From the NCBI RefSeq assembly GCF_006517535.1, contig NZ_VHQH01000040.1:62001-126000 (forward strand): DNA of 64,000 nt, in the 5' to 3' direction. The notes under the pieces were generated by a model that was given only the letters and a program-made list of their open reading frames with translations, was not told the DNA's origin and searched no databases. Source of the DNA: Schumannella sp. 10F1B-5-1 (lineage in GTDB: Bacteria > Actinomycetota > Actinomycetes > Actinomycetales > Microbacteriaceae). How positions within the stretch are numbered: position 1 is the first letter of the stretch; every line of letters begins with the position of its first letter. The translations under genes and the position numbers were made by a program. Positions 1-64,000 of this stretch are shown piece after piece.

Positions 1-1077
1 GGCGGCCAGCGGCGGGGCGATCGCGCCGCCGACGAAGCGCACGGCCGAGTACGACGACGACGCGACCGAGCGCGGCAGGTCGGTGGCCTCCATGACCGAC
101 TCGGTCAGCACCGTGTTGAGCACGCCGAGGAAGATGCCGCCGACGATGACGCAGACCACGAGCACGGCGGTGATGCCGGCGAAGACGCCCGCGACGATGA
201 GCGTCGCGGCCAGCAGCGGCAAGGCGATCGCGAGGGCGGTCGTGCGGCGCACGCGCGCCGTCAGCAGCGGGGCGAGCCAGACGCTCGAGATCGCGACCGC
301 GAGGCCCCAGCCGAAGAACGTGACGCCCAGGTCGAGCGGGGTGAAGGTGGCGGGCAGGGCGAACGGCGTCCATGCGAGCAGGGTGAAGAAGCCGATGTTG
401 TAGAAGAGCGCGGCGATCGCGAGGGTGCGCAGCCCCGGGTCGCGCAGCGCCTTGATCGGCGCGGACAGCTTCGTGGGCTGGCGGGAGGCCTTGTCGTCCT
501 TGCCGAGCAGCACCGTGATCGCGATGAACGCGATCGCCATCAGCACGGCGACGCCGAAGAACGGACCCTGCCAGGCGATCGAGCCGAGCAGTCCGCCGAC
601 CAGCGGGCCGACCGCGATGCCGAGACCGAGCGCGGCCTCGTAGAGGATGATCGCGGCGCTCGAGCCGCCGCTCGCGGCGCCGACGATGGTCGCGAGCGCC
701 GTCGAGATGAACAGGGCATTGCCGAGCCCCCATCCGGCGCGGAAGCCGATGACCGCATCCACGCTGCCGCTCAGCGCGGCGAGGGCGGCGAACACGACGA
801 TCAGGCCCAGGCCGATGAGCAGGGTGGCGCGGGCGCCGATGCGGCTCGAGATGAAGCTCGTGATGAGCATCGCGAGGCCGGTGATGAGCAGGTAGCTCGT
901 GAAGAGCAGCTCGGTCTGAGTCTCGGTCGCCTGCAGGTCCTTGGCGATCGCGGGCAGGATCGGGTCGACCAGGCCGATGCCCATGAAGGCGATGACGCAG
1001 GCGAAGGCGACGGCCCACACCTGCTTGGGCTGCCTGAGGATGCTGCCGGTCTGCGCTGGAGCGTGGTGGGTGGTCAT
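1..1077 (-). CDS. MFS drug-efflux-type transporter (C-terminus cut by window edge)
   Basis: A major facilitator superfamily permease, probably a proton-driven efflux pump in the cytoplasmic membrane. The visible 359 residues begin MTTHHAPAQTGSILRQPKQV and contain successive hydrophobic helices, with the MFS-typical short Arg-rich loop (SSRIGARATLL) after the second helix and a long basic central loop (GKDDKASRQPTK) between the two six-helix halves. The gene runs off the left edge, so the last helices are missing. Its ATG overlaps the TGA of the upstream MarR gene by four bases (ATGA), so the two are translationally coupled and the regulator most likely controls the pump. The substrate cannot be inferred. 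Confidence 0.9.
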   Translation of the reverse strand, partial: MTTHHAPAQTGSILRQPKQVWAVAFACVIAFMGIGLVDPILPAIAKDLQATETQTELLFTSYLLITGLAMLITSFISSRIGARATLLIGLGLIVVFAALAALSGSVDAVIGFRAGWGLGNALFISTALATIVGAASGGSSAAIILYEAALGLGIAVGPLVGGLLGSIAWQGPFFGVAVLMAIAFIAITVLLGKDDKASRQPTKLSAPIKALRDPGLRTLAIAALFYNIGFFTLLAWTPFALPATFTPLDLGVTFFGWGLAVAISSVWLAPLLTARVRRTTALAIALPLLAATLIVAGVFAGITAVLVVCVIVGGIFLGVLNTVLTESVMEATDLPRSVASSSYSAVRFVGGAIAPPLAA

Positions 1078-1514
1078 GCGGTGGCTTTCGTGAGGGTGGA
1101 TGCGGTGGTGCGGCTGGCGAGGATGTCGGCCGCGCGGTCGAGGGCCGCCCAGTCGTCGTCGTCGAGCCCGTCGAACATGGGGGTGAGGGCCTCGCCGAGC
1201 TCATGGCGCCAGGCGTCGAGCGCGGTGCGGCCCTTGTCGCTGAGGCGGATCAGCCAGGCCCGCGAGTCGACCGTGTCGGCGACGCGGATGACGTGCTCCT
1301 CCTCGACGAGCGTGGCGAGCAGGCGGGTCATGCCGGGCTGGGTCACGCGGCAGGCGGCCGCGAGCTCGCCGACGCGCATCGGCCCCTCGGATTCCAACAC
1401 CGAGAGCGTGCGCCAGTGGGCGACGGGCGAGGTGTTGCCGGTGGCGAGGGCGGCGATGCGACCGAGGCGGTGCGCCGTCTGAACGAGCGACGAGATGGTG
1501 TCGATTCTGTTCAC
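1074..1514 (-). CDS. MarR family transcriptional regulator
   Basis: A 146-residue winged-helix repressor of the MarR family, which normally dimerises on a palindromic operator and is released by small phenolic or xenobiotic ligands. The recognition region (VGELAAACRVTQPGMTRLLATLVEEEHVIRV, quoted in parts: AAACRVTQPGMTRLLATL) lies near residues 47-78 and is followed by the wing with the DSRAWLIRLSDKGR signature. It is the first gene of a two-gene operon with the MFS transporter and overlaps it by four bases. A perfect 14-bp palindrome lies just upstream of its ATG, which suggests autorepression. The ligand is unknown. Confidence 0.93.
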   Translation of the reverse strand: MNRIDTISSLVQTAHRLGRIAALATGNTSPVAHWRTLSVLESEGPMRVGELAAACRVTQPGMTRLLATLVEEEHVIRVADTVDSRAWLIRLSDKGRTALDAWRHELGEALTPMFDGLDDDDWAALDRAADILASRTTASTLTKATA

Positions 1515-1532
1515 TCGCGAAAGTATATACCC

Positions 1533-1546
1533 GAGTTATATAACTC
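1533..1546. promoter_or_regulatory. Palindromic operator candidate of the MarR/MFS operon
   Basis: GAGTTATATAACTC is a perfect 14-bp palindrome, AT-rich in GC-rich surroundings, 19 bases upstream of the MarR start codon. A second AT-rich stretch, GTATATAC, lies between it and the gene. The position and symmetry fit a MarR dimer site overlapping the promoter. Binding is inferred. Confidence 0.6.
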
Positions 1547-1595
1547 TGCTAACTATCGTCCCGGATGGCCGCCGAGGCCCGTCTACGCTCGAGGC

Positions 1596-1817
1596 GTGAC
1601 CGTCTTCGCCGTCGTCGTGCTGCTGCTGACCGCCCTGTTCAACCTGGTCTCGTGGCCGCGCTTCTACCCGCGCATCAAGAACGACCCGCGCGCCCGCGAC
1701 GAGAACGGCCGCGCCACCGTCTTCCTCAAGGTGCACCTCATCCTCATCGCGATCGCGCTCGTCATCGCCGTGCTCAGCATCGTCGCCGCGATCGGCCTGC
1801 TCGTCGCCGGCGCCTGA
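1596..1817 (+). CDS. SCO4848-family small membrane protein
   Basis: A 73-residue integral membrane protein starting at GTG (VTVFAVVVLLLTALFNLVSW). Two hydrophobic segments, about residues 2-19 and 45-72, flank a charged loop containing WPRFYPRIKNDPRARD. This matches the small actinobacterial family named after SCO4848 of Streptomyces, whose role is unknown. The reading frame is open far upstream, but that part overlaps the divergent MarR gene, and hydrophobic family-like sequence starts only at the GTG. It stands just upstream of a thioredoxin-like gene on the same strand. Confidence 0.8.
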   Translation: MTVFAVVVLLLTALFNLVSWPRFYPRIKNDPRARDENGRATVFLKVHLILIAIALVIAVLSIVAAIGLLVAGA

Positions 1818-1825
1818 GCCGGTGG

Positions 1826-2146
1826 ATGCGCGGCGCGCCGAGATCGCAGCGGAATCCCCGCGGCGCTCGCCGCGTTGACCCCGTCGTGCACGTCGACTTC
1901 TACAGCTCCAGCTTCTGCGCCCCCTGCGCCGCCGCGCGGGGCGTGCTGGATGAGGCGGCGCGGCTGATCCCGCAGCTCGAGATCGTCGAGCGCAACGTCG
2001 CGCAGCATCCCGACGCCGCCGACGCCGATCGCATCGGCTCGACGCCGACCCTGATCGTGCGGGCGTCCGACGGCGCCGAGGTCTACCGCGCCGAGGGCGT
2101 GCCGACCGTCAACCAGCTGCTGGTGGCTCTGGCGCGCGCCGTCTGA
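1826..2146 (+). CDS. Thioredoxin-family protein
   Basis: A small thioredoxin-fold protein of about 106 residues, or 86 if the GTG at 1886 is the start. The core reads VHVDFYSSSFCAPCAAARGV, with the redox motif CAPC, followed by the beta-strand and cis-proline region IGSTPTLIV, the TP being the expected cis-Pro. It is probably a cytosolic disulfide oxidoreductase or glutaredoxin-like protein. It lies 8 bases after the SCO4848-family gene. The last 38 bases overlap the convergent Pr6Pr gene. The exact start is uncertain because the first 20 residues (RGAPRSQRNPRGARR) look non-family. Confidence 0.8.
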   Translation: MRGAPRSQRNPRGARRVDPVVHVDFYSSSFCAPCAAARGVLDEAARLIPQLEIVERNVAQHPDAADADRIGSTPTLIVRASDGAEVYRAEGVPTVNQLLVALARAV

Positions 2147-2876
2147 CGCGCGTGACCAGGATGCTCAGCGCCGAGATCGCGGCGAAGCCGAGCGCGATCC
2201 CCACCACATACAGCCAGACCGAGGCGTAGCCGCTGTCGCTCAGCGCCGGGTCGAGGAACGGATACGGGTACCAGCTCTGCCGATCCTGCGTCTGGTCGTA
2301 GACCAGCGGACCGCGCACGAGCGTGACCGCCGCCCAGGCGAGCGGGTGGATGAGCGTGAGCCAGAGCCGCGACCAGGGCACCCGGCCGCGCCCGGGCGCC
2401 AGCACCCAGTCGACGATGATCAGCAGCGGCGCGACGACGTGGTGGATCTCGCTCGGCCAGTCAGGCCCGTTGCCGCCGCCGTGCACCGCGACCCCGCGCA
2501 GCAGCAGGTTGTAGACGATGCCGGTGATCGTCATGTCGACGAGCACGACCAGGCGCAGGGTCGTGAGCCAGCCGGGCTCGGGCAGTCGCCTGCGCAGCAG
2601 CACGGCGGCGCCGATCAGCAGGACGATCGCGCCGGCGGTGTTCGACTGGATCGTGAAGTAGGCGGCGAAGTTGAGATCGAGCGTGAGGCGATCGGGGTAG
2701 CCGTTTGCGACCCAGTCGGTCGCCGCATCCAGGTAGGAGCGCACGGTCGCCACGAGCATGGCGGCGGCGAGCAGGATGCGCAGCGCGGCGACCACGCGAG
2801 CGTGCACGACGACATGCGGCCGAGCGGCTCCGCTCGGCGTGCCGCCCGTGCGGGTGATCGGGTTCGTTCGCGTCAC
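2109..2876 (-). CDS. Pr6Pr family integral membrane protein
   Basis: A 255-residue polytopic membrane protein with about six transmembrane segments. Family hallmarks are the RILLAAAMLVAT first helix, the FTIQSNTAGAIVLL second helix with the conserved FT.QSN, the extracytoplasmic HHVVAPLLIIVDW segment, and WYPYPFLDP in a late loop. This is the Pr6Pr (FAR-17a/AIG1-like) family, of unknown biochemical function in bacteria. A tRNA-Arg lies just upstream on the same strand. Its 3' end overlaps the end of the thioredoxin-like gene tail to tail. Confidence 0.85.
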   Translation of the reverse strand: MTRTNPITRTGGTPSGAARPHVVVHARVVAALRILLAAAMLVATVRSYLDAATDWVANGYPDRLTLDLNFAAYFTIQSNTAGAIVLLIGAAVLLRRRLPEPGWLTTLRLVVLVDMTITGIVYNLLLRGVAVHGGGNGPDWPSEIHHVVAPLLIIVDWVLAPGRGRVPWSRLWLTLIHPLAWAAVTLVRGPLVYDQTQDRQSWYPYPFLDPALSDSGYASVWLYVVGIALGFAAISALSILVTRVRRRAPEPPAAG

Positions 2877-2930
2877 AGATCCTCTTCGATGCCGACGGCG
2901 CCGTCGGATGGCTTGGATCCGACGTCGGAG

Positions 2931-3003
2931 CCCCCCCGGAGAGATTCGAACTCCCGACCAGCCGGGTAGAAACCGGATGCTCTATCCACTGAGCTACGGG
3001 GGG
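2931..3003 (-). tRNA. tRNA-Arg (TCT)
   Basis: The complement folds as a full cloverleaf. A seven-pair acceptor stem (CCCCCCG with CGGGGGG), D arm GCTCAGTGGATAGAGC, anticodon loop TTTCTAC with anticodon TCT, and T arm GGGAG-TTCGAAT-CTCTC are present. The anticodon reads AGA and AGG, rare Arg codons in this genome. The top pair of the anticodon stem (T27/C43) is mismatched. CCA is not encoded. Confidence 0.93.
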
Positions 3004-3025
3004 AAGGCCCGCCCAAGTCTAGGGA

Positions 3026-3811
3026 TCAGGCGCGCTCGGCGGCCTCGTCGGCCTTCGCGGGCTCGGTCGTCTCGACGGCGCGGGTCTCGACGTTCTCGGC
3101 GTCGCCGTCGGCGGAGGCCGGGCGCTCGAAGCCGCGCGTCGTGGTGGCCGTGGTGGACTCCGACGCGGTCATCGGGATGGCCGTGGTCGCCGTCGTGGCC
3201 GCGGTGCCGGCGATGGGGCGCTCGGCCGCCTTCTCGGGCTTCTCGCTCGTGGCCGCCGTGAACTGCTTCTCGGCCCACTCCTGCTGCTGCAGCACGACGG
3301 GGTCGACCTTCTGCGGCTCGTCGTAGCGCCAGCGGTCGAGGTCGGCGGCGAAGAGCTTGCGTGCGCGGCCGGGCTTGGCCTGCCATTCGACGAGGCGGTC
3401 GCGGTACTCGGCCAGGGTCTGGTCGGCCTGGAAGCTGAAGCTCACCGAGTTGGTGCGCATGTCGGCGAGCTCGTGCGCGGCCCAGTCGGCAGCCAGAGCG
3501 GCGCCGGGCAGGGGGAGCAGGCGCACCTGCACGTCGGCTGCGGCGGCGAGCGTCTCGAAGTGCTCGCGGGTCTGCGGCGGCTGGCTGTGCCAGCGGGCGG
3601 CGGTCTGGCCGGCCGAGATGAGCGCGGCGACGGCGGCCGAGCGCGTCTCGCGGTCGCGCTGGCCGACGAGGCGCTTGACGGCGCCGCGGCCGATCGCGGC
3701 CGCGATGACCGCGCCCACGACGATCGCGATGAAGGGGATGATCGCGCCGAAGACGACGAGCTGCCCCTGGTCGGACGAGAACCAGTCGACGAGGTCGTTC
3801 CACCACTGCAT
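3026..3811 (-). CDS. Hypothetical single-pass membrane protein
   Basis: A 261-residue protein that I cannot assign to a characterised family. A Trp-rich amphipathic N-terminus (MQWWNDLVDWFSSDQGQ) precedes one strong transmembrane segment at about residues 18-41 (VVFGAIIPFIAIVVGAVIAA). A charged, mostly helical cytoplasmic domain follows, to about residue 185, with WHSQPP and SFSFQADQTLAEYRDRL. The C-terminal 75 residues are low-complexity Ala/Thr/Glu/Pro and probably disordered. It follows the tRNA-Arg gene on the same strand. Conserved in appearance, function unknown. Confidence 0.8.
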   Translation of the reverse strand: MQWWNDLVDWFSSDQGQLVVFGAIIPFIAIVVGAVIAAAIGRGAVKRLVGQRDRETRSAAVAALISAGQTAARWHSQPPQTREHFETLAAAADVQVRLLPLPGAALAADWAAHELADMRTNSVSFSFQADQTLAEYRDRLVEWQAKPGRARKLFAADLDRWRYDEPQKVDPVVLQQQEWAEKQFTAATSEKPEKAAERPIAGTAATTATTAIPMTASESTTATTTRGFERPASADGDAENVETRAVETTEPAKADEAAERA

Positions 3812-3897
3812 GCGGGGAGATTACGTCGGGGTGACGAGGATGCCGGGGCGCGCGGGCGCGCGTCGCCCACATCCGCCACGACACGATCCGGTCACGG

Positions 3898-4125
3898 TCA
3901 CACCCAGCGCACCATGTCGAGGGCGTCGCCGGGGGAGTCGAACTCGCCCAGCACCGTCATCTGGGCCGTGCCCGCGCGCATCCGCCTGCTCTGCCAGCGT
4001 GACGCCGCGGCATCGGACCCGGCGCCGTCGGCCGTCACGACGTCGACCTGGTCGACGTAGCCGAGCACCTGCCCCTGACCGCGGGTGACGCGCCAGCGTC
4101 GGCCGGCGAGCGGCACGACCTGCAC
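3898..4125 (-). CDS. Small hypothetical protein, possibly 5'-frameshifted
   Basis: A 75-residue protein starting at GTG (MQVVPLAGRRWRVTRGQGQV). The pattern WRVTRG..QVLGYVD.. followed by RMRAGTAQMTVLGEF.SPGDALDMVRWV resembles a single small beta-rich domain. I do not recognise the family. An ATG at 4178 opens another reading frame (MTKLGLHPTPDFPG) that runs into this one in the wrong phase, so the natural protein may begin at 4178 with a frame disruption near 4125-4140. The divergent or adjacent genes give no functional clue. Confidence 0.55.
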   Translation of the reverse strand: MQVVPLAGRRWRVTRGQGQVLGYVDQVDVVTADGAGSDAAASRWQSRRMRAGTAQMTVLGEFDSPGDALDMVRWV

Positions 4126-4271
4126 GCCCGCGCGGTGCCGGGGAAGTCGGGGGTCGGGTGGAGTCCGAGCTTCGTCATAGTTCGAAGCTATGTTCGACCA
4201 CCGACATCCCGAGGTTCCGCGCGGGATCGGCGTGCGATCAGCGCGGGGACGCCGGCACGATCAGCCCGGCC

Positions 4272-5273
4272 TCAGCGCCCCGTGCCGTCGACGGCCAGCG
4301 GCTCGATGCGCGCGAGCTCGTCGGCGCTCAGCTCGACGCGGTCGAGGGCCTTCAGCGTGTCCTCGAGCTGCGCGACGCTGGACGCGCCGACCAGGGCGCT
4401 CGTCACCTGCGGCTGACGCAGCACCCATGCGATCGCGAGCTGCGCCAGCGTCTGCTCACGCTCCTTCGCGATCGCGTTGAGCCCGCGCACGCGCTCGAGA
4501 TACGTCTCCGAGATGTTGCTCTCGCTGATCCAGCGGCCCTCGCTCGCGCGCGATCCGGCGGGCACTCCGTCGAGGTAGCGCGCGGTCAGCATGCCCTGGG
4601 CGAGCGGCGAGTAGACGATGCCGCCGGCGCCGACCTCGGCCAGCGCATCCCAGAGGCCCTGCTCGGGACGGCGGTCGAACATGTTGTAGCGCGGCTGGTG
4701 GATCGTGAGCGGCACGCCCTCGGCCGCGAGCGCAGCGGCGGCGGCGCGGGTCTGGTCGGCGTCGTAATTCGAGATGCCGACGTAGAGGGCCTTGCCCTGG
4801 CGCACGGCATGAGCGAGCGCCCCCATCGTCTCCTCGATCGGCGTATCGGGATCGGGGCGGTGCGAGTAGAAGACGTCGACGTAGTCGAGGCCGAGGCGGC
4901 CGAGCGACTGATCGAGCGAGGCGAGGAGGTTCTTGCGCGAGCCCCACTCGCCGTAGGGCCCGGGCCACATGTCGTAGCCGGCCTTGCTCGAGACGATGAT
5001 CTCGTCGCGGTAGGGGCGCAGGTCCTGCGTGAAGATCGCGCCGAAGTTGCGTTCGGCCGATCCGGGCGGCGGGCCGTAGTTGTTGGCGAGGTCGAAGTGC
5101 GTGACGCCCAGGTCGAAGGCCCGGCGCACGATCGCGCGCTGCGTCGCGAGCGGGCGATCGTCACCGAAGTTGTTCCAGAGCCCGAGCGAGATGCGGGGCA
5201 GGCGCAGGCCGCTGCGGCCGCTGCGCACGTAGTCGAGGTGGTCGTAGCGGTTCTCGTCGGCGAGATAGCTCAT
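4272..5273 (-). CDS. gprA: Aldo-keto reductase, L-glyceraldehyde 3-phosphate reductase type (YghZ/GprA-like)
   Basis: A 333-residue NADPH-dependent aldo-keto reductase of the AKR14 (YghZ) group. In E. coli that enzyme reduces L-glyceraldehyde 3-phosphate and methylglyoxal. The match runs over the full length: SGLRLPRISLGLWNNFGDD, FDLANNYGPPPGSAE, IIVSSKAGYDMWPGPYG, and LVGASS near the C-terminus. The catalytic tetrad is intact as D61, Y66, K97 and H138 (YSHR). The enzyme is a cytosolic TIM barrel. It is divergent from msrA, with 87 bases between the two starts. Both genes deal with carbonyl or oxidative damage, so shared stress control is possible but not shown. Confidence 0.92.
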   Translation of the reverse strand: MSYLADENRYDHLDYVRSGRSGLRLPRISLGLWNNFGDDRPLATQRAIVRRAFDLGVTHFDLANNYGPPPGSAERNFGAIFTQDLRPYRDEIIVSSKAGYDMWPGPYGEWGSRKNLLASLDQSLGRLGLDYVDVFYSHRPDPDTPIEETMGALAHAVRQGKALYVGISNYDADQTRAAAAALAAEGVPLTIHQPRYNMFDRRPEQGLWDALAEVGAGGIVYSPLAQGMLTARYLDGVPAGSRASEGRWISESNISETYLERVRGLNAIAKEREQTLAQLAIAWVLRQPQVTSALVGASSVAQLEDTLKALDRVELSADELARIEPLAVDGTGR

Positions 5274-5360
5274 AGGGTCGACGCTAGCGAGGAACAGGAT
5301 GCTCGTGCCGGGCGTTGCACCCGGTGATCACCCGAACCGATCGAAAGGCTGGGTTCTCTC

Positions 5361-5888
5361 ATGCGCACCTTCGTTGTCGCCGGCGGCTGCTTCTGGTGTC
5401 TCGACGCCGTCTACCGCACCCTCCAGGGCGTGACCGACGTCGTCTCGGGCTACACCGGCGGCGTGACCCGCGAGCCGAGCTACGACGCTGTCTGCACCGG
5501 CATGACCGGGCACGCGGAGGCCGTCGCGGTCACCTTCGACGAGACCGTGATCCCCTCCTCCGTCATCCTCGACGTCTTCTTCACCCTCCACGACCCGCGT
5601 CAGCTCAACCGCCAGGGCAACGACGTCGGCACGCAGTACCGCTCGGCGATGTTCTACTCCGACGACGAGCAGAAGGCCGAGTTCGAGGCCGCGCGCGACC
5701 GCGCCGCCGAGATCTGGGAGGGCGACATCGTCACGACGATCGAGCCGCTCGGCGAGTACTGGCGGGCGGAGGAGTACCACCAGGACTTCTTCGCGAAGAA
5801 CCCCGGCCAGGGCTACTGCCTCGCGGTCGCGCTGCCGAAGGTCAACAAGGTGCGCAAGAGCTACGCGCAGTACGTGCTGGCGTCGTGA
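5361..5888 (+). CDS. msrA: Peptide-methionine (S)-S-oxide reductase MsrA
   Basis: A 175-residue MsrA that repairs the S-epimer of methionine sulfoxide in proteins and free methionine, using thioredoxin as donor. The catalytic motif GGCFWC is at residues 8-13 with nucleophile C10. Other family hallmarks follow: GYTGG, YDAVCTGMTGHAEAV, DPRQLNRQGNDVGTQYRSA and YHQDFF. A possible resolving cysteine is in QGYCLAV near the C-terminus. Start ATG is fixed by the motif close to the N-terminus. It is monocistronic, divergent from the aldo-keto reductase. Confidence 0.95.
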   Translation: MRTFVVAGGCFWCLDAVYRTLQGVTDVVSGYTGGVTREPSYDAVCTGMTGHAEAVAVTFDETVIPSSVILDVFFTLHDPRQLNRQGNDVGTQYRSAMFYSDDEQKAEFEAARDRAAEIWEGDIVTTIEPLGEYWRAEEYHQDFFAKNPGQGYCLAVALPKVNKVRKSYAQYVLAS

Positions 5889-5938
5889 CGCGCATCCACT
5901 GAGCTCGGGCTCTGCGAAAGCGGGTCTGGTGAACTTTG

Positions 5939-5953
5939 GCTAATTATATTAGC
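5939..5953. promoter_or_regulatory. Inverted-repeat operator candidate upstream of hydrolase/TetR operon
   Basis: GCTAAT-TAT-ATTAGC is a perfect inverted repeat with a 3-base spacer, ending 9 bases before the hydrolase ATG. Its AT-rich centre overlaps a plausible -10 region, so the transcript may have a very short leader. It is a good candidate site for the TetR encoded by the second gene of the operon. Confidence 0.6.
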
Positions 5954-5962
5954 TTTACGGCT

Positions 5963-6823
5963 ATGGAAATCAGCCTGACTGCGGAGACCCGCTTCCTGCA
6001 GCGTCCCGAGGGGCGCATCGCCTACACCGTCCACGGTGACGGACCCCTCGTGATCGCGGTGCCCGGCATGGGCGACCTCGCCGCCGGGTACCGCGACGTC
6101 GTCGGCCCGCTCGTCGCCGCCGGGTACCGCGTGGCGCTCACCGAGTTGCGCGGTCACGGCGACTCCGACACGAGCTTCACGTCGTACGGCGACGCCGAGA
6201 CCGGCGGCGACCTGCTCGCGCTGATCGACGAGCTCGGCGGGCCGGCCGTCGCGATCGGCAACTCGATGGGCGGCTCGGCCGCGATCTGGGCGGCGGCCGA
6301 GCGACCGGATGCGGTGGCCGGCCTCGTCGGCATCAGCCCCTTCGTGCGCAACCCGCCGATGCCGGCGATCGCGACCGCGCTGCTGCACGGCGTCTACCGG
6401 GTGCTGTTCGCCGGGCCGTGGGGCGCCGGCGCCTGGGCCGGCTACTACGTGAGCCTCAACCGCGGCCGTCGCGCCGACTGGCTGCCGGAACACCGGGCCG
6501 CGCTCGCGGCCGCGCTGCGCCGCCCGGGCCGGCTGCGCGCCTTCCGCGAGCTGACGCTGCAGCTCGATCACGCCATCGTCGAGGCCATCGCCGACCGCGT
6601 CGACCCGGCCGCGACGCCGAGCGTCGTGCTGATCGGCGACGGCGACCCCGACTACCGCGACCCGGCCGCCGAGCTCGAGGAGTTCGCCCGCCGCCTCGGC
6701 TCGCGCACGGTGCTCGTCGCCGAGGCCGGGCACTACGCGCAGGCGCAGCAGCCCGAGATCGTCGTGCGCGAGACGCTGGCCCTGCTCGCGACCGCCCTGC
6801 CGACGGGCGGCACGGATGCCTAG
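5963..6823 (+). CDS. Alpha/beta hydrolase
   Basis: A 286-residue alpha/beta-hydrolase fold enzyme. The nucleophile elbow is GNSMGG with Ser101. The oxyanion-region motif is VPGMGD, the strand-4 turn is ELRGHGDSD, the probable acid is in LIGDGDPDYRD and the catalytic His is in EAGHYAQ. A cap segment lies between about residues 130 and 190. The substrate is not evident. ATG at 5963 was chosen because it follows the operator-like repeat. A TTG at 5936 would add nine residues but lies before that repeat. The stop overlaps the following TetR start by 8 bases, so TetR and hydrolase form one operon. Confidence 0.9.
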   Translation: MEISLTAETRFLQRPEGRIAYTVHGDGPLVIAVPGMGDLAAGYRDVVGPLVAAGYRVALTELRGHGDSDTSFTSYGDAETGGDLLALIDELGGPAVAIGNSMGGSAAIWAAAERPDAVAGLVGISPFVRNPPMPAIATALLHGVYRVLFAGPWGAGAWAGYYVSLNRGRRADWLPEHRAALAAALRRPGRLRAFRELTLQLDHAIVEAIADRVDPAATPSVVLIGDGDPDYRDPAAELEEFARRLGSRTVLVAEAGHYAQAQQPEIVVRETLALLATALPTGGTDA

Positions 6824-7391
6824 GGCCGGCCTCAGCCGCGCCGCGGTCGTCGAGCTCGCGACCCAGCTCGTCGACGAGCTGCCCGGCGGACCCGAGGCGC
6901 TGACGCTGGCCGCGGTCGCCCAGCGTGCCGGCGTCGCGACCCCGAGCCTCTACAAGCACATCGGCTCGCTCGACGCCCTGCGGGCCGAGGTGGCGCTCGT
7001 CGGGGCGATCGACATCCGCGACCGGCTGCGCGCGGCGACCGTCGGCGTCGCCGGGGTGGATGCGCTGCGCGCGCTCGCGGAGGCGCTGCGCTCCTACGCC
7101 CGCGAGCATCCCGGCCTCTATCTCGCGCTGCAGCGAGCCGCCGGGCCGCAGGATCCCGAGCTCGTGCGCGTCGGCGGCGAGGTCGTCGACGTGATCGCCG
7201 CTGTGCTGCGCGGCTTCGGCCTGCCGCCCGAGCGCGCCGTGGATGCGGTGCGCACCACTCGCGCGGCGCTGCACGGCTTCGTGCTGCTCGAGAACGGCGG
7301 CGGCTTCGGCCTGCCCGACGACGTCGACCGCAGCTTCGCGGCGCTCGTCGACGTGCTCGCGACCGGGATCACGGCGCTGCGCGAGGAGTGA
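6816..7391 (+). CDS. TetR/AcrR family transcriptional regulator
   Basis: A 191-residue TetR-type regulator. The N-terminal helix-turn-helix reads LTLAAVAQRAGVATPSLYKH, about residues 29-48, with the family LYKH..S...L continuation. The C-terminal half (YAREHPGLYLALQRA, ALHGFVLLENGGGFGLP) matches the WHG-type ligand-binding domain. It overlaps the hydrolase gene by 8 bases and is probably autoregulatory through the GCTAAT/ATTAGC repeat upstream of the operon. The likely role is to sense the hydrolase substrate or product. Confidence 0.9.
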   Translation: MPRAGLSRAAVVELATQLVDELPGGPEALTLAAVAQRAGVATPSLYKHIGSLDALRAEVALVGAIDIRDRLRAATVGVAGVDALRALAEALRSYAREHPGLYLALQRAAGPQDPELVRVGGEVVDVIAAVLRGFGLPPERAVDAVRTTRAALHGFVLLENGGGFGLPDDVDRSFAALVDVLATGITALREE

Positions 7392-7398
7392 GGCACGC

Positions 7399-7448
7399 CG
7401 TCGTTCGATGCGCTGGGCTGGGTGCCCCGTCGTTCGGATGCGCTGGGC
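7399..7448. repeat. Twenty-base direct repeat
   Basis: CGTCGTTCGATGCGCTGGGC (from 7399) recurs as the same sequence with one extra G (from 7428), directly after the TetR stop. The half CGTCGTTCG appears again inside the following hairpin array, so this looks like the degenerate leading edge of that array. Confidence 0.7.
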
Positions 7449-7455
7449 GCGGCGA

Positions 7456-7654
7456 GTGGCCACGAATGCACGCGACATGCCGCAGCAGGCGAGCATTTGT
7501 GGCCACACTCGGATCGTCCGTCGTTCGGGGTGGCCAGAAATGCACGCGACACGCTGCGCGGAGCGAGCGTTCGTGGCCACTCTCGGAACGCCGGTCGTGC
7601 GGGCTGGTCAGAAACGCGCGCGACATGCCGCCGCGGGCGAGCGTTCGTGGCCAC
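7456..7654. repeat. Family A: three tandem 51-bp hairpin elements on a 74-bp period
   Basis: Three copies of a palindromic unit lie at 7456-7506, 7530-7580 and 7604-7654. The starts are exactly 74 bases apart. Copy 1 has 14-base arms GTGGCCACGAATGC and GCATTTGTGGCCAC with one mismatch. Copies 2 and 3 keep the same right arm (GCGTTCGTGGCCAC) with drifted left arms. The loop (ACGCGACATGCCGC) is also conserved. The 23-base linkers CTCGGA..CG..CGTTCGGG are similar too. Together with the direct repeat this fills the 314 bases between TetR and the convergent lipoprotein gene. I see no gene in it. Confidence 0.9.
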
Positions 7655-7705
7655 CCTCGAACGCCCGGGTCGGCGCGGCTAAGCGGGCTCGGGACCGCCG
7701 GGCTC

Positions 7706-8902
7706 TCAGGACTTGCGGGCCGTCGCGATGCGGCGCGCCGCCGCATCCACCTGCTTCGCGAACGCCGGATCGCCCTGCGCGTGCGCGACGACCGCGTCGA
7801 TCATCTCTGCGGCCACGCTCGGATCGGCCGAGACCAGCAGCTGGTCGCAGCCGGCGCGCACCGCGAGGATCGCCCGGTCGGCCGGCGCCCACGCCTTCAG
7901 CTGCGCCGTCGCCGACAGGTCGTCGGTCACGATGAGTCCGCGGAAGCCGAGCTGCTTCCGCAGCAGGTCGGTCACGATCGCCGACGAGAACACGGCCGGG
8001 CCGCTCGGATCGATGTTCTGATACACCGCGTTCGACATCATCACCGCCCCCGTCGTGGGCAGCAGGCGGCGGAACACGTCGACGTCGGGCGAGTCGGCGG
8101 TCACCGCGGTGTCGACCACGTCGGTCGCGGTGTCGGTGTTCGCGGTGACGCGGCCGAGCCCGGGGAAGTGCTTGATCACCGGCTCGACACCGGAGGCGCG
8201 CATCCCCGTCGCGACGGCGCCCGCGTGCGCGACGATCGTGTCGGGGTCGTAGCCGTACTCGCGGTCGTAGCCGCCGATCGGCGGGTTCGCCCCGGCCTGC
8301 TCCGGCGAGCCGACCAGGTCGGCCACGGGAGCCAGGTTCATCGTGACGCCGGCCGACTTCAGCTCGGCGCCCCAGGTGCGAGCCGATGCCTCCAGGGCGC
8401 CCGGGTCGGTCGTCCCCTGATCGACGGCCGAGGGGATCTCGCTGAAGCCGGGGCCACGCAGCACCTGCACCTGGCCGCCCTCCTGATCGGTCGCGACGAC
8501 GAGCGGGATGCCGTTGTCGCCGGTCGCCGGCGCGATGCCGGTGAACTGGGCCACCAGCTGCGCGGTCGCCGCCGTTCCCGCCCGGGAGCGCCCGGCCAGG
8601 AAGACGCCGCGCACGGCGCGGTTCGTCACGGCGTCGAGCGTCGCGGGGTCGGCGCCGGTCGCCGGGGTGCCGACGAGGAAGAGGAGTCCGACCCGCTGCT
8701 GCAGCGTCAGGTCGGCGATCGGGTCGGGCGTCGGCGAGGGCGACGGGCGGCTGGATGCGGAGGGTTTCGGGGATGCCGTGCCGCCGTTGCCATCGCTGCC
8801 GGCGCCCGAGCAGGCGGTCAGCGCGGCCACGGCGCCGAGGGCGACGACGGCCGCGACGAGGCGGAGGGATCTGCGGGTGGGGGAGCCGAGCATCCCGACC
8901 AT
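7706..8902 (-). CDS. Glycoside hydrolase family 3 lipoprotein (LpqI/NagZ-like)
   Basis: A 398-residue lipoprotein with a GH3 N-terminal TIM barrel, of the beta-N-acetylglucosaminidase type that acts in cell-wall recycling. The signal peptide ends in lipobox LTAC with Cys31 as the lipid anchor. A Ser/Pro-rich linker follows to residue 60. Barrel motifs are TDQEGG (138-143), KHFPG (244-248) and the nucleophile region GLIVTDDLS near 322-330. The His/Asp dyad loop of canonical NagZ (KHFPGHGDT..DSH) is replaced by KHFPGLGRVTANTDT, as I recall for mycobacterial LpqI. The enzyme should sit on the outer face of the membrane. It is convergent with the TetR operon. Confidence 0.9.
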   Translation of the reverse strand: MVGMLGSPTRRSLRLVAAVVALGAVAALTACSGAGSDGNGGTASPKPSASSRPSPSPTPDPIADLTLQQRVGLLFLVGTPATGADPATLDAVTNRAVRGVFLAGRSRAGTAATAQLVAQFTGIAPATGDNGIPLVVATDQEGGQVQVLRGPGFSEIPSAVDQGTTDPGALEASARTWGAELKSAGVTMNLAPVADLVGSPEQAGANPPIGGYDREYGYDPDTIVAHAGAVATGMRASGVEPVIKHFPGLGRVTANTDTATDVVDTAVTADSPDVDVFRRLLPTTGAVMMSNAVYQNIDPSGPAVFSSAIVTDLLRKQLGFRGLIVTDDLSATAQLKAWAPADRAILAVRAGCDQLLVSADPSVAAEMIDAVVAHAQGDPAFAKQVDAAARRIATARKS

Positions 8903-9066
8903 TGTGCTCGACGGCGCCCCGGGCCGCGCACGTCACCTGGGCATCCGCTTCGTCGCCGGAGCGACCCCTGTCGCCGCGCCGCCGGCGGGCGTAGTGTGCC
9001 CGGCACAGGACGCGGACGTCCCCGCTCCGCGCCCACTGCGTGACCGCTGCGACGAAGGAGCACCGC

Positions 9067-9279
9067 ATGAGCACCTCGACCATGACCCGACAGACCTGGG
9101 TGGCCTTCGGCCCCGCCGGAGCGGTCGGATCGATCCACCGCACCGATGACGGATTCCTCGTGAAGATGGTGTCCGACGGCCGGTTCCGCGGCGTCTACCC
9201 GACGCTCAACGTCGCGAAGGGCGCGCTGCACGCCGCGATGAAGCCGGGCTCGGACTGGCCGGAGTTCCGCGAGCACTGA
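9067..9279 (+). CDS. Small conserved actinobacterial protein
   Basis: A 70-residue protein with a compact core: QTWVAFGPAGAVGSIHRTDDG, then VKMVSDGRFRGVYPTLNVAKGAL, ending in KPGSDWPEFREH. It appears to be a single small beta-rich domain. The start ATG at 9067 has a strong ribosome binding site, AAGGAG, 6 bases upstream. A second ATG at 9082 is less well placed. I recognise the pattern as a short protein common in Microbacteriaceae, without a proven function. Confidence 0.75.
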   Translation: MSTSTMTRQTWVAFGPAGAVGSIHRTDDGFLVKMVSDGRFRGVYPTLNVAKGALHAAMKPGSDWPEFREH

Positions 9280-9430
9280 GGCCCGCAGGACCTGAGGCTC
9301 GGCGGGCTCCGATGTCCCGCCGGGACTCTGGTCCCCGCCTCTCCTCCCCAGACGCCGATCGGCGCGGGTCATCCACGGATGCGCCCCGCGACGGTCGGCG
9401 TCGTCGTGCGTCCGGGCAGGCTGAGGTCAT

Positions 9431-9473
9431 CGGATGCCGGGCGGACTTCCCGGCACGAGCGGCCCGGCATCCG
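9431..9473. other. Long perfect hairpin upstream of ssb
   Basis: CGGATGCCGGGC (9431-9442) and GCCCGGCATCCG (9462-9473) are perfect 12-base arms around a 19-base loop. It lies in the 270-base gap between the small conserved gene and ssb, about 76 bases before the ssb start. It could end the upstream transcript, although no T-run follows, or form part of the ssb leader. Confidence 0.55.
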
Positions 9474-9549
9474 ACCCGCGATCGGCCGGCGCCGTCGGCG
9501 ACGCGGTCGAACCCGCTCGCGCGGAGCCAGCGGAGCCAGGAGGAACGCC

Positions 9550-10095
9550 ATGACCGACACCATCACGCTCACCGGACTCGTGGGCACCAAGCCCCGCCAC
9601 GTCAGCACGGGCGACGGCCTCGACATCACGTCGTTCCGCCTCGCGACGACGCACCGGCGCTTCGACCGCGCCGAGCGCAAGTGGGTCGACGCCGGCACCA
9701 ACTGGTTCACCGTGACCGCCTTCCGCACCCTCGCGACGAACGCCGAGCTCTCGCTGCAGACCGGGCAGCGCGTCATCGTCACCGGACGGCTGAAGCTGCG
9801 CGACTGGACGACCGACGAGAAGTCGGGCACGTCGGTCGAGATCGAGGCCGAGGCGATCGGGCACGACCTGAGCTGGGGCAGCAGCGTCTACACGCGCAGC
9901 GTCACGGGGAGCGGCGGCTCGCGTTCCGGCGACGACGCCGGCGTCGGCTCGGCGGGAGACGGCAGCGTCTCGGCCGACGCGCTGTCGGCCGACGCCGCGG
10001 GCGGGGTGGATGCGGACGGCTGGGCCTCGCCCGGAGCACTCTCCGACACGGCCGGGGTGGGCGCCGCGACCGACGAGGTGCCGCTGCCGTTCTGA
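9550..10095 (+). CDS. Single-stranded DNA-binding protein (secondary SSB)
   Basis: A 181-residue SSB. The OB-fold covers about residues 1-112 (ITLTGLVGTKPRHV, ITSFRLATTHRRFDRAERKW, NWFTVTAFRTLATNAELSL, GQRVIVTGRLKLRDW). A Gly/Ser/Ala-rich disordered tail follows and ends in DEVPLPF, the acidic tip that recruits partner proteins. It is not next to rpsF/rpsR as the main ssb usually is. It is therefore likely to be the second paralogue that actinobacteria use in competence, sporulation-like stages or stress. Its ribosome binding site AGGAGGAA is strong. Confidence 0.9.
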   Translation: MTDTITLTGLVGTKPRHVSTGDGLDITSFRLATTHRRFDRAERKWVDAGTNWFTVTAFRTLATNAELSLQTGQRVIVTGRLKLRDWTTDEKSGTSVEIEAEAIGHDLSWGSSVYTRSVTGSGGSRSGDDAGVGSAGDGSVSADALSADAAGGVDADGWASPGALSDTAGVGAATDEVPLPF

Positions 10096-10174
10096 GGGCG
10101 GCGCGCCGAGGCCCGGCACGTAGACTCGTCGCGGCCCGCGCCGTCGCGCGGATGCCGCGACGAGACGGGGGACC

Positions 10175-10672
10175 ATGCCGCACACCGCCACCGCGCGCCA
10201 CCGAGTGGGCGTCGCGATCGGATCCGGCACCGCCGCCGTCGCTCTCGCCGGAGTGCTGCTCACCGGGCTCGCCGGCTGCACGCCGTCCTCGCCCGAGCCG
10301 AGCTCGTCGCCGAAGCCCAGCGCCTCGGCGTCCGCGTCCGCGGCGCCGAAGCTCGACCCGACCGGCGACGCCGCCGACAACAAGGCCTACTTCGATTCCG
10401 TCAACCAGAAGCTGATCGCCGCCGGCGGCACGCTCGACGGTCGCGCCTTCATCGACGACCTCGTGAAGGCGGGCTTCGACAAGGCCGCGATGGAGGTGAC
10501 CGCCGACACCACGGCGGTCGGGCTGAAGGCCGACAACATCCAGTTCTCGGTCAAGCTCGGGGTCACCTGCCTGATCGGGCAGTACGGCAACATCGGCTAC
10601 GCCTCCACCACAGCGCCCGCGCTCGACACCGGCACCTGCCTCGTCGGCCAGACCCGCGCGATCGACTGGTAG
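10175..10672 (+). CDS. DUF6993 lipoprotein
   Basis: A 165-residue lipoprotein. The signal peptide ends in LAGC with Cys35. A Ser/Pro/Ala-rich linker runs to about residue 58. A compact extracytoplasmic domain then contains YFDSVNQKLIAAGG, GFDKAAMEVTADTTAVGL, FSVKLGVTCLIGQYG and LDTGTCLVGQTRAIDW. The two domain cysteines (in TCLIG and TCLVG) could form a disulfide. The C-terminal signature fits DUF6993, a Microbacteriaceae-enriched family of unknown role. It lies directly upstream of ettA on the same strand, with a hairpin in between. Confidence 0.85.
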   Translation: MPHTATARHRVGVAIGSGTAAVALAGVLLTGLAGCTPSSPEPSSSPKPSASASASAAPKLDPTGDAADNKAYFDSVNQKLIAAGGTLDGRAFIDDLVKAGFDKAAMEVTADTTAVGLKADNIQFSVKLGVTCLIGQYGNIGYASTTAPALDTGTCLVGQTRAIDW

Positions 10673-10688
10673 CCGCAGCGCAGCCCGT

Positions 10689-10715
10689 GCTGACCGTCGC
10701 CCGGGCACGGTCAGC
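10689..10715 (+). terminator. Hairpin between DUF6993 gene and ettA
   Basis: GCTGACCGT and ACGGTCAGC are perfect 9-base arms around a 9-base GC-rich loop. It starts 17 bases after the DUF6993 stop. There is no clear T-tract, so it is either a GC-type terminator or a leader hairpin of ettA. Confidence 0.5.
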
Positions 10716-10746
10716 CCTCATCCCCTCGCGAAACTAGGATCGGAAC

Positions 10747-12429
<1,683 letters not shown>

Positions 12430-12470
12430 TCGCGCGCAGTTGAGCGCCCCGGCGGACATGCCGGACACGA

Positions 12471-12502
12471 AGAAGGGCGGGCCCGATCGGGTCCGCCCTT
12501 CT
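12471..12502. terminator. Bidirectional terminator between ettA and the ABC importer operon
   Basis: Two 16-base arms, AGAAGGGCGGGCCCGA and TCGGGTCCGCCCTTCT, pair with one G-T wobble. It lies between two convergent genes, with AAG on one side and CTT on the other, so it can serve both strands. Confidence 0.8.
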
Positions 12503-12530
12503 CGCTGTGCGGATCAGTCCGCCACGAGGA

Positions 12531-13436
12531 TCAGTCCTCGAGGATGCCCGTGTAGGCCTTCGGGTTCTTCGCGAGCCACGCGTCGATCGCGTCGGCCTCT
12601 TCGCCCTTGTCGTACTGGTTCACGACGGTGTCCTCGAGCGAGCCGTACTGGTCGTCGTCGAGCTTGATGTTCTTGATGTAGTCGGCCGCCTCGGGGAACT
12701 CGTCCGAGAAGCCCTTCGTCGCGAGGAAGTGCAGTCCCTCCGACTCGCCCATGGCGCCCTTCGGGTCCTTCAGCGTCTTCACGTCGAACGAGGAGTTCGC
12801 CCAGAACGGCGTCCACAGGGTGACGACGATGTCCTTCTTGTCGTCGATCGCCTTCTGCAGCTCGGTCAGCATCGCGGCCGTCGACGAGGTGACCAGCTCA
12901 TAGTCGCCGTCGAGGCCGTACTCCGGCATCATCGAGTCCTTCGTCACGCCGGTGAGTCCGGCGCCCGGCTCGATGCCGTAGATCTTGCCGTCGAACTTCT
13001 TCGCGTTGCCGGCGAGCTCGTCGATCGAGTCGATGTCGGTGTAGCTCGGCACCGCGATCGTGAGCTTCGCGTTGTCGTAGTAGGTGTCGAGATCCTCGAT
13101 GTCGTCGCCGTACTTCTTCATGTAGGCCGCGTGGGTCACCTCAGGCCACGCCGACGGGTAGATGTCGACGTCGCCGTTCGCGAGTCCCGTGTAGAGCGGG
13201 GCCGCCTCGGTGAGCTCCTTCATCTCGACGTCGTAGCCGATCTTCTCCAGCTGGTCCTGCAGCAGGTAGGCGGTGCTGAGTCCGTCCGTCCAGCTGGGGA
13301 TGTAGCCGAGGGTGATCGTGCCGAGGTCGCCGTCCGAGCCGGCGTCGTCCGATCCGGACGAGCAGGCCGCGAGGCCGAGTGCCACGGATGCGGCGGCCGC
13401 GAGCGCGATGCCGCGGCGGAGACGTGAGGTCGTCAT
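12531..13436 (-). CDS. Glycine betaine/proline-type ABC transporter substrate-binding lipoprotein
   Basis: A 301-residue OpuAC/ProX-like binding protein. Signal peptide with lipobox LAAC (Cys25), then SSGSDDAGSDGD linker. The domain begins LGTITLGYIPSWTDGLSTAY and contains the aromatic residues typical of quaternary-ammonium ligand boxes (PSWTDG, PSAWPEVTHAAYMKKYG, VTLWTPFWA). It delivers ligand to the downstream-numbered permease and ATPase genes, which precede it in the operon. A small GTCCC-CGAA-GGGAC hairpin in the 58-base gap before its start may raise its expression relative to the permease. Ligand could be glycine betaine, proline betaine, carnitine or choline. Confidence 0.92.
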   Translation of the reverse strand: MTTSRLRRGIALAAAASVALGLAACSSGSDDAGSDGDLGTITLGYIPSWTDGLSTAYLLQDQLEKIGYDVEMKELTEAAPLYTGLANGDVDIYPSAWPEVTHAAYMKKYGDDIEDLDTYYDNAKLTIAVPSYTDIDSIDELAGNAKKFDGKIYGIEPGAGLTGVTKDSMMPEYGLDGDYELVTSSTAAMLTELQKAIDDKKDIVVTLWTPFWANSSFDVKTLKDPKGAMGESEGLHFLATKGFSDEFPEAADYIKNIKLDDDQYGSLEDTVVNQYDKGEEADAIDAWLAKNPKAYTGILED

Positions 13437-13459
13437 GGGGTGTTCCTCTCTGGGTGGAT

Positions 13460-13473
13460 GTCCCCGAAGGGAC
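13460..13473 (-). other. Intra-operon stem-loop before the binding-protein gene
   Basis: GTCCC-CGAA-GGGAC forms a short stem with a stable tetraloop between the permease stop and the binding-protein start. Such hairpins often stabilise the downstream binding-protein mRNA in ABC operons. The role is inferred. Confidence 0.45.
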
Positions 13474-13494
13474 GGTGCAGGTCGGATGCGGTGA

Positions 13495-14391
13495 TCAGGC
13501 GGCGCGGGCCACGGCGCGGCCGCGATCCCCGCGGCGCAGCAGCGACAGCAGGGAGCCGCGCGAGGGCGTGCTCGAGCCGAGAGCGGAGGTGACGCGGTCG
13601 AGGAAGATCGCGAGCACGACCACGCTCAGGCCCGCCTCCACTCCCTCGCCCACCTGCAGCGTCGAGATCGCCGAGACGACGATCTTGCCCAGGCCATCAG
13701 CGCCGGCGATGCCCGCGACGACGGCCATCGACAGGGCGAGCATGATCACCTGGTTGATGCCGGACATGATCGTGCGGCTGGCGAGCGGGAGCTGGATCCC
13801 GAACAGGATCTGGCGCGGCGTCGCACCGAAGGCCTGGCCGGCCTCGACCTTCTCGCGGTCGACGCCGCGGATGCCGAGCTCGGTGAGTCGCACGCCGGGC
13901 GGCAGCGAGAAGATGATCGTCGAGACCACGCCCGGCACGACGCCGATGCTGAAGAAGATCACGGTCGGGATCAGGTAGACGAACGCCGGCATCGTCTGCA
14001 TGAAGTCGAGCACCGGGCGCAGGATCGCGCTGGCGACGTGACTGCGTGCCGCGAGCACGCCGAGCGGCACGGCGATCACGATCGTGATCACGGTGGCGAT
14101 GAGCACGAGCGAGAGCGTCTGCAGAGCGGGGACCCACATGTCCATCGCGACGACGAACAGCATCGACAGCAGCGTGCCGACGCCGAGCTTCCACGAGCGC
14201 ACGAACCAGCCGATCAGCGCGAACAGCACCACGAGCACGAGCACGGGGACGGCCGTCAGCGCGTCGGTCAGGCCGTCGACGAGCGTCTCGAGACCGACGT
14301 CGATCCCGTCGAGCAGTCCGCCGAGGTTGTCCTTGACCCAGTCGAAGCCGTCGGCGACCCAGTCGCCCACGGGGATGCGGAACCAGTCCAT
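13495..14391 (-). CDS. Glycine betaine/proline-type ABC transporter permease
   Basis: A 298-residue OpuAB/ProW-like permease. An N-terminal segment (MDWFRIPVGDWVADGFDWVK) precedes about six membrane helices. The coupling loop with the EAA motif reads VEAGQAFGATPRQILFGIQLPLA, quoted in parts: EAGQAFGATPRQILF. PAFVYLIPTVIFFSIGVVPG is typical of the quaternary-ammonium importers. It starts within the ATPase stop (TGATG, one-base overlap), so the two are coupled. It works in the cytoplasmic membrane with the ATPase and the lipoprotein. Confidence 0.92.
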   Translation of the reverse strand: MDWFRIPVGDWVADGFDWVKDNLGGLLDGIDVGLETLVDGLTDALTAVPVLVLVVLFALIGWFVRSWKLGVGTLLSMLFVVAMDMWVPALQTLSLVLIATVITIVIAVPLGVLAARSHVASAILRPVLDFMQTMPAFVYLIPTVIFFSIGVVPGVVSTIIFSLPPGVRLTELGIRGVDREKVEAGQAFGATPRQILFGIQLPLASRTIMSGINQVIMLALSMAVVAGIAGADGLGKIVVSAISTLQVGEGVEAGLSVVVLAIFLDRVTSALGSSTPSRGSLLSLLRRGDRGRAVARAA

Positions 14392-15689
14392 CAGCGTGCC
14401 TCCTCGGTCTTCGGATCCTGTTCGTCGACGAACGTGGCGCGGGCCTCGCTCGTCGCCAGCACCTCGTCGATGACCGTCGGCGGCACCGGGATCGTCAGTT
14501 CGCCGGTCGCGGTCGTGCCGGGACCGAGGGCCGCCAGCAGCGTCACGCGGGGGATGACCCCGACGAGGCGCTCCTCGGCGTCGGTCACGGCGAGCGGCAC
14601 CTCCGACTCGACGGCGGGCACGAAGAGGTCGATGAGCGGGCTGTCGGCCGCGACGGCGTGCGGAGCGGGACGGATGACACCCTCGAGCGACGACTCGCCG
14701 CGCTGCACCAGGCGCACCGCATCCCGGTCGCGCACGATGCCGACGAGGCGGCGGTCGCGCGAGGTGACGTAGACGGCGGAGGCGCGCTCGTCGCGCATGG
14801 TCTTCAGCGCGGTCCGGGGACCGGCGGAGCTCGACACCACGACGCGGGCGCGTTCCATGACGTTGCCCGCGGTGAGCACGCGGGCGCGGTCGACGTCCTG
14901 CACGAACTGCTCGACGTAGTCGTTCGCCGGGTCGGTCAGGATGTCCTCGGGCGTGCCGATCTGCACGATGCGCCCGTCGCGCATGACCGCGATCCGGTCG
15001 CCGAGGTGCATGGCCTCGTTGAGGTCGTGGGTGATGAAGACGATCGTCTTGCCGAGGGTGGCCTGCAGCTCGAGCAGCTGGTCTTGCATCTCGCGGCGGA
15101 TCAGCGGATCGAGGGCGCTGAACGCCTCGTCCATGAGCAGGATGTCGGTGTCGGCGGCGAGGGCGCGGGCGATTCCCACGCGCTGCTGCATGCCGCCCGA
15201 CAGCTCGGAGGGCAGCGCATCCCGCCACTCGGCGAGCCCGACGAGCTCGATGACCTCGCCGGCGCGGCGGGTGCGCTCGGCGACGGGCGTGCCGCGCAGC
15301 TCGAGGCCGTAGGCGACGTTGTCGAGCACGGTGCGGTGCGGCAGCAGTGCGAAGTGCTGGAAGACCATCGACACGCGCTCGCGGCGGATCTCGCGCAGCT
15401 TCGCCGGCGCGGCGCCGGTCAGCTCGGCGTCGCCGACGTGCACGTGACCCGAGGTCGCGTCGAGCAGGCCGTTGAGCATGCGGATGAGGGTCGACTTGCC
15501 CGAGCCGGAGAGGCCCATCACGACGAAGATCTCGCCGGGCTGCACCTCGAACGAGGCGTCGATGACGGCGGCGGTTCCGGGGATGTCGGCGCGCGAGGCG
15601 CCGTCGGCGAGACGCCGGACGGACTCCTCGGCGCCGCGGCCGAACACCTTGTAGAGGTTCTGCACGCGGAGTGCGGGGGCTGTGGTCAT
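14391..15689 (-). CDS. Glycine betaine/proline-type ABC transporter ATP-binding protein with CBS domains
   Basis: A 432-residue OpuAA/ProV-like ATPase. Walker A GLSGSGKST is near 59-67, signature LSGGMQQRVGIARALA, Walker B ILLMDEAFSALDP, and the H-loop IVFITHDLNEA. The C-terminal 160 residues form paired CBS domains (ASAVYVTSRDRRLVGIVRDR and EVPLAVTDAEERLVGVIPRV), which in OpuA-type importers sense ionic strength or cyclic di-AMP. It is the first gene of the operon ATPase-permease-binding protein. A leader of up to about 300 bases lies upstream. Confidence 0.93.
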   Translation of the reverse strand: MTTAPALRVQNLYKVFGRGAEESVRRLADGASRADIPGTAAVIDASFEVQPGEIFVVMGLSGSGKSTLIRMLNGLLDATSGHVHVGDAELTGAAPAKLREIRRERVSMVFQHFALLPHRTVLDNVAYGLELRGTPVAERTRRAGEVIELVGLAEWRDALPSELSGGMQQRVGIARALAADTDILLMDEAFSALDPLIRREMQDQLLELQATLGKTIVFITHDLNEAMHLGDRIAVMRDGRIVQIGTPEDILTDPANDYVEQFVQDVDRARVLTAGNVMERARVVVSSSAGPRTALKTMRDERASAVYVTSRDRRLVGIVRDRDAVRLVQRGESSLEGVIRPAPHAVAADSPLIDLFVPAVESEVPLAVTDAEERLVGVIPRVTLLAALGPGTTATGELTIPVPPTVIDEVLATSEARATFVDEQDPKTEEAR

Positions 15690-16093
15690 GCGGTGTGGTG
15701 CTCCGTGATCCGGGCACGCCGAAGAAGCCCGCTCGCGCGGGCGCCGGCGAGCCGGTCATCTGCATCGCGGTCCGGGTGGGCGGCCATCCAGCGGCAGAGC
15801 CACATCGCGGTTCGCTAGGGCGTCGCCGCGGGGCCACCGGGGGCCGGGTCACCATACGCATCCGGGCTGGCGCCCGAGGTCGCGGACCTGGTCGGTTCGT
15901 CTCCGGATGGGTGGTTCTGGGGTGATTCTCGGCTCAGGAGACGTTCCACCGTAACAACGGGGCTGCGGCGGCCGCCAATCCGATGGCGGGCGGATTCGTG
16001 CCCCGGACGGGGGTGGAACCGGCGGTACGGCCCGTCTTTTCAGTGGTTCTCGACGGATAGAGTCGTTACGACTCCGTTACGAGAGGATGCGCC
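15690..16093. promoter_or_regulatory. Divergent intergenic region: osmolyte-importer leader and thioesterase promoter
   Basis: 404 bases without a convincing gene. On the minus side, close to the importer start, a GCCCGC-TCGC-GCGGGC hairpin (15727-15742) lies 38 bases before the ATG. The octamer CGCGATG is repeated in the leader about 43 bases apart. I cannot match it to a known riboswitch. On the plus side, GAGTCG-TTA-CGACTC (16060-16074) is a perfect inverted repeat 20 bases before the thioesterase ATG and may be an operator or promoter element. Confidence 0.5.
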
Positions 16094-16573
16094 ATGACCC
16101 GTCTGCACGTGCCGATCCGGCTGCGCTGGAACGACCTCGACGCCTACGGCCACGTCAACAACGCGGCGATGCTCGTGCTGCTCGAGGAGGCGCGCATCCA
16201 GGCCTTCTGGGCGACGGACGCCGACGGCGCCGAGTCCGCCGTCGGCGCGACGACCGCGGTGCTCGACGGTCGTCCCGGTGCCGCCACGATGACGCTGATC
16301 GGGCGGCAGGAGGTCGAGTACCTCGCGCCGATTCCGTATCTGCGGCGTCCGCTCGACGTGCAGCTCTGGCTCGGCCACCTCGGCGGCGCGAGCCTCGAGG
16401 TCTGCTACTAGGTGCACGCGCCCGAGGGCGACGAGCCCGTGCTCTACGCCAAGGCGGCGACGACGATCGTGCTCGTGGATGCGGCGAGCGGTCGCCCGCG
16501 CCGCATCACCGAGTCGGAGCGCGCCGCCTGGACGCCGTTCAGCGAGGCGCCGATCGAGTTCCGGCGGCGCTGA
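16094..16573 (+). pseudogene. Acyl-CoA thioesterase (hotdog fold) interrupted by in-frame TAG
   Basis: The frame encodes a 4HBT-type thioesterase. It starts MTRLHVPIRLRWNDLDAYGH, with the catalytic-region motif RWNDLDAYGHVNN near residues 10-22. It runs for 105 residues to a TAG at 16409. The same frame then continues without change (VHAPEGDEPVLYAKAATTIV, then RPRRITESERAAWTPF) to a TGA at 16571, for a natural length of about 159. Family members have an acidic residue where the stop stands (CYEV), so one GAG to TAG change explains it. The N-terminal fragment lacks the last beta strands and is probably not functional unless the stop is suppressed. Confidence 0.85.
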
Positions 16574-16637
16574 GCGGATCCGTGCCGATCGCGGCGGGCC
16601 GACGTCCCTGACGCCGACCCGCCGCGCGGGCACCCCC

Positions 16638-17411
16638 TCAGCCGAAGTACTGGTGCACGGGCGTGAAGCTGATGCGATCGCCGGTGACGCCGACCATGCC
16701 GAGCGTCACGCGCAGCAGCTGCGGCGGCAGCTCGTCTTCGGGCAGCGGCGTCTGCGCTCCCAGCGTGAGGCCCTCCCCGCCCGGCCCGGTCGCGCTCAGC
16801 GAGTCGAGGTAGACGACGACGTGGCCGTGCAGCTCCATGCGTCCGGACTGCGTGACCAGCGCATCCCCGCCCTTCTCGTGCTTCACGTCGAGCACGAAGT
16901 CGTCGATCGCGATCGAGTCGACCTCGAGCTTCAGCACCGGCGTGCGGGATCCGTCCGCGAGCGGCACCGTCACCAGGCTGAGCCCCTTCAGGCCGGTGAA
17001 CGACAGCGAGGAGCCGGAGAGCTGAGCCGCCGGCAGCGTCATCACGGGCGCGGAGGGATCGGCGATCGCCTCGGCCGGCGTCGATGGCGCCGGGCTCGGC
17101 GTGCCGCCGGAGCCGGAGCCGCCCGACCCGGGCAGCCCGGGCACCGTCGGAAGACCCGGGATCGGCGAGCCGGGGGAGGGGCTGGGCGTCGACCCGCCCG
17201 ATCCGCCGGAACCCCCGGATCCGCCGGATCCGGAGCAGTCCATCAGCAGCGGGATGCAGAACTCGGCCCGCTCGGGTCCGGCCGCCTGCGCGGGCGCGAC
17301 ACCGAGGCCGAGCAGCGCGATCACGCCGAGCAGCGCGGCGCCGATCATCCCGACGCGGCGACGACCGGGGACGCGCTGCGACCCGCCGTCGCGACGGCCA
17401 CGGCCGCTCAC
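16638..17411 (-). CDS. Secreted protein of the DUF6230/DUF6114 operon
   Basis: A 257-residue exported protein of unknown function. GTG start overlaps the DUF6114 stop by four bases (GTGA). The signal sequence (VGMIGAALLGVIALLGLG, then APAQAAG) should be cleaved near residue 43. Two cysteines (FCIPLLMDC) are followed by a long Gly/Ser/Pro linker to about residue 115. The C-terminal domain of about 140 residues contains LSLVTVPLADGSRTPVLKLE and DELPPQLLRVTLGMVGVTGD. It resembles the beta-rich domain of the upstream DUF6230 protein in its repeated LKLEVDSIAIDDF pattern. The operon context suggests a cell-surface complex. Confidence 0.75.
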   Translation of the reverse strand: MSGRGRRDGGSQRVPGRRRVGMIGAALLGVIALLGLGVAPAQAAGPERAEFCIPLLMDCSGSGGSGGSGGSGGSTPSPSPGSPIPGLPTVPGLPGSGGSGSGGTPSPAPSTPAEAIADPSAPVMTLPAAQLSGSSLSFTGLKGLSLVTVPLADGSRTPVLKLEVDSIAIDDFVLDVKHEKGGDALVTQSGRMELHGHVVVYLDSLSATGPGGEGLTLGAQTPLPEDELPPQLLRVTLGMVGVTGDRISFTPVHQYFG

Positions 17412-17944
17412 GCGAGCTCCTCGCGCGCGGCGTCGTCCTCTCGCGCCGAGCCGTCCCGCGACGCCGCCTTCGCCCGCGAGCGTCCGGCCGCGCGCGCCGA
17501 GTCCTTCGGCGACCACGCGACGACGAGGATGCCGCCGATCGCGGCGAGCAGCATCCCGACGATGAAGCCGCCGAGGTTGACGCCGACGATCGAGTACAGC
17601 GCGAGAGCCAGGCCGATCACGCCGTAGAAGACGCGGTGCGCCGGCGTGAGCATCGCGAGCAGGCCCAGCAGGGCGATCGCGAGCGGGATGACGGTCGCCT
17701 GCAGGCCCTCGATGCCGAGCTGCACGTGGATGCGGCCCAGATCGAGCTGGCCCGAGAAGAACAGCTCCACGCCGCCGAGCATCATCAGCACGCCGCCGAC
17801 GAAGGGGCGGCGACGACGCCAGGCCCGGAATGCGGCGCGGCGGCCGGGGCTCTGGACGCCCCGCCCCGCCGCGCCATCCGCGGCGCGCGCGGAGGCCGAC
17901 CCGAAAACGGCCCCCGCGTCTGCTGCGCTTCCCCCCGCGGACAT
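17408..17944 (-). CDS. DUF6114 integral membrane protein
   Basis: A 178-residue membrane protein. A 50-residue Ala/Gly-rich cytoplasmic head ends in FRAWRRRRPFVGG, the family signature. Four hydrophobic segments follow (VLMMLGGVELFFSG; VIPLAIALLGLLAML; VFYGVIGLALALYSIVGVNL; FIVGMLLAAIGGILVVAW). The charged tail KDSARAAGRSRAKAASRDG is cytoplasmic. In Streptomyces this family is typically adjacent to DUF6230 proteins. The start ATG overlaps the DUF6230 stop by one base (TGATG). Function unknown. Probably a membrane partner of the two exported products. Confidence 0.85.
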   Translation of the reverse strand: MSAGGSAADAGAVFGSASARAADGAAGRGVQSPGRRAAFRAWRRRRPFVGGVLMMLGGVELFFSGQLDLGRIHVQLGIEGLQATVIPLAIALLGLLAMLTPAHRVFYGVIGLALALYSIVGVNLGGFIVGMLLAAIGGILVVAWSPKDSARAAGRSRAKAASRDGSAREDDAAREELA

Positions 17945-18576
17945 CAGAAGCACTCCTGGTCGCTCAGCTCGACGTGCATCCCGGTGAGGGTGAACACGCT
18001 GGCCTGAGTCGTCCACGAGACCTGCTGCAGGTTCTTGATCGAGATGGTGTCGCTGTCCTGAGCGAAGTCGCCGGCGGTGCCCTTGGCATCCGTCTTGACC
18101 TGCGAGGCGTCGATGCCGATGCGCACGTTGCCGAAGCTCGTGTCGCCCTTGAGGTCGGTCATGCCGATCTGCAGGTCGGTCGCGCTGGCCGGGGTCTCGC
18201 CGCCGCCGGCGGTGATCCGCACGCCGACCTTGCCGAGCGGGGTGTCGGTCGCGACCGATTGGCACAGGTTCGCGAGCGTCGCCTGCTTGATGTTGGCGAT
18301 CGCGACCGGGTGCTCGGTGCCCTCGGTGTCCTTGGCGGTGCCGGCGTACTGCGAGAAGCCGGTGCCCTCGAGCTGGCTGGCGCTGATCTTGAACTGGCTG
18401 CCCGAGATCGCGAACGACACGGGAACGGCGCCCTGGGCGACGCCGCCGAGGGTGATCGAGGCGATGACGGCGACCGGCACGGAGACGAGTGCGATGCGCC
18501 CGGCGTGGCTGCGGGTGACCTTCTTCAGCGAGTCGCGGCGCAGCTGCGGGCGACGGAATGAGGGGCGGAACGGCAT
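17944..18576 (-). CDS. DUF6230 family exported protein
   Basis: A 210-residue protein. Basic head (RRPQLRRDSLKKVTRSHAGR) and one hydrophobic segment near residues 27-47 (IALVSVPVAVIASITLGGVA) form an uncleaved anchor or signal peptide. The exported domain contains FAISGSQFKISASQLEGTGF, EHPVAIANIKQATLANLCQS and NLQQVSWTTQASVFTLTGMH, ending SDQECF. Start ATG at 18576 follows an AAGGAGG ribosome binding site. It is first in the three-gene operon, divergent from a TetR gene with a clear operator between them. Streptomyces relatives are sometimes labelled cholesterol esterase without basis that I can see. Confidence 0.85.
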   Translation of the reverse strand: MPFRPSFRRPQLRRDSLKKVTRSHAGRIALVSVPVAVIASITLGGVAQGAVPVSFAISGSQFKISASQLEGTGFSQYAGTAKDTEGTEHPVAIANIKQATLANLCQSVATDTPLGKVGVRITAGGGETPASATDLQIGMTDLKGDTSFGNVRIGIDASQVKTDAKGTAGDFAQDSDTISIKNLQQVSWTTQASVFTLTGMHVELSDQECF

Positions 18577-18742
18577 GAATCCTCCTTGATCCACGGTGCT
18601 GATCCCGGCCGGTCGGTGCCTGTCGGCGCCGGTCGACCCATCTGGGAGACCGGGTTCCGCGTCGGCTATGACGCGGTTTCCGAAATCCGGTGGATCGATC
18701 CGGCGCCGGTCCTCCGGCGTCGTCGGTCGGCCACGATACCCC

Positions 18743-18763
18743 CTATTGACGGGGTGTCAATAG
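18743..18763. promoter_or_regulatory. TetR operator candidate in DUF6230/TetR divergent promoter
   Basis: CTATTGAC and GTCAATAG form perfect 8-base arms around GGGGT, 21 bases in all. It lies 25 bases before the TetR ATG, between that gene and the divergent DUF6230 operon. The size, symmetry and position fit a TetR dimer site controlling both directions. Confidence 0.7.
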
Positions 18764-18788
18764 CGTGACGGTCGTTACGCTGGAGCGC

Positions 18789-19379
18789 ATGCAGGCGGAG
18801 CGGCGCACCCGGCTCTCGCCCGAGGACCGTCGGGCGCAGCTTGTCGCGACCGGCGTGGCGGCGCTCGCCGAGCATCCCCTCGATGCCGTCACGATCGAGT
18901 TCCTGTCGGCGCAGGCGGGCGTGTCGCGCGCCCTCGTCTTCCACTACTTCCGCTCGCAGGCGGGGCTGCGGCGCGAGCTCGTGCGCACGGCGCGCGACAG
19001 CATGCTGCGGGCCACCGAGCCGGTTCCCGAGCTGGCTGCGCAGGCCCGGCTCGACGACACCCTGACGCGCATCGTCGCCTTCGTGCGCGACCACCGCGGC
19101 ACGTTCTACTCGCTCGTGCGCGGTGTCGCCTCGGGCGACCCGGAGGTGCGGCGCGTGGTCGACGAGGCGCGCCACGAGCAGGCCGAGCGCGTCGTCGCGG
19201 TCGCGCTCGAGCTCGGCTCGGCCGACAGCCCGCTGCTGCGCATCGCGCTGCGCTCGTGGGTCACCTTCGCCGAGGAGGCGCTGGTCGAGAGCGCCCTCGA
19301 CACCGACATGCCGTCGGAGGAGATCGTCGCGTTCCTCTCGCGCAGCGCGCTCGCCGTGGCGGGCGCGGTCGAGGGCTGA
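18789..19379 (+). CDS. TetR/AcrR family transcriptional regulator
   Basis: A 196-residue TetR-type repressor. The DNA-binding domain reads QLVATGVAALAEHPLDAVTI followed by FLSAQAGVSRALVFHYFRSQ, with the recognition helix at about residues 47-56. The rest is a helical ligand domain (DHRGTFYSLVRGVASGDPEV). ATG 18789 is preferred. A GTG at 18765 would place the coding start inside the operator-like repeat region. It is divergent from the DUF6230 operon, the arrangement also seen in Streptomyces, and presumably represses it and itself. Confidence 0.88.
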   Translation: MQAERRTRLSPEDRRAQLVATGVAALAEHPLDAVTIEFLSAQAGVSRALVFHYFRSQAGLRRELVRTARDSMLRATEPVPELAAQARLDDTLTRIVAFVRDHRGTFYSLVRGVASGDPEVRRVVDEARHEQAERVVAVALELGSADSPLLRIALRSWVTFAEEALVESALDTDMPSEEIVAFLSRSALAVAGAVEG

Positions 19380-19433
19380 GCCGGGGGCTGTCACGAGCCG
19401 GCGTCCGGCGTCCGGTGCCCGCCGCCGCCCGCG

Positions 19434-20303
19434 TCACCGTGGAACGCGGATCATGCCCTCCTGCGCGATGCTCGCGACGAGCCGCCCGTCACGGTCGTAG
19501 ACCCGGCCGGTCGAGAGTCCGCGCCCGCCGACCGCGTTCGGCGACTCCTGGGCGTAGAGCAGCCACTCGTCGACGCGCGCCGGACGGTGCCACCACATGG
19601 CGTGGTCGAGGCTCGCCATCTTGAGCCCGGGCGTCACCCACGGCACCCCGTGCGCCCGCAGGGTCGGCTCGAGGATCGTGTAGTCGCTCGCATAGGCGAG
19701 CGCGGCCTGGTGCAGCTTCGGGTCGTCGGGCATCGGACCGATCGTGCGCATCCACACCGCCTGGTGCGCGACCCGCGGTCCGTCGGCGCGCAGGTAGACC
19801 GGCTCCTCGATGTGGCGGATGTCGAAGGGCCGCTGCGAGCCCCAGAAGCGCGCGATGGGGTGATCGAGTCCGGCGAGGGCCTCGGCGGCGGTCGGCAGCG
19901 ATTCGGGATCGGGCAGGTCGTGGTCGGGCGCCGGCGCCTGGTGGTCGAGACCCTCGTCGGCATCCTGGAACGACGCGATCATCGACAGGATCGGCTGCCC
20001 GTCCTGATAGGCCTGGGTGCGCCGCGTCGAGAACGAGCGGCCGTCGTGGATGCGGTCGACCGAGAACGTGATCGGCTGGTCGACGTCGCCCGGGCGCAGG
20101 AAGTAGCCGTGCATCGAGTGCGCCGTGCGGTCGTCGGCGACCGTGCGCGTGGCGGCGAGGATCGACTGCGCGAGCACCTGTCCGCCGAAGACGCGACCCT
20201 GCGGCATCCACTGGCTCGGGCCGGTGAAGATGTCCTCGGATGTGCGGGCGCCGGTGTCGGTCAGGTCGAGCGCCTTCAGGAGTGCCGACAACGGGTCGCT
20301 CAT
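19434..20303 (-). CDS. tesB: Acyl-CoA thioesterase II (TesB)
   Basis: A 289-residue double-hotdog thioesterase that hydrolyses acyl-CoAs to free acids. Hallmarks: FGGQVLAQSILAA, SMHGYFLRPGDVDQPITF with the HxxFLxPG, the central RDGRSFSTRR-like motif (IHDGRSFSTRRTQAYQDG), and the C-terminal hotdog SLDHAMWWHRP and DEWLLYAQESPNAVGGRGLS with RVYDRDGRLVAS. Catalytic Asp in SLDHAMW and a Gln/Thr near QESPN are in place. The start is MSDPLSALL because an upstream start would overlap the divergent gene. Only 20 bases separate the two starts, which suggests leaderless or overlapping promoters. Confidence 0.92.
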   Translation of the reverse strand: MSDPLSALLKALDLTDTGARTSEDIFTGPSQWMPQGRVFGGQVLAQSILAATRTVADDRTAHSMHGYFLRPGDVDQPITFSVDRIHDGRSFSTRRTQAYQDGQPILSMIASFQDADEGLDHQAPAPDHDLPDPESLPTAAEALAGLDHPIARFWGSQRPFDIRHIEEPVYLRADGPRVAHQAVWMRTIGPMPDDPKLHQAALAYASDYTILEPTLRAHGVPWVTPGLKMASLDHAMWWHRPARVDEWLLYAQESPNAVGGRGLSTGRVYDRDGRLVASIAQEGMIRVPR

Positions 20304-20323
20304 GGCTTGTAGTTTAGGAGCAG

Positions 20324-21013
20324 ATGAGCAAGCCATTCACCCTCTCCGACCCGACCTCGCTCGAGGATCTGCGCAGCTTCGCCGGGCGAGCCGCGCGCAT
20401 CGAGGAGGGCTCCGTGCGCCTGATCGCGGGTGGCGGGGTGCTCGCCGCCTACGCCGCCGTGCTCTATCCGGTGGGCCTGCTCGATGACACCCCGACCGTG
20501 CTCGGCTTGCGCACCTACGCGCTCAGCGACACCGAGCCGTTCGACGTGGTCGTGCCCGTGCGCTCGCTGCTGCAGCGTCTCGAGCGCGCCACGACCGAGC
20601 TCGAGAGCCGCGACCCCGACCACTTCGCGGCGCCGGTCGATGTGACCACGCCGATCGAGGTGCACACCGTCACCTGGGCCGCCATCTCGCCGCCGCGCGG
20701 CGGCTGGCACCGCAGCGGCGCGCTCGACCCGGCGGCGCTCAAGCAGGCCGCGGATGCGGGCATCGCCGAGGTCGCCGCCGCGGTTCCCGAGGCGGTCGGC
20801 GAGTCGATCGTGCGCAAGGTGCGCGGCGAGGTCTGGAGCCGCCCGCTCGCCGAGCTCGACCACATCCCGGGCGGCGCCGGCTTCGCGGCCCTGAGCCTCG
20901 GGTTCCTGGGCGACGACGAGGTCGTCGTGTTCGAGTCGGGGCCGTGGACGCGCCTCACGACCAAGCGCGGGCACGTGCTCGTGAAGCGCAAGCCGTGGAC
21001 GCTCGCGCGCTGA
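20324..21013 (+). CDS. Conserved hypothetical actinobacterial protein
   Basis: A 229-residue soluble protein that I cannot assign. It begins MSKPFTLSDPTSLEDLRSFA and contains VRLIAGGGVLAAYAAVLYP, LGLRTYALSD, FDVVVPVRSLLQRLE, THRSG-like PPRGGWHRSG and the C-terminal FLGDDEVVVFESGPWTRLTT. No signal peptide or membrane segment. The family looks conserved in high-GC Gram-positives by its uniform, low-repeat composition. It is divergent from tesB with 20 bases between starts. Confidence 0.8.
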   Translation: MSKPFTLSDPTSLEDLRSFAGRAARIEEGSVRLIAGGGVLAAYAAVLYPVGLLDDTPTVLGLRTYALSDTEPFDVVVPVRSLLQRLERATTELESRDPDHFAAPVDVTTPIEVHTVTWAAISPPRGGWHRSGALDPAALKQAADAGIAEVAAAVPEAVGESIVRKVRGEVWSRPLAELDHIPGGAGFAALSLGFLGDDEVVVFESGPWTRLTTKRGHVLVKRKPWTLAR

Positions 21014-21063
21014 GCTCGCGCTGATCGGGTTCATGCCGCGAGCGGCATGGGCGGGCGCACGCC

Positions 21064-22725
21064 TCAGAGCGCCGCCGCGATCGCCCGACCGGCGACGCGT
21101 CCCGAGAACAGACAGCCGCCGAGGAAGGTGCCCTCGAGCGAGCGGTAGCCGTGCATCCCGCCGCCGCCGAAGCCGGCCGCCTCGCCGACCGCGTACAGGC
21201 CCGGCACCGGCTCGCCCGCCGCGTCCAGCGCCCGCGCCTGCAGGTCGGTCTGGATGCCGCCCAGGGTCTTGCGAGTCAGCACCCGCAGCCGCACGGCCAC
21301 GAGCGGACCGCTCTCGGGCGCCGTGATGCGGTGCGGCTTCGCGACCCGGATGAGCTTGTCGCCGACGTAGCGTCGCGCGTCGCGCACGGCGGCGAGCTGC
21401 GCGTCCTTGCCGAAGGAGTTGTCGAGCTCGCGGTCGCGGGCGAGCAGCTCGGCGCGGGCGGCCTCGGCGTCGAACACCCCCTCGGGCGAGGCCTGCTCCA
21501 TGCGGTCGAGCAGCTCGTCGAGGGTGTCGGCGACGAGGAAGTCCTCGCCCTCGCGGAGGAAGGTCTCCACGGGGTCGGTCGCGCCCGAGCCCAGACGCTG
21601 ACGCAGCAGCTCGCCGATGCTCTTGTCGGTGAGGTCGGGGTTCTGCTCGCTGCCCGAGAGCGCGTACTCCTTCTCGGCGATGCGCCGCGTCGCGACGAAC
21701 CAGCTGTGGTCGTGACCGGTCTTGCGCAGCCACTCGAGCGTGCCGAGCGTGTCGAATCCGGGGAAGAGGGGAACCGGCAGCCGCGCGCCCGTGGCATCCA
21801 GCCAGACGCTCGACGGACCGGGCAGGATCCGGATGCCGTGGCGCTGCCAGACGGGGGAGTGGTTCGCGACGCCCTCGACGTAGTGCCACATGCGGTCGGT
21901 GTTGACCAGCCGGGCGCCGGCCTGCTCGCTGATGCCGAGCATCCGGCCGTCGACGTGGGCGGGCACGCCGGCCAGCAGGTTCCCGTCCTCGGGTGCGTCG
22001 CCGAGCCACTCGGGCCACGAGCGCCGCACCAGCTCGGGGTCGCCGCCGATGCCGCCCGAGGCGACGATCACGGCGCCCGCCTCGAGCGCGAAGTCGCCCA
22101 CCGCATCCCGATTGCTGGGGGCGCCGCGCTCGGCGGCGTCGGGGGCGAGCAGGATGCCGGATGCTCCGACCACGGCTCCGTCGCGCACGGTCAGCCGGTC
22201 GACGCGGTGCCGGAAGCGGAGCTCGGCGCGCCCCTCGGCGACGCCGCGGCGCACGCGCGAGAGGAATGGCTCGACGACTCCCGGTCCCGTGCCCCAGGTG
22301 ATGTGAAAGCGCGGGACCGAGTTGCCGTGGCCGGTCGCCGTGTAGCCGCCGTGCTCCGCCCAGCCGACGACCGGGAAGAAGCGCACGCCCTTCTCGTGCA
22401 GCCAGGCGCGCTTCTCGCCCGCCGCGAAGCGCAGGTAGGCCTCGGCCCACTGCTCGGCCCACGAGTCCTCGTCGCGGTCGAACTCGGCGCTGCCGAACCA
22501 GTCCTGCCGTGCCAGCTCGAGGCTGTCGTGCACGCCCAGCCGCCGCTGCTCGGGCGAGTCGACCAGGAACAGGCCGCCGAACGACCACCAGGCCTGACCG
22601 CCGAGGCTCTGCTCGGGCTCCTGCTCGAGGATCACGACCGTGCGGCCGGCATCCAGCAGCTCGCTTGCGGCGACCAGGCCGGCCAGGCCGGCACCGATGA
22701 CGATGGCGTCGGAGTTGTGGGGCAT
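21064..22725 (-). CDS. FAD-binding dehydrogenase (fumarate reductase/ketosteroid dehydrogenase-like)
   Basis: A 553-residue flavoprotein. The N-terminal dinucleotide fold DAIVIGAGLAGLVAASEL (6-23) and the ADP-binding E in VVILEQEPEQSLGGQAWW are clear. GAVIVASGGIGGDPELVRR is the mid-protein FAD contact. The C-terminal LYAVGEAAGFGGGGMHGYRS and LGGCLFSGRVAGRAI close the flavin site. The family dehydrogenates or reduces carbon-carbon bonds of organic acids, ketones or steroids. The substrate is not evident. Its neighbours are an HxlR regulator and a hypothetical gene. It is probably cytosolic and monocistronic. Confidence 0.88.
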   Translation of the reverse strand: MPHNSDAIVIGAGLAGLVAASELLDAGRTVVILEQEPEQSLGGQAWWSFGGLFLVDSPEQRRLGVHDSLELARQDWFGSAEFDRDEDSWAEQWAEAYLRFAAGEKRAWLHEKGVRFFPVVGWAEHGGYTATGHGNSVPRFHITWGTGPGVVEPFLSRVRRGVAEGRAELRFRHRVDRLTVRDGAVVGASGILLAPDAAERGAPSNRDAVGDFALEAGAVIVASGGIGGDPELVRRSWPEWLGDAPEDGNLLAGVPAHVDGRMLGISEQAGARLVNTDRMWHYVEGVANHSPVWQRHGIRILPGPSSVWLDATGARLPVPLFPGFDTLGTLEWLRKTGHDHSWFVATRRIAEKEYALSGSEQNPDLTDKSIGELLRQRLGSGATDPVETFLREGEDFLVADTLDELLDRMEQASPEGVFDAEAARAELLARDRELDNSFGKDAQLAAVRDARRYVGDKLIRVAKPHRITAPESGPLVAVRLRVLTRKTLGGIQTDLQARALDAAGEPVPGLYAVGEAAGFGGGGMHGYRSLEGTFLGGCLFSGRVAGRAIAAAL

Positions 22726-22785
22726 CGCGTCCTCCCGCCGCTCTCGGGGGTGAGCGGGTGCGACGAGCCTAGCGAGCCGCCGGGG

Positions 22786-23217
22786 TCAGTCGGCTGAGTC
22801 GCGCGCGCTGCCGGCGGCCGGTGCGGTCAGTCCCGCGGCGGTGCCGCCCGCGCTCTGCGGCGCCATGATGCCCTCCGCGCGCTCGGCCACCCACTGCACG
22901 AACGGCGCGAGGTGCTCGAGCAGGTCGGCGCCCAGCTCGGTCAGGCTGTAGTCGACCCGGGGCGGGATCGTCGGATGCGCATCCCGGGCCACGAAGCCGT
23001 CGCGCTCGAGCGTGCGCAGCGTCGAGGCGAGCATCTTCTCGCTGATGCCGTCGACCGCGCGGCGCAGCTCGCCCCACCGCAGCGTGCCGCCGCCGAGGGC
23101 GAGCAGCACGAGCACGCCCCACTTGCTCGTCACATGGTCGAGCACGTCGCGCGTGGGGCAGCCCGCCGTGAAGATCTCGGGCTGATGGGCCCGGAAACGC
23201 TCAAGACTTACCTGCAT
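22786..23217 (-). CDS. HxlR family transcriptional regulator (YtfH-like)
   Basis: A 143-residue winged-helix regulator of the HxlR family. The family-defining cysteine stands in TAGCP (Cys20), and VLDHVTSKWGVLVLLAL, LRWGELRRAVDGISEKMLAS and VDYSLTELGADLL follow. Regulators of this type sense quinones or aldehydes through the cysteine (YodB, QorR). The gene is divergent from a quinone-reductase-like gene, the same arrangement as ytfH/ytfG in E. coli. An inverted repeat directly before its start codon is the probable operator. The Ala/Gly-rich tail of about 30 residues is unusual but likely harmless. Confidence 0.92.
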   Translation of the reverse strand: MQVSLERFRAHQPEIFTAGCPTRDVLDHVTSKWGVLVLLALGGGTLRWGELRRAVDGISEKMLASTLRTLERDGFVARDAHPTIPPRVDYSLTELGADLLEHLAPFVQWVAERAEGIMAPQSAGGTAAGLTAPAAGSARDSAD

Positions 23218-23248
23218 GCGGGTACCTTACTCAAAAGTGGGTACCCGC
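23218..23248. promoter_or_regulatory. HxlR operator candidate
   Basis: GCGGGTACC (23218-23226) and GGTACCCGC (23240-23248) are perfect arms around TTACTCAAAAGTG. The core TACC-TTACTcaaAAGTGgGTA also has a weaker inner dyad. It abuts the HxlR start codon and precedes the divergent reductase, matching known HxlR sites with GTAC..GTAC ends. Confidence 0.7.
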
Positions 23249-23313
23249 GCTGGGGAAGCATCTCGCGAGGTCGTCGGTTCCGGGATGCTGGAACCGCTTC
23301 GAAAGGACCACTG

Positions 23314-24168
23314 ATGACCATCCTCGTCACCGCCGCCGGCCACCTCGGCCGCCTCGCCATCCAGTCGCTCATCGCCCGCGGGGTCGCGCCCGCCGACATC
23401 CGCGTGGGTGCGCGCACTCTCGCCAAGGTCGACGACCTCGCCGCCCAGGGCGTCGTCGCCGTCGAGCTCGACTACGACCGCCCCGAGACCGTCGCGGCCG
23501 CGATCGCCGGCGCCGACAAGGTGCTGCTCGTCTCCGCCAGCGAGCCGGGCAAGCGCGTTCCGCAGCACCAGGCCGTGATCGACGCGGCCGTCGCCGCGGG
23601 CGTCGCGCAGCTCGTCTACACGAGCGCCCCGCACGCCGACTCGTCGACGCTGATCCTCGCCCCCGAGCACAAGGCGACCGAGGAGCTCATCGCCGTCTCG
23701 GGTGTTCCCGCGACCATCCTGCGCAACAACTGGTACACCGAGAACTACACCGGCCAGGTCAAGCCCGCGTCGGAGTCGGGCGCCCTGATCGGCAGCGCCG
23801 GCGAGGGCCGTGTCGCGAGCGCGAGCCGTGCCGACTACGCCGAGGCCGCCGCCGTCGTGCTCACGAGCGACGGGCACATCGGCGCGACCTACGAGCTCGC
23901 CGGCGACGTCGCCTGGACCTACGCCGACCTCGCCGCCGCGATCTCCGAGATCACGGGCACGCCGGTCGCCTACCAGGACCTCGACACCGCGACCCACGTG
24001 TCGGCGCTGACCGGCATCGGCCTCGACGAGGGCACGGCCGGCTTCGTCGCCGCGCTCGACGCGAACATCGCCGAGGGCACCCTCGCCGAGGCGAGCGACG
24101 TGCTCTCGGGCCTCATCGGCCGCCCGACGACGCCGCTCGTCGACGGGCTGCGCGCCGACCTGGCCTGA
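23314..24168 (+). CDS. NAD(P)H quinone oxidoreductase 2-like (NmrA-type SDR)
   Basis: A 284-residue atypical short-chain dehydrogenase of the QOR2 (YtfG) type, which reduces quinones with NADPH. The Rossmann start MTILVTAAGHLGRLAIQSLI has a slightly altered glycine motif (TAAGHLG for TGATGQLG). LVYTSAPHADSSTLILAPEH, HKATEELIAVSGVPATILRN and NNWYTENY follow the family closely, as do the substrate-side residues AGDVAWTYADLAA. ATG 23314 is set by the GAAAGGACC ribosome binding site. It is divergent from the HxlR gene and followed by a strong terminator. Confidence 0.92.
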   Translation: MTILVTAAGHLGRLAIQSLIARGVAPADIRVGARTLAKVDDLAAQGVVAVELDYDRPETVAAAIAGADKVLLVSASEPGKRVPQHQAVIDAAVAAGVAQLVYTSAPHADSSTLILAPEHKATEELIAVSGVPATILRNNWYTENYTGQVKPASESGALIGSAGEGRVASASRADYAEAAAVVLTSDGHIGATYELAGDVAWTYADLAAAISEITGTPVAYQDLDTATHVSALTGIGLDEGTAGFVAALDANIAEGTLAEASDVLSGLIGRPTTPLVDGLRADLA

Positions 24169-24200
24169 GTCCGGCGTCCTCGGGGCGCTGTCGACCGAGA

Positions 24201-24241
24201 AAGGGGATGCCCGCCGCGAGACTCGCGGCGGGCATCCCCTT
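24201..24241 (+). terminator. Strong terminator after the quinone reductase gene
   Basis: Perfect 20-base arms with a single central base. The left arm starts AAGGGGATGCCCGCCGCGAG and the right arm is its exact complement, followed by CGTTG. It lies 33 bases after the stop and faces the convergent globin gene, so it may act on both strands. Confidence 0.88.
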
Positions 24242-24298
24242 CGTTGTGCTCGTCTCTCGGTTCCTCGTTCTCGCGCTCGTGGCTTCGGGCGCTCTCGC

Positions 24299-24730
24299 CT
24301 ACTCCTCGAAGGTGTTGACCATCGCGTGGGCGGCGCGCTCGAGGTAGCCCCACAGCATCCCCTCGTGCAGCGGCGAGAGGCCGAGCTCGTCGACCGCGAC
24401 GCGCATGTGCTTCAGCCAGCGGTCGCGCGCATCCGGATTCACCTTGAAAGGCATGTGCCGCATGCGCAGGCGCGGGTGGCCGCGCTCCTGGCTGTACGTC
24501 GTCGGGCCGCCCCAGTACTGCTCGAGGAACCCGGTCAGGCGCTGCACCGCGCCCTCCATGTCGTCGTCCGGGTACATCGGCCGCAGCACCTCGTCGGCCT
24601 CGATGCCCTCGTAGAAGCGGCGCACGAGCTTCTCGAACGTCGGGCGCCCGCCGACCTCGTTCCAGAAGTTCCCGCCGACCGGCTCGCCGCCGGCGCCGGA
24701 GCGCAGGGTCAGGGAGTCCTCGGCCATCAT
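24299..24730 (-). CDS. glbO: Group II truncated haemoglobin (GlbO type)
   Basis: A 143-residue 2-on-2 globin. Family hallmarks: FEKLVRRFYEGIEADEVLRP with the B10 Tyr, FLEQYWGGPTTYSQERGHPR with the group II YWGGP and the distal region, LRMRHMPF with the proximal His, and the conserved Trp of the G helix in RDRWLKHM. It binds O2, NO or peroxide and is thought to support respiration or peroxide and NO handling at the membrane. The start overlaps the stop of the mechanosensitive channel gene by four bases (ATGA), so both are on one transcript. Confidence 0.93.
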   Translation of the reverse strand: MMAEDSLTLRSGAGGEPVGGNFWNEVGGRPTFEKLVRRFYEGIEADEVLRPMYPDDDMEGAVQRLTGFLEQYWGGPTTYSQERGHPRLRMRHMPFKVNPDARDRWLKHMRVAVDELGLSPLHEGMLWGYLERAAHAMVNTFEE

Positions 24731-25764
24731 CCGTCCTTCTTGGGCGCGCGGCCCGGTTTGGCGGGGGTGCCGCTCGCGCCGGTGGCGGCCGTGCCGGCCT
24801 GCGTCGGCAGCGGCGCCGTCTTCGGAGGGTTCGCCCCGCGGATGCTCGCCGCGCCCTCGAGCCCCGACAGCGTGATCGCGTTGAGGGCCGGCGTGCGCAC
24901 CTCGAGGCTGTCGAGGGTCTGCTTGATGCGCCCGCGCAGCTCGCGCGCCACGTCGTCCTTCGATCCGGGCCGGGTCTTCGCGACGAGGCGCACCACGACG
25001 GCCTCCGACGAGATCGACTCGATGCCCCAGATCTCGGGCTTCTCGAGGAACAGGCGCTTCCATTTCGGCTCCTGCTGCATCCTCACCGCCGTGTCGAGCA
25101 GCGCCTCCTGCACGACCGGCACGTCCGCCTCATAGGGGATCGCCAGGTCGAGGATCACGCGCGACCAGCCCTGCGAGACGTTGCCGACGCGCAGGATCTC
25201 GCCGTTGCGCACGTACCAGAGCATCCCGTTTACGTCGCGGATCTGGGTGACGCGGATGCCGACCGCCTCGACGACGCCGGTCGCGGGCCCGAGGTCGACG
25301 ACATCCCCGACGCCGAGCTGGTCTTCGATGACCATGAACAGGCCGTTCAGCACGTCTTTCACGATGTTCTGCGCGCCGAAGCCGAGGCCGGCGCCGAGCG
25401 CGGCCGTGATGAGCGAGAACGCGGCCGTCGCGTTCGAGTTGAGCTGGTTGACGATGAGGATCGCGGCGACGATCACGATCGCCGCCGTGACGACGTTGTT
25501 GAGCACCGAGCCGATCGCGCGCGTGCGCTGCACGGTGCGCACCGCCGCGAGCGGGGAGGCTGCGATCCCGAGGGCGGCCGTGTCGTCGACCTTCTGCTTC
25601 TTCTTGACGCCGCTGACGATCTGGTTGACGACCCGGCGGATGATGAACGTCGCGATCACGCGCAGCAGCACCGCCACCACGATGATGATGACGATCTGCA
25701 GCGGGTCGCCCAGCAGGAAAGCCCACACGGAGGGCCAGAACGTGGCCCAGTCGATCGGATCCAT
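24727..25764 (-). CDS. Small-conductance mechanosensitive channel (MscS family)
   Basis: A 345-residue MscS channel that releases solutes under hypo-osmotic shock. Two N-terminal membrane segments (IVIIIVVAVLLRVIATFIIR and ISLVLNNVV.AIVIVAAILIV region) precede the pore helix and the conserved SLITAALGAGLGFGAQNIVK (family: A.G..G.A.gfg.QN). The beta domain has IEDQLGVGDVVDLGPATGVV and GMLWYVRNGEILRVGN. The C-terminus is a 45-residue Pro/Ala tail ending in KPGRAPKKDG, longer than in E. coli MscS. It precedes the globin gene with a four-base overlap. Confidence 0.92.
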   Translation of the reverse strand: MDPIDWATFWPSVWAFLLGDPLQIVIIIVVAVLLRVIATFIIRRVVNQIVSGVKKKQKVDDTAALGIAASPLAAVRTVQRTRAIGSVLNNVVTAAIVIVAAILIVNQLNSNATAAFSLITAALGAGLGFGAQNIVKDVLNGLFMVIEDQLGVGDVVDLGPATGVVEAVGIRVTQIRDVNGMLWYVRNGEILRVGNVSQGWSRVILDLAIPYEADVPVVQEALLDTAVRMQQEPKWKRLFLEKPEIWGIESISSEAVVVRLVAKTRPGSKDDVARELRGRIKQTLDSLEVRTPALNAITLSGLEGAASIRGANPPKTAPLPTQAGTAATGASGTPAKPGRAPKKDG

Positions 25765-25860
25765 GATCCGCCCAGGCTAACGACCCCCGCCTGCGCGCCG
25801 CCCGACCGCCGCCCCGGCCCGCGCCCTGCGCGAGCCCGCCGTGCGCCGTCCGCCGTCCGC

Positions 25861-25923
25861 CGTTTCGGATGAGGGGTGTCCTCAAGCCGAGATGAGGCCG
25901 AGATGCTGTCCCCATCCGAAACG
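25861..25923. repeat. Family B hairpin element, copy 1
   Basis: A 63-base element bounded by CGTTTCGGATG and its exact complement CATCCGAAACG. The interior (GGGGTGTCCTCAAGCCGAGA) is not conserved with the distant copy, but its 3' part GATGCTGTCCCCATCCG is nearly the same as in copy 2. It lies 97 bases after the start of the divergent MscS gene. Confidence 0.85.
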
Positions 25924-25950
25924 CCGCACCGGTCGGGCCACATGTCAGGC

Positions 25951-26011
25951 GATTCGGATGGAGGGTGACCGCAGGGCGCCATGACGGCTGGATGCTGTTC
26001 CCATCCGAAAC
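25951..26011. repeat. Family B hairpin element, copy 2
   Basis: A 61-base element from GATTCGGATGG to CCATCCGAAAC, with one mismatch in the arms. It is 27 bases from copy 1 in the same orientation. The two share GATGCTGT.CCCATCCGAAAC and the flank ..GCACCGG, as if duplicated together. It ends 116 bases before the DUF559 gene. Confidence 0.85.
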
Positions 26012-26127
26012 GATGCACCGGAAAGGCGGCGGCCAGCTCTCCTCCACCGCGTGCTCGACCGGAGCACGCTCCACAGATCCGCCTCCCGCCGCGCCGCCGA
26101 CGTGGGGATCCCGCCAAGGTGACGGGC

Positions 26128-26970
26128 ATGACGGCGCTGCACACAACCTCGACCCTGCGCTCGCGGGGGATGACGGCACGTCAGATCCGCAGCGCGGTCG
26201 ACATCGGCATGCTTCGGCGGCTCCGCGTCGGGCAGTATGCGAGCGGTCCGCACGACGAGCCGCTCGAGGCGGCGATCGCGTTCGGCGCGACGCTGACCTG
26301 CGCGTCCGCACTGCAGCGTAAGGGCGTCTGGGTCCTCGAGCGGACCGAGCACCTACGGCTCGACCAGAGCGGGCATCAGTCCCGCGGTGCGCTCCGGGGT
26401 GCGCGGCGCGTGCACTGGGGACAGGGGACGTCGCTCGACGGCGTCGACGATGTCGCCACCGCGCTGCTGTGCGCGCAGCGGTGCATGGGGCGAGAAGCGC
26501 TGCTGTGCTCGATCGACTCCGCCCTGCATCAGCGTCGGATCACCCGATCGCACTTGGGGTTCCTCAGCGGAACATCGGAGGGGCGGTGGGCGCTGCGGAG
26601 CAGCGACGCCCGGAGCGAATCTGGTCTCGAGACGCTGCCGCGTGTGCGCCTTCGGCGGCTCGGCATCCGCGTCCGCCCGCAGGTCCCGTTTCCTGGCGTC
26701 GGCCGAGTCGATCTCCTGATCGGCGATCGACTCGTCCTGGAGCTCGATGGAGACGAGTGGCATTCGACTCCGGAATCGCGGGAATCTGATCGCCGCCGGG
26801 ATGCGGCGCTGATCGCGATGGGCTGTCTCCCTCTGCGTGCCGGGTTCACCCGAGTCGTCCACCACTGGCCGGCGCTGGAGCGCCAGGTCCTCGAGATCGT
26901 GCGTCGCGACGAGCATCACTGGCACGGCCGGCGCCGGCGCGAGGCGCTCGACGTACCCGGTTTCGGATGA
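26128..26970 (+). CDS. DUF559/Vsr-like PD-(D/E)XK endonuclease-domain protein
   Basis: A 280-residue protein. The N-terminal 120 residues (MTARQIRSAVDIGMLRRLRV, then VGQYA and ATLTCASALQRKGVW) match the winged-helix AbiEi-like domain often fused to DUF559. The C-terminal nuclease-like domain has SESGLETLPRVRLRRLGIRV, VDLLIGDRLVLELDGDEWHS and SRESDRRRDAALIAMGCLPL. Candidate catalytic residues are D195, E206, D208 and H212, then D221/R222. This is the Vsr/DUF559 pattern. The DNA or RNA target is unknown. Its stop codon lies in the left arm of a family B repeat, and two more copies lie upstream, so gene and repeats may be linked. ATG 26128 is chosen over a GTG nine bases earlier. Confidence 0.8.
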   Translation: MTALHTTSTLRSRGMTARQIRSAVDIGMLRRLRVGQYASGPHDEPLEAAIAFGATLTCASALQRKGVWVLERTEHLRLDQSGHQSRGALRGARRVHWGQGTSLDGVDDVATALLCAQRCMGREALLCSIDSALHQRRITRSHLGFLSGTSEGRWALRSSDARSESGLETLPRVRLRRLGIRVRPQVPFPGVGRVDLLIGDRLVLELDGDEWHSTPESRESDRRRDAALIAMGCLPLRAGFTRVVHHWPALERQVLEIVRRDEHHWHGRRRREALDVPGFG

Positions 26971-27020
26971 CAGCCGCGCTCGAGCTCTCCTACGGCTTCG
27001 AGAACGCTCCCATCCGAAAC
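26960..27020. repeat. Family B hairpin element, copy 3 (contains DUF559 stop codon)
   Basis: A 61-base element between GTTTCGGATG and CATCCGAAAC, perfect 10-base arms. The DUF559 protein ends PGFG, coded by the left arm, and the TGA falls on its last bases. The insertion therefore supplied the present stop, or the gene and the element evolved together. Confidence 0.85.
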
Positions 27021-27134
27021 GAGGGACGAGCACGATGGGCGACCACGCCGCGGCGAGCAGAGCGCCGGAACGGCGGAGGGGCGCCGGCCGTGGCCGACGC
27101 CCCTCCGGGACGGGACGGGTGGCGCGGGCGCCGC

Positions 27135-27175
27135 GGACCGCGCGGGGCGCGCCGGGGACCGCGCGAGGCGCGCCG
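27135..27175. repeat. Two-copy 21-bp GC repeat beside pepN
   Basis: GGACCGCGCGGGGCGCGCCG and GGACCGCGCGAGGCGCGCCG are adjacent at a 21-base period, 24 bases beyond the pepN stop. The 178-base gap between family B copy 3 and pepN is otherwise made of extremely GC-rich CGCGCC runs and holds no gene that I can support. Confidence 0.65.
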
Positions 27176-27198
27176 AGCGCGCCGGCGCGCCCCGCGGC

Positions 27199-29742
27199 TC
27201 AGGCCGCGTCGACCGCCTGCGCGGCCAGGGCGCGCTCGACGCCCGCCAGGTTCTCCTGCACGAGGCGACGCAGCGCCGGGATGTCGGGGTGCGCATCCAG
27301 CCAGGCCTGCGTCTGGTCGACGAGGGCCTGCGAGGCGAGCGCGCTCGGGTAGAACCACACCACGATGTACTCGGCGATCTTGTAGCTGCGGCTCTTCCAA
27401 ATCGACTCGAGTGCGTCGAAGTAGGGCGCGACGAGCGGCTCGAGCACGGCCGGGTCGTTGACGTGCTGGTAGCCCATGCCGAGCATCCGCAGGATCGCGT
27501 TGGGGATCTGCTCATCGGTCAGGGCCCGGTCGAGCGCGGCCTTCTTGCCCTCGGCGCTCGGCACAGTGCCGCGCGCGCGGGCCGCGGCCTGCTGGCCGTT
27601 CGAGGTGTTGTCGCGCTCCTCGGCGGTCGCGATCTGGGCCTCGCCGGCGACGCCCGTGAGCACGAGGCCCTCGAGCAGCTCCCACTCGAGGTCGGTGTCG
27701 ATGTCGAGACCGTCGAGGCGGGTCGTGCCGTTCTGCAGCGCGCGCAGCACCTCGGCGTGCGCCGGGGTCGAGGCGACGTTCGCGAAGAACTTCACGAACT
27801 GGAACTGCGCGTCCGAGCCGGGCTCGGCGCCCTGCGCGAGCGTCCACAGCGTGTCGCCGACCTCGGCGATCGCGGCGTCGCGCGATGCGGGCGCGACGTA
27901 GCTGCGGGCGACCTGCGCCAGCTGCGTGAGGCTCAGGCGGATGGTCGTCGACTCGGTCTCGGTCGCGATGTTGTCGAGCACGAGGCGGATGTAGTCGCTC
28001 GGCTTGGCCTCGCCGTCGCGGGTCGCATCCCACACGGCGCCCCAGACGATCGCGCGGGCCAGCGGTTCCTCGATGTGCTTGAGGTGGGCGATCGCGGTGG
28101 CGAGCGACACGTCGTCGAGACGGATCTTCGCGTAGGCGAGGTCGTCGTCGTTGAGCAGGATCAGCTCGGGGCGCGCGAGTCCGACCAGCTCGGGCACCTC
28201 GGTCGAGACGCCGTCGATGTCGAGCTCGTGGCGGTGGGTGCGCACGAGCTTGCCGCCCTGCAGAGAGTAGAAGCCGACGGCCAGACGGTGCGGGCGGATC
28301 GTCGGGTAGTCGGGATGCGCGCTCTGCTCGATCGCGAAGCTCGCGATGGTGCCGTCGTCGGCGACCGACAGGGCCGGGCGCAGGGTGTTGACGCCCGCGG
28401 TCTCGAGCCACTTCGCGCCCCAGCCGTCGAGCGAGCGGCCGCTGGCGGCCTCGAGCTCGACGAGCAGGTCGCGCAGCTCGGTGTTGCCGAACTCGTGCTT
28501 CTGGAAGTACTGCCCGACGCCGGTGAAGAACGCGTCGATGCCGACCCAGGCGGCGAGCTGCTTCAGCACCGATCCGCCCTTGGCGTAGGTGATGCCGTCG
28601 AAGTTGACCTGCACCGCCTCGAGGTCGTCGATCGTGGCGACGATCGGGTGGGTCGAGGGCAGCTGGTCCTGCTTGTAGGCCCAGCTCTTCTCCATGGCCT
28701 GGAAGGTCGTCCACGCCTCGGTCCACTCGGTGGCCTCGGCGGTGGCGATGGTGGATGCCCACTCGGCGAACGACTCGTTCAGCCAGAGGTCGTTCCACCA
28801 CTTCATGGTCACGAGGTCGCCGAACCACATGTGGGCGAGCTCGTGCAGGATCGTGACGACGCGGCGCTCCTTGATCGCGTCGGTCACCTTCGAGCGGAAG
28901 ACGTAGGTCTCGGTGAAGGTGACGGCACCCGCGTTCTCCATGGCGCCCGCGTTGAACTCGGGCACGAAGAGCTGGTCGTACTTCGCGAAGGGGTACGGGT
29001 AGCCGAACTTCTCCTCGTAGTAGGCGAAGCCCTGGCGGGTCTTCTCGAAGATGTAGTCGGCATCCAGGTACTGGAACAGCGACTTGCGCGCGAACACGCC
29101 GAGCGGGATGGTGCGGCCGCTGGCGCTGGTCAGCTCGCTGTGCACGGCCTGGTACGGCCCGGCGATGAGCGCGGTGATGTAGCTCGAGATGCGCGGGGTC
29201 GGCTCGAAGTGCCAGGTCGCGCGGCCCTCGCCCGCGAACACCGGCTCGGGGGTGGGGGAGTTGCTGACGACGGCCCAGTTGGCGGGCGCCGTGACGTGGA
29301 AGGTGAACGCGGCCTTGAGGTCGGGCTGCTCGAACACGGCGTACATGCGCCGGCTGTCGGGCACCTCGAACTGCGAGTAGAGGTACACCTCGCCGTCGAC
29401 GGGGTCGACGAAGCGGTGCAGGCCCTCGCCGGTGTTGGTGTAGATCGCGTCGGCGTCGACGACGAGCTCGTTGTGCTCCTGCAGGTCGGTCAGCTGGATG
29501 CGCACGCCGTCGCTGACCGCCGCGGGGTCGAGCGCCGTGCCGTTGAGCGTGACCGCGTGCACGGTGCGGGTGATGGCGTCGATGAACGTCTCGGTCGCCC
29601 CGCGAGCCGTGAAGCGCACCACGGTGGTGCTGCGGAAGGTCTCGGCGCCGGTCGTGAGGTCGAGCGTGACGTCGTAGCTCTCGACGTCGACGATGGCCTT
29701 CCGGTCGCGGGCTTCGAGGCGGGTGAGGTTCTCTCCAGGCAC
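27199..29742 (-). CDS. pepN: Aminopeptidase N (M1 family)
   Basis: An 847-residue zinc aminopeptidase that removes N-terminal residues from peptides in the cytosol. The substrate-recognition motif GAMEN is preserved (NAGAMENAGAVTF). The zinc motif is HELAHMWFGDLVTMKWWNDL, with the second Glu ligand 19 residues on in NESFAEW. The long C-terminal ERAP1-like helical domain is complete. GTG at 29742 is chosen because homologues start at the following PGENLTR and an AAGGGAGC ribosome binding site precedes it. An upstream ATG would add 14 unlike residues. The length fits actinobacterial PepN. Confidence 0.95.
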   Translation of the reverse strand: MPGENLTRLEARDRKAIVDVESYDVTLDLTTGAETFRSTTVVRFTARGATETFIDAITRTVHAVTLNGTALDPAAVSDGVRIQLTDLQEHNELVVDADAIYTNTGEGLHRFVDPVDGEVYLYSQFEVPDSRRMYAVFEQPDLKAAFTFHVTAPANWAVVSNSPTPEPVFAGEGRATWHFEPTPRISSYITALIAGPYQAVHSELTSASGRTIPLGVFARKSLFQYLDADYIFEKTRQGFAYYEEKFGYPYPFAKYDQLFVPEFNAGAMENAGAVTFTETYVFRSKVTDAIKERRVVTILHELAHMWFGDLVTMKWWNDLWLNESFAEWASTIATAEATEWTEAWTTFQAMEKSWAYKQDQLPSTHPIVATIDDLEAVQVNFDGITYAKGGSVLKQLAAWVGIDAFFTGVGQYFQKHEFGNTELRDLLVELEAASGRSLDGWGAKWLETAGVNTLRPALSVADDGTIASFAIEQSAHPDYPTIRPHRLAVGFYSLQGGKLVRTHRHELDIDGVSTEVPELVGLARPELILLNDDDLAYAKIRLDDVSLATAIAHLKHIEEPLARAIVWGAVWDATRDGEAKPSDYIRLVLDNIATETESTTIRLSLTQLAQVARSYVAPASRDAAIAEVGDTLWTLAQGAEPGSDAQFQFVKFFANVASTPAHAEVLRALQNGTTRLDGLDIDTDLEWELLEGLVLTGVAGEAQIATAEERDNTSNGQQAAARARGTVPSAEGKKAALDRALTDEQIPNAILRMLGMGYQHVNDPAVLEPLVAPYFDALESIWKSRSYKIAEYIVVWFYPSALASQALVDQTQAWLDAHPDIPALRRLVQENLAGVERALAAQAVDAA

Positions 29743-29815
29743 GCAGTGCTCCCTTGAATCTGTGCGGATCGTGTCCGGCTCCAACCCTAGACTGGCGAGC
29801 GATCGAGGAGGCGTG

Positions 29816-30499
29816 ATGGTCGACCAGCACCCGCCGCTCCAGCCGGGGCCGCACGGGATGCCGCCGTACGCCCCGCAGCCGCCGGTCCAGCCGCAGCCGG
29901 TCCAGCAGCAGCCGTTCCCGCAGCCGCCCCAGAACCCGGCCGTCCCGCCGCAGTACGGCGCCCCGCCCGCCTACGGCGCCGCGCCGCAGCTGCCCCCGAC
30001 GGCCCCGCACCTCCCGCCCACCGCCCCGAAGCGTCGGCGCCGCGTCTGGCCGTGGATCCTCGCTCTCGTGCTGCTGCTCGTCGTCGTCGCGGCCGCCGTC
30101 GGCATCCCGCTCGCGATCAGCGCGCTGAACGGCCCGACCCGCGGCGCCGGAAGTCCGGCCGCCGCCGTGCAGGGCTTCGACCGCGCCTTCGAGAAGGCCG
30201 ACTGCGCCGCGCTGAAGAAGGTCACCTCGAGCGCGTTCCGCTCTGACCTCTACAACGGCGACTTCAGCTGCGCCGCCTTCGAGAGCGACGCGAAGTCGTA
30301 CCGCGTCGACGACACCTACGCCTACTCCTTCTCGGTCGTGGGCTCGCGCTTCGTCGACGGCGGCGCCGAGGTCACGGTCGACGAGGTCGACTCCTCCTCG
30401 ACCGATCCCGACAGCTACACGAACGTCTACCGCTTGACCAAGAACGCCGCCGGAGCCTGGGTGATCACCGAGGTCGGCGACGCAGGAGAACAGAACTGA
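29816..30499 (+). CDS. Proline-rich single-pass membrane protein
   Basis: A 227-residue protein. The first 72 residues are Pro/Gln-rich and cytoplasmic (HPPLQPGPHGMPPYAPQPPV and similar), ending in a stop-transfer KRRRRVWPWI. One membrane helix follows at about residues 78-103. The exported domain of about 120 residues resembles DUF4878/NTF2-like lipid- or peptidoglycan-side domains (AAVQGFDRAFEKADCAALKK, then TNVYRLTKNAAGAWVITEVG). Two cysteines (DCAALKK, FSCAAF) could pair. It overlaps the rpiB start by one base (TGATG), an odd coupling of a surface protein and a sugar isomerase. Confidence 0.82.
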   Translation: MVDQHPPLQPGPHGMPPYAPQPPVQPQPVQQQPFPQPPQNPAVPPQYGAPPAYGAAPQLPPTAPHLPPTAPKRRRRVWPWILALVLLLVVVAAAVGIPLAISALNGPTRGAGSPAAAVQGFDRAFEKADCAALKKVTSSAFRSDLYNGDFSCAAFESDAKSYRVDDTYAYSFSVVGSRFVDGGAEVTVDEVDSSSTDPDSYTNVYRLTKNAAGAWVITEVGDAGEQN

Positions 30500-30984
30500 T
30501 GCGCATCCACATCGCCACCGATCACGCCGGCCTCGAGTTCAGCCGCACGCTGCAGGACCACCTGGCCGGGGCGGGGCACGAGGTCGTCGACCACGGTCCG
30601 CAGAGCTACGACCCGCTCGACGACTACCCGAGCTTCTGCATCGGCGCGGCGCTCGCCGTGGTCGCCGATCAGGCGGCGGGGGTGGATGCGCTGGGCGTCG
30701 TCTTCGGCGGATCGGGCAACGGCGAGCAGATCGCCGCGAACAAGGTCGAGGGCGCGCGCGCCGCGCTGGTGTGGAACCGCTCGACGGCCGAGCTGGCGCG
30801 CGAGCACAACGACGCGAACGTGATCTCGATCGGCGCTCGCCAGCACACCGTGGAGGAGGCGATCGAGTTCATCGACCTCTTCATCGCGACGCCGTTCAGC
30901 GGCGAGGAGCGTCACGCCCGTCGCATCGCGCAGCTGGCCGAGTACGAGGCGACGGCCGCGATCGCCGGCCACGACATCCGCTGA
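30499..30984 (+). CDS. rpiB: Ribose-5-phosphate isomerase B
   Basis: A 161-residue RpiB that interconverts ribulose 5-phosphate and ribose 5-phosphate in the pentose phosphate pathway. MRIHIATDHAGLEFSRTLQD and DDYPSFC are conserved. The loop LGVVFGGSGNGEQIAANKVE holds Glu76, the base that replaces the usual active-site Cys in the actinobacterial form. LAREHNDANVISIGARQHTV and HARRIAQLAEYEA complete the family pattern. It is followed after 1 base by the Nei-type glycosylase gene, a neighbour pair common in actinobacteria. Confidence 0.95.
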   Translation: MRIHIATDHAGLEFSRTLQDHLAGAGHEVVDHGPQSYDPLDDYPSFCIGAALAVVADQAAGVDALGVVFGGSGNGEQIAANKVEGARAALVWNRSTAELAREHNDANVISIGARQHTVEEAIEFIDLFIATPFSGEERHARRIAQLAEYEATAAIAGHDIR

Positions 30985-30985
30985 C

Positions 30986-31921
30986 ATGCCCGAGGGCCAT
31001 TCCGTCCACCGCATCACGGCGCAGTTCGCGCGCCATTTCGAGGGCGTGCCGGTCGCGGTGTCGAGCCCGCAGGGGCGCTTCGCGGCCGATGCGCGCCTGA
31101 TCGACGGGCGCTCGATCGTGCGCTGTCGCGCGGTCGGCAAGCAGATGTTCCTCGAGTTCGACAACGGGCTGTGGCTGCGCGTGCACCTGGGCATGTACGG
31201 CGCGTGGGACTTCGCGGGCGACATCGACGTGCCTGCGGTCGCGCGCGACCCCGAGAGCACGGCGCGCGACAACGCCGACTCGCTTGCCTCGATGGGCGCC
31301 CCGCGCCGCCTGCGCATGGCCGAGTCCGAGCGGCTCGGCGCCGAGCTCGAGGGCTTCCCGCCCGAGCCGATCGGCCAGGTGCGCGTGCGCCTGCTGACGG
31401 ATCACGCGGTCGCCGATCTGCGCGGCCCGACGGCGTGCGAGGTGCTCGACGGCGAGGGCGTTGATGCGGTGCTCGCCCGCCTCGGACCGGATCCGCTCGT
31501 CGACGGCCGCGTGCGCGGCGAGCGGCGGTTCCTCGAGCTGGCCGGCCGCAAGCGCCAGGCGATCGGCCTCGTGCTCATGGATCAGTCGGTCGTGAGCGGC
31601 ATCGGCAACGTCTACCGCGCCGAGATGCTGTTCCGCGCGCGGCTGTCGCCGTTCGCCACGGCGGCCGAGCTGCCGGAGGACGTGCTGCGCGCGCTCTGGA
31701 CCGACTGGGATCACCTGCTGCGCATCGGCGTGAAGACGGGCCAGATGCTCACGATCGACGGACTGCGCGGCGCCGCGAAGGCGCGGGCGCTCGCGAGCCG
31801 CGACGACCGGCACTGGGTCTACCACCGCACGGGTCTGCCGTGCCGGGTGTGCGGCACCGAGATCGCGATGCAGGAGATGGCGGGGCGCAAGCTCTACTGG
31901 TGCCCGCTCGACCAGGCCTGA
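30986..31921 (+). CDS. Fpg/Nei family DNA glycosylase (Nei2-like), variant zinc finger
   Basis: A 311-residue bifunctional DNA glycosylase/AP lyase for oxidised bases. Catalytic Pro2-Glu3 (MPEGHSVHR) and Lys52 (AVGKQMF) are present. The helix-two-turn-helix lies in LVLMDQSVVSGIGNVYRAEM. The C-terminal zinc finger has C286, C289 and C306, but the fourth ligand is Asp309 (YWCPLDQA) where relatives have Cys (CPxCQ). Asp can bind zinc, so the finger may still form. The start is fixed by the need for an N-terminal Pro. It follows rpiB by one base. Confidence 0.92.
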   Translation: MPEGHSVHRITAQFARHFEGVPVAVSSPQGRFAADARLIDGRSIVRCRAVGKQMFLEFDNGLWLRVHLGMYGAWDFAGDIDVPAVARDPESTARDNADSLASMGAPRRLRMAESERLGAELEGFPPEPIGQVRVRLLTDHAVADLRGPTACEVLDGEGVDAVLARLGPDPLVDGRVRGERRFLELAGRKRQAIGLVLMDQSVVSGIGNVYRAEMLFRARLSPFATAAELPEDVLRALWTDWDHLLRIGVKTGQMLTIDGLRGAAKARALASRDDRHWVYHRTGLPCRVCGTEIAMQEMAGRKLYWCPLDQA

Positions 31922-32017
31922 GCGGCAGCGCCGGGTGCGCATCCACCGGGATCGGCGCGGATCGGCGACGCGGGACGGCTGCGCGGCGAGGTCGCCCGAC
32001 TCTGGCATCCTGAGCGG

Positions 32018-32719
32018 ATGCGCCACACCCCGCACTTCCTGCTGCTCGACCGCGACGAGGTGAAGCGGCTGGTCCGCGAGAACCCGTGGGTGACGATCGT
32101 GTCGACGACGCCGACCGGCATGGTCGCCTCGCACTACCCGTTCCTGCTCGACGAGGAGGCCTCGGCGGGTGACGAGATCGTGCTGGTCAGCCACGTCGGG
32201 CGCCCCGACGAGCAGCTGCACGGGCTCGGCTCGGACGAGGTGCTGCTGATCGTGCAGGGCCCGCACGGCTACATCTCGCCGAGCTGGTACCCCGAGGGTC
32301 AGAACGTGCCGACCTGGAACCACGTGACCGCGCACCTCTGGGGCACGCCCGAGATCCTCGGCTTCGAGGAGAACTACCGCGTGCTCGAGCACCTGACCGA
32401 CCACTTCGAGAAGGACATGCCGGGCGGCCGCTCGCTCGACCTCGACGAGGAGGGCGCCCGCCGCCTCTCGAAGGGCACGGTGGGCATCCGCATCCGGGTC
32501 GAGCGGATGGATGCGCGCGCCAAGCTGAGCCAGAACAAGGCGCCCGAGGTGCACGAGCGCATCGTCGCCGAGCTCGAGGGCGACGGGCCCTATGCGCAGC
32601 CGTCGCTCGCCGCGGAGATGCGGCGGCGCGCGGCGCTCGACGCGCCGGCGGAGCAGGCCGAGGCGGCGGAGAAGTCGAAGACCCCGGAGCAGGCGGCTCA
32701 GTCCGGAGCGCCCGAGTGA
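32018..32719 (+). CDS. PaiB-like FMN-binding protein
   Basis: A 233-residue protein of the PaiB family (FMN-binding split barrel, annotated negative transcriptional regulator after B. subtilis PaiB). The N-terminal two-thirds match well: HTPHFLLLDRDEVKRLVREN, VASHYPFLLDE, SHVGRPDEQLHG, HGYISPSWYP and VPTWNHVTAHLWGTPEIL. The central KLSQNKAPEVHERIVAELEG is the C-terminal family motif. The last 45 residues are Ala/Glu-rich and extra. It overlaps the following amidohydrolase by four bases. A flavin-linked detoxification role is as likely as DNA binding. Confidence 0.87.
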   Translation: MRHTPHFLLLDRDEVKRLVRENPWVTIVSTTPTGMVASHYPFLLDEEASAGDEIVLVSHVGRPDEQLHGLGSDEVLLIVQGPHGYISPSWYPEGQNVPTWNHVTAHLWGTPEILGFEENYRVLEHLTDHFEKDMPGGRSLDLDEEGARRLSKGTVGIRIRVERMDARAKLSQNKAPEVHERIVAELEGDGPYAQPSLAAEMRRRAALDAPAEQAEAAEKSKTPEQAAQSGAPE

Positions 32720-34257
32720 GCGACGCCGCCCGCGCGCTGCTGGTCACCGGCGCGCGCCTGCTCGACCCGGCGACACCGGCATCCCTCGACGCGGGTGCGT
32801 CCGCAGCCCCGCAGCCCCTCCTCGTCGTCGACGACCGCATCGCCGCGGTGGGCACCGATCAGGTGGATGCGCATCCCGACGCCGCCCGCGCCGAGCGCCT
32901 CGATCTCGACGGCCGCGCCGTCACCCCGGGCCTCTGGGATCACCACGTGCACCTCGTGCAGTGGGCGATCTCGCGGCGCCGCGTCGATGTGAGTGCCGCG
33001 ACGACGGCCGCGCAGGCGGCGGCGATCCTGCGCGAGCACGCGCGCGTCACGCCGCCCGAGTCGGGGAGCGTGCTGGTGGGCCACGGCTTCCGCGATGCGC
33101 TCTGGCCCGATGCACTCGACGCCGCGCTGCTCGGCGACACGCAGCCGATCGCGGCGATCAGCCACGACCTGCACACGGTGTGGGCGAACCCGCTCGCACT
33201 GCGGGTGCTCGGCCTCGATGAGACCGGGACCGTGCTGCGCGAGAAGCCCGCCTTCGACGCGAGCGCTCAGCTCAGCGCGCTGCCGGTCGAGGTGACCGAT
33301 CGCTGGGTCGCCGACGCGGTGACCGCGGCGGCGCAGCGCGGGGTCGTCGGCATCCGCGATCTCGAGATGTCCGACGCGGCGGGGTCGTGGCTGCGGCGTC
33401 GTGCCGATGCGGCGTTCCCGCGCATCCGGGTGCGCGCCGCGGTCTATCCGCACGATCTCGCCCTCGCGATCGAGCGCGGGATGCGCACCGACGCCCCGCT
33501 CGCCGGCGCCGACAGCCTCGTGGTCGGGGGCGAGTTCAAGCTCTTCGCCGACGGCTCGCTCAACACCCGCACGGCGCACTGCGTGCACGCCTACGACGGC
33601 ATGACCGGAGCCGAGGCGCACGGCCTCGCCGTCAACCCGGGCGCGGAGCTCGAGGCACGGGCGCGCGAGGGCCTCGCGGTCGGACTCGTGCCGACCATCC
33701 ACGGCATCGGCGATCTCGCCGTCACGCGCGCGCTCGACGTCTACGAGAGCCTCGACCGCGACGGGTTGAGCCGCGGCGGCTGGATGGAGCACGCCCAGCT
33801 CGTCGATCCCGCCGACCTGCCCCGCTTCGCCCGCCTGGGCATCGAGGTGAGCGTGCAGCCCGAGCACGCCATGGACGATCGCGATGTCGCTGACGCGCTC
33901 TGGGCGGGGCGCACCGAGCGCTCCTTCGCCTGGCGCGCGCTGCAGGATGCGGGCGTGCGGCTCTGGTTCGGATCGGATGCGCCGGTCGCGCCGCTCGATC
34001 CGTGGGTCACGATGGCCGCGGCGGTCACGCGGGCGCGTGACGGGCGCGAGGCCTGGCATCCCGAGCAGACCGTGCCCTTCGCAGCTGCGCTCGCCGCGTC
34101 GGTGCGCAGCTCGCTGACGGCGGGGCAGCCGGCCGACCTCGCGATCCTCGACGCCGATCCGGTCGCCGCGGCAGCCGATGCGACCGGGGATGCGCTGCGC
34201 GGGCTGCCCGTGGCGGCGACGCTGCTCGCCGGGGAGTTCACGCACCGCACGCTCTGA
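32716..34257 (+). CDS. Amidohydrolase (YtcJ-like, amidohydrolase 3)
   Basis: A 513-residue metal-dependent hydrolase. The HxH metal motif is in DHHVHLVQW (H77-V-H79) after the DGRAVTPGLWD lead-in typical of the superfamily. GEFKLFADGSLNTRTA marks the YtcJ group lysine and active-site loop, HGIGDLAVTRALDVYE and MEHAQLVDP carry the later histidines, and WFGSDAPVAPLDPW has the final Asp ligand. It starts at GTG overlapping the PaiB stop (GTGA). The substrate is unknown. Amides, imides and cyclic esters are typical. A terminator follows the gene. Confidence 0.9.
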   Translation: MSDAARALLVTGARLLDPATPASLDAGASAAPQPLLVVDDRIAAVGTDQVDAHPDAARAERLDLDGRAVTPGLWDHHVHLVQWAISRRRVDVSAATTAAQAAAILREHARVTPPESGSVLVGHGFRDALWPDALDAALLGDTQPIAAISHDLHTVWANPLALRVLGLDETGTVLREKPAFDASAQLSALPVEVTDRWVADAVTAAAQRGVVGIRDLEMSDAAGSWLRRRADAAFPRIRVRAAVYPHDLALAIERGMRTDAPLAGADSLVVGGEFKLFADGSLNTRTAHCVHAYDGMTGAEAHGLAVNPGAELEARAREGLAVGLVPTIHGIGDLAVTRALDVYESLDRDGLSRGGWMEHAQLVDPADLPRFARLGIEVSVQPEHAMDDRDVADALWAGRTERSFAWRALQDAGVRLWFGSDAPVAPLDPWVTMAAAVTRARDGREAWHPEQTVPFAAALAASVRSSLTAGQPADLAILDADPVAAAADATGDALRGLPVAATLLAGEFTHRTL

Positions 34258-34300
34258 GGCACGGAACGGCTCGCGGCGCCGCCCGCACCCCGGACACGCC

Positions 34301-34332
34301 GAAGGCCCGCCCCGAGAACGGGACGGGCCTTC
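34301..34332. terminator. Terminator between amidohydrolase and dps
   Basis: GAAGGCCCGCCCCG (34301-34314) and CGGGACGGGCCTTC (34319-34332) pair with one mismatch around AGAA. It lies between convergent genes and can serve both. Confidence 0.8.
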
Positions 34333-34351
34333 TGACGAGGAGCGCTGCGGA

Positions 34352-34837
34352 TCAGGCCGCGATGTGCGAGAAGAGGAACCAGCGGTCCTTCTCGAGGCCG
34401 CGGGCGATCTCGATCGCGACGTCCTGGCTCGAGGCGTCGATCTCGCCGAGCTCGTCGATCGCGGTGCGCACATCCACGAGCACGGCGTCGATCTGCGCGA
34501 CGATCTGGGCGATGGTCTGGTCGGCCTGCTGGAAGCCGGTGGCCAGCTCGGGGGTCTTGGTCGCGGCGGCGACGGTCTGGATGCGGCCGTCGAGCGGCAG
34601 GCCCAGGGCGACGACGCGCTCGGCGGCGGTGTCGGCCCACTCGCGGGCGTGGTCGACGACGTCGTCCAGCAGCTCGTGCACGGCCTGGAAGTTCGCGCCG
34701 CGCACGTGCCAGTGCGCCTGCTTGCCGTCGACGCTGAGGGCGGTCAGGCCCACGACGATCGGGGTGAGGAACTGGGCGGTGCCGGCGACGGCATCGGGGT
34801 TGAGAGTGGTGGTGGGAACAGCCTTGACGTCAGTCAC
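34352..34837 (-). CDS. dps: Dps family ferritin-like DNA-protection protein
   Basis: A 161-residue Dps that forms a 12-subunit shell, oxidises Fe(II) with peroxide and stores iron, protecting DNA. The ferroxidase segment is QAHWHVRGANFQAVHELLDD followed by HAREWADTAAERVVALG, with H42, the second His in VHE and the acidic residues two turns on. The remaining helices (FQQADQTIAQIVAQIDAVLV, DVAIEIARGLEKDRWFLFSH) fit. The basic N-terminal tail of E. coli Dps is absent, so DNA binding may be weak. The gene is divergent from a two-component system with a motif-rich 200-base gap. Confidence 0.93.
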   Translation of the reverse strand: MTDVKAVPTTTLNPDAVAGTAQFLTPIVVGLTALSVDGKQAHWHVRGANFQAVHELLDDVVDHAREWADTAAERVVALGLPLDGRIQTVAAATKTPELATGFQQADQTIAQIVAQIDAVLVDVRTAIDELGEIDASSQDVAIEIARGLEKDRWFLFSHIAA

Positions 34838-34950
34838 TTCATCTCCTCGCAGTCGGCCTCAGAACCTGAGGCTCGGGGCCGTTTCGGCCTGCTGACGGGG
34901 TCAACGCTACGCACCTGCACGTATTCCGCAAGCAAGCTGAGGCTCCACTT

Positions 34951-34979
34951 ACCCCTGTATTTTCGGGGGTTATCCCCCC
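34951..34979. promoter_or_regulatory. G/C-block motif in the dps/two-component intergenic region
   Basis: ACCCCTGTATTTTCGGGGGT is an inverted repeat (ACCCC and GGGGT around the AT-rich centre), continued by TATCCCCCC. TTTCGGGGGTTATCCCCC resembles a block upstream of the DUF2510 gene (37614-37632). It lies 59 bases before the sensor kinase start and could be a response-regulator site. Confidence 0.45.
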
Positions 34980-35037
34980 GTCGGACCCGGATGCGCACGT
35001 CATTCTCAGACGCCCGCGCGCTCGCGAGACTCGGAGC

Positions 35038-36465
35038 ATGACCACGACGTTGTCGAACGACATCCCACCTCAGGAGGCCGCCGCCGCGCCCGCCGGACCG
35101 GTGCCGCCCGCGCCGGCCGCCGCATCCACCCCGCCCCTCGGCCGCCGGTACCTCGATCTCTGGCGCACCGTGCTGCCCGAGCTCGGCTTCCTGCTGCCGC
35201 TGCTGCCGATCGTCGTGGTCGCGACGTCGCTGCTGAGCACGCTGCTGTGGACCGGCGTCGGCATGATCACCCTGCTCGTCGGCTTCTTCATCGTGCTGGC
35301 GGCGCTCTACGTCGCCCGCGGGCTCGGCGACTTCGAGCTGCTGCGGCTGCGCGCCGCCGGGCGGCCCGCGATCTCGCGCGTCGACTGGGAGCGCAAGCCC
35401 CCGACCGGCTGGATCTCGCGCGTCTTCGGCCCCTACGCCGACCCGCACTACTGGGTGCACCTGGTGCACGGCATGATCGTGAACCTCGTCCTCGGCGTGC
35501 TGAGCTGGTCGATCGTCATCACCTGGCTGGCGAGCGCGATCGGCGGCGTCACCTACTGGATCTGGGTGCTCGCCTTCCCGGATGCCGACCGCAGTCGCAA
35601 CTTCGCGGGGCAGCTCTCGGCGCTGCTCGGCGGCGAGCCGAACCCGGTGCTCGACAGCATCTTTCACTTCGTGATCGGCCTGCTCTTCCTGGCCACGCTG
35701 CCGCTCGTCACCCGTGGGCTCACGCTCATGCACTGGGCCGTGGCGAAGGGGATGCTCGGCGCCTGGTCGAGCGATCGGCTGCGCGTGCAGGTGCAGACGC
35801 TCACCGCGTCGCGCGAGGCCGCCACCTCGGCCGAGGGGCAGGCGCTGCGCCGGCTCGAGCGCGACATCCACGACGGACCGCAGCAGCGTCTCGTGCGCCT
35901 GCAGATGGATCTCGCCGCCGCCGACCGCCAGCTCGAGGCCGACCCCGAGCGCAGCCGCGCCCTGATCGCCGAGGCGCTCGCCCAGTCGCGCGAGGCGCTG
36001 GAGGAGCTGCGGGCGCTGTCACGCGGCTTCGCCCCGCCGCTGCTGCTCGATCGGGGCCTGCGTGCGGCGCTCGCCGGACTCTGCGATCGCGCGGTCGTGC
36101 CGACGCGGTTCGTCGACGAGCTGCCGAGCGATCTCGAGATCCCGACCGAGGTCGAGCGCAACGCCTACTTCATCGCCGCCGAGGCGCTGACGAACGCGGC
36201 GAAGCACGCGGGCGCCGCGGGCGTGACGGTGGCGCTGCAGCTGCGGCGCGCGCCCGATCCGGCGGCGTCGACGGACGCCGCCGCCGAGCAACGCTGGCTC
36301 GATCTCAGCGTGACCGACAACGGGCGCGGGGGAGCGCTGAGCGTTCCCGGCCACGGTCTCGCCGGCATCGAGGAGCGTCTGCGCGGTGTGGGCGGGCTGC
36401 TCACCCTGACCAGTCCGGTCGGCGGCGGCACTCAGCTGATCGCGCACCTGCCGCTGACGCGATGA
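35038..36465 (+). CDS. NarL-type sensor histidine kinase
   Basis: A 475-residue membrane histidine kinase. The N-terminal sensor (about residues 45-225) has four membrane segments, in two pairs (FLLPLLPIVVVATSLLSTLL, ITLLVGFFIVLAALYVA; MIVNLVLGVLSWSIVITWLA, FVIGLLFLATLPLVTRGLTL) and matches the actinobacterial Sensor domain. HisKA_3 holds the phosphorylated His278 (RRLERDIHDGPQQRLV). The ATPase N box is ERNAYFIAAEALTNAAKHAG and the G box VTDNGRGG with GHGLAGIEERL. It overlaps its response regulator by four bases. The signal is unknown, probably an envelope state. Confidence 0.93.
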   Translation: MTTTLSNDIPPQEAAAAPAGPVPPAPAAASTPPLGRRYLDLWRTVLPELGFLLPLLPIVVVATSLLSTLLWTGVGMITLLVGFFIVLAALYVARGLGDFELLRLRAAGRPAISRVDWERKPPTGWISRVFGPYADPHYWVHLVHGMIVNLVLGVLSWSIVITWLASAIGGVTYWIWVLAFPDADRSRNFAGQLSALLGGEPNPVLDSIFHFVIGLLFLATLPLVTRGLTLMHWAVAKGMLGAWSSDRLRVQVQTLTASREAATSAEGQALRRLERDIHDGPQQRLVRLQMDLAAADRQLEADPERSRALIAEALAQSREALEELRALSRGFAPPLLLDRGLRAALAGLCDRAVVPTRFVDELPSDLEIPTEVERNAYFIAAEALTNAAKHAGAAGVTVALQLRRAPDPAASTDAAAEQRWLDLSVTDNGRGGALSVPGHGLAGIEERLRGVGGLLTLTSPVGGGTQLIAHLPLTR

Positions 36466-37193
36466 CCTCGAGCGTCGTGAGCGCGGCGACGCCCGTGAGC
36501 GCCGTGCCGGCCGTGCCCGCCCCTACGGTGGAGGGCATGGCCGGCCTGCGCATCCTCGTCGTCGACGACTCCGTGCTGCTGCGCGAGGGCCTGGTGCGCG
36601 TCGTCGAGGAGGCGGGGCACGAGGTCGTCGGCGCGCTCGGCGACGCAGTTGACCTGGTCGATCGGGTCGGCGAGGTGGATGCGCGGCTCGTCGTGCTCGA
36701 CGTGCGCCTGCCGCCGACGTTCCGCGACGAGGGCGTGCGGGCCGCGATCGCGCTGCGCCGCGCGCGACCCGAGGTGGGCATCCTGCTGCTGTCGCAGTAC
36801 GTCGAGGTGGCCTATGCGCAGGAGCTGCTCGGCTCCGGGGCCGGCGGCGTCGGCTACCTGCTGAAGGACCGCGTCGCCTCGCTCGATGAGCTGGATGCGG
36901 CGATCACGCGCATCGCCGACGGCGGCACGGTGCTCGATCCCGAGGTCGTGACCCAGCTGCTCGGGCGACGCCGCGATCCGCTCGAATCGCTGACCCGGCG
37001 GGAGCGGGAGGTGCTGCAGCTCATGGCCGAGGGACGCACGAACGCCGGGGTCGCCGCGGCGCTCACGATCGGCGTCGGGGCCGTGGAGAAGAACGTGTCG
37101 GCGATCTTCGGCAAGCTCGGCCTCGACGATTCGGGCTCGGACCACCGACGGGTGCTCGCCGTGCTGGCCTGGCTGCAGTCGAGCGCGGGCTGA
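36462..37193 (+). CDS. NarL/LuxR-type response regulator
   Basis: A 243-residue response regulator. A 25-residue Ala/Val/Pro leader precedes the receiver domain (GLRILVVDDSVLLREGLVRV), whose phospho-acceptor is Asp80 (LVVLDVRLPP). ILLLSQYVEVAYAQELLGSG and VGYLLKDRV carry the conserved switch Ser and Lys. The C-terminal LuxR HTH is LTRREREVLQLMAEGRTNAG followed by AVEKNVSAIFGKLGL. The start ATG at 36462 overlaps the kinase stop (ATGA). A second ATG at 36537 would remove the leader. A terminator follows. Confidence 0.93.
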   Translation: MTSSVVSAATPVSAVPAVPAPTVEGMAGLRILVVDDSVLLREGLVRVVEEAGHEVVGALGDAVDLVDRVGEVDARLVVLDVRLPPTFRDEGVRAAIALRRARPEVGILLLSQYVEVAYAQELLGSGAGGVGYLLKDRVASLDELDAAITRIADGGTVLDPEVVTQLLGRRRDPLESLTRREREVLQLMAEGRTNAGVAAALTIGVGAVEKNVSAIFGKLGLDDSGSDHRRVLAVLAWLQSSAG

Positions 37194-37255
37194 CGCCGCG
37201 TCGCTGAGGCGGCGCTGTCGGCGCCGTGCCGGCGCGGCGGACGCCGCACACACAA

Positions 37256-37290
37256 CAGGCCCGCACCATCCCTCCGATGGTGCGGGCCTG
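37256..37290. terminator. Terminator after the response regulator
   Basis: CAGGCCCGCACCATC and GATGGTGCGGGCCTG are perfect 15-base arms around CCTCC. It lies between the response regulator and the convergent DUF2510 gene and can act on both. Confidence 0.88.
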
Positions 37291-37310
37291 CAGCTGTGGG
37301 GCAGGTGTCG

Positions 37311-37505
37311 CTAGGCGACGTAGGTGCCGACCAGCGGCTCCGATGCGCTCGCGAACGCGGTGTCGCCGATGTGCACCTCCGGGCGGGTCTCCTGGATCGT
37401 GTTGGTCCAGGTCATGCCGTTCCACCAGCGCAGCTGGGGGAGGCCGAGCGGGTCGCGGTACCAGCCGGCGGGGGCGGCCGTCGTGGTGGGGGTGACGAGA
37501 GTCAT
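37311..37505 (-). CDS. DUF2510 small protein
   Basis: A 64-residue protein built almost entirely of one DUF2510 motif: PAGWYRDPLGLPQLRWWNGM, then TWTNTIQETRP. This Trp-rich motif normally heads actinobacterial membrane or secreted proteins and may bind a protein or membrane partner. Here it stands alone without a membrane segment. The ribosome binding site AGGAG is 7 bases upstream of the ATG. It is convergent with the response regulator. Its promoter region shares a G/C-block motif with the two-component operon, so it may be a target of that system. Confidence 0.85.
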   Translation of the reverse strand: MTLVTPTTTAAPAGWYRDPLGLPQLRWWNGMTWTNTIQETRPEVHIGDTAFASASEPLVGTYVA

Positions 37506-37845
37506 CGGAGGGGCTCCTATGTATCGGGGTTACATAAGGGGATACGGGTTTCGGGGTGGCCGTCGATTCTGCGGGGACAAGCTCGACGGCTGTTGGAAAT
37601 ATACGTCCCCCCGTTTCGGGGGGTTTGCCCCCTCTTAGGGGGTAGACGTTCCCGACGCGTCTGTCCTCCATAGTGCGGACAGAGCTGCGTCCCGCGCTCG
37701 GGGGTCATGGCCTGCGCATAACACGGTCCTGAACTGGCGTTTTGTTGACCGCTGGTCGAAATCGAGAAATCCGCCCGAGATCCGCTCGCATCTCGCGTAC
37801 CCCGGCCGTTATCTGATCGTGATCTTTTTCGGCGTCATACCCGGC
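37506..37845. promoter_or_regulatory. 340-base gene-free region with stacked hairpins upstream of the DUF2510 gene
   Basis: TATGTA-TCGGGGT-TACATA (37518-37536) is an inverted repeat just before the DUF2510 ribosome binding site. Further up, TCCCCCCGTTTCGGGGGG (37607-37623) and CCCCCTCTTAGGGGG (37628-37642) are two consecutive hairpins, flanked by AT-rich GGAAATATACG. The last 150 bases are unusually AT-rich for this genome (GCGTTTTGTTGACCGCTGGT, ATCTGATCGTGATCTTTTTC). No open frame looks real. It probably holds the DUF2510 promoter and the terminator of the following minus-strand gene. Confidence 0.5.
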
Positions 37846-38298
37846 TCACCTTGCGCGTGTCGCGAGGTGCTCGCGGATCCAGGCGCCGGCATCCGCGGGG
37901 TGGATGCGCGCCTCCCGCAGCGCCGCCGAGAATTCGAGCGCCGCGATGCTCAGCCGGTGGTCGGCGCTCGTCTCGGGGTCGCGCAGCACCGTTCGCATCG
38001 CCCACCGGGTCGCCGACTCGCCGATCAGCACGGGCGCGACGGCGATGCCGGTGAAGTGCCGCACCTGGCCGGTCGTGCCGTCGTCGAACTCGGAGCGGAA
38101 GCCGCCGCCGCGGAAGCGGTTGCGTCCGCCGCGGGCGAGATCGAGCAGGCCGCGCGGGTCGAGGCGGATGCCGGCGCAGTTCCAGGCGAGCCCGCGCAGG
38201 AAGCGGTGCGGCTCGTCGGTGCGCTCGGCCAGGCGCTCGGCCACGCGGGCGAGCTGCTCGCAGGCGTCGCCGCCCGCCGTGCCGCCCGCGTCATCCAC
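37846..38298 (-). CDS. Hypothetical protein
   Basis: A 150-residue soluble protein starting at GTG (VDDAGGTAGGDACEQLARVA). The first third is helical and charged (AERLAERTDEPHRFLRGLAW). The middle has NCAGIRLDPRGLLDLARGGR and FRGGGFRSEFDDGTTGQVRH. The end reads SADHRLSIAALEFSAALREA and WIREHLATRAR. I do not recognise the family. The frame remains open upstream to 38412, but that part is coded by a family C hairpin repeat, so the GTG is the better start. Confidence 0.7.
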   Translation of the reverse strand: MDDAGGTAGGDACEQLARVAERLAERTDEPHRFLRGLAWNCAGIRLDPRGLLDLARGGRNRFRGGGFRSEFDDGTTGQVRHFTGIAVAPVLIGESATRWAMRTVLRDPETSADHRLSIAALEFSAALREARIHPADAGAWIREHLATRAR

Positions 38299-38336
38299 GC
38301 TCCGATCCTCGCACCCGCATCCGCGCGACCCCTTTT

Positions 38337-38404
38337 CGCAATTCAGCACGAATCGCGCCCGATGGCCGGCGCGGGGCGTCGGAGGCGATTCGTGCTGAAT
38401 TGCG
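38337..38404. repeat. Family C hairpin element, copy 1
   Basis: A 68-base element with perfect 20-base arms, CGCAATTCAGCACGAATCGC and its complement. The interior (GCCGGCGCGGGGCGTCGGAG) is GC-rich. It lies between the hypothetical gene at 37846 and the VOC gene at 38456, in the divergent promoter space of both. Two more copies are found 21.5 kb away. Confidence 0.9.
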
Positions 38405-38455
38405 TTCGGCATCCCGGGGATGGAGCGGCGCGGTGCGGATGTGTACGGTGTTCAC

Positions 38456-38935
38456 ATGACTGATTGGACCGCCCGCATCCCGGCCGTGACGCTCTTCGTC
38501 GAGGACGTCGCCGCCGCGAAGGAGTTCTACGGCCGCGTCTTCGAGCTGCCGGTGCACTGGGAGGACGAGAACTCGGTCGTGTTCGTCTTCGGGCCGACGA
38601 TGATCAACCTGCTGCAGGTCGGCGAGGCCGCCGACCTGGTCGGGCCGGCGCCGGTCGGCGACGCCGAGGCCGGCGTGCGCGTGCAGTTCACCCTCGATGT
38701 CGACGACGTGGATGCGCGCGCCGAGCTGCTGCGCTCGCGCGGCGTCGAGCTGCTCAACGGGCCGATGGATCGGCCGTGGGGCATCCGCACGGCGGCGTTC
38801 CGCGACCCGGACGGGCACGTGTGGGAGATCGCCGGGCCGATCGCGGCCGACGGCGCGGCAGGTGTGGCGGACGGCTCCGCCGGGGCCGGGGCCGGAGCGG
38901 CGGCCGGCGAGTTCACGGGCGAGGGCGTCGCGTGA
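38456..38935 (+). CDS. VOC (glyoxalase/bleomycin-resistance-like) family protein
   Basis: A 159-residue vicinal oxygen chelate protein. One pair of beta-alpha-beta modules is visible: IPAVTLFVEDVAAAKEFYGR with LPVHWEDENSVVFVFG, and VQFTLDVDDVDARAELLRSR with IRTAAFRDPDGHVWEIAG, whose final Glu is a typical metal ligand. The first ligand position is occupied by a non-His residue, so metal binding is uncertain. The C-terminal 30 residues are Ala/Gly-rich. It overlaps the YwqK-like gene by four bases (GTGA). Substrate unknown. Confidence 0.88.
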   Translation: MTDWTARIPAVTLFVEDVAAAKEFYGRVFELPVHWEDENSVVFVFGPTMINLLQVGEAADLVGPAPVGDAEAGVRVQFTLDVDDVDARAELLRSRGVELLNGPMDRPWGIRTAAFRDPDGHVWEIAGPIAADGAAGVADGSAGAGAGAAAGEFTGEGVA

Positions 38936-39321
38936 GTCCGCGGGGCGGTGAGCCTCCGCGCGACGGCGAGCACTGCATCCACTTCGCCGACGGGTCGCTC
39001 GACTCGGTCGAGCACTACGCCGACGGCGTGAAGAGCGGTGCGGCGGAGTACTGGTACCGCTCCGGCCAGAAGAAGGCGGAAGGGCGGTTCGCCGACGGCG
39101 AGTTCACCGGCGACTGGACGTGGTGGCGCGAGAACGGCGAGCTGCTGCAGCGTGGTGGATTCGTCGCCGGAGCGCAGCACGGCCGCTGGCGGCGCTGGCA
39201 CGACGACGGCGCGCTCATGGACGAGGGCGACTGGGTGCACGGGAAGCGCTCGGGCGAGTGGACCCACTGGGAGCGCGACGGCTCGGTGCGCACGGTGAAG
39301 AAGCATCCCGATCGGAGCTGA
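38932..39321 (+). CDS. YwqK-like/MORN-repeat protein
   Basis: A 129-residue protein made of about four repeats of the form hYxDGxxxGxWxxW: HYADGVKSGAAEYWYRSGQK, RFADGEFTGDWTWWRENGEL, FVAGAQHGRWRRWHDDGALM and WVHGKRSGEWTHWERDGSVR. This is the YwqK antitoxin/MORN-like fold. No toxin gene is next to it. The GTG start overlaps the VOC gene stop, so both are made from one message. The repeats suggest a protein- or lipid-binding role. Confidence 0.85.
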   Translation: MSPRGGEPPRDGEHCIHFADGSLDSVEHYADGVKSGAAEYWYRSGQKKAEGRFADGEFTGDWTWWRENGELLQRGGFVAGAQHGRWRRWHDDGALMDEGDWVHGKRSGEWTHWERDGSVRTVKKHPDRS

Positions 39322-39412
39322 CGCGCGGGGCGCCGTGGGGGTGCCGTGCAGGGTGGATGCGCGACTCGCGTCGTGCGTTTGTGCCCGCCCCGCGCATCCC
39401 TAGACTCCGCGC

Positions 39413-40057
39413 ATGACCTTCTGGCAGGCGATCGCCGGCTTCACCGTGGTGGCGGCGCTGCTCACGATCATTCCCGGGCTCGACTCGACCCTTGTGCTGC
39501 GCTCGGCGCTGACGAAGGGGCGTGCGGTCGCGATCGCGACCGGCGGCGGCATCGCGTCGGGCGCGATGGTATGGGGCGTGGCGGCGGCGGTGGGCGCGTC
39601 GGCGCTGCTGGCCGCGTCGGAGCTGGCGTACCGCCTCCTGACGCTCGCGGGCGCGCTCTACATGGTCTTCCTCGGCATCTCGCTCATCGTGAAGACGTTC
39701 CGGCGCGGCGGGCTGGCCGAGCCCGACGTGCCCGCGGTCGACACCCGCGGACGTCACCCGCTGCTGCGCGCGTGGCTGACCGGCGCGACCACGAACCTGC
39801 TCAACCCGAAAGTCGGCGTGTTCTACATCGCGACGATCCCGCAGTTCATCCCGCACGGGTCGTCGCCGATCCTCATGGGTCTCGTGCTGGCGCTCGTGCA
39901 CAACCTGCTCAGCGCGGTCTGGTTCGCGGGGCTGATCGCGGCGTCGTCGTTCGCGGCGCGCTGGCTGCGCCACCCGCGCGCGACGAGGATCATCGACCGC
40001 GTCACCGGCACGGTGCTCGTCGGCTTCGGCGTGAAGCTGGTGGTGTCGCCGCACTAG
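39413..40057 (+). CDS. LysE/RhtB family amino-acid exporter
   Basis: A 214-residue membrane transporter of the LysE superfamily with six hydrophobic segments. The N-terminal GFTVVAALLTIIPGLDSTLV carries the family motif IIPGLD.T.V (usually PGP). ATGGGIASGAMVWGVAAAVG, LYMVFLGISLIVKTF and the mid-loop LTGATTNLLNPKVGVFYIAT, with the family NLLNPK, follow. It exports amino acids or analogues by proton exchange. It stands alone, followed by a PPOX-type gene. Confidence 0.92.
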   Translation: MTFWQAIAGFTVVAALLTIIPGLDSTLVLRSALTKGRAVAIATGGGIASGAMVWGVAAAVGASALLAASELAYRLLTLAGALYMVFLGISLIVKTFRRGGLAEPDVPAVDTRGRHPLLRAWLTGATTNLLNPKVGVFYIATIPQFIPHGSSPILMGLVLALVHNLLSAVWFAGLIAASSFAARWLRHPRATRIIDRVTGTVLVGFGVKLVVSPH

Positions 40058-40149
40058 GCGGCGTTCTGGGCGGCCGGGTGCAGCCGGCACGGGTGCGCGG
40101 GCGGGCCCGCGGTCGTAGCGTGGGCGGCATCCGGATCGAAGGGGATGCC

Positions 40150-40650
40150 ATGCGCGACGACGAGATGAGGTCCGAGCTCGAGCAGCCGGGAGCGCAGGAG
40201 CTGCTGCGCTCGGCGCCGCTGCTGCACCTGGCCTACCGCGGGCTCGACGGCACGCCCCGTGTCATCCCGATCGGCTTCCTCTGGAACGGCACGGCGATCG
40301 TGATCTGCACGATCGTCGACGCCCCGAAGAACGCGGCGCTGCGGCGGCGGCCGTCCGTCGCGGTCACGATCGACTCGGGTCACAGCCCGGCCGACTCGAA
40401 ATCGCTGCTCGTGCGCGGGCCGGCGTCGCTCGAGACCTTGGACGGCATCCCGCGCGAGTACATCGACGCGGCGGCGAAGACGATGAGCCCGGATGAGGTG
40501 GCCGGCTTCGAGCAGGCCGTCACCGCCGGCTACGAGCAGATGGTGCGCATCACGATCACGCCGACCTGGGCGCGCTTCTACGACTTCGGCGCCGGACGCC
40601 TGCCGGCGACGCTGCAGAGGACGCTCGAGGCGGCCGCGCAGCGGGGCTGA
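40150..40650 (+). CDS. Pyridoxamine 5'-phosphate oxidase-like (split-barrel) protein
   Basis: A 166-residue FMN- or F420-binding split-barrel protein. HLAYRGLDGTPRVIPIGFLW and NGTAIVICTIVDAPKNAALR with RPSVAVTIDSGHSP match the N-terminal half of the family, and MVRITITPTWARFYDFGAGR the C-terminal strand. It may reduce cofactors or xenobiotics or bind haem products. The specific cofactor cannot be told. ATG 40150 is preceded by a modest ribosome binding site (GAAGGGG). Confidence 0.88.
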   Translation: MRDDEMRSELEQPGAQELLRSAPLLHLAYRGLDGTPRVIPIGFLWNGTAIVICTIVDAPKNAALRRRPSVAVTIDSGHSPADSKSLLVRGPASLETLDGIPREYIDAAAKTMSPDEVAGFEQAVTAGYEQMVRITITPTWARFYDFGAGRLPATLQRTLEAAAQRG

Positions 40651-40698
40651 GCGAGGCGGCTCGGGCGGCGGTGAGCAGGCGCGCTGAGCGGGAGCTGC

Positions 40699-41109
40699 TC
40701 ACTCTGCGCGCGTGACCGCCTCGAGCGACGTGCGCAGCGCATCCCGGTCATGCTCGGGCAGGGCCGAGAGCAGCGCGTCCTCCATGCGGCGGATGTCGCG
40801 ACGCGTCGCGGCGAGCAGCTCCACGCCGGCAGGGGAGAGTTCGACCGTGCGGCGGCGGCGATCGCCCGCATCGACCGCGCGCACGATCAGCCCGCGCTCG
40901 GCGAGGTCGTCGAGGTGCCGGATGAGTCGGGTCGCGTCGCGACGGCTGCGCTCGGCGAGATCGCTCTGGCTGAGGCCGGGGCTGCTCGCGATCGCCGTGA
41001 GCACGACGTACTCCCACATCGAGAGTCCGCGTTCGCGCAGGATCGGCGTCTCGCGCTCGACGATCTCGTCGAGGAGTCGGCGGAGCAGCGCTCCGAGATC
41101 GGCGCTCAT
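40699..41109 (-). CDS. MarR family transcriptional regulator
   Basis: A 136-residue winged-helix regulator (ATG 41109. A start at 41124 would add five residues). LSMWEYVVLTAIASSPGLSQ, SDLAERSRRDATRLIRHLDD and the wing DAGDRRRRTVELSPAGVELL give the MarR signature. GGAG is well placed before 41109. It is divergent from a VOC gene, and two overlapping palindromes lie in the gap, so it probably represses itself and the VOC gene. Ligand unknown. Confidence 0.9.
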   Translation of the reverse strand: MSADLGALLRRLLDEIVERETPILRERGLSMWEYVVLTAIASSPGLSQSDLAERSRRDATRLIRHLDDLAERGLIVRAVDAGDRRRRTVELSPAGVELLAATRRDIRRMEDALLSALPEHDRDALRTSLEAVTRAE

Positions 41110-41128
41110 GCGATCCATCTCCATTTCG

Positions 41129-41151
41129 TCTACCGTGGTAGATGATCTACC
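41129..41151. promoter_or_regulatory. Overlapping MarR operator candidates
   Basis: TCTACC-GT-GGTAGA (41129-41142) and GGTAGAT-G-ATCTACC (41137-41151) share one arm, giving three GGTAGA half-sites in 23 bases. It lies between the divergent MarR and VOC genes. Two dimers could compete or bind cooperatively. Confidence 0.7.
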
Positions 41152-41175
41152 GGAATTCACCATCAAGGAGACCCT

Positions 41176-41586
41176 ATGAGCATCCGATTCGGAATGGTCG
41201 TGCTGTACGTGCGCGACCTCGCGCGGTCGGCGACGTTCTACCGCGCCCTCGGCCTCGACGTGCCCGACCCGAACCCGGACCGGCCGGTCATCAGCTGCCG
41301 CCTGGCCGAGGGCGTGACGCTGCTGCTGACGACCGACGAGACGGCCCGCCGTCTCGATCCGTCGCGGGAGCGTTCGGCGGCGGCCGCCGGCGACGACGAG
41401 TACCAGCAGGTGACGGAGTTCTTCGTCGACGACGATGCGACGGTGGATGCGCTCTGGGCCGGCGCGCCGGCCGCGGGCGGCGTTCAGCGCCGAGTGCCGG
41501 GCCACCTGCTCCAGCCCTACGCGACGATGATCGACGACCCCGATGGCAACGTGCTGCTGATCACGAGCGAGCCGCGGTCGGCGTGA
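41176..41586 (+). CDS. VOC family protein
   Basis: A 136-residue vicinal oxygen chelate protein. GMVVLYVRDLARSATFYRAL begins module one, GVTLLLTTDE ends it, YQQVTEFFVDDDATVDALWA starts module two and TMIDDPDGNVLLITSEPRSA closes it. The canonical ligand His and Glu are not obvious, which is usual for binding-type members (bleomycin or mitomycin resistance). The divergent MarR gene suggests substrate-induced expression. Ribosome binding site AAGGAG precedes the ATG. Confidence 0.88.
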   Translation: MSIRFGMVVLYVRDLARSATFYRALGLDVPDPNPDRPVISCRLAEGVTLLLTTDETARRLDPSRERSAAAAGDDEYQQVTEFFVDDDATVDALWAGAPAAGGVQRRVPGHLLQPYATMIDDPDGNVLLITSEPRSA

Positions 41587-41647
41587 CGCGACGGTGCCGA
41601 GCGAGTGTCGCCGGCCGCCGAGATCTCGGGGCGAGATGGTGATGTGG

Positions 41648-41718
41648 AGGGGATGACGGGAATCGAACCCGCGTAATCAGTTTGGAAGACTGAGGCTCTA
41701 CCATTGAGCTACATCCCC
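41648..41718 (-). tRNA. tRNA-Gly (TCC)
   Basis: The complement folds as a cloverleaf: acceptor GGGGATG with CATCCCC, D arm GCTC..GAGC, anticodon loop CTTCCAA with anticodon TCC, and T arm CGGG-TTCGATT-CCCG. It reads GGA and GGG. CCA is not encoded. Confidence 0.93.
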
Positions 41719-41868
41719 GTGATTCCGGGCGAGCCGGAACCGGGAGACAGCCTACTGCACGGAAGCGGCGCGAGAATCCGCGGGCCCACGGAGCAGGTCG
41801 GCCATCGAGCGGGCTGGTCACCGAGCGCCGACGCAAGTCGCGCGGTGTGCCGAACCCAGCCCGCGAGC

Positions 41869-42057
41869 TCAGGCGCTGCGGCGCAGCTCGCTCTCGAGCT
41901 CCTCGCCGTCGCGGGCGTCGAGTGCATCCTCGGCGCACTGGTGCGACTGCTCCCAGGCGAAGGCGAGGAAGCTGCTCGTCTCGATCGGACCGGACTCGCC
42001 GCAGCGGACGCAGTACGGCTCGTATGCCCGCAGTTCGCGGATGTCGATGTCGGCCAT
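41869..42057 (-). CDS. Small cysteine-containing protein
   Basis: A 62-residue acidic protein starting MADIDIRELRAYEPYCVRCG. The CVRCG pair and a later Cys (SHQCAEDALD) with a neighbouring His suggest a small zinc site (CxxC...HxC). IETSSFLAFAWEQSHQCAED is helical. The size and pattern resemble small actinobacterial proteins of unknown function. The frame stays open upstream through a family B repeat, but the first ATG close to the conserved part is at 42057. Confidence 0.65.
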   Translation of the reverse strand: MADIDIRELRAYEPYCVRCGESGPIETSSFLAFAWEQSHQCAEDALDARDGEELESELRRSA

Positions 42058-42134
42058 GCAGACAGGGTGCGCCTCACCACCGACATCCGCGGGAGCGACG
42101 CGCGGGACGCGACAAGCGCCGCGTGGCGCACGCC

Positions 42135-42195
42135 GTTTCGGATGAGGAGAGGTCGCGAGCCGAGACAGGCCTCGGACGTGCGTCTCATCCGCAAC
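42135..42195. repeat. Family B hairpin element, copy 4
   Basis: A 61-base element between GTTTCGGATGAG and CTCATCCGCAAC, 12-base arms with one mismatch. It shares the ends but not the interior of the copies near 26 kb, 15 kb away. It is 78 bases upstream of the minus-strand small gene and 196 bases before tRNA-Pro. Confidence 0.85.
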
Positions 42196-42390
42196 CCGTG
42201 ACACGGCCGGGCGCGTCACACGCGGGCCGTCAGCGCCGAGCCGGCAGCGATGAGAAGCAGCGATTCCGCGCACGCAGGAACCCGCGCATCCCCTCCGCTA
42301 GACTGTCGCGCGGCCGTTTTCCGGGCAATGCCAGGCACCCGCGGTGAAGCGAGAGCGACACCGCGGTTCCCCCGAGCGGATCGGAATCCG

Positions 42391-42468
42391 CGGGGCGTAG
42401 CTCAGCTTGGCTAGAGCACCCGCTTTGGGAGCGGGAGGCCGCAGGTTCGAATCCTGTCGCCCCGACCA
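42391..42468 (+). tRNA. tRNA-Pro (TGG), CCA encoded
   Basis: Acceptor CGGGGCG with CGCCCCG, D arm GCTCAGCTTGGCTAGAGC, anticodon arm CCCGC-TTTGGGA-GCGGG with anticodon TGG, T arm CAGG-TTCGAAT-CCTG. The CCA end is encoded (42466-42468). It lies 33 bases before the trigger factor gene, the usual actinobacterial arrangement. Confidence 0.94.
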
Positions 42469-42501
42469 ACCAGACCACCGACAGCAGGAGATAACCCCCT
42501 T

Positions 42502-43863
42502 ATGGTCACGACGACCGTCGAGAAGCTCACGCCCACCCGCGTCAAGCTCACCATCTCGGTGACGCCGGAGGAGCTGAAGCCCGCCATCGCGCACGCCTAC
42601 GAGCACATCGCCGAGCAGGTCAGCATCCCCGGCTTCCGCAAGGGCAAGGTGCCGCCGCCCATCATCGACCAGCGCGTCGGCCGCGAAGAGGTGCTCAACC
42701 ACGCCGTGAGCGAGGGCCTCGACCGCTACTACCGCGAGGCCGCCCAGGCCGAGGACGTCAAGCCGATCGGCCGCCCCGAGGCCGACGTGCTCGAGTGGCC
42801 CGACGCCAAGACCTTCCAGGGCGACCTGAAGATCGCCGTCGAGGTGGATGTGCGCCCCGAGTTCGACATGCCGGCCTACGACGGCCTCGAGCTCAAGGTC
42901 GACAACGCCGAGATCTCCGACGAGGACGTCGAGACCGAGCTCGAGAACCTGCGCACCCGCTTCGGCACCCTGGTGACCGTCGACCGTCCGGCCAAGACCG
43001 GCGACTTCGCGCAGCTCGACCTCGTCGCCACGATCGGCGACGAGCAGGTCGACACCGCCTCGAACGTCTCCTACGAGATCGGCTCGGGCGAGCTGATCGA
43101 GGGCATCGACGAGGCCCTCGACACCCTCACCGCCGGCGAGTCGACCACCTTCGAGGCCCCGCTGCTCGGCGGCGACCACGAGGGCGAGACCGCGCAGATC
43201 GCCGTCACGCTGAACGCCGTCAAGGAGCGCGAGCTGCCCGAGGCCGACGACGACTTCGCCCAGATCGCCAGCCAGTTCGACACGATCGACGAGCTCAAGG
43301 CCGACCTGCGCGAGCAGCTCGGCAAGTCGAAGGTCTTCGGTCAGGGCGCCCAGGCGCGCGACCAGATCGTCGACGTGCTGCTCGAGGGCGTCGAGATCCC
43401 GGTTCCCGAGAAGATGGTCGAAGACGAGGTGCACCGCCACCTCGAGCAGGAGAACCGTCTCGAGGACGACGAGCACCGCGCCGAGGTCACCGAGTCGACG
43501 CAGAAGAACTTCCGCCAGCAGGTCCTCCTCGACGGCATCGTCGAGAAGGAGGAGATCCAGGTCTCGCAGAACGAGCTCACCACCTACCTGGTGCAGGCCT
43601 CGGCGCAGTACGGCATGGAGCCCGGCGACTTCATCAAGGCCCTCGACCAGGGCGGTCAGATCCCGGCCATGGTCGCCGACGTGGCCCGCAGCAAGGCCCT
43701 CGCGGTCGTGCTGAGCAAGGCCAAGGTCGTGGATGCCGACGGCAAGCCCGTCGACGTCAGCGCCTTCACCGCCACCGCGCTCGGCGACGGCGACGACAGC
43801 CCGCTCATCGGCGCCGACGCGACGCTGGCCGACGAGGACGAGCACGCCGGTCACAACCACTGA
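42502..43863 (+). CDS. tig: Trigger factor
   Basis: A 453-residue ribosome-associated chaperone and prolyl isomerase that meets nascent chains at the exit tunnel. The ribosome-binding loop is [12 protein letters not shown] near residues 44-55. The FKBP-like domain lies at about 155-245 ([40 protein letters not shown]). The C-terminal cradle contains [20 protein letters not shown] and [20 protein letters not shown]. The C-terminus ends in an acidic, His-rich tail (EDEHAGHNH). It lies just after tRNA-Pro. The clpP genes that often follow directly are 7.8 kb away here. Confidence 0.96.
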
Positions 43864-43912
43864 CCTCGTGCCGACTGCGCCTCGCGCGGCGGCTGAGCTC
43901 AGCTGAACGGCC

Positions 43913-43948
43913 GGAGGGGCCGGTGGGAGAGTTCCCGCCGGCCCTTCC
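43913..43948 (+). terminator. Terminator after tig
   Basis: GGAGGGGCCGGTGGGA and TCCCGCCGGCCCTTCC pair with two wobbles around GAGT, 49 bases after the tig stop. The run GTGTCTGTC follows. Confidence 0.78.
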
Positions 43949-43981
43949 GTGTCTGTCGGCGGAGGGGCCTAGCCTGAGCGC

Positions 43982-44506
43982 ATGACCGGCTATGTCGCCC
44001 TGCTCCGTGGAGTCAACGTGGGCGGAGTGAACATCAAGATGGCCGATCTGGCCGCGTGCGTGAAGGGCCTCGGCTACAACGGCGTGCGCACGGTGCTGGC
44101 GAGCGGCAACGTCGTGCTCAAGACGAGCAAGGCGGCCGCGACCGTGAAGAGCGAGCTCGAGGCGGCGCTGCGCGAGCGCTTCGGCTACGACGCCTGGGTG
44201 CACGTGCTCGACGACGCCGAGCTCGCGCGGGTGATCGACGACTACCCCTTCGAGCGCGGGCGCGACGGCTGGCACGACTACGTCGTGATCGCCGAGCACG
44301 CCGACACCCGCGCCGAGCTGGAGCAGAGCATCCAGGGCCTCGACCCCGAGCTCGAGAGGGCCGAGCTCGCGCACGGCGTCCTCTACTGGACCGTGCAGAA
44401 GGGCTCGACGCTCGACAGCGTGATGGGCAAGGCGCAGGCGAAGGCGCGCTTCAAGCCGTGGCTGACGAGCCGCAACATGAACACGCTCGACAAGCTGCGG
44501 CGCTGA
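43982..44506 (+). CDS. DUF1697 protein
   Basis: A 174-residue cytosolic protein. MTGYVALLRGVNVGGVNIKM is the invariant family start (LLRGiNVGG.n), LGYNGVRTVLASGNVVLKTS the second conserved block, and the end is LTSRNMNTLDKL, again typical (T.RNw.T...l). The family is widespread in bacteria and its biochemical role is unknown. It is the first gene of the accessory stretch between tig and clpP. Confidence 0.93.
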   Translation: MTGYVALLRGVNVGGVNIKMADLAACVKGLGYNGVRTVLASGNVVLKTSKAAATVKSELEAALRERFGYDAWVHVLDDAELARVIDDYPFERGRDGWHDYVVIAEHADTRAELEQSIQGLDPELERAELAHGVLYWTVQKGSTLDSVMGKAQAKARFKPWLTSRNMNTLDKLRR

Positions 44507-44557
44507 GGGCGCGGGCGCGAACCGGCGCACGATCGCGCGACCAGGACGCGTCGGACG

Positions 44558-46798
44558 TCAGGGCGCGGGCGACTCGAGCGCCGCATCCACGGCCCGGCCG
44601 AGCGCAGGGGCCAGCGTCGCCGAGTAGGTCGCGGTGAGGTGCTGCGAGTCGCGGAACACGAGCACGTTGCCGATCACGGCCGGGCACGAGTCGTCGCGGC
44701 AGAGCGACGACGTCAGGTCGAGCTCGTGCGCGCCCGAGGTGGATGCGGCGGCCGCCGCCAGCCGGTCGGTCGCCGCGAACGCGCGGTCGGCGCTGATCTC
44801 GCAGGTGCCGACGTCGTCGGGGTTCGCGTCGAGGCACGCGCGGTTGCCGGTGCCGACGGCCGGGGTGTCGCGGATGCCGAGCACGGTCGTGCCGCGGTCG
44901 ATCAGCGGCTGCCAGGAGGCGAGGTAGCCGGCGTCGGCGATCGCGGTGCGTCCGGCGGCGGTGTCGGGGTCGAGGGCGGCGGCGTCGGTCGTGCCGGAAT
45001 CAGTGTCCGGGGCGTCGCCGGCGAGCCCGACCGGCTGCCCGCGCAGGTCGGCGCGCGCCGAGGTGAAGACCAGACCGTAGGGGTCCTCGTCGGCGAGGGC
45101 CGCATCCACCTTCTGGTTCCAGGCGTCGCAGCGCCGCTTCTCCGCCGCGTCCACGTCGCTCCAGTCGATGTGCGAGAACTCGCAGCCGCCCTTGACGAAG
45201 AGGTGCAGCTCCCAGCCGCGCTCCTCGGCCAGACGGGCGAGCGCCGACTCCCAGTGGTGCGCGTGCGAGTCGCCGATCAGCGCGACGCGAGTGCCGCCGC
45301 GCACGCCGATCACGCAGCTGACCGGCTTGTCGTCGCGGGCCTGGCACTCGTCCCAGGTGGGCGAGATGTCGTACTCGGCGGTCAGCGTCGAGGGCGTGAA
45401 GCCGAGCGCGGCGTCGCCGTTCAGCGCGCACTGCTCGGGATGCGCGATCGCCGCCGCCCCGAAGCAGTCGGCCTGCGTCACCGCGAGCCGGCCGGCGAGC
45501 CCGCGGTCGTCGGCGACCTGTCCGGCGATCGCCGCCCAGCCGGCGCCCGGCGCGGCCAGCACGAGCACCATCGCGCCCGCGGTCGCCGCGAGCACGACCC
45601 GCGGGCGCACCCGGCGCATCCGCGGGGCCAGGACGGGCCGCTCGACGAGCACGTGCGTGAGCGCGGCGAGCGCGAGTGACACGACGGCGATGACGAGAGG
45701 CTCGGCCGGGATCGCTCCGTCGACGGCCTTCGGCAGCAGGATGCCGACCGGCCAGTGCCAGAGGTAGAGCGTGTAGCTGAGGGTGCCGAGCGCGCGCACC
45801 GGGGGAGTGCGCAGCACACGTCCGACGGCGCCGGTCTCGGCGCGGGCGGCGATGATGAGCGCGGTCGCCGCGACCGGGAGCGCCGCGGCGAGGCCCGGAT
45901 AGGGCACCGAGGCGGGCAGCAGCAGGCCGACGGCGATCAGGGCGGCCCAGCCGAGCAGCGCGGCCGGAACCGCGAGCCGCGACGGCAGGCGCGCGCCGGT
46001 CAGCGCGAGCAGGGCTCCGGCGCCGAACTCCCACGCGCGGGTGTGCGGCCAGAAGTAGGCCGGCTCCGGGTTCGTGGCGGTCAGCACGATCGACGCCGCG
46101 AGAGACCCGGCCGTGACGAGCGCGACGAGCAGTGTCGCGACACGGAGGCGGCGGTGCGCATCCCGCTCGACGGCGCGGGAGTCGGTCGGGTCCAGGTCTG
46201 CCGCACGCGTCGTTCCCCGTCGCCGCCGAGCGAGCACCCGCCACGCCAGCAGCAGGAGCAGCGGCCAGACCAGGTAGAACTGCTCCTCGACGCCGAGCGA
46301 CCAGAAGTGCTGGAACGGCGTCGCCGAGGCGCCGGCCGCGAGGTAGTCGACGCTCGCCGAGGCCAGGAACCAGTTCTCGACATAGAGCACGCTCGCCGCC
46401 AGCTCGCTGCCGAGCCGCGGCCAGTCCTCCTTCGGCGTGACCGCCAGGCCGACGGCGCCCGCGACGACGATGACCACGAGCGCCGAGGGGATGAGGCGAC
46501 GCGCCCGGCGGGCCCAGAACGCCGGCAGATCGACGCGTCCGTCGCGACGCAGCTCGCGCACCAGATGCCCGGTGATGAGGAAGCCCGACACGACGAAGAA
46601 GGCGTCGACGCCGACGAATCCGCCCTGCGGCACGCCGAGATGCAGGTGGTAGATCACGACGAGCGTCACGGCGAGGGCGCGGATGCCGTGCACGTCGGCG
46701 CGGAAGCCGGAGCCGCGCGCGGTCGCCGACGCGGCGGATCCCGCGCTCGCCGACCGCGCGGCGCGGGTCGGCGCGGGGGAGTCGGGGCGGGCATCCAC
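44558..46798 (-). CDS. Acyltransferase 3/SGNH fusion (OafA-like)
   Basis: A 746-residue membrane O-acyltransferase. The N-terminal acyltransferase-3 domain starts FRADVHGIRALAVTLVVIYH, with GGFVGVDAFFVVSGFLITGH and the conserved FWARRARRLIPSAL, FQHFWSLGVEEQFYLVWP. About ten membrane segments run to residue 430. The C-terminal periplasmic-side SGNH domain has the nucleophile block VALIGDSHAHHWESAL and ends with the Asp-x-x-His block DSQHLTATYSATL. Such proteins add acetyl or similar groups to cell-wall or surface glycans. The first 30 residues are a disordered Ala/Ser head. Confidence 0.92.
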   Translation of the reverse strand: MDARPDSPAPTRAARSASAGSAASATARGSGFRADVHGIRALAVTLVVIYHLHLGVPQGGFVGVDAFFVVSGFLITGHLVRELRRDGRVDLPAFWARRARRLIPSALVVIVVAGAVGLAVTPKEDWPRLGSELAASVLYVENWFLASASVDYLAAGASATPFQHFWSLGVEEQFYLVWPLLLLLAWRVLARRRRGTTRAADLDPTDSRAVERDAHRRLRVATLLVALVTAGSLAASIVLTATNPEPAYFWPHTRAWEFGAGALLALTGARLPSRLAVPAALLGWAALIAVGLLLPASVPYPGLAAALPVAATALIIAARAETGAVGRVLRTPPVRALGTLSYTLYLWHWPVGILLPKAVDGAIPAEPLVIAVVSLALAALTHVLVERPVLAPRMRRVRPRVVLAATAGAMVLVLAAPGAGWAAIAGQVADDRGLAGRLAVTQADCFGAAAIAHPEQCALNGDAALGFTPSTLTAEYDISPTWDECQARDDKPVSCVIGVRGGTRVALIGDSHAHHWESALARLAEERGWELHLFVKGGCEFSHIDWSDVDAAEKRRCDAWNQKVDAALADEDPYGLVFTSARADLRGQPVGLAGDAPDTDSGTTDAAALDPDTAAGRTAIADAGYLASWQPLIDRGTTVLGIRDTPAVGTGNRACLDANPDDVGTCEISADRAFAATDRLAAAAASTSGAHELDLTSSLCRDDSCPAVIGNVLVFRDSQHLTATYSATLAPALGRAVDAALESPAP

Positions 46799-46904
46799 GC
46801 CGCCGACCGTAAAGACCGCGGGTTAACAGGCGGCGACGAGGCGGTGGATGCGGCGGCGGCTCACAGGAGTCTCGCGGGCCGCGCGAGCCCCGCAGTGAGG
46901 CGGC

Positions 46905-47438
46905 TCAGCCTTCCTCGCCCTCGTCGCCCAGCAGCTCGCGGGCGTACCCGCGCACCGAGCGCTGGTAGCGCGGCAGCGTCGGAGCGAGCGCGAGCAGCAG
47001 GTCGGCGACCGCCTCGACCTGGCGTCCGGCCGAGGTGAGCGCGAGAGCGCGGAAGGCGCTCGCCGCCGCCGCGAGCTCGTGATCGGGCCGGTCGCCGTAG
47101 TGCGCGTCGATCAGCGCGATCGACTCCTCGGGTCGGCCGAGGTTGCGCACGGTCGACGCGAGCTGGATCACGACCTGCGAGCGGAACGGCTCGCCGAGCC
47201 CCCCGTCGAGCGCGCGCACGTAGAGCTGCTCGGCCCACGACTCGAGGCCGGCCGAGTCGCGGGCGCCGCCGGCCTCGGCCAGCGCCTCGGGATCGTCGGG
47301 GCGCTCCGCCGCGAGCGCGTCGATGCGGCGCATGACCTCGCGCTCGTCGAGGGCGTCGTCGGCCCACACGGCATCCACCCGCGCGCGCCAATCGGCATAG
47401 CCGGGGTCGGTCGTGCGGTCGGGCGCGGGGATGCTCAC
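46905..47438 (-). CDS. Tetratricopeptide-repeat (TPR_5-like) protein
   Basis: A 177-residue all-helical protein. DWRARVDAVWADDALDEREV, RRIDALAAERPDDPEALAEA, AEQLYVRALDGGLGEPFRSQ, IQLASTVRNLGRPEESIALI and AASAFRALALTSAGRQVEAV are TPR-like helical pairs, with the LASTVRNLGR..ES signature of the group 5 TPR domain. It ends GYARELLGDEGEEG. GTG start overlaps the upstream gene by four bases. Likely a cytosolic scaffold of unknown partner. Confidence 0.87.
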   Translation of the reverse strand: MSIPAPDRTTDPGYADWRARVDAVWADDALDEREVMRRIDALAAERPDDPEALAEAGGARDSAGLESWAEQLYVRALDGGLGEPFRSQVVIQLASTVRNLGRPEESIALIDAHYGDRPDHELAAAASAFRALALTSAGRQVEAVADLLLALAPTLPRYQRSVRGYARELLGDEGEEG

Positions 47439-47980
47439 GGCAGGTTCTCCTCGGGAGGGCTCGTGCGCGGGCGCAGCGCGCGCCCGGCGAGGACGATGAG
47501 GGCGGCCGTGCCGACCACGATCGCCCACAGACCCATGATCAGGCATCGTGCGGCGAGCGCCGGGTTCGGCTCCTCGAGGCCGATCCCGAGCGCGAACAGG
47601 ATGCCGCCGCCGGCCTGCGCGAGCACCGCCCACGACTCGTACCGCGTCACGAGCGCAGAGCTGGTGCCGCCGATGATGGCGGGGCCGGGGTCGCGCGCGA
47701 GCCGCGCTCGCACCAGCAGGGCGCCGATCACGCAGCCGAGCAGCAGCACGGCGTCGATCACGACGAGCTGGGTCAGGAACGCGGCGCCGTCACCCCAGCC
47801 CTCGGCGAGGTCGCCCGTCGGCCCGCCGTCGCGCGCGGGCACCGCGATGCGCGCCGGGATGCCGACCAGCACCGGCAGCACGGGCGCGCCGATCGCGACC
47901 GGCCACAGCGCACGCGTCGCCCAGCCGCGCAGGCGCAGGCCCCGCGCATCCACCTCGTCGCCCTCGTCGCGGTCGCTCAC
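47435..47980 (-). CDS. Hypothetical membrane protein
   Basis: A 181-residue protein with an acidic cytoplasmic head (MSDRDEGDEVDARG, GTG start) and four probable membrane segments: LWPVAIGAPVLPVLVGI, LTQLVVIDAVLLLGCVIGAL, WAVLAQAGGGILFALGIGL and LIMGLWAIVVGTAALIVLAG. I do not recognise a family. It is coupled to the downstream TPR gene by a four-base overlap, so the two products may act together. Confidence 0.75.
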   Translation of the reverse strand: MSDRDEGDEVDARGLRLRGWATRALWPVAIGAPVLPVLVGIPARIAVPARDGGPTGDLAEGWGDGAAFLTQLVVIDAVLLLGCVIGALLVRARLARDPGPAIIGGTSSALVTRYESWAVLAQAGGGILFALGIGLEEPNPALAARCLIMGLWAIVVGTAALIVLAGRALRPRTSPPEENLP

Positions 47981-48265
47981 GCGGTCAGGCTACGCCGCGG
48001 CGATCCCTCGACGACATCACACAGAGAATGCGTCGAGGAGGAAGCATCCGCGCGTCGATTCGTAGCGAACGCGTTCACCGGCAGTGCCAGGCCCGCACGC
48101 TTGAAGCGAGACTCCCGAGCGACCACGTCGAACCGCGGTCCTGCCCTGACGGGCGTTTCGTCCCCGATCAAGCTCACATGCCGACGGTCCGAATCGGCGG
48201 GGCGCTGGGATGTGCGGGGAGGCGTGTCTCAGGCTGAATCTAGACTGGTCGAGACAGATGGGGTG
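47981..48265. other. Gap before the restriction-methylation gene; composition shift
   Basis: The GC-rich background ends here. CCTCGACG (48006-48013) and CGTCGAGG (48031-48038) are perfect inverted arms, perhaps a terminator or an island edge. Codons in the large-gene frame stay open from 48101, but MKRDSRATTSNRGPALTG and the following residues look like non-coding translation. I see no direct repeats or integrase that would define an insertion. Confidence 0.4.
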
Positions 48266-51200
48266 ATGGTGACCGAACAATTGAAGCGAGCCCTGAGGGA
48301 TGCTCGGCGGGCGGCCGCAATGTCGTCCCCTGGTTTCGAGGCGATGGCGAGCGCGAGCGCAGCCGCGATCCGGAAAATTGCCGAGGCTGGAGCTAACGAA
48401 GCCACCATCTCCCAAGAGTTTGATGCGCGCGTGAAAGAGCTCATGCTCGAACTCGAGTTCGACTATGTACCGAGCAAAGAAGAGCGAGCTGCAACGACGA
48501 GGCGAAAGCACTCAGGCAGGATCGACAGTCGAGTCGGGTCGGTCGTAATCGAGTTCAAACAGGTCGCCGCGTTCAACTCTGAGAGCCAGAAGAAGATCGC
48601 TGTCGATCAGCTGATTGGTTATATGGAATCGCTGCCGTCGAGCGGTGATGGCGAGATTGTCGGACTTGCGACCGACGGCGTCGAAGCTGTCGTCGTCGTT
48701 CGCCAGAACGGGATTACTACCGCAGGCGCGACGTCACCTTTGACTGGCAAGAGTCTGCGAGATCTTGCCGGCTGGCTTGTCAAATCCGAGCAAGTCGCGC
48801 TCACCGCTAGCAATTTGATCGGAGCGCTGCACGGCGACGACGGCACTCTTGTCCTCGTTGCGTGTCGCCTTTTCGATGAGCTTCATAAGCGACGAAGCCA
48901 GCGTGCTCACATGCTATTTCTCGAGTGGCAGAGGCTTTTCAAGCTCTCGCACGACGACGTGTCCCAACAGGCGACCATTGAGGCGCGTCGATCGGAGCTC
49001 GAGACGATAATCGGAACCAAGTTCGCGAAGGGTGATCGCGAAGTTGAGTACTCGGCGCTTTTTGCGTTGCAAACGGCGATCGCGATTGCTGTGAAGCTTC
49101 TCGCGCACAAGGTTCTCGTCGACTTGCGCGGGGGCGCACTGCCGGTGGAATTCGCACGAATTGCTGACGACGATGATCTCGCGCTCGGCCTGCGAATGCG
49201 TCGACTCGAGAATGGCGCGGGATTTCGGGAACAAGGATTCACAAACATTCTCGAAGGCGACTTCTTTGCGTGGTATGCCCACGAGTCGCAGTGGACTGAC
49301 GACGTCGCCACGGCCGTACGGCGGCTCATCGCGACGCTATCCGACTTCGAGGGTTCTGTGCTGTCCGCGTCGGGTCGCAGGCCGGTCTCCGACCTATTTC
49401 GCGATTTGTATGAAGCGGTTGTTCCTGGCGCGGTCAGAAGGAGTCTAGGCGAGTTCTACACACCGCCCTGGTTGGCCGATCACACAGTGGAGCGCGCTAT
49501 CGCCGCGGCCGGTATCGATTCTGATTCCCGCGACTGGCGCGGGATTGATCCGTGCTGCGGTAGCGGCACCTTTCTGACGGTGATGCTCGCGAGGGTCCTG
49601 GGTGAGGATGCGGATGGTCGATCTGCGCTTCGTCGAGTCGTGGGCGTCGATCTCAATCCCCTGGCGGTACTCATGGCTAGAGTCAACTATTTCATCAACG
49701 TGTCACCATTCCTTGAGCACGACGATGAGGTCGAGATTCCAGTTTATCTGGGAGACGCGACGCAGTTGCCGGTCGCTGTCGATGTTGGATCTGTGCGTTG
49801 CTTGCGGTACCAGCTCAACACCGAAAGAGGCACCACCGAGGTTGTGCTGCCACATTCGATAATTGCGAACAAGCAAGACTTCTCTCTTGCGATGTTTCAC
49901 GTGGAGGCTGCGACGGTCGATCTCGACCCCGCGCAGATCGTCAAGATCATCTCCGATATCGCCGACCACAATGACCTCACGCCGGAAGTTCGGTCGCATC
50001 TTGACGATTTTGCTGGGATGCTTGTTGATTTGCAGCGGCACGAATGGGACGGGGTCTGGGCCCGTATCCTGGCGAACTTCTTTGCAACTGCAGAACTGGG
50101 CAGTTTCGACATTGTAGTTGGAAATCCGCCGTGGATTGATTGGAAGACGCTGCCGGAAGGATACCGGGCTGAACTTGTGAGCACGGTCGGCAAGGAGCTA
50201 TTTTCCGGCGACGTAGTCACCGGCGGTATTTCGCTGAATGTTTGTGCGGTGATTGCCAGTGCCGCGGCTCGGCATTGGCTCGCGGCAGATGGGGCGCTCG
50301 CTTTTCTTATGCCCGAACCGATAATGTACCAGCACAGTTATGAGGGCTTCCGAAAGATAGTTCACGGCGATCGCCAGTTGTTCTGGCAGGAGCTGATTGA
50401 TTGGTCCGGTGCTGGCCATCCCTTCCACCCTGTGACGCAACGATTCGCCGCTTATGTTATCTCCTCGAATCCGGTTGATTACGCGAAGGGCATTCCTATC
50501 GTGCGGCCAACTTTGCGCGAGCCCCGAAACGCGCGGCGAGTCCATGCGGCGATCCGTTCGGGGAGGGTCTTCGCGGAGGTTGCGGATCGTTTCTCCTTTG
50601 AGGGTTATGTCGCGTTCACTCCTGACGCAGATCGCAATTTCTTCGCAGTCGCCGAGAACCTCGAACAAGTCAATAAGATGCGAAAGGTTTCGGGATTCTC
50701 GAATTATCGCGGACGCGAGGGGGTCGAATTCTATCCTCAGGAGCTTATGCTGTTGACTCATATTCCGGGGCGCGGGCGCAAGGTTCGTGGGCGCGCGGTT
50801 GAAACGTTTGTAAATTACAACAGTCCCCGATCCAAGCATCGCGTTCCACAGCAAGAACGGGTCTTGGAGACTGCGCATCTGAGGCCTTTGCTCAAGGGCG
50901 TCGACATCGAGCGGTTTCACATGCGCAAAGCGTCATACTATGTTCCGTTCGCGTATTCGTCGACGCATGCATCCGGTCGTTCTCCCTTGCCGATCAAGGC
51001 ACTCAGGGATTCATCGCCTGCTCTTCTGGAATATTTCCAAGAAAATCGGCAAGTATTCGAATCTCAGACTCAGTACAACGCCCGGATCATGGGCGCTCAT
51101 AATACAGAGTTTTATTCGCTTGCCCGCGTTGGTGAATATTCTCACGTTGAGAGATATGTGGCCTTCCGCGACAACTCGTCGTGGCAGGCGGTAGTGGTTG

Positions 51201-51541
51201 AGGCGGTCGACCTTCCATGGGGTGGCCGCGCGATGCCGATCCCTCAGAACCATGCTGTGTCAATCGCAGAGGGGCCCAACGGCTCGATCACAGGCGACGA
51301 AGCTCACTTCATTTGCGCGGTGATGAACTCGCCAATCGTTAGATCCTTCATGTTGGCGTCGAGCGACCATCGAACGTTCCCTGTTCGTCTACGCGTCCGA
51401 ATTCCGGGCTTTGATGCCGCCGACGCTGATCACGTGCGGCTCGCGGAGGTGTCGAGGAGCGCACATCTTGTCTGGGATGACGTTGCGGAGATGTCGGTGA
51501 TCGACAGCGAGCTGGATGAGCTGGTTTCACGGATCTTCTAG
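48266..51541 (+). CDS. Solitary type IIG-like restriction enzyme/adenine methyltransferase
   Basis: A 1091-residue fused nuclease and N6-adenine methyltransferase. Residues 50-100 form a PD-(D/E)XK-type site: RIDSRVGSVVIEFKQ with D87, E96 and K98. A helical connector follows. The methyltransferase has LGEFYTPPWLADHTV (394-408), motif I DPCCGSGTF (428-436), GVDLNPLAVLMARVNY (motif II) and motif IV NPPW (620-623), with an unusually long 180-residue insert between I and IV. The last 400 residues would be the target-recognition domain (ending LDELVSRIF). No specificity subunit or separate methylase is adjacent, and GC and codon use are clearly lower and less biased than the neighbours, so it was probably acquired by transfer. 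ATG 48266 is chosen. Alternatives include a BREX PglX-like enzyme, but no partner genes are seen. Confidence 0.85.
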   Translation: MVTEQLKRALRDARRAAAMSSPGFEAMASASAAAIRKIAEAGANEATISQEFDARVKELMLELEFDYVPSKEERAATTRRKHSGRIDSRVGSVVIEFKQVAAFNSESQKKIAVDQLIGYMESLPSSGDGEIVGLATDGVEAVVVVRQNGITTAGATSPLTGKSLRDLAGWLVKSEQVALTASNLIGALHGDDGTLVLVACRLFDELHKRRSQRAHMLFLEWQRLFKLSHDDVSQQATIEARRSELETIIGTKFAKGDREVEYSALFALQTAIAIAVKLLAHKVLVDLRGGALPVEFARIADDDDLALGLRMRRLENGAGFREQGFTNILEGDFFAWYAHESQWTDDVATAVRRLIATLSDFEGSVLSASGRRPVSDLFRDLYEAVVPGAVRRSLGEFYTPPWLADHTVERAIAAAGIDSDSRDWRGIDPCCGSGTFLTVMLARVLGEDADGRSALRRVVGVDLNPLAVLMARVNYFINVSPFLEHDDEVEIPVYLGDATQLPVAVDVGSVRCLRYQLNTERGTTEVVLPHSIIANKQDFSLAMFHVEAATVDLDPAQIVKIISDIADHNDLTPEVRSHLDDFAGMLVDLQRHEWDGVWARILANFFATAELGSFDIVVGNPPWIDWKTLPEGYRAELVSTVGKELFSGDVVTGGISLNVCAVIASAAARHWLAADGALAFLMPEPIMYQHSYEGFRKIVHGDRQLFWQELIDWSGAGHPFHPVTQRFAAYVISSNPVDYAKGIPIVRPTLREPRNARRVHAAIRSGRVFAEVADRFSFEGYVAFTPDADRNFFAVAENLEQVNKMRKVSGFSNYRGREGVEFYPQELMLLTHIPGRGRKVRGRAVETFVNYNSPRSKHRVPQQERVLETAHLRPLLKGVDIERFHMRKASYYVPFAYSSTHASGRSPLPIKALRDSSPALLEYFQENRQVFESQTQYNARIMGAHNTEFYSLARVGEYSHVERYVAFRDNSSWQAVVVEAVDLPWGGRAMPIPQNHAVSIAEGPNGSITGDEAHFICAVMNSPIVRSFMLASSDHRTFPVRLRVRIPGFDAADADHVRLAEVSRSAHLVWDDVAEMSVIDSELDELVSRIF

Positions 51542-51640
51542 CCCAGCGTCGTGGCCGCATCTGCTCACGGCGAACAGCGCCCAGACCGCTTCCGGCGCCC
51601 CGGTAGATTCGAGGCAATCCACAGAACGGGAGTTGCTCCG

Positions 51641-52231
51641 ATGGCCGATACGGCATTCCAGCCGAGCGTTTTTGACCGCCTTCTCAAGGACCGCATCATC
51701 TGGCTGGGCTCTGAGGTTCGCGACGACAACGCGAACGAGATCGCGGCGAAGCTGCTGCTTCTCGCCGCCGAAGACCCGAAGAAGGACATCTTCCTCTACA
51801 TCAACTCGCCCGGCGGCTCGATCACGGCCGGCATGGCGATCTACGACACGATGCAGTTCGTGCCCAACGACATCGTCACCGTCGGCATCGGCATGGCTGC
51901 GTCGATGGGCCAGCTGCTGCTCACCGCGGGCACCAAGGGCAAGCGCTACATCACGCCCAACGCGCGCGTGCTGCTGCACCAGCCCCACGGCGGGTTCGGC
52001 GGAACCTCCTCCGACATCCAGACCCAGGCCGCGCTCATCAACGACATGAAGAAGCGCCTCGCCGAGATCACCGCGGCCCAGACCGGCAAGACCGCCGAGC
52101 AGGTCAACGCCGACGGCGACCGCGACCGCTGGTTCACCGCCGAGGAGGCCCTCGAGTACGGCTTCGTCGACCACATCCGCGAGTCGGCGGCCGACGTCGT
52201 CGGCGGCGGCGGAACCGACGAGTCCAAGTAA
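51641..52231 (+). CDS. clpP1: ATP-dependent Clp protease proteolytic subunit ClpP1
   Basis: A 196-residue serine peptidase of the Clp protease, which degrades unfolded and tagged proteins fed by ClpX or ClpC. The triad is Ser88 ([10 protein letters not shown]), His113 (LLHQPHGG) and Asp162 (DGDRDRW). [20 protein letters not shown] is conserved. ATG 51641 is used because the upstream frame overlaps the promoter. It pairs with ClpP2, 33 bases downstream. In actinobacteria the two form a mixed tetradecamer. The promoter sits just after the restriction gene. Confidence 0.96.
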
Positions 52232-52264
52232 CGAGCGCGAAGAACGAGAGAGACGGAACGAATC

Positions 52265-52939
52265 ATGGAGACCCCCAACTTCCTGGCGGGCGGAGACCTC
52301 GCATCGCGCATGCCCTCGTCGCGCTACATCCTGCCCAGCTTCGAGGAGCGCACCGCCTACGGCTTCAAGCGTCAGGACCCCTACGCGAAGCTGTTCGAGG
52401 ACCGCATCATCTTCCTCGGCGTACAGGTGGATGACGCCTCGGCCGACGACATCATGGCCCAGCTGCTCGTGCTCGAGTCGCAGGACCCCGACCGCGACAT
52501 CGTCATGTACATCAACAGCCCCGGCGGCTCGTTCACGGCCATGACGGCGATCTACGACACGATGCAGTACATCCGCCCGCAGGTCATGACCGTGGTGCTC
52601 GGCCAGGCGGCCTCGGCCGCGGCCGTGATCGCGGCGGCCGGCGAGCCCGGCAAGCGCCTCGCGCTGCCGAACGCGCGCGTGCTCATCCACCAGCCCGCCG
52701 TCGGCGAGGCCGGTCGCGGCCAGGCGTCGGACATCGAGATCCAGGCCAAGGAGATCCTGCGCCTGCGCACCTGGCTCGAGGAGACCCTCGCGAACCACTC
52801 GAAGAAGTCGCAGGAGGAGATCAACGCCGCCATCGAGCGCGACACGATCCTCACCGCGCCGGAGGCCCTCGAGTACGGTCTGATCGACCAGGTGCTCACG
52901 AGCCGCAAGAACGTGCCGGCGCAGCTGACCGCGAAGTAG
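52265..52939 (+). CDS. clpP2: ATP-dependent Clp protease proteolytic subunit ClpP2
   Basis: A 224-residue ClpP with an N-terminal extension of about 30 residues (METPNFLAGGDLASRMPSSR) that is probably removed on maturation. The triad is Ser117 (GQAASAAAV), His142 (LIHQPAVG) and Asp193 (IERDTILT). It is in operon with clpP1 and, by family knowledge, binds the unfoldase, while ClpP1 sits on the other ring. A strong hairpin follows it, and clpX is 3.3 kb further on rather than immediately downstream. Confidence 0.96.
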   Translation: METPNFLAGGDLASRMPSSRYILPSFEERTAYGFKRQDPYAKLFEDRIIFLGVQVDDASADDIMAQLLVLESQDPDRDIVMYINSPGGSFTAMTAIYDTMQYIRPQVMTVVLGQAASAAAVIAAAGEPGKRLALPNARVLIHQPAVGEAGRGQASDIEIQAKEILRLRTWLEETLANHSKKSQEEINAAIERDTILTAPEALEYGLIDQVLTSRKNVPAQLTAK

Positions 52940-52964
52940 TCGCGCGCTGCCGGTTCACGGCATC

Positions 52965-53000
52965 ACGGAGGGCCGTCGGGGAGACCCGGCGGCCCTCCGT
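52965..53000 (+). terminator. Terminator after clpP2
   Basis: ACGGAGGGCCG and CGGCCCTCCGT are perfect arms with an inner TCGGG..CCCGG extension, 25 bases after the clpP2 stop. CGTGTCGGC follows. Confidence 0.85.
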
Positions 53001-53085
53001 CGTGTCGGCGGGTTCGGCGGATGCCCGACCACGGCCCCGTCTGCAGGGGTGCCGGCGCCGGCGGCGCGGGCGTAGGGTGCCGGGC

Positions 53086-53531
53086 ATGGCGGCGCACGAG
53101 GTCGACGAGCAGGTGGTGCGGGCGTATCGCGCGGGCGAGGATCTCGGCGTACCGGGCGTGCACCGCGACCGGCTCGTGCTGCTCACCACGACCGGACGCC
53201 GCACGGGCGAGCCGCGCACCTCGCCGATGATGTTCGTGCGGCCCGGTGACGTCGGGGCCGACGACCTCGGGCCCGGCGACGGCGTGCTCGTGATCGCGTC
53301 GGGCGCCGGATCGCCGCGCGATCCGCCTGGTACGGCAACCTCGTCGCCGACCCCGCGGTGCATGTCGAGCTGCCCGACGACGAGTGGGATGCGCGCGCCG
53401 AGACGCTCGTCGGCGACGAGCGGGCCCGGGTCTGGGCCGCACTGCTCGAGCGCTTCCCGTTCTTCGCCGAGCACGAAGCGAAAGCGGGCCGCGAGATCCC
53501 CGTCGTGCGACTGGTTCCCGCGACCCGCTAG
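53086..53531 (+). pseudogene. F420-type nitroreductase/quinone reductase family gene with frameshift
   Basis: The first part reads MAAHEVDEQVVRAYRAGEDL, then VLLTTTGRRTGEPRTSPMMF, as in deazaflavin-dependent nitroreductase family proteins. At about 53322 the frame shifts. The continuation lies one frame back (AWYGNLVADPAVHVELPDDE, RVWAALLERFPFFAEHEAKA, REIPVVRLVPATR) and ends at TAG 53529. Relatives read RDPAWY.NL at this point, so loss of one C (GATCCGCC for GATCCCGCC) explains it. As it stands the product would be a truncated chimera. A sequencing error in the C-run is the main alternative. Confidence 0.82.
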
Positions 53532-53573
53532 GGCAGCTCCGTGTGGGCGTGACGCCTCTCGGGGTGACGAGGG

Positions 53574-54515
53574 TCAGTCCCCGCCGCCTCCGCCGGAATC
53601 TCCGCCGCCGGAGTCTCCGCCCCCGGAGTCGCTCCCCGAGCTCGATCCGCTGTCCGACGGCGAGGCCGACGGCGACGGGTCCGATCCGGGCGCGTCGCTG
53701 CCGCGTCCGTCTCCGTCGTCGCCACGGCCCGGGTCGCGATCGAGCGTCGCGCCTCCCGCCGCGCCGGTGCCCGCATCCACGGGCGTCGTCGTGTCACCGG
53801 AGCGACCGCGGCCGCCGCCCCGCGCATCCCGAGGCTTGCGCGTGAGCACGAGCAGCGTCACGCCGCCCGCGATCAGCACCGCGAGGATCGCGCCGCCGAT
53901 CCACAGCACATCGCCGAGGGGCACGGTGGACTCGTCGGAGCCCGTCGCGGTGTCGTCGGCGCCGTCGCTCGCCGCCGAGCTCGGCGCGGCCGTCGCCTCG
54001 CCGCCCGAGCACGCCGGGTTGCCGTCGGCGCCCGGCTTCGGCGCCGTGAAGTCGGCGGGGGGCTGCCAGGTGAACGGGAAGTCGCCGCTGACCGTGTGGC
54101 CGTCGGCCGACACGAGCTGCCAGGTGAGGGTGTAGCCGCCGCCCGGTCCGAGCACGGCGGGCACGGTCATCACGTTGTCGACGATCTCGGGTTCGGCGGG
54201 GCAGTAGCTCCAGCCGTCGGGGCCGTCGACCTCGATCGCGAAACCGCGTCCGCCGCCCTGCAGGTCGAGCATGTTCAGGTCGGTCGTGATGCTGAAGTTC
54301 TCGGGCACGGCCGTGACCGTCGAGTCGGCGGTCGGAACCGTCGCGACGACGCGATTGTGCGCGGACGCGGGGGAGGCCGCGCCGACGACCGCGCCGGCCA
54401 GGCCGAGGGTCCCACCCAGCGCCAGCAGGGCGACGGCGGTCAGCCGCCGCTGCCCGGCCGGGCGGTGCGAGACCGCCCGGCCGGTGGTGCGGGATGCGCG
54501 GCTCGCGCCGATCAC
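53574..54515 (-). CDS. CopC-domain copper resistance protein with membrane anchor
   Basis: A 313-residue exported protein. The signal peptide ends ASA with the mature protein starting HNRVV, so a His is at position 1 as in CopC copper ligation. TADSTVTAVPENFSITTDLN, WQLVSADGHTVSGDFPFTW (the second CopC signature) and WSYCPAEPEIV follow. One membrane helix near residues 200-222 (VLWIGGAILAVLIAGGVTLL) anchors it. The C-terminal 80 residues are a Gly/Ser/Asp repeat tail. GTG start overlaps the YcnI stop (GTGA). It probably carries copper outside the membrane. Confidence 0.87.
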   Translation of the reverse strand: MIGASRASRTTGRAVSHRPAGQRRLTAVALLALGGTLGLAGAVVGAASPASAHNRVVATVPTADSTVTAVPENFSITTDLNMLDLQGGGRGFAIEVDGPDGWSYCPAEPEIVDNVMTVPAVLGPGGGYTLTWQLVSADGHTVSGDFPFTWQPPADFTAPKPGADGNPACSGGEATAAPSSAASDGADDTATGSDESTVPLGDVLWIGGAILAVLIAGGVTLLVLTRKPRDARGGGRGRSGDTTTPVDAGTGAAGGATLDRDPGRGDDGDGRGSDAPGSDPSPSASPSDSGSSSGSDSGGGDSGGGDSGGGGGD

Positions 54516-55318
54516 GCCGCTCCCGATCCGCGGCGCGCCCGGCTGATGCCGAGGGCGCCCACGATGAGCCCGATCACGCCGACCACGAGGCCGGCCACGC
54601 CGAGCACGCGCGCGAGCACGTCGGGCTGCGACGTCGACGACGCCGCGGTCGCATCGGAGGCGTCCGCGTCGGAGTGGGTGTCGGCATCCGCGTGCGCACC
54701 GCCGTGCTCGTCGGCCGGCGGCGCCTCGTTGACATAGAGCGTCGGCGCCGGGTTCTCGGCGTCGCTCGTGGTCTCATCCCAGTCGACGACGCTGCCGTCG
54801 CTGTAGGTCTGGTGCGCCGGCAGCGACAGCGAGTCGACGTCGGGCACGGGACCGATCGTGAGGGGGAACTGCGTGAACTCGCCGGGCGCGAGTCCGGCTC
54901 CGGTCGCGGTCCAGATCACGTGGGTGTAGGCCTCGGTGATGGTGCTGTCGCCGACCTTCACCTCCTTCGGCAGCTTCTCCTTCACGAGCTGCGCCGTCCA
55001 TCCGTCGACCGGCTGGTAGGCGACGTACGACAGGGGCGTGTCGGTGGGCAGGTCGAGCTCGACCCTGGTGGTGGATGCGGTGTCCGACTCGGTCGGCACC
55101 TTGACGTTGACCGTGGCGTAGCCGCCGGCGTCGGCGGAGTTCGGGTTGACGGTCACGTGCGCGCTCGCGGCGAGCGGGGCGGCGAGCGCGAGCAGGGCGC
55201 CGGCACCGAGCGCCGCGGCGCCGAGGGCGAGCGGGCGTCGACGGCGTGCGCTCGCGAGCGGAGCGCCGATCGTGGTCGAGGCGGACGGGGTGGCGGGGTG
55301 CGCGGAAGCGCGGTTCAT
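54512..55318 (-). CDS. YcnI family copper-binding membrane protein
   Basis: A 268-residue exported DUF1775 (YcnI) protein that binds Cu(II) outside the membrane. The signal peptide (ALGAGALLALAAPLAASAHV) is cleaved before His, giving the essential N-terminal His of AHVTVNPNSADAGGYATVNV. FTQFPLTIGPVPDVDSLSL and SYVAYQPVDGWTAQLVKEKL are conserved. A linker with several His/Asp residues (DEHGGAHADADTHSDADASD) could hold further metal. A C-terminal helix (LARVLGVAGLVVGVIGLIVG) anchors it. It precedes copC with a four-base overlap. Ribosome binding site AGGAG. Confidence 0.9.
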   Translation of the reverse strand: MNRASAHPATPSASTTIGAPLASARRRRPLALGAAALGAGALLALAAPLAASAHVTVNPNSADAGGYATVNVKVPTESDTASTTRVELDLPTDTPLSYVAYQPVDGWTAQLVKEKLPKEVKVGDSTITEAYTHVIWTATGAGLAPGEFTQFPLTIGPVPDVDSLSLPAHQTYSDGSVVDWDETTSDAENPAPTLYVNEAPPADEHGGAHADADTHSDADASDATAASSTSQPDVLARVLGVAGLVVGVIGLIVGALGISRARRGSGAA

Positions 55319-55421
55319 GATGTCTCCTAGGTCGCCGCGGTGAGCGGCGATCGTTCGCGGGATGCGCGGCCGCACGGATCGGCGGCACGCGAAGCCGTCC
55401 GGCGTCGAGCCGGCGGCGGGG

Positions 55422-56126
55422 TCATACGAACGGGAGAGCGGGTGGTCCGCGGAGCGGGGTCGTGCGGGTGAGCAGGGCGGAGCGCAGCCGCTGCACGACG
55501 CCCGCGTCGTGGCCGAGGCGCGCGGCGCGGGCCCGGGCGAGCGCGGCCGCGCGGGCGGCGACGAGGTCGGCCGCCTGGGCGGCGATGGCCCGCAGCGCGC
55601 TGAGGACGCGGGCCGCCGGCAGCGCGAGCAGGGATGCGCGGCGCACGAGCAGCGTCCAGAGCGCCTGCTCGACCCAGCGCAGCAGCACGACGGTGGCGAC
55701 CGCCGCCACCAGGTGGGCGGCCAGCATCCGCGGCTCGGTGAGGTGCACGAGGTGCGAGACCGAGCCGGAGCCGGCAGCTCCGGTGGCCGCCGCGCCCGTC
55801 AGCCCCGCGACGGCCTCGCGCGTCGCCGCGTCGCCGTGCACGTGCGCCGCGGCGACGACCCCGGGTCCGCCGAGCAGCACGAAGAGGTAGTGGAACGCCG
55901 CCTGACTGGGCAGCACGATCGCCAGCAGCCGCGGCAGCGAGGGGCGCCGGGCGGTCAGCAGGGTGCCGAGCAGGATCGCGAACACCAGCCCGACCGCGAT
56001 CGCGAGCCATCCGGGCAGGTCGGCCCCGCCGGCGCCGTGCGACACCGCCGCGATCAGCATCGCCGTCGTGCCCGCGAGCGTGCCGCGCGCGGTGCGCGCC
56101 GCACGGGACTGCAGGGCGGTCGACAT
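55422..56126 (-). CDS. Membrane protein upstream of the copper operon
   Basis: A 234-residue polytopic protein with about four membrane segments: LAGTTAMLIAAVSHGAGGAD (His), WLAIAVGLVFAILLGTLLTA, LAIVLPSQAAFHYLFVLLGG and MLAAHLVAAVATVVLLRWVE. Loops contain AAAHVHGDAATRE and SHLVHLTEPRM, histidines that could bind metal. The basic C-terminal third (LRAIAAQAADLVAARAAALA) is cytoplasmic. I recognise its position beside YcnI and CopC as typical in actinobacteria, with function unknown. It is 103 bases upstream of the YcnI start. Confidence 0.75.
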   Translation of the reverse strand: MSTALQSRAARTARGTLAGTTAMLIAAVSHGAGGADLPGWLAIAVGLVFAILLGTLLTARRPSLPRLLAIVLPSQAAFHYLFVLLGGPGVVAAAHVHGDAATREAVAGLTGAAATGAAGSGSVSHLVHLTEPRMLAAHLVAAVATVVLLRWVEQALWTLLVRRASLLALPAARVLSALRAIAAQAADLVAARAAALARARAARLGHDAGVVQRLRSALLTRTTPLRGPPALPFV

Positions 56127-56294
56127 GTCGGGCCTCTCGGGCTCGCTGTTCGGGGTGTCGCGACCGGGATGTCGGCCGTCGCATCCAGTCTAAGAGTGTG
56201 ACGACACCCCATGACGCCCCACCAGGACGGGGTGCACGCCCCGATCGCCGTTCCGGACTAGGCTTCGGGGAACAGTTCGGGGAGGGAGACCTGG

Positions 56295-57572
56295 ATGGCA
56301 CGCATCGGTGAGAGTGCCGACCTGCTCAAGTGCTCCTTCTGCGGCAAGTCGCAGAAGCAGGTGCAGCAGCTGATCGCCGGTCCCGGCGTCTACATCTGCG
56401 ATGAGTGCGTCGAACTGTGCAACGAGATCATCGAGGAGCGCCTGGCCGAAGCCGGCGAGGAGGCCTCGAGCGAGTTCGACCTGCCCAAGCCGCGCGAGAT
56501 CTTCGACTTCCTCGAGGAGTACGTGATCGGTCAGGCTCCCGCCAAGCGGGCGCTGTCGGTGGCGGTCTACAACCACTACAAGCGCATCCGCGCGCGCGGC
56601 CAGCTGGTCAGCGCCGACGCGGTGCTCGACGACATCGAGATCGCCAAGAGCAACATCCTGCTCATCGGCCCGACCGGCTGCGGCAAGACCTATCTGGCCC
56701 AGACGCTGGCGAAGCGCCTCAACGTGCCCTTCGCGGTGGCGGATGCGACGGCCCTGACCGAGGCGGGCTACGTCGGCGAAGACGTCGAGAACATCCTGCT
56801 GAAGCTCATCCAGGCCGCCGACTACGACGTCAAGCGCGCCGAGACCGGCATCATCTACATCGACGAGGTCGACAAGATCGCCCGCAAGGCCGAGAACCCG
56901 TCGATCACCCGCGACGTGTCGGGCGAGGGCGTGCAGCAGGCGCTGCTGAAGATCCTCGAGGGCACGGTCGCCTCGGTTCCGCCGCAGGGCGGCCGCAAGC
57001 ACCCGCACCAGGAGTTCATCCAGATCGACACGACGAACGTGCTGTTCATCGTGGCCGGCGCCTTCGCCGGGCTGGAGGACATCATCTCGGGTCGCGTGGG
57101 CAAGCGCGGCATCGGCTTCGGCGCCCCGCTGCACTCGAAGCGCGACGAGGCGACCCTGTTCAGCTCGGTTCTGCCCGAGGATCTGCACAAGTTCGGCCTC
57201 ATCCCCGAGTTCATCGGCCGTCTGCCCGTCGTCACGACGGTATCGCCGCTCGACCAGCACGCGCTCATGCAGATCCTGACCGAGCCGAAGAACGCGCTCG
57301 TGAAGCAGTACCAGCGCATGTTCGAGCTCGACGGCGTCGAGCTCGAGTTCGAGCACGACGCGCTCGAGGCGATCGCCGACCTGGCCGTGCTGCGGCAGAC
57401 CGGCGCACGTGGTCTGCGCGCGATCCTCGAAGAGGTGCTCGGGCCGATCATGTTCGATGTGCCCAGCGACGACGACGTGGCCCGCGTGGTCATCACCCGG
57501 GATGTGGTGAGCAGCAACGCGGCGCCGACGATCGTGCCGCGTCAGCCGCGTCGCGCCGAGAAGTCCGCCTGA
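56295..57572 (+). CDS. clpX: ATP-dependent Clp protease ATP-binding subunit ClpX
   Basis: A 425-residue AAA+ unfoldase that recognises tagged proteins and feeds the ClpP chamber. The N-terminal zinc finger has C13, C16, C35 and C38 ([10 protein letters not shown] and [10 protein letters not shown]). Walker A is GPTGCGKT near 125-132, Walker [12 protein letters not shown], the pore loop GYVGED and the second-region motif [17 protein letters not shown]. Ribosome binding site GGGAGGG. It lies 3.3 kb from clpP2, with the copper operon and a nitroreductase remnant between. The following BenE-type gene may be cotranscribed. Confidence 0.96.
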
Positions 57573-57579
57573 GGCTCGG

Positions 57580-58782
57580 CTGAGCGAGCACTCCGCCCGC
57601 CGCCCGGCGGGCGCCGGACTGCTGCAGCCGATCTCGGCGGGCACGGTCGGCGCTGTCACGGGCTTCGCGTCGTCGTTCGCGCTCGTCATCGCGGGGCTGA
57701 CCGCGGTCGGCGCGACGCCGGAAGAGGCCTCGTCGGGGCTGCTCGTGCTGTGCCTCGGGCAGGCGCTGCTGGCGATCGTGCTGAGCCTGCGGTTCCGTCT
57801 CCCGCTCTCCTTCGCCTGGTCGACGCCCGGCGCGGCCGTGCTCGTCGCGGCCGGAGCCACGACGGGCGACTACTCCGCCGCGGTCGGAGCCTTCCTCGTC
57901 GCGTCGGCGCTCATGGTGATCACCGGCTTCTGGCCGTGGCTCGCGCGCATGGCGACGAGCATCCCGAAGCCGATCGCGAGCGCGATGCTCGCGGGCATCC
58001 TGTTCCCGATCTGCATCTCGCCCGTGCAGGCGACGGTCGAGCATCCGCTGCTGGCGCTGCCGCCGATCGTGATCTGGCTGCTGCTCAGTCGCCTCGCGCC
58101 GCGCTGGGCCGTGCCCGGCGCCGTCGCGGCGACGGCGGTCGCCGTGCTCGTCGCCGCCGGGCCGTCATGGACCGACGGCGCGCACCTCGCCCCGGTGCTG
58201 ACGTTCACGGCCCCGACCTTCGATCCGGCCGTGATCGTGGGCATCGGCGTGCCCCTCTACCTCGTCACGATGGCGGGCCAGCAGATTCCCGGATTCACGG
58301 TGCTCTCGACCTTCGGCTACCCGCAGGCGCCGACCCGCACGATCCTCGCGTCGACCGGCATCGTGTCGGCCGCGGGCGCGACGCTCGGCGGCTTCCAGGT
58401 GAACCTGTCGGCGCTCACGGCGGCGATCATGGCGGGGCCCGACTCGCATCCCGACCGCGACCGGCGCTGGATCGCGTCGCTGACCGGCGGCATCCTGTAC
58501 CTCGCCATCGGGTTCGGGGCGGGCGTGGCCGCGGCGCTCGTGCAGGCCAGCCCGCCGGTGCTGATCGAGTCGGCCGCAGGCCTCGCGCTGCTCGGAGCCC
58601 TCATCACGGCCGTCGTCGGGGCGCTCGAGGATGCGCGGCACCGTGTCGTCGCGATCGCGACGTTCCTCGTGGTGGCGTCGGGCGTGGCGGTCGGCGGCAT
58701 CGGCTCGGCCGTGTTGGGGCTGGTGGTCGGCGGCGTCATGATGCTCGTGCTGAATCTGGGGCGACGCCGCGCGGAGCGCTGA
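57580..58782 (+). CDS. BenE-family benzoate/H+-symporter-like protein, CTG start
   Basis: A 400-residue membrane transporter of the benzoate/purine-like (BenE) type. [73 protein letters not shown] and [20 protein letters not shown] match the family core. About eleven helices run to the C-terminus ([20 protein letters not shown]). No ATG, GTG or TTG opens the frame upstream of the first helix. The only plausible initiator is CTG at 57580 (CTG AGC GAG). GTG at 57745 would remove 55 conserved residues. Eight bases after clpX. Confidence 0.82.
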
Positions 58783-58865
58783 GCCACGGTGCGACGCCGT
58801 CGCGGCCGGCACGGCAGGGGGACCCCGCACGGAATCGTGAGCGGGCCCCGGGCGTTGCAGACCGG

Positions 58866-59885
58866 GTGAGCGTTCCCCTCTCGATCCTCGATCTCGCCCC
58901 CATCGTCAGCGGCGGAGACCACGCCTCCGCCCTCGCCGACACGATCACGGTCGCGAAGGCCGCCGATGCCGCCGGCTACGAGCGGTTCTGGGTCGCCGAG
59001 CACCACGGCATGCCCTCGATCGCGAGCTCGGCGCCCGCCGTGCTGATCGGCGCCGTCGCCGCGGCGACCGAGCGCATCCGGGTCGGCTCGGGCGGGGTCA
59101 TGCTGCCGAACCACTCCTCGCTCGTGATCGCCGAGCAGTTCGGAACCCTCGTCGCGCTGCACGGCGACCGCATCGACCTCGGGCTCGGCCGCGCGGCGGG
59201 CACCGACCCGACCGTCTCGGCGGCGATCCGCCGCAACGTCGGCGCCGAGACGGTCGACGACTTCCCGAATCAGGTGATCGAGCTGCTCGCCTACTTCGGC
59301 ACGATCCCGCCGCTCGAGAGCGGGCAGGGCGGTCGCATCGTCGCGATCCCGGGCATGGGGGATGCGCCGGAGCTCTGGCTGCTCGGCTCGAGCGACTTCA
59401 GCGCCCGCCTCGCCGGGGCGATGGGGCTGCCGTTCGCGTTCGCCCACCACTTCGCGGGCGGCGAGATGACCGACGTCGTGTTCGAGCTCTACCGGCGCGC
59501 CTTCACGCCGTCGGTCGTGCTGCGCGAGCCGCGGTCGATGCTCGCGGTCGCGACGACCGTCGGCCCCGACGACGCCGAGGCGCGCCGCCGTGCGCTGCCC
59601 CAGGCTCTGGTGCAGCTGCGGATGCGCTCCGGTCGGCTGCCGGCGCGCATCCCGACCATCGAGGAGGCCGAGCAGCACCCGTGGACCGACGCGGAGACCG
59701 CGTGGGTGGATGCGCGGCTCGCCCAGCAGGCCGTCGGCTCCGCATCGACCGTGCGGGCCGCCCTCGACGCGCTGGTCGAGCGCACGGGCGCGGACGAGCT
59801 CGTGCTCGCCGTGCACGGCTCGCGCCTGAGCGATCGCCTCGACACGGTGCAGGCGCTCGCCCCGCAGCCGGTCACGTCCGCCTGA
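58866..59885 (+). CDS. LLM class flavin-dependent oxidoreductase (MsnO8-type)
   Basis: A 339-residue bacterial luciferase-like monooxygenase. [40 protein letters not shown] with the conserved [26 protein letters not shown] and [20 protein letters not shown] (with [11 protein letters not shown]) are typical. [20 protein letters not shown] and [10 protein letters not shown] carry the C-terminal flavin contacts. It uses FMN or F420 to oxidise an unknown substrate. GTG start (58866) is 84 bases after the BenE-type stop. Confidence 0.9.
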
Positions 59886-59890
59886 CCCTC

Positions 59891-59960
59891 ACGCAATTCA
59901 GCACGGATGCGCGCTGGCGCCCCGCGCGGGGCGTCGCGGTCGATTCGTGCTGAGTTGCGT
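59891..59960. repeat. Family C hairpin element, copy 2
   Basis: A 70-base element starting 6 bases after the LLM oxidoreductase stop. Arms ACGCAATTCAGCACGGAT.. and ..ATTCGTGCTGAGTTGCGT pair with two mismatches. The interior CTGGCGCCCCGCGCGGGGCG folds on its own. Confidence 0.88.
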
Positions 59961-59982
59961 CGGCACTGTGGGGTGGTGGGTG

Positions 59983-60052
59983 ACGCAATTCAGCACGGAT
60001 TCGCTGTGGCGCCCCGTGCGGGCCCCACGGCCGAATCCGTGCTGAATTGCGT
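59983..60052. repeat. Family C hairpin element, copy 3
   Basis: A 70-base element 22 bases after copy 2, in the same orientation. Its arms are perfect over 21 bases (ACGCAATTCAGCACGGATTC.. with its complement). The interior TGTGGCGCCCCGTGCGGGCC is related to copy 2. The exact arms suggest recent or maintained copying. Confidence 0.9.
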
Positions 60053-60080
60053 CACGGCCGCGGAAGACGCGAGCGGTCGG

Positions 60081-60150
60081 CGGGCGGCCCGGCGCGGGCG
60101 GCCCGGTGCGAGCGGCCCGGTGCGAGCGGCCCGGTGCGGGCGGCCCGGCG
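60081..60150. repeat. Five-copy 14-bp minisatellite
   Basis: Five adjacent copies of CGGGCGGCCCGGCG/CGAGCGGCCCGGTG at 60081, 60095, 60109, 60123 and 60137. Variation is limited to three positions. It ends 11 bases before the dcp stop codon. It could serve as a terminator or be a variable-number locus. Confidence 0.85.
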
Positions 60151-60161
60151 CGGGCCCGGGC

Positions 60162-62192
60162 CTACTCGAGCCCGCGGCGCTTCAGCAGCGGCGCGAGCTC
60201 GGCGTCGCGGCCGCGGAACTCGCGGTAGGCCTCGAGCGGGTCGCGCGAGCCCCCGACGCCGAGCACGAACTCGCGGAAGCGGTCGCCGTTCGCGCGGGTC
60301 ATGCCGCCGTTCGCGCGGAACCACTCCACCGCATCCGCGTCGAGCACCTCGCTCCAGATGTAGGAGTAGTAGCCGGCGTCGTAGCCACCCGAGAAGGTGT
60401 GCGCGAAGTAGGTCGACGCATAGCGAGTGGGCACGGCCGGGTTGTCGAGCCCGACCTCGGCCAGCGCGGCGGCCTCGAAGGCGGCGACGTCGGTGACGGA
60501 TGCGGCCTCCGCGGCCGAGAGCCGGTGCCAGGCCTGGTCGAGCAGCGCCGCGGCGAGGTACTCGCTGGTCGAGAAGCCCTCGTTGAACTGCTCGGAGGCG
60601 TGCAGGCGGTCGACGATGCCCTGGTCGAGCGGCTCGCCGGTCTCGATGTGCTTGGCGTAGTTGGCCAGCACCTCGGGCCACAGCATCCACATCTCGTTCA
60701 CCTGGCTCGGGAACTCGACGAAGTCGCGATAGACGTTCGTGCCTGAGAAGCGCGGGTAGACGACGTGCGCGAGCAGTCCGTGCAGAGCGTGGCCGAACTC
60801 GTGGAAAAGCGTGGTGACCTCGTCGAGCGTCAGCAGCGTGGGCGAGCCGGCGGGCGGCTTGGGCACGTTGAGGTTGTTGACCACGATCGAGGTCGGGATG
60901 CCGAGCAGCTCCGACTGCGAGATCAGCGGGTTCATCCAGGCGCCGCCGCGCTTCGAGTCGCGGGTGTAGAGGTCGAGCACATAGAGGCCGAGGGCGCTGC
61001 CGTCCTCCTGGAGCACCTCGAAGACGCGCGCCTCGGGGTGGTACGCCTGCAGGTCGGGGCGCTCGGTGAAGCTGAGGCCGTAGACCTGGCCGGCGGCGAA
61101 GAACACGCCGTCGCGCAGCACCCGCTCGGCCTCGAACCACGGGCGCAGCGCCGCGGTGTCGACGTCGTACTCGGCGGCGCGCACCTTCTCGGTGAACAGC
61201 GCCCAGTCGTGCGCCCCGATCGGCTGACCGGCGAGGCGCTCGAGCGCCTGCTGCTCGGCGCGGGCGTTGCGGGCGGCGGCGGGGGCGAGGCGGCCGAGCA
61301 TGTCAGCGACCGCCTCGGGGGTGCGCGCGGTCTGGTCGGCGGTCACGGCGGCGGCGTGGCTGGCGAAGCCGAGCAGCTCGGCCCGCTCGGCGCGCAGTCG
61401 CACGATCTCGAGCAGCACCTCGCGGTTGTCGTGCTCGCCGCCGTGGATGCCGCGTGACCGCGACGCGGTCATGATGCGCTCGCGCACCTCCGGCTCGGTC
61501 AGCGAGGCGAGCCACGGGTGACCGGTGAAGAGCGGCAGGGCGACCAGCCAGGCATCCTCGATGCCGCGTTCGCGGGCGGCTTCGGCGGCGGAGGCGATCT
61601 CGCCCTCGCCGAGGCCGGCGAGCTCGGCGCGGTCGCGGATCACGACGGCCAGCTCGTTGGTGTCAGCGAGCAGGTTCTTCTCGAACTTCGTCGTCAGCGT
61701 CGAGAGACGCGCGTTGAGCTCGCCGAGCTTCGCCTTCGCGGCGTCGTCGAGAGCGGCGCCGGCGAGCGTCATCTCGGTGTACCAGCGCTCGACGAGGTAG
61801 CGCTGCTCGGGCGTCCAGTCCGCGCCGTCGCGGCCCTCCCAGAGGGTGCGGATGCGCCAGTAGAGCTCGCCGTCGAGCTTGATCGCGTCCTGGTGGGCGG
61901 CGAATCTCGGCGCGTACTCCTCTTCGAGCGCGTTCGTGGCGTCGTTCGAGTCGGAGGACGACTTGTTGAAGAACACGTGCAGAGCCCGGTCGAGGATGCG
62001 CCCCGAGCGCTCGAGCGGCTCCATCGTGTTCTCGAAGGTCGGCATCGACCGCACGCGCGTGATGTTCACCACCTCTGCCCGCTGCTCGGCCATGCCCTCG
62101 TCGAAGGCGGGGGCGAAGTGCTCGTCGCGGATGTCGGCGAACGGCGGGAGACCGTAGGGGAGGGTGCTCGGCTGCGAGAAGGGGGTGGTCAT
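60162..62192 (-). CDS. dcp: Peptidyl-dipeptidase Dcp (M3 family)
   Basis: A 676-residue zinc metallopeptidase that releases C-terminal dipeptides from peptides. The zinc motif is LFHEFGHALHGLLAHV near residue 455, and the second Glu ligand region is VEFPSQVNEMW. FNEGFSTSEYLAAALLDQAW, YFAHTFSGGYDAGYYSYIWS and DADAVEWFRANGGMTRANGD are the conserved C-terminal blocks. It is cytosolic, full length for the family, and divergent from an ArsR-like regulator whose iteron-like operator lies 32 bases from the dcp start. Confidence 0.95.
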   Translation of the reverse strand: MTTPFSQPSTLPYGLPPFADIRDEHFAPAFDEGMAEQRAEVVNITRVRSMPTFENTMEPLERSGRILDRALHVFFNKSSSDSNDATNALEEEYAPRFAAHQDAIKLDGELYWRIRTLWEGRDGADWTPEQRYLVERWYTEMTLAGAALDDAAKAKLGELNARLSTLTTKFEKNLLADTNELAVVIRDRAELAGLGEGEIASAAEAARERGIEDAWLVALPLFTGHPWLASLTEPEVRERIMTASRSRGIHGGEHDNREVLLEIVRLRAERAELLGFASHAAAVTADQTARTPEAVADMLGRLAPAAARNARAEQQALERLAGQPIGAHDWALFTEKVRAAEYDVDTAALRPWFEAERVLRDGVFFAAGQVYGLSFTERPDLQAYHPEARVFEVLQEDGSALGLYVLDLYTRDSKRGGAWMNPLISQSELLGIPTSIVVNNLNVPKPPAGSPTLLTLDEVTTLFHEFGHALHGLLAHVVYPRFSGTNVYRDFVEFPSQVNEMWMLWPEVLANYAKHIETGEPLDQGIVDRLHASEQFNEGFSTSEYLAAALLDQAWHRLSAAEAASVTDVAAFEAAALAEVGLDNPAVPTRYASTYFAHTFSGGYDAGYYSYIWSEVLDADAVEWFRANGGMTRANGDRFREFVLGVGGSRDPLEAYREFRGRDAELAPLLKRRGLE

Positions 62193-62223
62193 CTCTCCAC
62201 CCTAGAACCGCATCCGATCGGCG

Positions 62224-62269
62224 TGCAAAGAAACCGTTGCAAATGAAATGTTGCAAAGAAAACTTTGCA
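62224..62269. promoter_or_regulatory. 14-bp iteron-like operator in dcp/ArsR-like divergent promoter
   Basis: Three direct repeats start at 62224, 62238 and 62252: TGCAAAGAAACCGT, TGCAAATGAAATGT and TGCAAAGAAAACTT. The last is half of TGCAAAG-AAAA-CTTTGCA (62252-62269), a perfect inverted repeat. AT-rich against a GC-rich background. It lies between divergent dcp and the regulator gene. Confidence 0.72.
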
Positions 62270-62285
62270 GAGGTATCTTTGGATC

Positions 62286-62987
62286 ATGACCGAAGCAACG
62301 ACCCCGGCCGACGGCGCGCCCGTCGAGAACGCCGCGAACGCCGGGCCCGACCGGCCGAGCGATCGCACACTCGACTCGACCGCTCTCAAGGCCTACGCGC
62401 ATCCGCTGCGGGTCGCGATCGTGGATGCGCTCTCGACCTTCGGCCCGGCCACGGCCAGCGGGCTGGGCGAGCGGCTCGGCGAGTCGAGCGGCTCGACCAG
62501 CTACCACCTGCGCCAGCTCGAGAAGCACGGCTTCGTGCGCGAGGTCGAGGGTCGGGGGACCGGCCGCGAGCGCTGGTGGCAGCGGGTTCCCGGCGGCATC
62601 TCGCTCGACCCCGACGCCTTCCGGGCCGGGGGCGGGATGCGCGCCGCGAGCGAGCTCATCCAGGCCGAGTGGGAGCGCAGCCGGCGTCGCCTGCTCGACG
62701 ACTTCCTGACTCACGGCGACGAGCTGGGCGAGAAGTGGATCGACCGCGCCACGATCTCGACCGCGAACCTGCGGCTCACCGGCCCGCAGCTGGCGCAGCT
62801 GAGCAAGCGGCTCATGGAGGTCGTCGACGAGTTCGTCGTGACCTACCGCGACAGCACCGAGCCGGGCTCGCGCCCGGTGCAGGCGCAGCTGAACGTGTTC
62901 CCGATCATGGGCGGCGACGTGCTGCCCGACGACTCGGGCGCGACCGACGACACGACAACGACCGACGACTCCGGAGAGGAGGGATGA
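62286..62987 (+). CDS. ArsR-like helix-turn-helix transcriptional regulator
   Basis: A 233-residue regulator. After a 30-residue disordered head, the winged helix reads LKAYAHPLRVAIVDALSTFG, PATASGLGERLGESSGSTSY and HLRQLEKHGFVREVEGRGTG (about residues 36-95), the HTH_20/ArsR pattern. The C-terminal half (WWQRVPGGISLDPDAFRAGG, QLAQLSKRLMEVVDEFVVTY) is a helical effector domain. An acidic Asp/Thr tail ends the protein. It overlaps the next gene by four bases. The iteron-like repeats before it and dcp suggest that it controls both directions. Confidence 0.88.
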   Translation: MTEATTPADGAPVENAANAGPDRPSDRTLDSTALKAYAHPLRVAIVDALSTFGPATASGLGERLGESSGSTSYHLRQLEKHGFVREVEGRGTGRERWWQRVPGGISLDPDAFRAGGGMRAASELIQAEWERSRRRLLDDFLTHGDELGEKWIDRATISTANLRLTGPQLAQLSKRLMEVVDEFVVTYRDSTEPGSRPVQAQLNVFPIMGGDVLPDDSGATDDTTTTDDSGEEG

Positions 62988-63223
62988 CGATGAGCGCCGC
63001 GATCCACACCACCGCCTACGGCGTGCGTCCGCGCGGCGGAGCGACCCTGGCGGTGTACCGCCTCGGCGTCGCGCTGACCGCCTGGGCGCGTCACCGCGCC
63101 GCCGAGCACGAGCAGCGAGCCGCCCGCACGATCGCCGACGCCGCGCTGCTGCGCGGGAACGCGCTGGCCCGCGTCGAGCGCGAGCGCCGCGCCGAGCTGC
63201 AGCGGGCGTTCCTGCGCCGCTGA
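62984..63223 (+). CDS. Small basic helical protein
   Basis: A 79-residue Arg/Ala-rich protein (ATG overlapping the regulator stop. Another ATG at 62990). The core is two helices: GGATLAVYRLGVALTAWARH and RAAEHEQRAARTIADAALLR, then ARVERERRAELQRAFLRR. It may be a peptide partner of the regulator or bind nucleic acid or membrane. I do not recognise the family. Confidence 0.65.
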   Translation: MTMSAAIHTTAYGVRPRGGATLAVYRLGVALTAWARHRAAEHEQRAARTIADAALLRGNALARVERERRAELQRAFLRR

Positions 63224-63277
63224 CGCCGAGCCGGCGAGCGGCCGAACGGCCGAACGTCTCTGTCTGCCGAGCCGGCG

Positions 63278-63526
63278 TCAGCCGTCCTCGGGCTGCGGCT
63301 CCTCGATCGTCGCCGCGTCGGCGGCGGGGGAGTAGCGGATGGTCGTGCCGTCGTCGAGCTCGACGACGGGTCGGCCCTCGAGCCAGGTCAGTGTCCAGCG
63401 CCACACGGCGGTGTCGACGCCCTGCTCCGTGCGCTCGGCCTCGACCGAGCGCACGGCGGCGACGACCGCCTCGGGCAGGCGCGGCGGCACGTCGCCGCCC
63501 ACGCTCCAGCGGGTTCCGAGCTGCAT
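63278..63526 (-). CDS. Small hypothetical protein
   Basis: An 82-residue acidic protein: MQLGTRWSVGGDVPPRLPEA, VVAAVRSVEAERTEQGVDTA, VWRWTLTWLEGRPVVELDDG and TTIRYSPAADAATIEEPQPE. The Trp-rich RWTLTWLEGRPVVELDDGT with DG forms an apparent two-strand turn. I do not know the function. It looks like a small conserved actinobacterial protein. It is minus strand and upstream of the GNAT gene in transcription order reversed. Confidence 0.7.
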   Translation of the reverse strand: MQLGTRWSVGGDVPPRLPEAVVAAVRSVEAERTEQGVDTAVWRWTLTWLEGRPVVELDDGTTIRYSPAADAATIEEPQPEDG

Positions 63527-63586
63527 GGATGCTCCTCTCCTCGTGACGCGGACGGCTTGCGTCGCACGCCGCCGTCGCGGTGCCGG

Positions 63587-64000
63587 CTAGAGCCGCACCT
63601 CGTAGGTGACCCAGGTCGTGCGCTGGGCGATCCGGTCGTAGACGCGCTGGGCGCGCTCGTTCGACGCGGCCGTGATCCAGCGCAGCGTGCCGCCCTGGCC
63701 GGGCTCGGCGCCGTCGCGGGCCAGCTCGCCGAGTCGCTCGATGAGCGCCGTGGCCGCGCCGTTGCCCCGGGCGGCGGGGTCGACGAAGAGGTCGTCGAGG
63801 AACCAGTCGCGGCGGGTGCTGAAGGTGTCGGGGAACGAGCGGTAGTGCGCGAAGCCGATCACGGCATCCGCCTCGCCCGAGCCGTCAGCCGAGACCTCTG
63901 CCGAGTCATCGCCCGAGCCCTCGACCGCGACGAGCGCGTCGATCCCCGACCCCTCGGCGACGAGCAGCGCGCCCACGTGGTCGAGCTGCGCGTCGTCGAA
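63587..64000 (-). CDS. GNAT family N-acetyltransferase (N-terminus beyond window)
   Basis: The visible 137 residues (FDDAQLDHVGALLVAEGSGI at the edge) belong to a GNAT acetyltransferase. AVIGFAHYRSFPDTFSTRRD, WFLDDLFVDPAARGNGAATA with the acetyl-CoA loop RGNGAA, and LRWITAASNERAQRVYDRIA are typical, ending TTWVTYEVRL. A Ser/Gly/Asp insert (AVEGSGDDSAEVSADGSGEA) sits in the N-terminal half. The true start lies beyond 64000. The substrate is unknown. Confidence 0.87.
   Translation of the reverse strand, partial: FDDAQLDHVGALLVAEGSGIDALVAVEGSGDDSAEVSADGSGEADAVIGFAHYRSFPDTFSTRRDWFLDDLFVDPAARGNGAATALIERLGELARDGAEPGQGGTLRWITAASNERAQRVYDRIAQRTTWVTYEVRL

What the first reader, a model, noticed from the sequence alone, without database searches (positions are those of the whole stretch)
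25861..27020. Family B hairpin repeats bracket a DUF559 nuclease-like gene; one holds its stop codon
Seen: three elements with TTTCGGATG/CATCCGAAA ends (25861-25923, 25951-26011, 26960-27020) lie on both sides of a 280-residue gene with a Vsr/DUF559 PD-(D/E)XK-like domain, and the gene's TGA is in the left arm of the third. A fourth copy is at 42135. Known: REP/REPIN palindromes in other bacteria depend on one linked nuclease-like enzyme (RAYT transposases), but that enzyme is a Y1 tyrosine type. Inference: a winged-helix DUF559 protein might recognise or spread these palindromes, a different enzyme class. The association could also be chance in a genome rich in such elements.
Basis: partly seen in the sequence, partly recalled or inferred. 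Interest (0 to 1): 0.78.

Follow-up and report, generated by a model that had tools for sequence, protein, structure and literature searches.

The report
Nuclease genes bracketed by matching repeats
In the actinobacterial family Microbacteriaceae and some of its relatives, many DUF559 nuclease genes carry on both sides their own private repeat, two mirrored arms a fixed distance apart, which is also scattered between other genes and changes together with the nuclease, so an enzyme unlike the known REP transposases seems to be paired with its own family of DNA repeats.

Summary
The genome has six AbiEi-like winged-helix + DUF559 (Vsr/MTES_1575-type) nuclease genes, and all six are bracketed by six different inverted-repeat families. 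Across the family, 57 of 138 such genes carry matching palindromes up- and downstream (0.37 expected by cross-locus pairing; 1 of 520 pseudo-genes in other DNA), and 38 of 80 in a set from named organisms. The two copies flanking one gene have identical length in 74 of 86 genes that share an exact arm. Palindrome similarity follows nuclease identity above about 50%. At the window's MscS-PepN locus, two relatives have PepN 93-94% identical but a nuclease only 51-52% identical and other palindromes. One family keeps sites at orthologous positions in up to four species, with species-specific arms. The nuclease domain resembles the homing endonuclease I-Bth0305I. I infer a REP/RAYT-like enzyme-repeat pairing built on an unrelated nuclease, probably recognising duplex inverted half-sites. 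Cutting, spreading and benefit are untested; 81 of 138 genes were not bracketed under my criteria.

The parts
25862..25922 (.). family-B element 1, 61 nt, upstream of the nuclease gene
25951..26011 (.). family-B element 2, 61 nt, upstream
26128..26970 (+). AbiEi-like winged-helix + DUF559/MTES_1575 nuclease gene, 280 aa; start codon is my choice
26593..26865 (+). Vsr/EDxHD-like nuclease domain (DUF559 match, residues 156-246; E168, D195, E205, D221 invariant in 59 sequences)
26960..27020 (.). family-B element 3, 61 nt, downstream; its left arm holds the stop codon TGA (26968-26970)
42135..42195 (.). family-B element 4, dispersed copy, 61 nt
7452..7677 (.). three copies (one full element by the arm search) of the GGTGGCCACGAATGC palindrome family; its cognate nuclease gene is elsewhere (G000:C13:314600-315499)
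38336..38405 (.). orphan palindrome family CGCAATTCAGCACG (70 nt), cognate nuclease not found
59891..60052 (.). two more copies of the CGCAATTCAGCACG family

Best explanation
These are enzyme-repeat pairs. Each AbiEi-like winged-helix/EDxHD-type nuclease recognises its own inverted-repeat element, two mirrored arms of roughly 9-20 bp held at a fixed spacing. The element flanks the nuclease gene on both sides and is scattered mostly in intergenic DNA. SHOWN: the bracketing, a private arm sequence per gene lineage, length fixed nearly to the nucleotide, mostly extragenic placement, joint change of enzyme and arms, and species-specific arms at orthologous sites. INFERRED: the protein binds the element as duplex DNA, probably as a dimer with one subunit per arm, as reported for I-Bth0305I on a target of nearly 60 bp. 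INFERRED, less sure: nicking or cutting at the elements, followed by repair from other copies, keeps the arms matched to the enzyme and occasionally seeds new sites, so that the system works like REP/RAYT with a different chemistry.
For: 6 of 6 nuclease genes of this genome are bracketed, each by its own family, whereas three other MTES_1575 hits (L014, L018, L019) are not. 57 of 138 genes against 0.37 expected, and 1 of 520 pseudo-genes, at score 15 (at score 12: 60 of 138, 2.81 expected, 5 of 520); 38 of 80 in the named set, about 1.4 expected. Up and down copies have equal length in 74 of 86 genes, against 9.7% within 1 nt when partners are shuffled. Dispersed copies have one length per family: 61 nt (8 of 8), 81 (4 of 4), 59 (5 of 5), 70 (5 of 5). 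Arm similarity rises from medians of 7.2-8.0 below 45% protein identity to 24 at 60-80% (17 pairs), Mantel r 0.333, 0 of 2000 permutations. Locus difference at MscS-PepN. Orthologous sites with species-specific arms. 7 of 36 dispersed copies lie in predicted coding DNA against 30 expected. Invariant candidate active-site residues. Fold match to I-Bth0305I and Vsr.
Against: 81 of 138 genes were not bracketed under my criteria; the two relatives at the window's own locus, whose upstream copies look degraded by eye, failed the earlier form of the test. No binding or cutting was tested. No target-site duplication or clear recent copying was seen in the family examined. Only 10 of 29 genes of the phylum sample share exact arms on both sides, none of the five from other classes. 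G001 carries two strict family-B copies without a close cognate. Two orphan families have no nuclease found, and the CAACTCAGGAGAT family has no full copy in the 984-kb sample. The overall rank correlation of protein and arm similarity is weak (Spearman 0.05). The Foldseek matches are weak (none at E 0.001 or better). One of 26 relatives (L104) has Q at the E205 position. Whether the genome also carries a RAYT was not searched.
Confidence: 0.62

Rival explanations
1. REPIN-like mobile palindromes: the nuclease acts as a transposase and copies whole elements, perhaps as hairpins, to new intergenic sites. (Odds here are not exclusive of each other.)
For: Dispersed, mostly extragenic copies; strict family-B elements are in only 2 of 249 family genomes, so the family arose or spread recently; tandem and near-identical copies exist (L003, C319:190129 and 190315); empty sites in G004 for two sites of the GGAAACTCAGG family.
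Against: Among 46 elements of the GGAAACTCAGG family, middles at different sites are not clearly related: apart from one orthologous pair (score 39) the best pairs score 24 and 20 against a shuffle maximum of 19; many sites are orthologous across species; a fixed length with an unpaired middle is not needed for a hairpin.
Confidence: 0.3
2. Homing cassette: palindrome-gene-palindrome is a mobile unit that swaps or homes into existing palindromes, so lone palindromes are vacant landing sites.
For: Nuclease domain like homing endonucleases (PADLOC homing-endonuclease model in 4 of 26); the nuclease and palindromes at one locus differ between species while PepN stays 93-94% identical; G003 has no nuclease at the MscS-PepN junction.
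Against: No case was seen of the same cassette at two different palindromes, though this was not searched for systematically; G000, G001 and G002 keep a nuclease at the same locus, which could equally be fast divergence in place.
Confidence: 0.2
3. Host-useful site network: the elements are binding sites around the gene, for example for chromosome organisation or repair, and the nuclease has been recruited as a site-specific protein.
For: GGAAACTCAGG family: of 41 strict copies in four genomes, 8 of 10, 8 of 9, 7 of 8 and 7 of 14 lie within about 21 kb of the gene, and 14 of 14 in G004 lie between -111 and +31 kb; sites are conserved over species and the arm core is exact in 85 of 92 arms (copies with more than 3 mismatches in an arm were not collected).
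Against: Family B is spread over many contigs; arms 600 nt or more from the gene but inside the roughly 6.9-kb locus occur in 3 of 36 named loci, no more than the control; candidate active-site residues are kept.
Confidence: 0.2
4. Autoregulation: the palindromes are operators or terminators of the nuclease gene, since AbiEi antitoxins bind inverted repeats at their own promoter (recalled, not from a call).
For: AbiEi similarity in relatives; an upstream copy typically beginning 100-200 nt before the start and a downstream copy near the stop.
Against: It does not explain dispersed copies in other intergenic regions, the matching downstream copy, or family-specific spacing.
Confidence: 0.12
5. 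Chance association in a repeat-rich genome.
For: None found for the bracketing; some single-sided palindromes near these genes may be chance.
Against:: observed far above cross-locus and other-DNA controls.
Confidence: 0.01

Closest known systems
REP/REPIN palindromes with RAYT (Y1 HUH tyrosine transposase)
   Same: Enzyme gene flanked by its own palindromes; dispersed extragenic copies; co-evolution; orthologous enzyme genes flanked by different palindrome classes; fast enzyme evolution relative to neighbours (passages of PMC2817692, and PMC3686654).
   Different: Enzyme matches Vsr/DUF559-type nuclease models, not HUH-Tyr; no GTAG-type head was noticed in my families (not searched for); elements span 32-110 nt between shared arms with near-exact spacing per family; about 8-17 copies where the GGAAACTCAGG family was counted, against 37-427 perfect REP copies per genome in the passage of PMC2817692; one family is clustered round its gene.
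EDxHD homing endonucleases (I-Bth0305I) and Vsr
   Same: Nuclease-domain fold (I-Bth0305I; Vsr); I-Bth0305I is said to dimerise on a target of nearly 60 bp (passage of PMC3943268), close to the common 55-61 nt elements.
   Different: No intron was looked for or noticed here; relatives have an AbiEi-like N-terminus; matching sites flank the gene and are repeated in the genome.
AbiEi antitoxins (type IV toxin-antitoxin)
   Same: N-terminal similarity in relatives.
   Different: The C-terminal half is a nuclease; the neighbours were not scanned for an AbiEii toxin, so its absence is not shown.
IS200/IS605 transposons and MITEs
   Same: Palindromes at or near the ends and short non-autonomous copies (general knowledge).
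   Different: No HUH transposase model among the Pfam hits of the protein or its relatives; no target-site duplication noticed.

Membership tests
REP/RAYT | enzyme gene flanked by two cognate palindromes | tested here: met
   (6 of 6 in this genome; 57 of 138 in the family and 38 of 80 in the named set under my criteria)
REP/RAYT | enzyme is a Y1 HUH tyrosine transposase | tested here: not met
   Pfam hits are MTES_1575, DUF559 and AbiEi models only; best nuclease fold match is I-Bth0305I
REP/RAYT | conserved terminal tetranucleotide (GTAG/GTGG type) | tested here: inconclusive
   no common head seen by eye among listed arms; no dedicated motif search was run
REP/RAYT | palindrome abundance depends on the cognate enzyme gene | tested here: inconclusive
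   GGAAACTCAGG family: copies in the 4 genus genomes with the gene, 0 in G003, whose nearest protein is under 47% identical; family B: 2 copies in G001 without a close cognate
REP/RAYT | enzyme moves or copies the palindromes | not testable with these tools
   needs experiments or dense strain series
EDxHD homing endonuclease | EDxHD/Vsr-like catalytic fold | tested here: met
   3r3p first by Foldseek for the window model, E 9e-3, TM on target 0.75; TM 0.78 at rank 3 for the L254 model, behind two mitoribosomal entries with low TM; profile match to 3hrl E 2.7e-4 and 3r3p E 0.095. All weak by E-value
EDxHD homing endonuclease | drives its own gene into empty alleles | not testable with these tools
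   the difference at MscS-PepN is only compatible with it
AbiE toxin-antitoxin | AbiEii nucleotidyltransferase partner gene | not tested
   neighbouring genes were not scanned with family models
DUF559 / MTES_1575 family | passes the curated Pfam cut-off | tested here: not met
   window protein 30.9 bits vs 38.2 and 17.8 vs 20.6; of 26 relatives 24 and 21 match at E 0.01

The most novel reading that the evidence does not exclude
A new class of enzyme-repeat co-evolution: a winged-helix EDxHD-type nuclease binds fixed-spacing inverted half-sites in duplex DNA and, by cutting mismatched sites and templating their repair, rewrites the arms of all its sites in place, so that enzyme specificity and a whole set of chromosomal sites change together. 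It would be a bacterial counterpart of PRDM9-like chases between a DNA-binding protein and its sites, convergent with REP/RAYT but without a transposase.
Probability: 0.25. Interest if true: 0.95.

Novelty: categorically new. Interest (0 to 1): 0.86.

Why it matters
REP/RAYT is the best-known example (to my knowledge) of bacterial palindromes tied to one linked enzyme, and how such repeats persist is an open question. A second system of this form, with an unrelated nuclease, several parallel pairs in this genome, and the nuclease present in 44 of 60 genomes sampled from the family, gives many natural replicates of enzyme and site specificity. It makes it directly testable whether linked nucleases spread, maintain or merely bind such repeats, gives a candidate role to a domain of unknown function, and offers nucleases whose long recognition sites may be read from the genome beside the gene.

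Tried and rejected
Chance: rejected by the controls. Known RNA family: no Rfam match at 25700-27200 up to E 1. A simple terminator or RNA hairpin: not favoured, because of the fixed-length unpaired middle in the GGAAACTCAGG family and because both flanks carry the element. Middles as captured DNA: no match of 46 middles elsewhere in the DNA held (E 1e-4), apart from the G001/G002 orthologous pair and one self-palindrome. A general clustering of copies within 3 kb of the gene: not found (3 of 36). A shared inner motif ACACGCCG: in 14 of 92 loci (27 of 184 elements against 0.8 expected); not pursued. The first genome pattern had too short a spacer and found nothing. Single-protein search of genome contigs: no relatives. 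Strict exact-arm tests undercount (33 of 138 with 9-mers; first approximate test 45 of 138 at score 9). The test I report was changed after L026 and L153, visibly bracketed, had been missed; its nulls were computed in the same way, and the score of 15 was not fixed beforehand. The length comparison takes the closest pair when several copies are present, which favours equality. Orthologous sites were assigned by me; one of the five in G004 (474675) is only loosely placed by its flanks. Literature: of ten searches, five had DUF559 as a term; no listing showed a paper that links DUF559 proteins with palindromes. Listings were capped, and only held open-access papers were searched.

Full report
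OBSERVATION. The four TTTCGGATG/CATCCGAAA elements exist where stated and are each 61 nt long; the TGA of the DUF559-like gene (26128-26970) lies in the left arm of the third. TTCGGATG occurs 8 times in the window against 1.48 expected. In the whole genome the arm pair occurs at 11 places, 10 of one exact length, and the reversed control pattern at none. The window lies in an unnamed 3.28-Mb genome.

ALL SIX NUCLEASE GENES IN THIS GENOME. Pfam MTES_1575 and DUF559 searches and a six-sequence profile find six full-length proteins of this architecture, plus one weak hit of another architecture. Each of the six is bracketed by a different palindrome family: TTTCGGATG (window), CTCAAGGAGTTGCTGTAAC, GTCGGAAACTCAGGCG, GAGTTGCCCACTTC, GGTGGCCACGAATGC and CAACTCAGGAGAT. 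The other MTES_1575 hits (by eye a large helicase-like protein, a zinc-ribbon-like one, and an apparently spurious one) have no such brackets.

BREADTH AND CONTROLS. The profile hits 44 of 60 family genomes at E 1e-20. I examined 138 genes (6 own, 24 from the genus, 28 and 80 from the family); further listed and unlisted matches were not fetched. Palindromes with 11 or more matched arm bases lie upstream of 93, downstream of 87 and on both sides of 64. Up and down palindromes align with score 15 or more in 57 of 138; pairing flanks of different loci gives 8 of 3000, i.e. 0.37 expected; 520 pseudo-genes in twenty 20-kb stretches picked at round coordinates give 1. In a phylum sample, 117 of 298 genomes have the protein at E 1e-20; 10 of 29 genes examined share exact arms on both sides, none of the five from other classes.

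FIXED LENGTH. In 86 genes that share an exact arm of at least 9 nt up and down (of 247 in the three sets, duplicates included), the two copies have the same span in 74 and differ by at most 1 nt in 78; shuffled partners give 9.7% within 1 nt. In a 984-kb sample of the own genome, full copies have nearly one length per family: 61 nt (8 of 8), 81 (4 of 4), 59 (5 of 5), 70 (5 of 5), 77 (2 of 2), 60 (1) and 88-90 (11, of which 8 are 89); the CAACTCAGGAGAT family has no full copy there. In the GGAAACTCAGG family the 20-nt arms are nearly invariant and paired, while the 49-nt middle is neither conserved nor clearly paired. Fixed spacing without pairing points to recognition of two half-sites on duplex DNA (inference); family B, by contrast, has a partly paired inner stem. 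Of 36 dispersed copies, 7 overlap predicted coding DNA against 30 expected, with a crude gene predictor.

CO-VARIATION WITH THE PROTEIN. Among 95 bracketed genes, palindrome similarity is at background (medians 7.2-8.0) for pairs below 50% protein identity, 13.4 at 50-60% (n=30) and 24 at 60-80% (n=17); Mantel r 0.333, 0 of 2000 permutations; the overall Spearman is only 0.05 because most pairs lie below 45%, and the Mantel figure includes three pairs that are the same record. Paralogues in one genome can differ: L254 and L255 are 69% identical with different arms.

THE WINDOW LOCUS IN RELATIVES. In two congeners the MscS-PepN junction also holds a DUF559 gene. PepN is 93-94% identical to the window's, and the two congeners' nucleases are 96% identical to each other, but the window's nuclease is only 51-52% identical to them and its palindromes differ (theirs: GCGGATACTGGCGAG; by eye their upstream copies are degraded, and they failed the earlier form of my bracketing test). 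In L042, alignable DNA stops at 25819 on one side and resumes at 27069; inside, only 342 nt of the nuclease domain align; L048 is similar. A third congener has no nuclease there and a fourth has an unrelated ORF. REP/RAYT papers describe a like pattern: orthologous RAYTs with different REP classes (PMC3686654, passages) and rayt genes evolving faster than their neighbours (PMC2817692, passages). Strict family-B elements occur in 2 of 249 family genomes: 8 places in the own genome, 2 in G001, which has no nuclease closer than 51%.

A LONG-LIVED SITE SET. The GGAAACTCAGG family has 10, 9, 8 and 14 strict copies in four genus genomes (G000, G001, G002, G004) that have the cognate gene, and 0 in G003, whose nearest protein is under 47% identical. 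Within about 21 kb of the gene lie 8 of 10, 8 of 9, 7 of 8 and 7 of 14; all 14 in G004 lie between -111 and +31 kb. Flank alignment, assigned by me, finds eight of the own sites occupied in G001, nine in G002 and five in G004 (one loosely); two are empty in G004, and two own sites have no cognate element in G001 or G002. Among 46 elements the 14-nt core is exact in 85 of 92 arms (elements with more than 3 mismatches in an arm were not collected), and 44 of 46 are 85-88 nt long. The next 5 nt are species-specific: identity 0.88 within the own genome, but 0.39 between orthologous sites of G000 and G001, the same as between non-orthologous ones (0.38); G004 mostly has A[CG]TC. So arms differ in concert between species at the same sites. 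Middles at different sites are not clearly related (best 24 and 20 against a shuffle maximum of 19), so I see no clear recent copying of whole elements in this family.

PROTEIN. Invariant residues in 59 sequences include E168, D195, E205 and D221 of the window protein, as expected for a PD-(D/E)XK active site (the assignment is recalled); in another alignment of 26, L104 has Q at the E205 position. The window model is confident for about residues 111-260 only (mean pLDDT 72.9); the L254 model is confident throughout (95.7). The nuclease part matches the EDxHD homing endonuclease I-Bth0305I and Vsr by Foldseek, with weak E-values but TM 0.75-0.78 on the 3r3p target, and 3hrl by profile (E 2.7e-4). 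Relatives match AbiEi models (AbiEi_4 in 8 of 26; the commonest PADLOC AbiEi model in 13 of 26). I-Bth0305I is described as dimerising on a target of nearly 60 bp (PMC3943268, passages).

VERDICT. The pairing of nuclease and palindrome is solid; the mechanism is inferred. It works like REP/RAYT in arrangement and evolution but fails that family's defining enzyme feature. Ten literature searches (five with DUF559 as a term, several listings capped) showed no description of it; in the passages seen, PMC3710099 describes MTES_1575 as a Vsr-type domain in a large multidomain protein.

Noticed in passing
window 42135-42195; L352, L354: The corresponding intergenic region holds a family-B element here, a GGATACTG/CGCCAGTATCCGC element (seen by eye) in G001 and a GTGCACGGAAGCCG element in G002: three species, three families.
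   Followed up: partly
window 38336-38405, 59891-60052; L002, L005, L006: Two palindrome families (CGCAATTCAGCACG, 70 nt; CGTGCACGGAAACCGG, 77 nt) without a nuclease gene found in this genome; by eye the second shares an inner stem like CGAGCC/GGCTCG with family B although the outer arms differ.
   Followed up: partly
L003 1497-1789: Family-B elements repeated at 115-bp spacing on contig C13.
   Followed up: no
window 60080-60155: Short array of a 14-bp tandem unit GCGGGCGGCCCGGT.
   Followed up: no
L346 (G004, MscS-PepN junction): A roughly 300-codon ORF, hydrophobic by eye, stands where the window has the nuclease.
   Followed up: no
L254, L255: Two nucleases of one Microterricola genome, 69% identical, with different palindromes: a natural specificity-swap pair.
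   Followed up: no
14 of 92 bracketed loci: An inner motif ACACGCCG recurs inside palindromes (27 of 184 elements against 0.8 expected), also where outer arms differ.
   Followed up: partly
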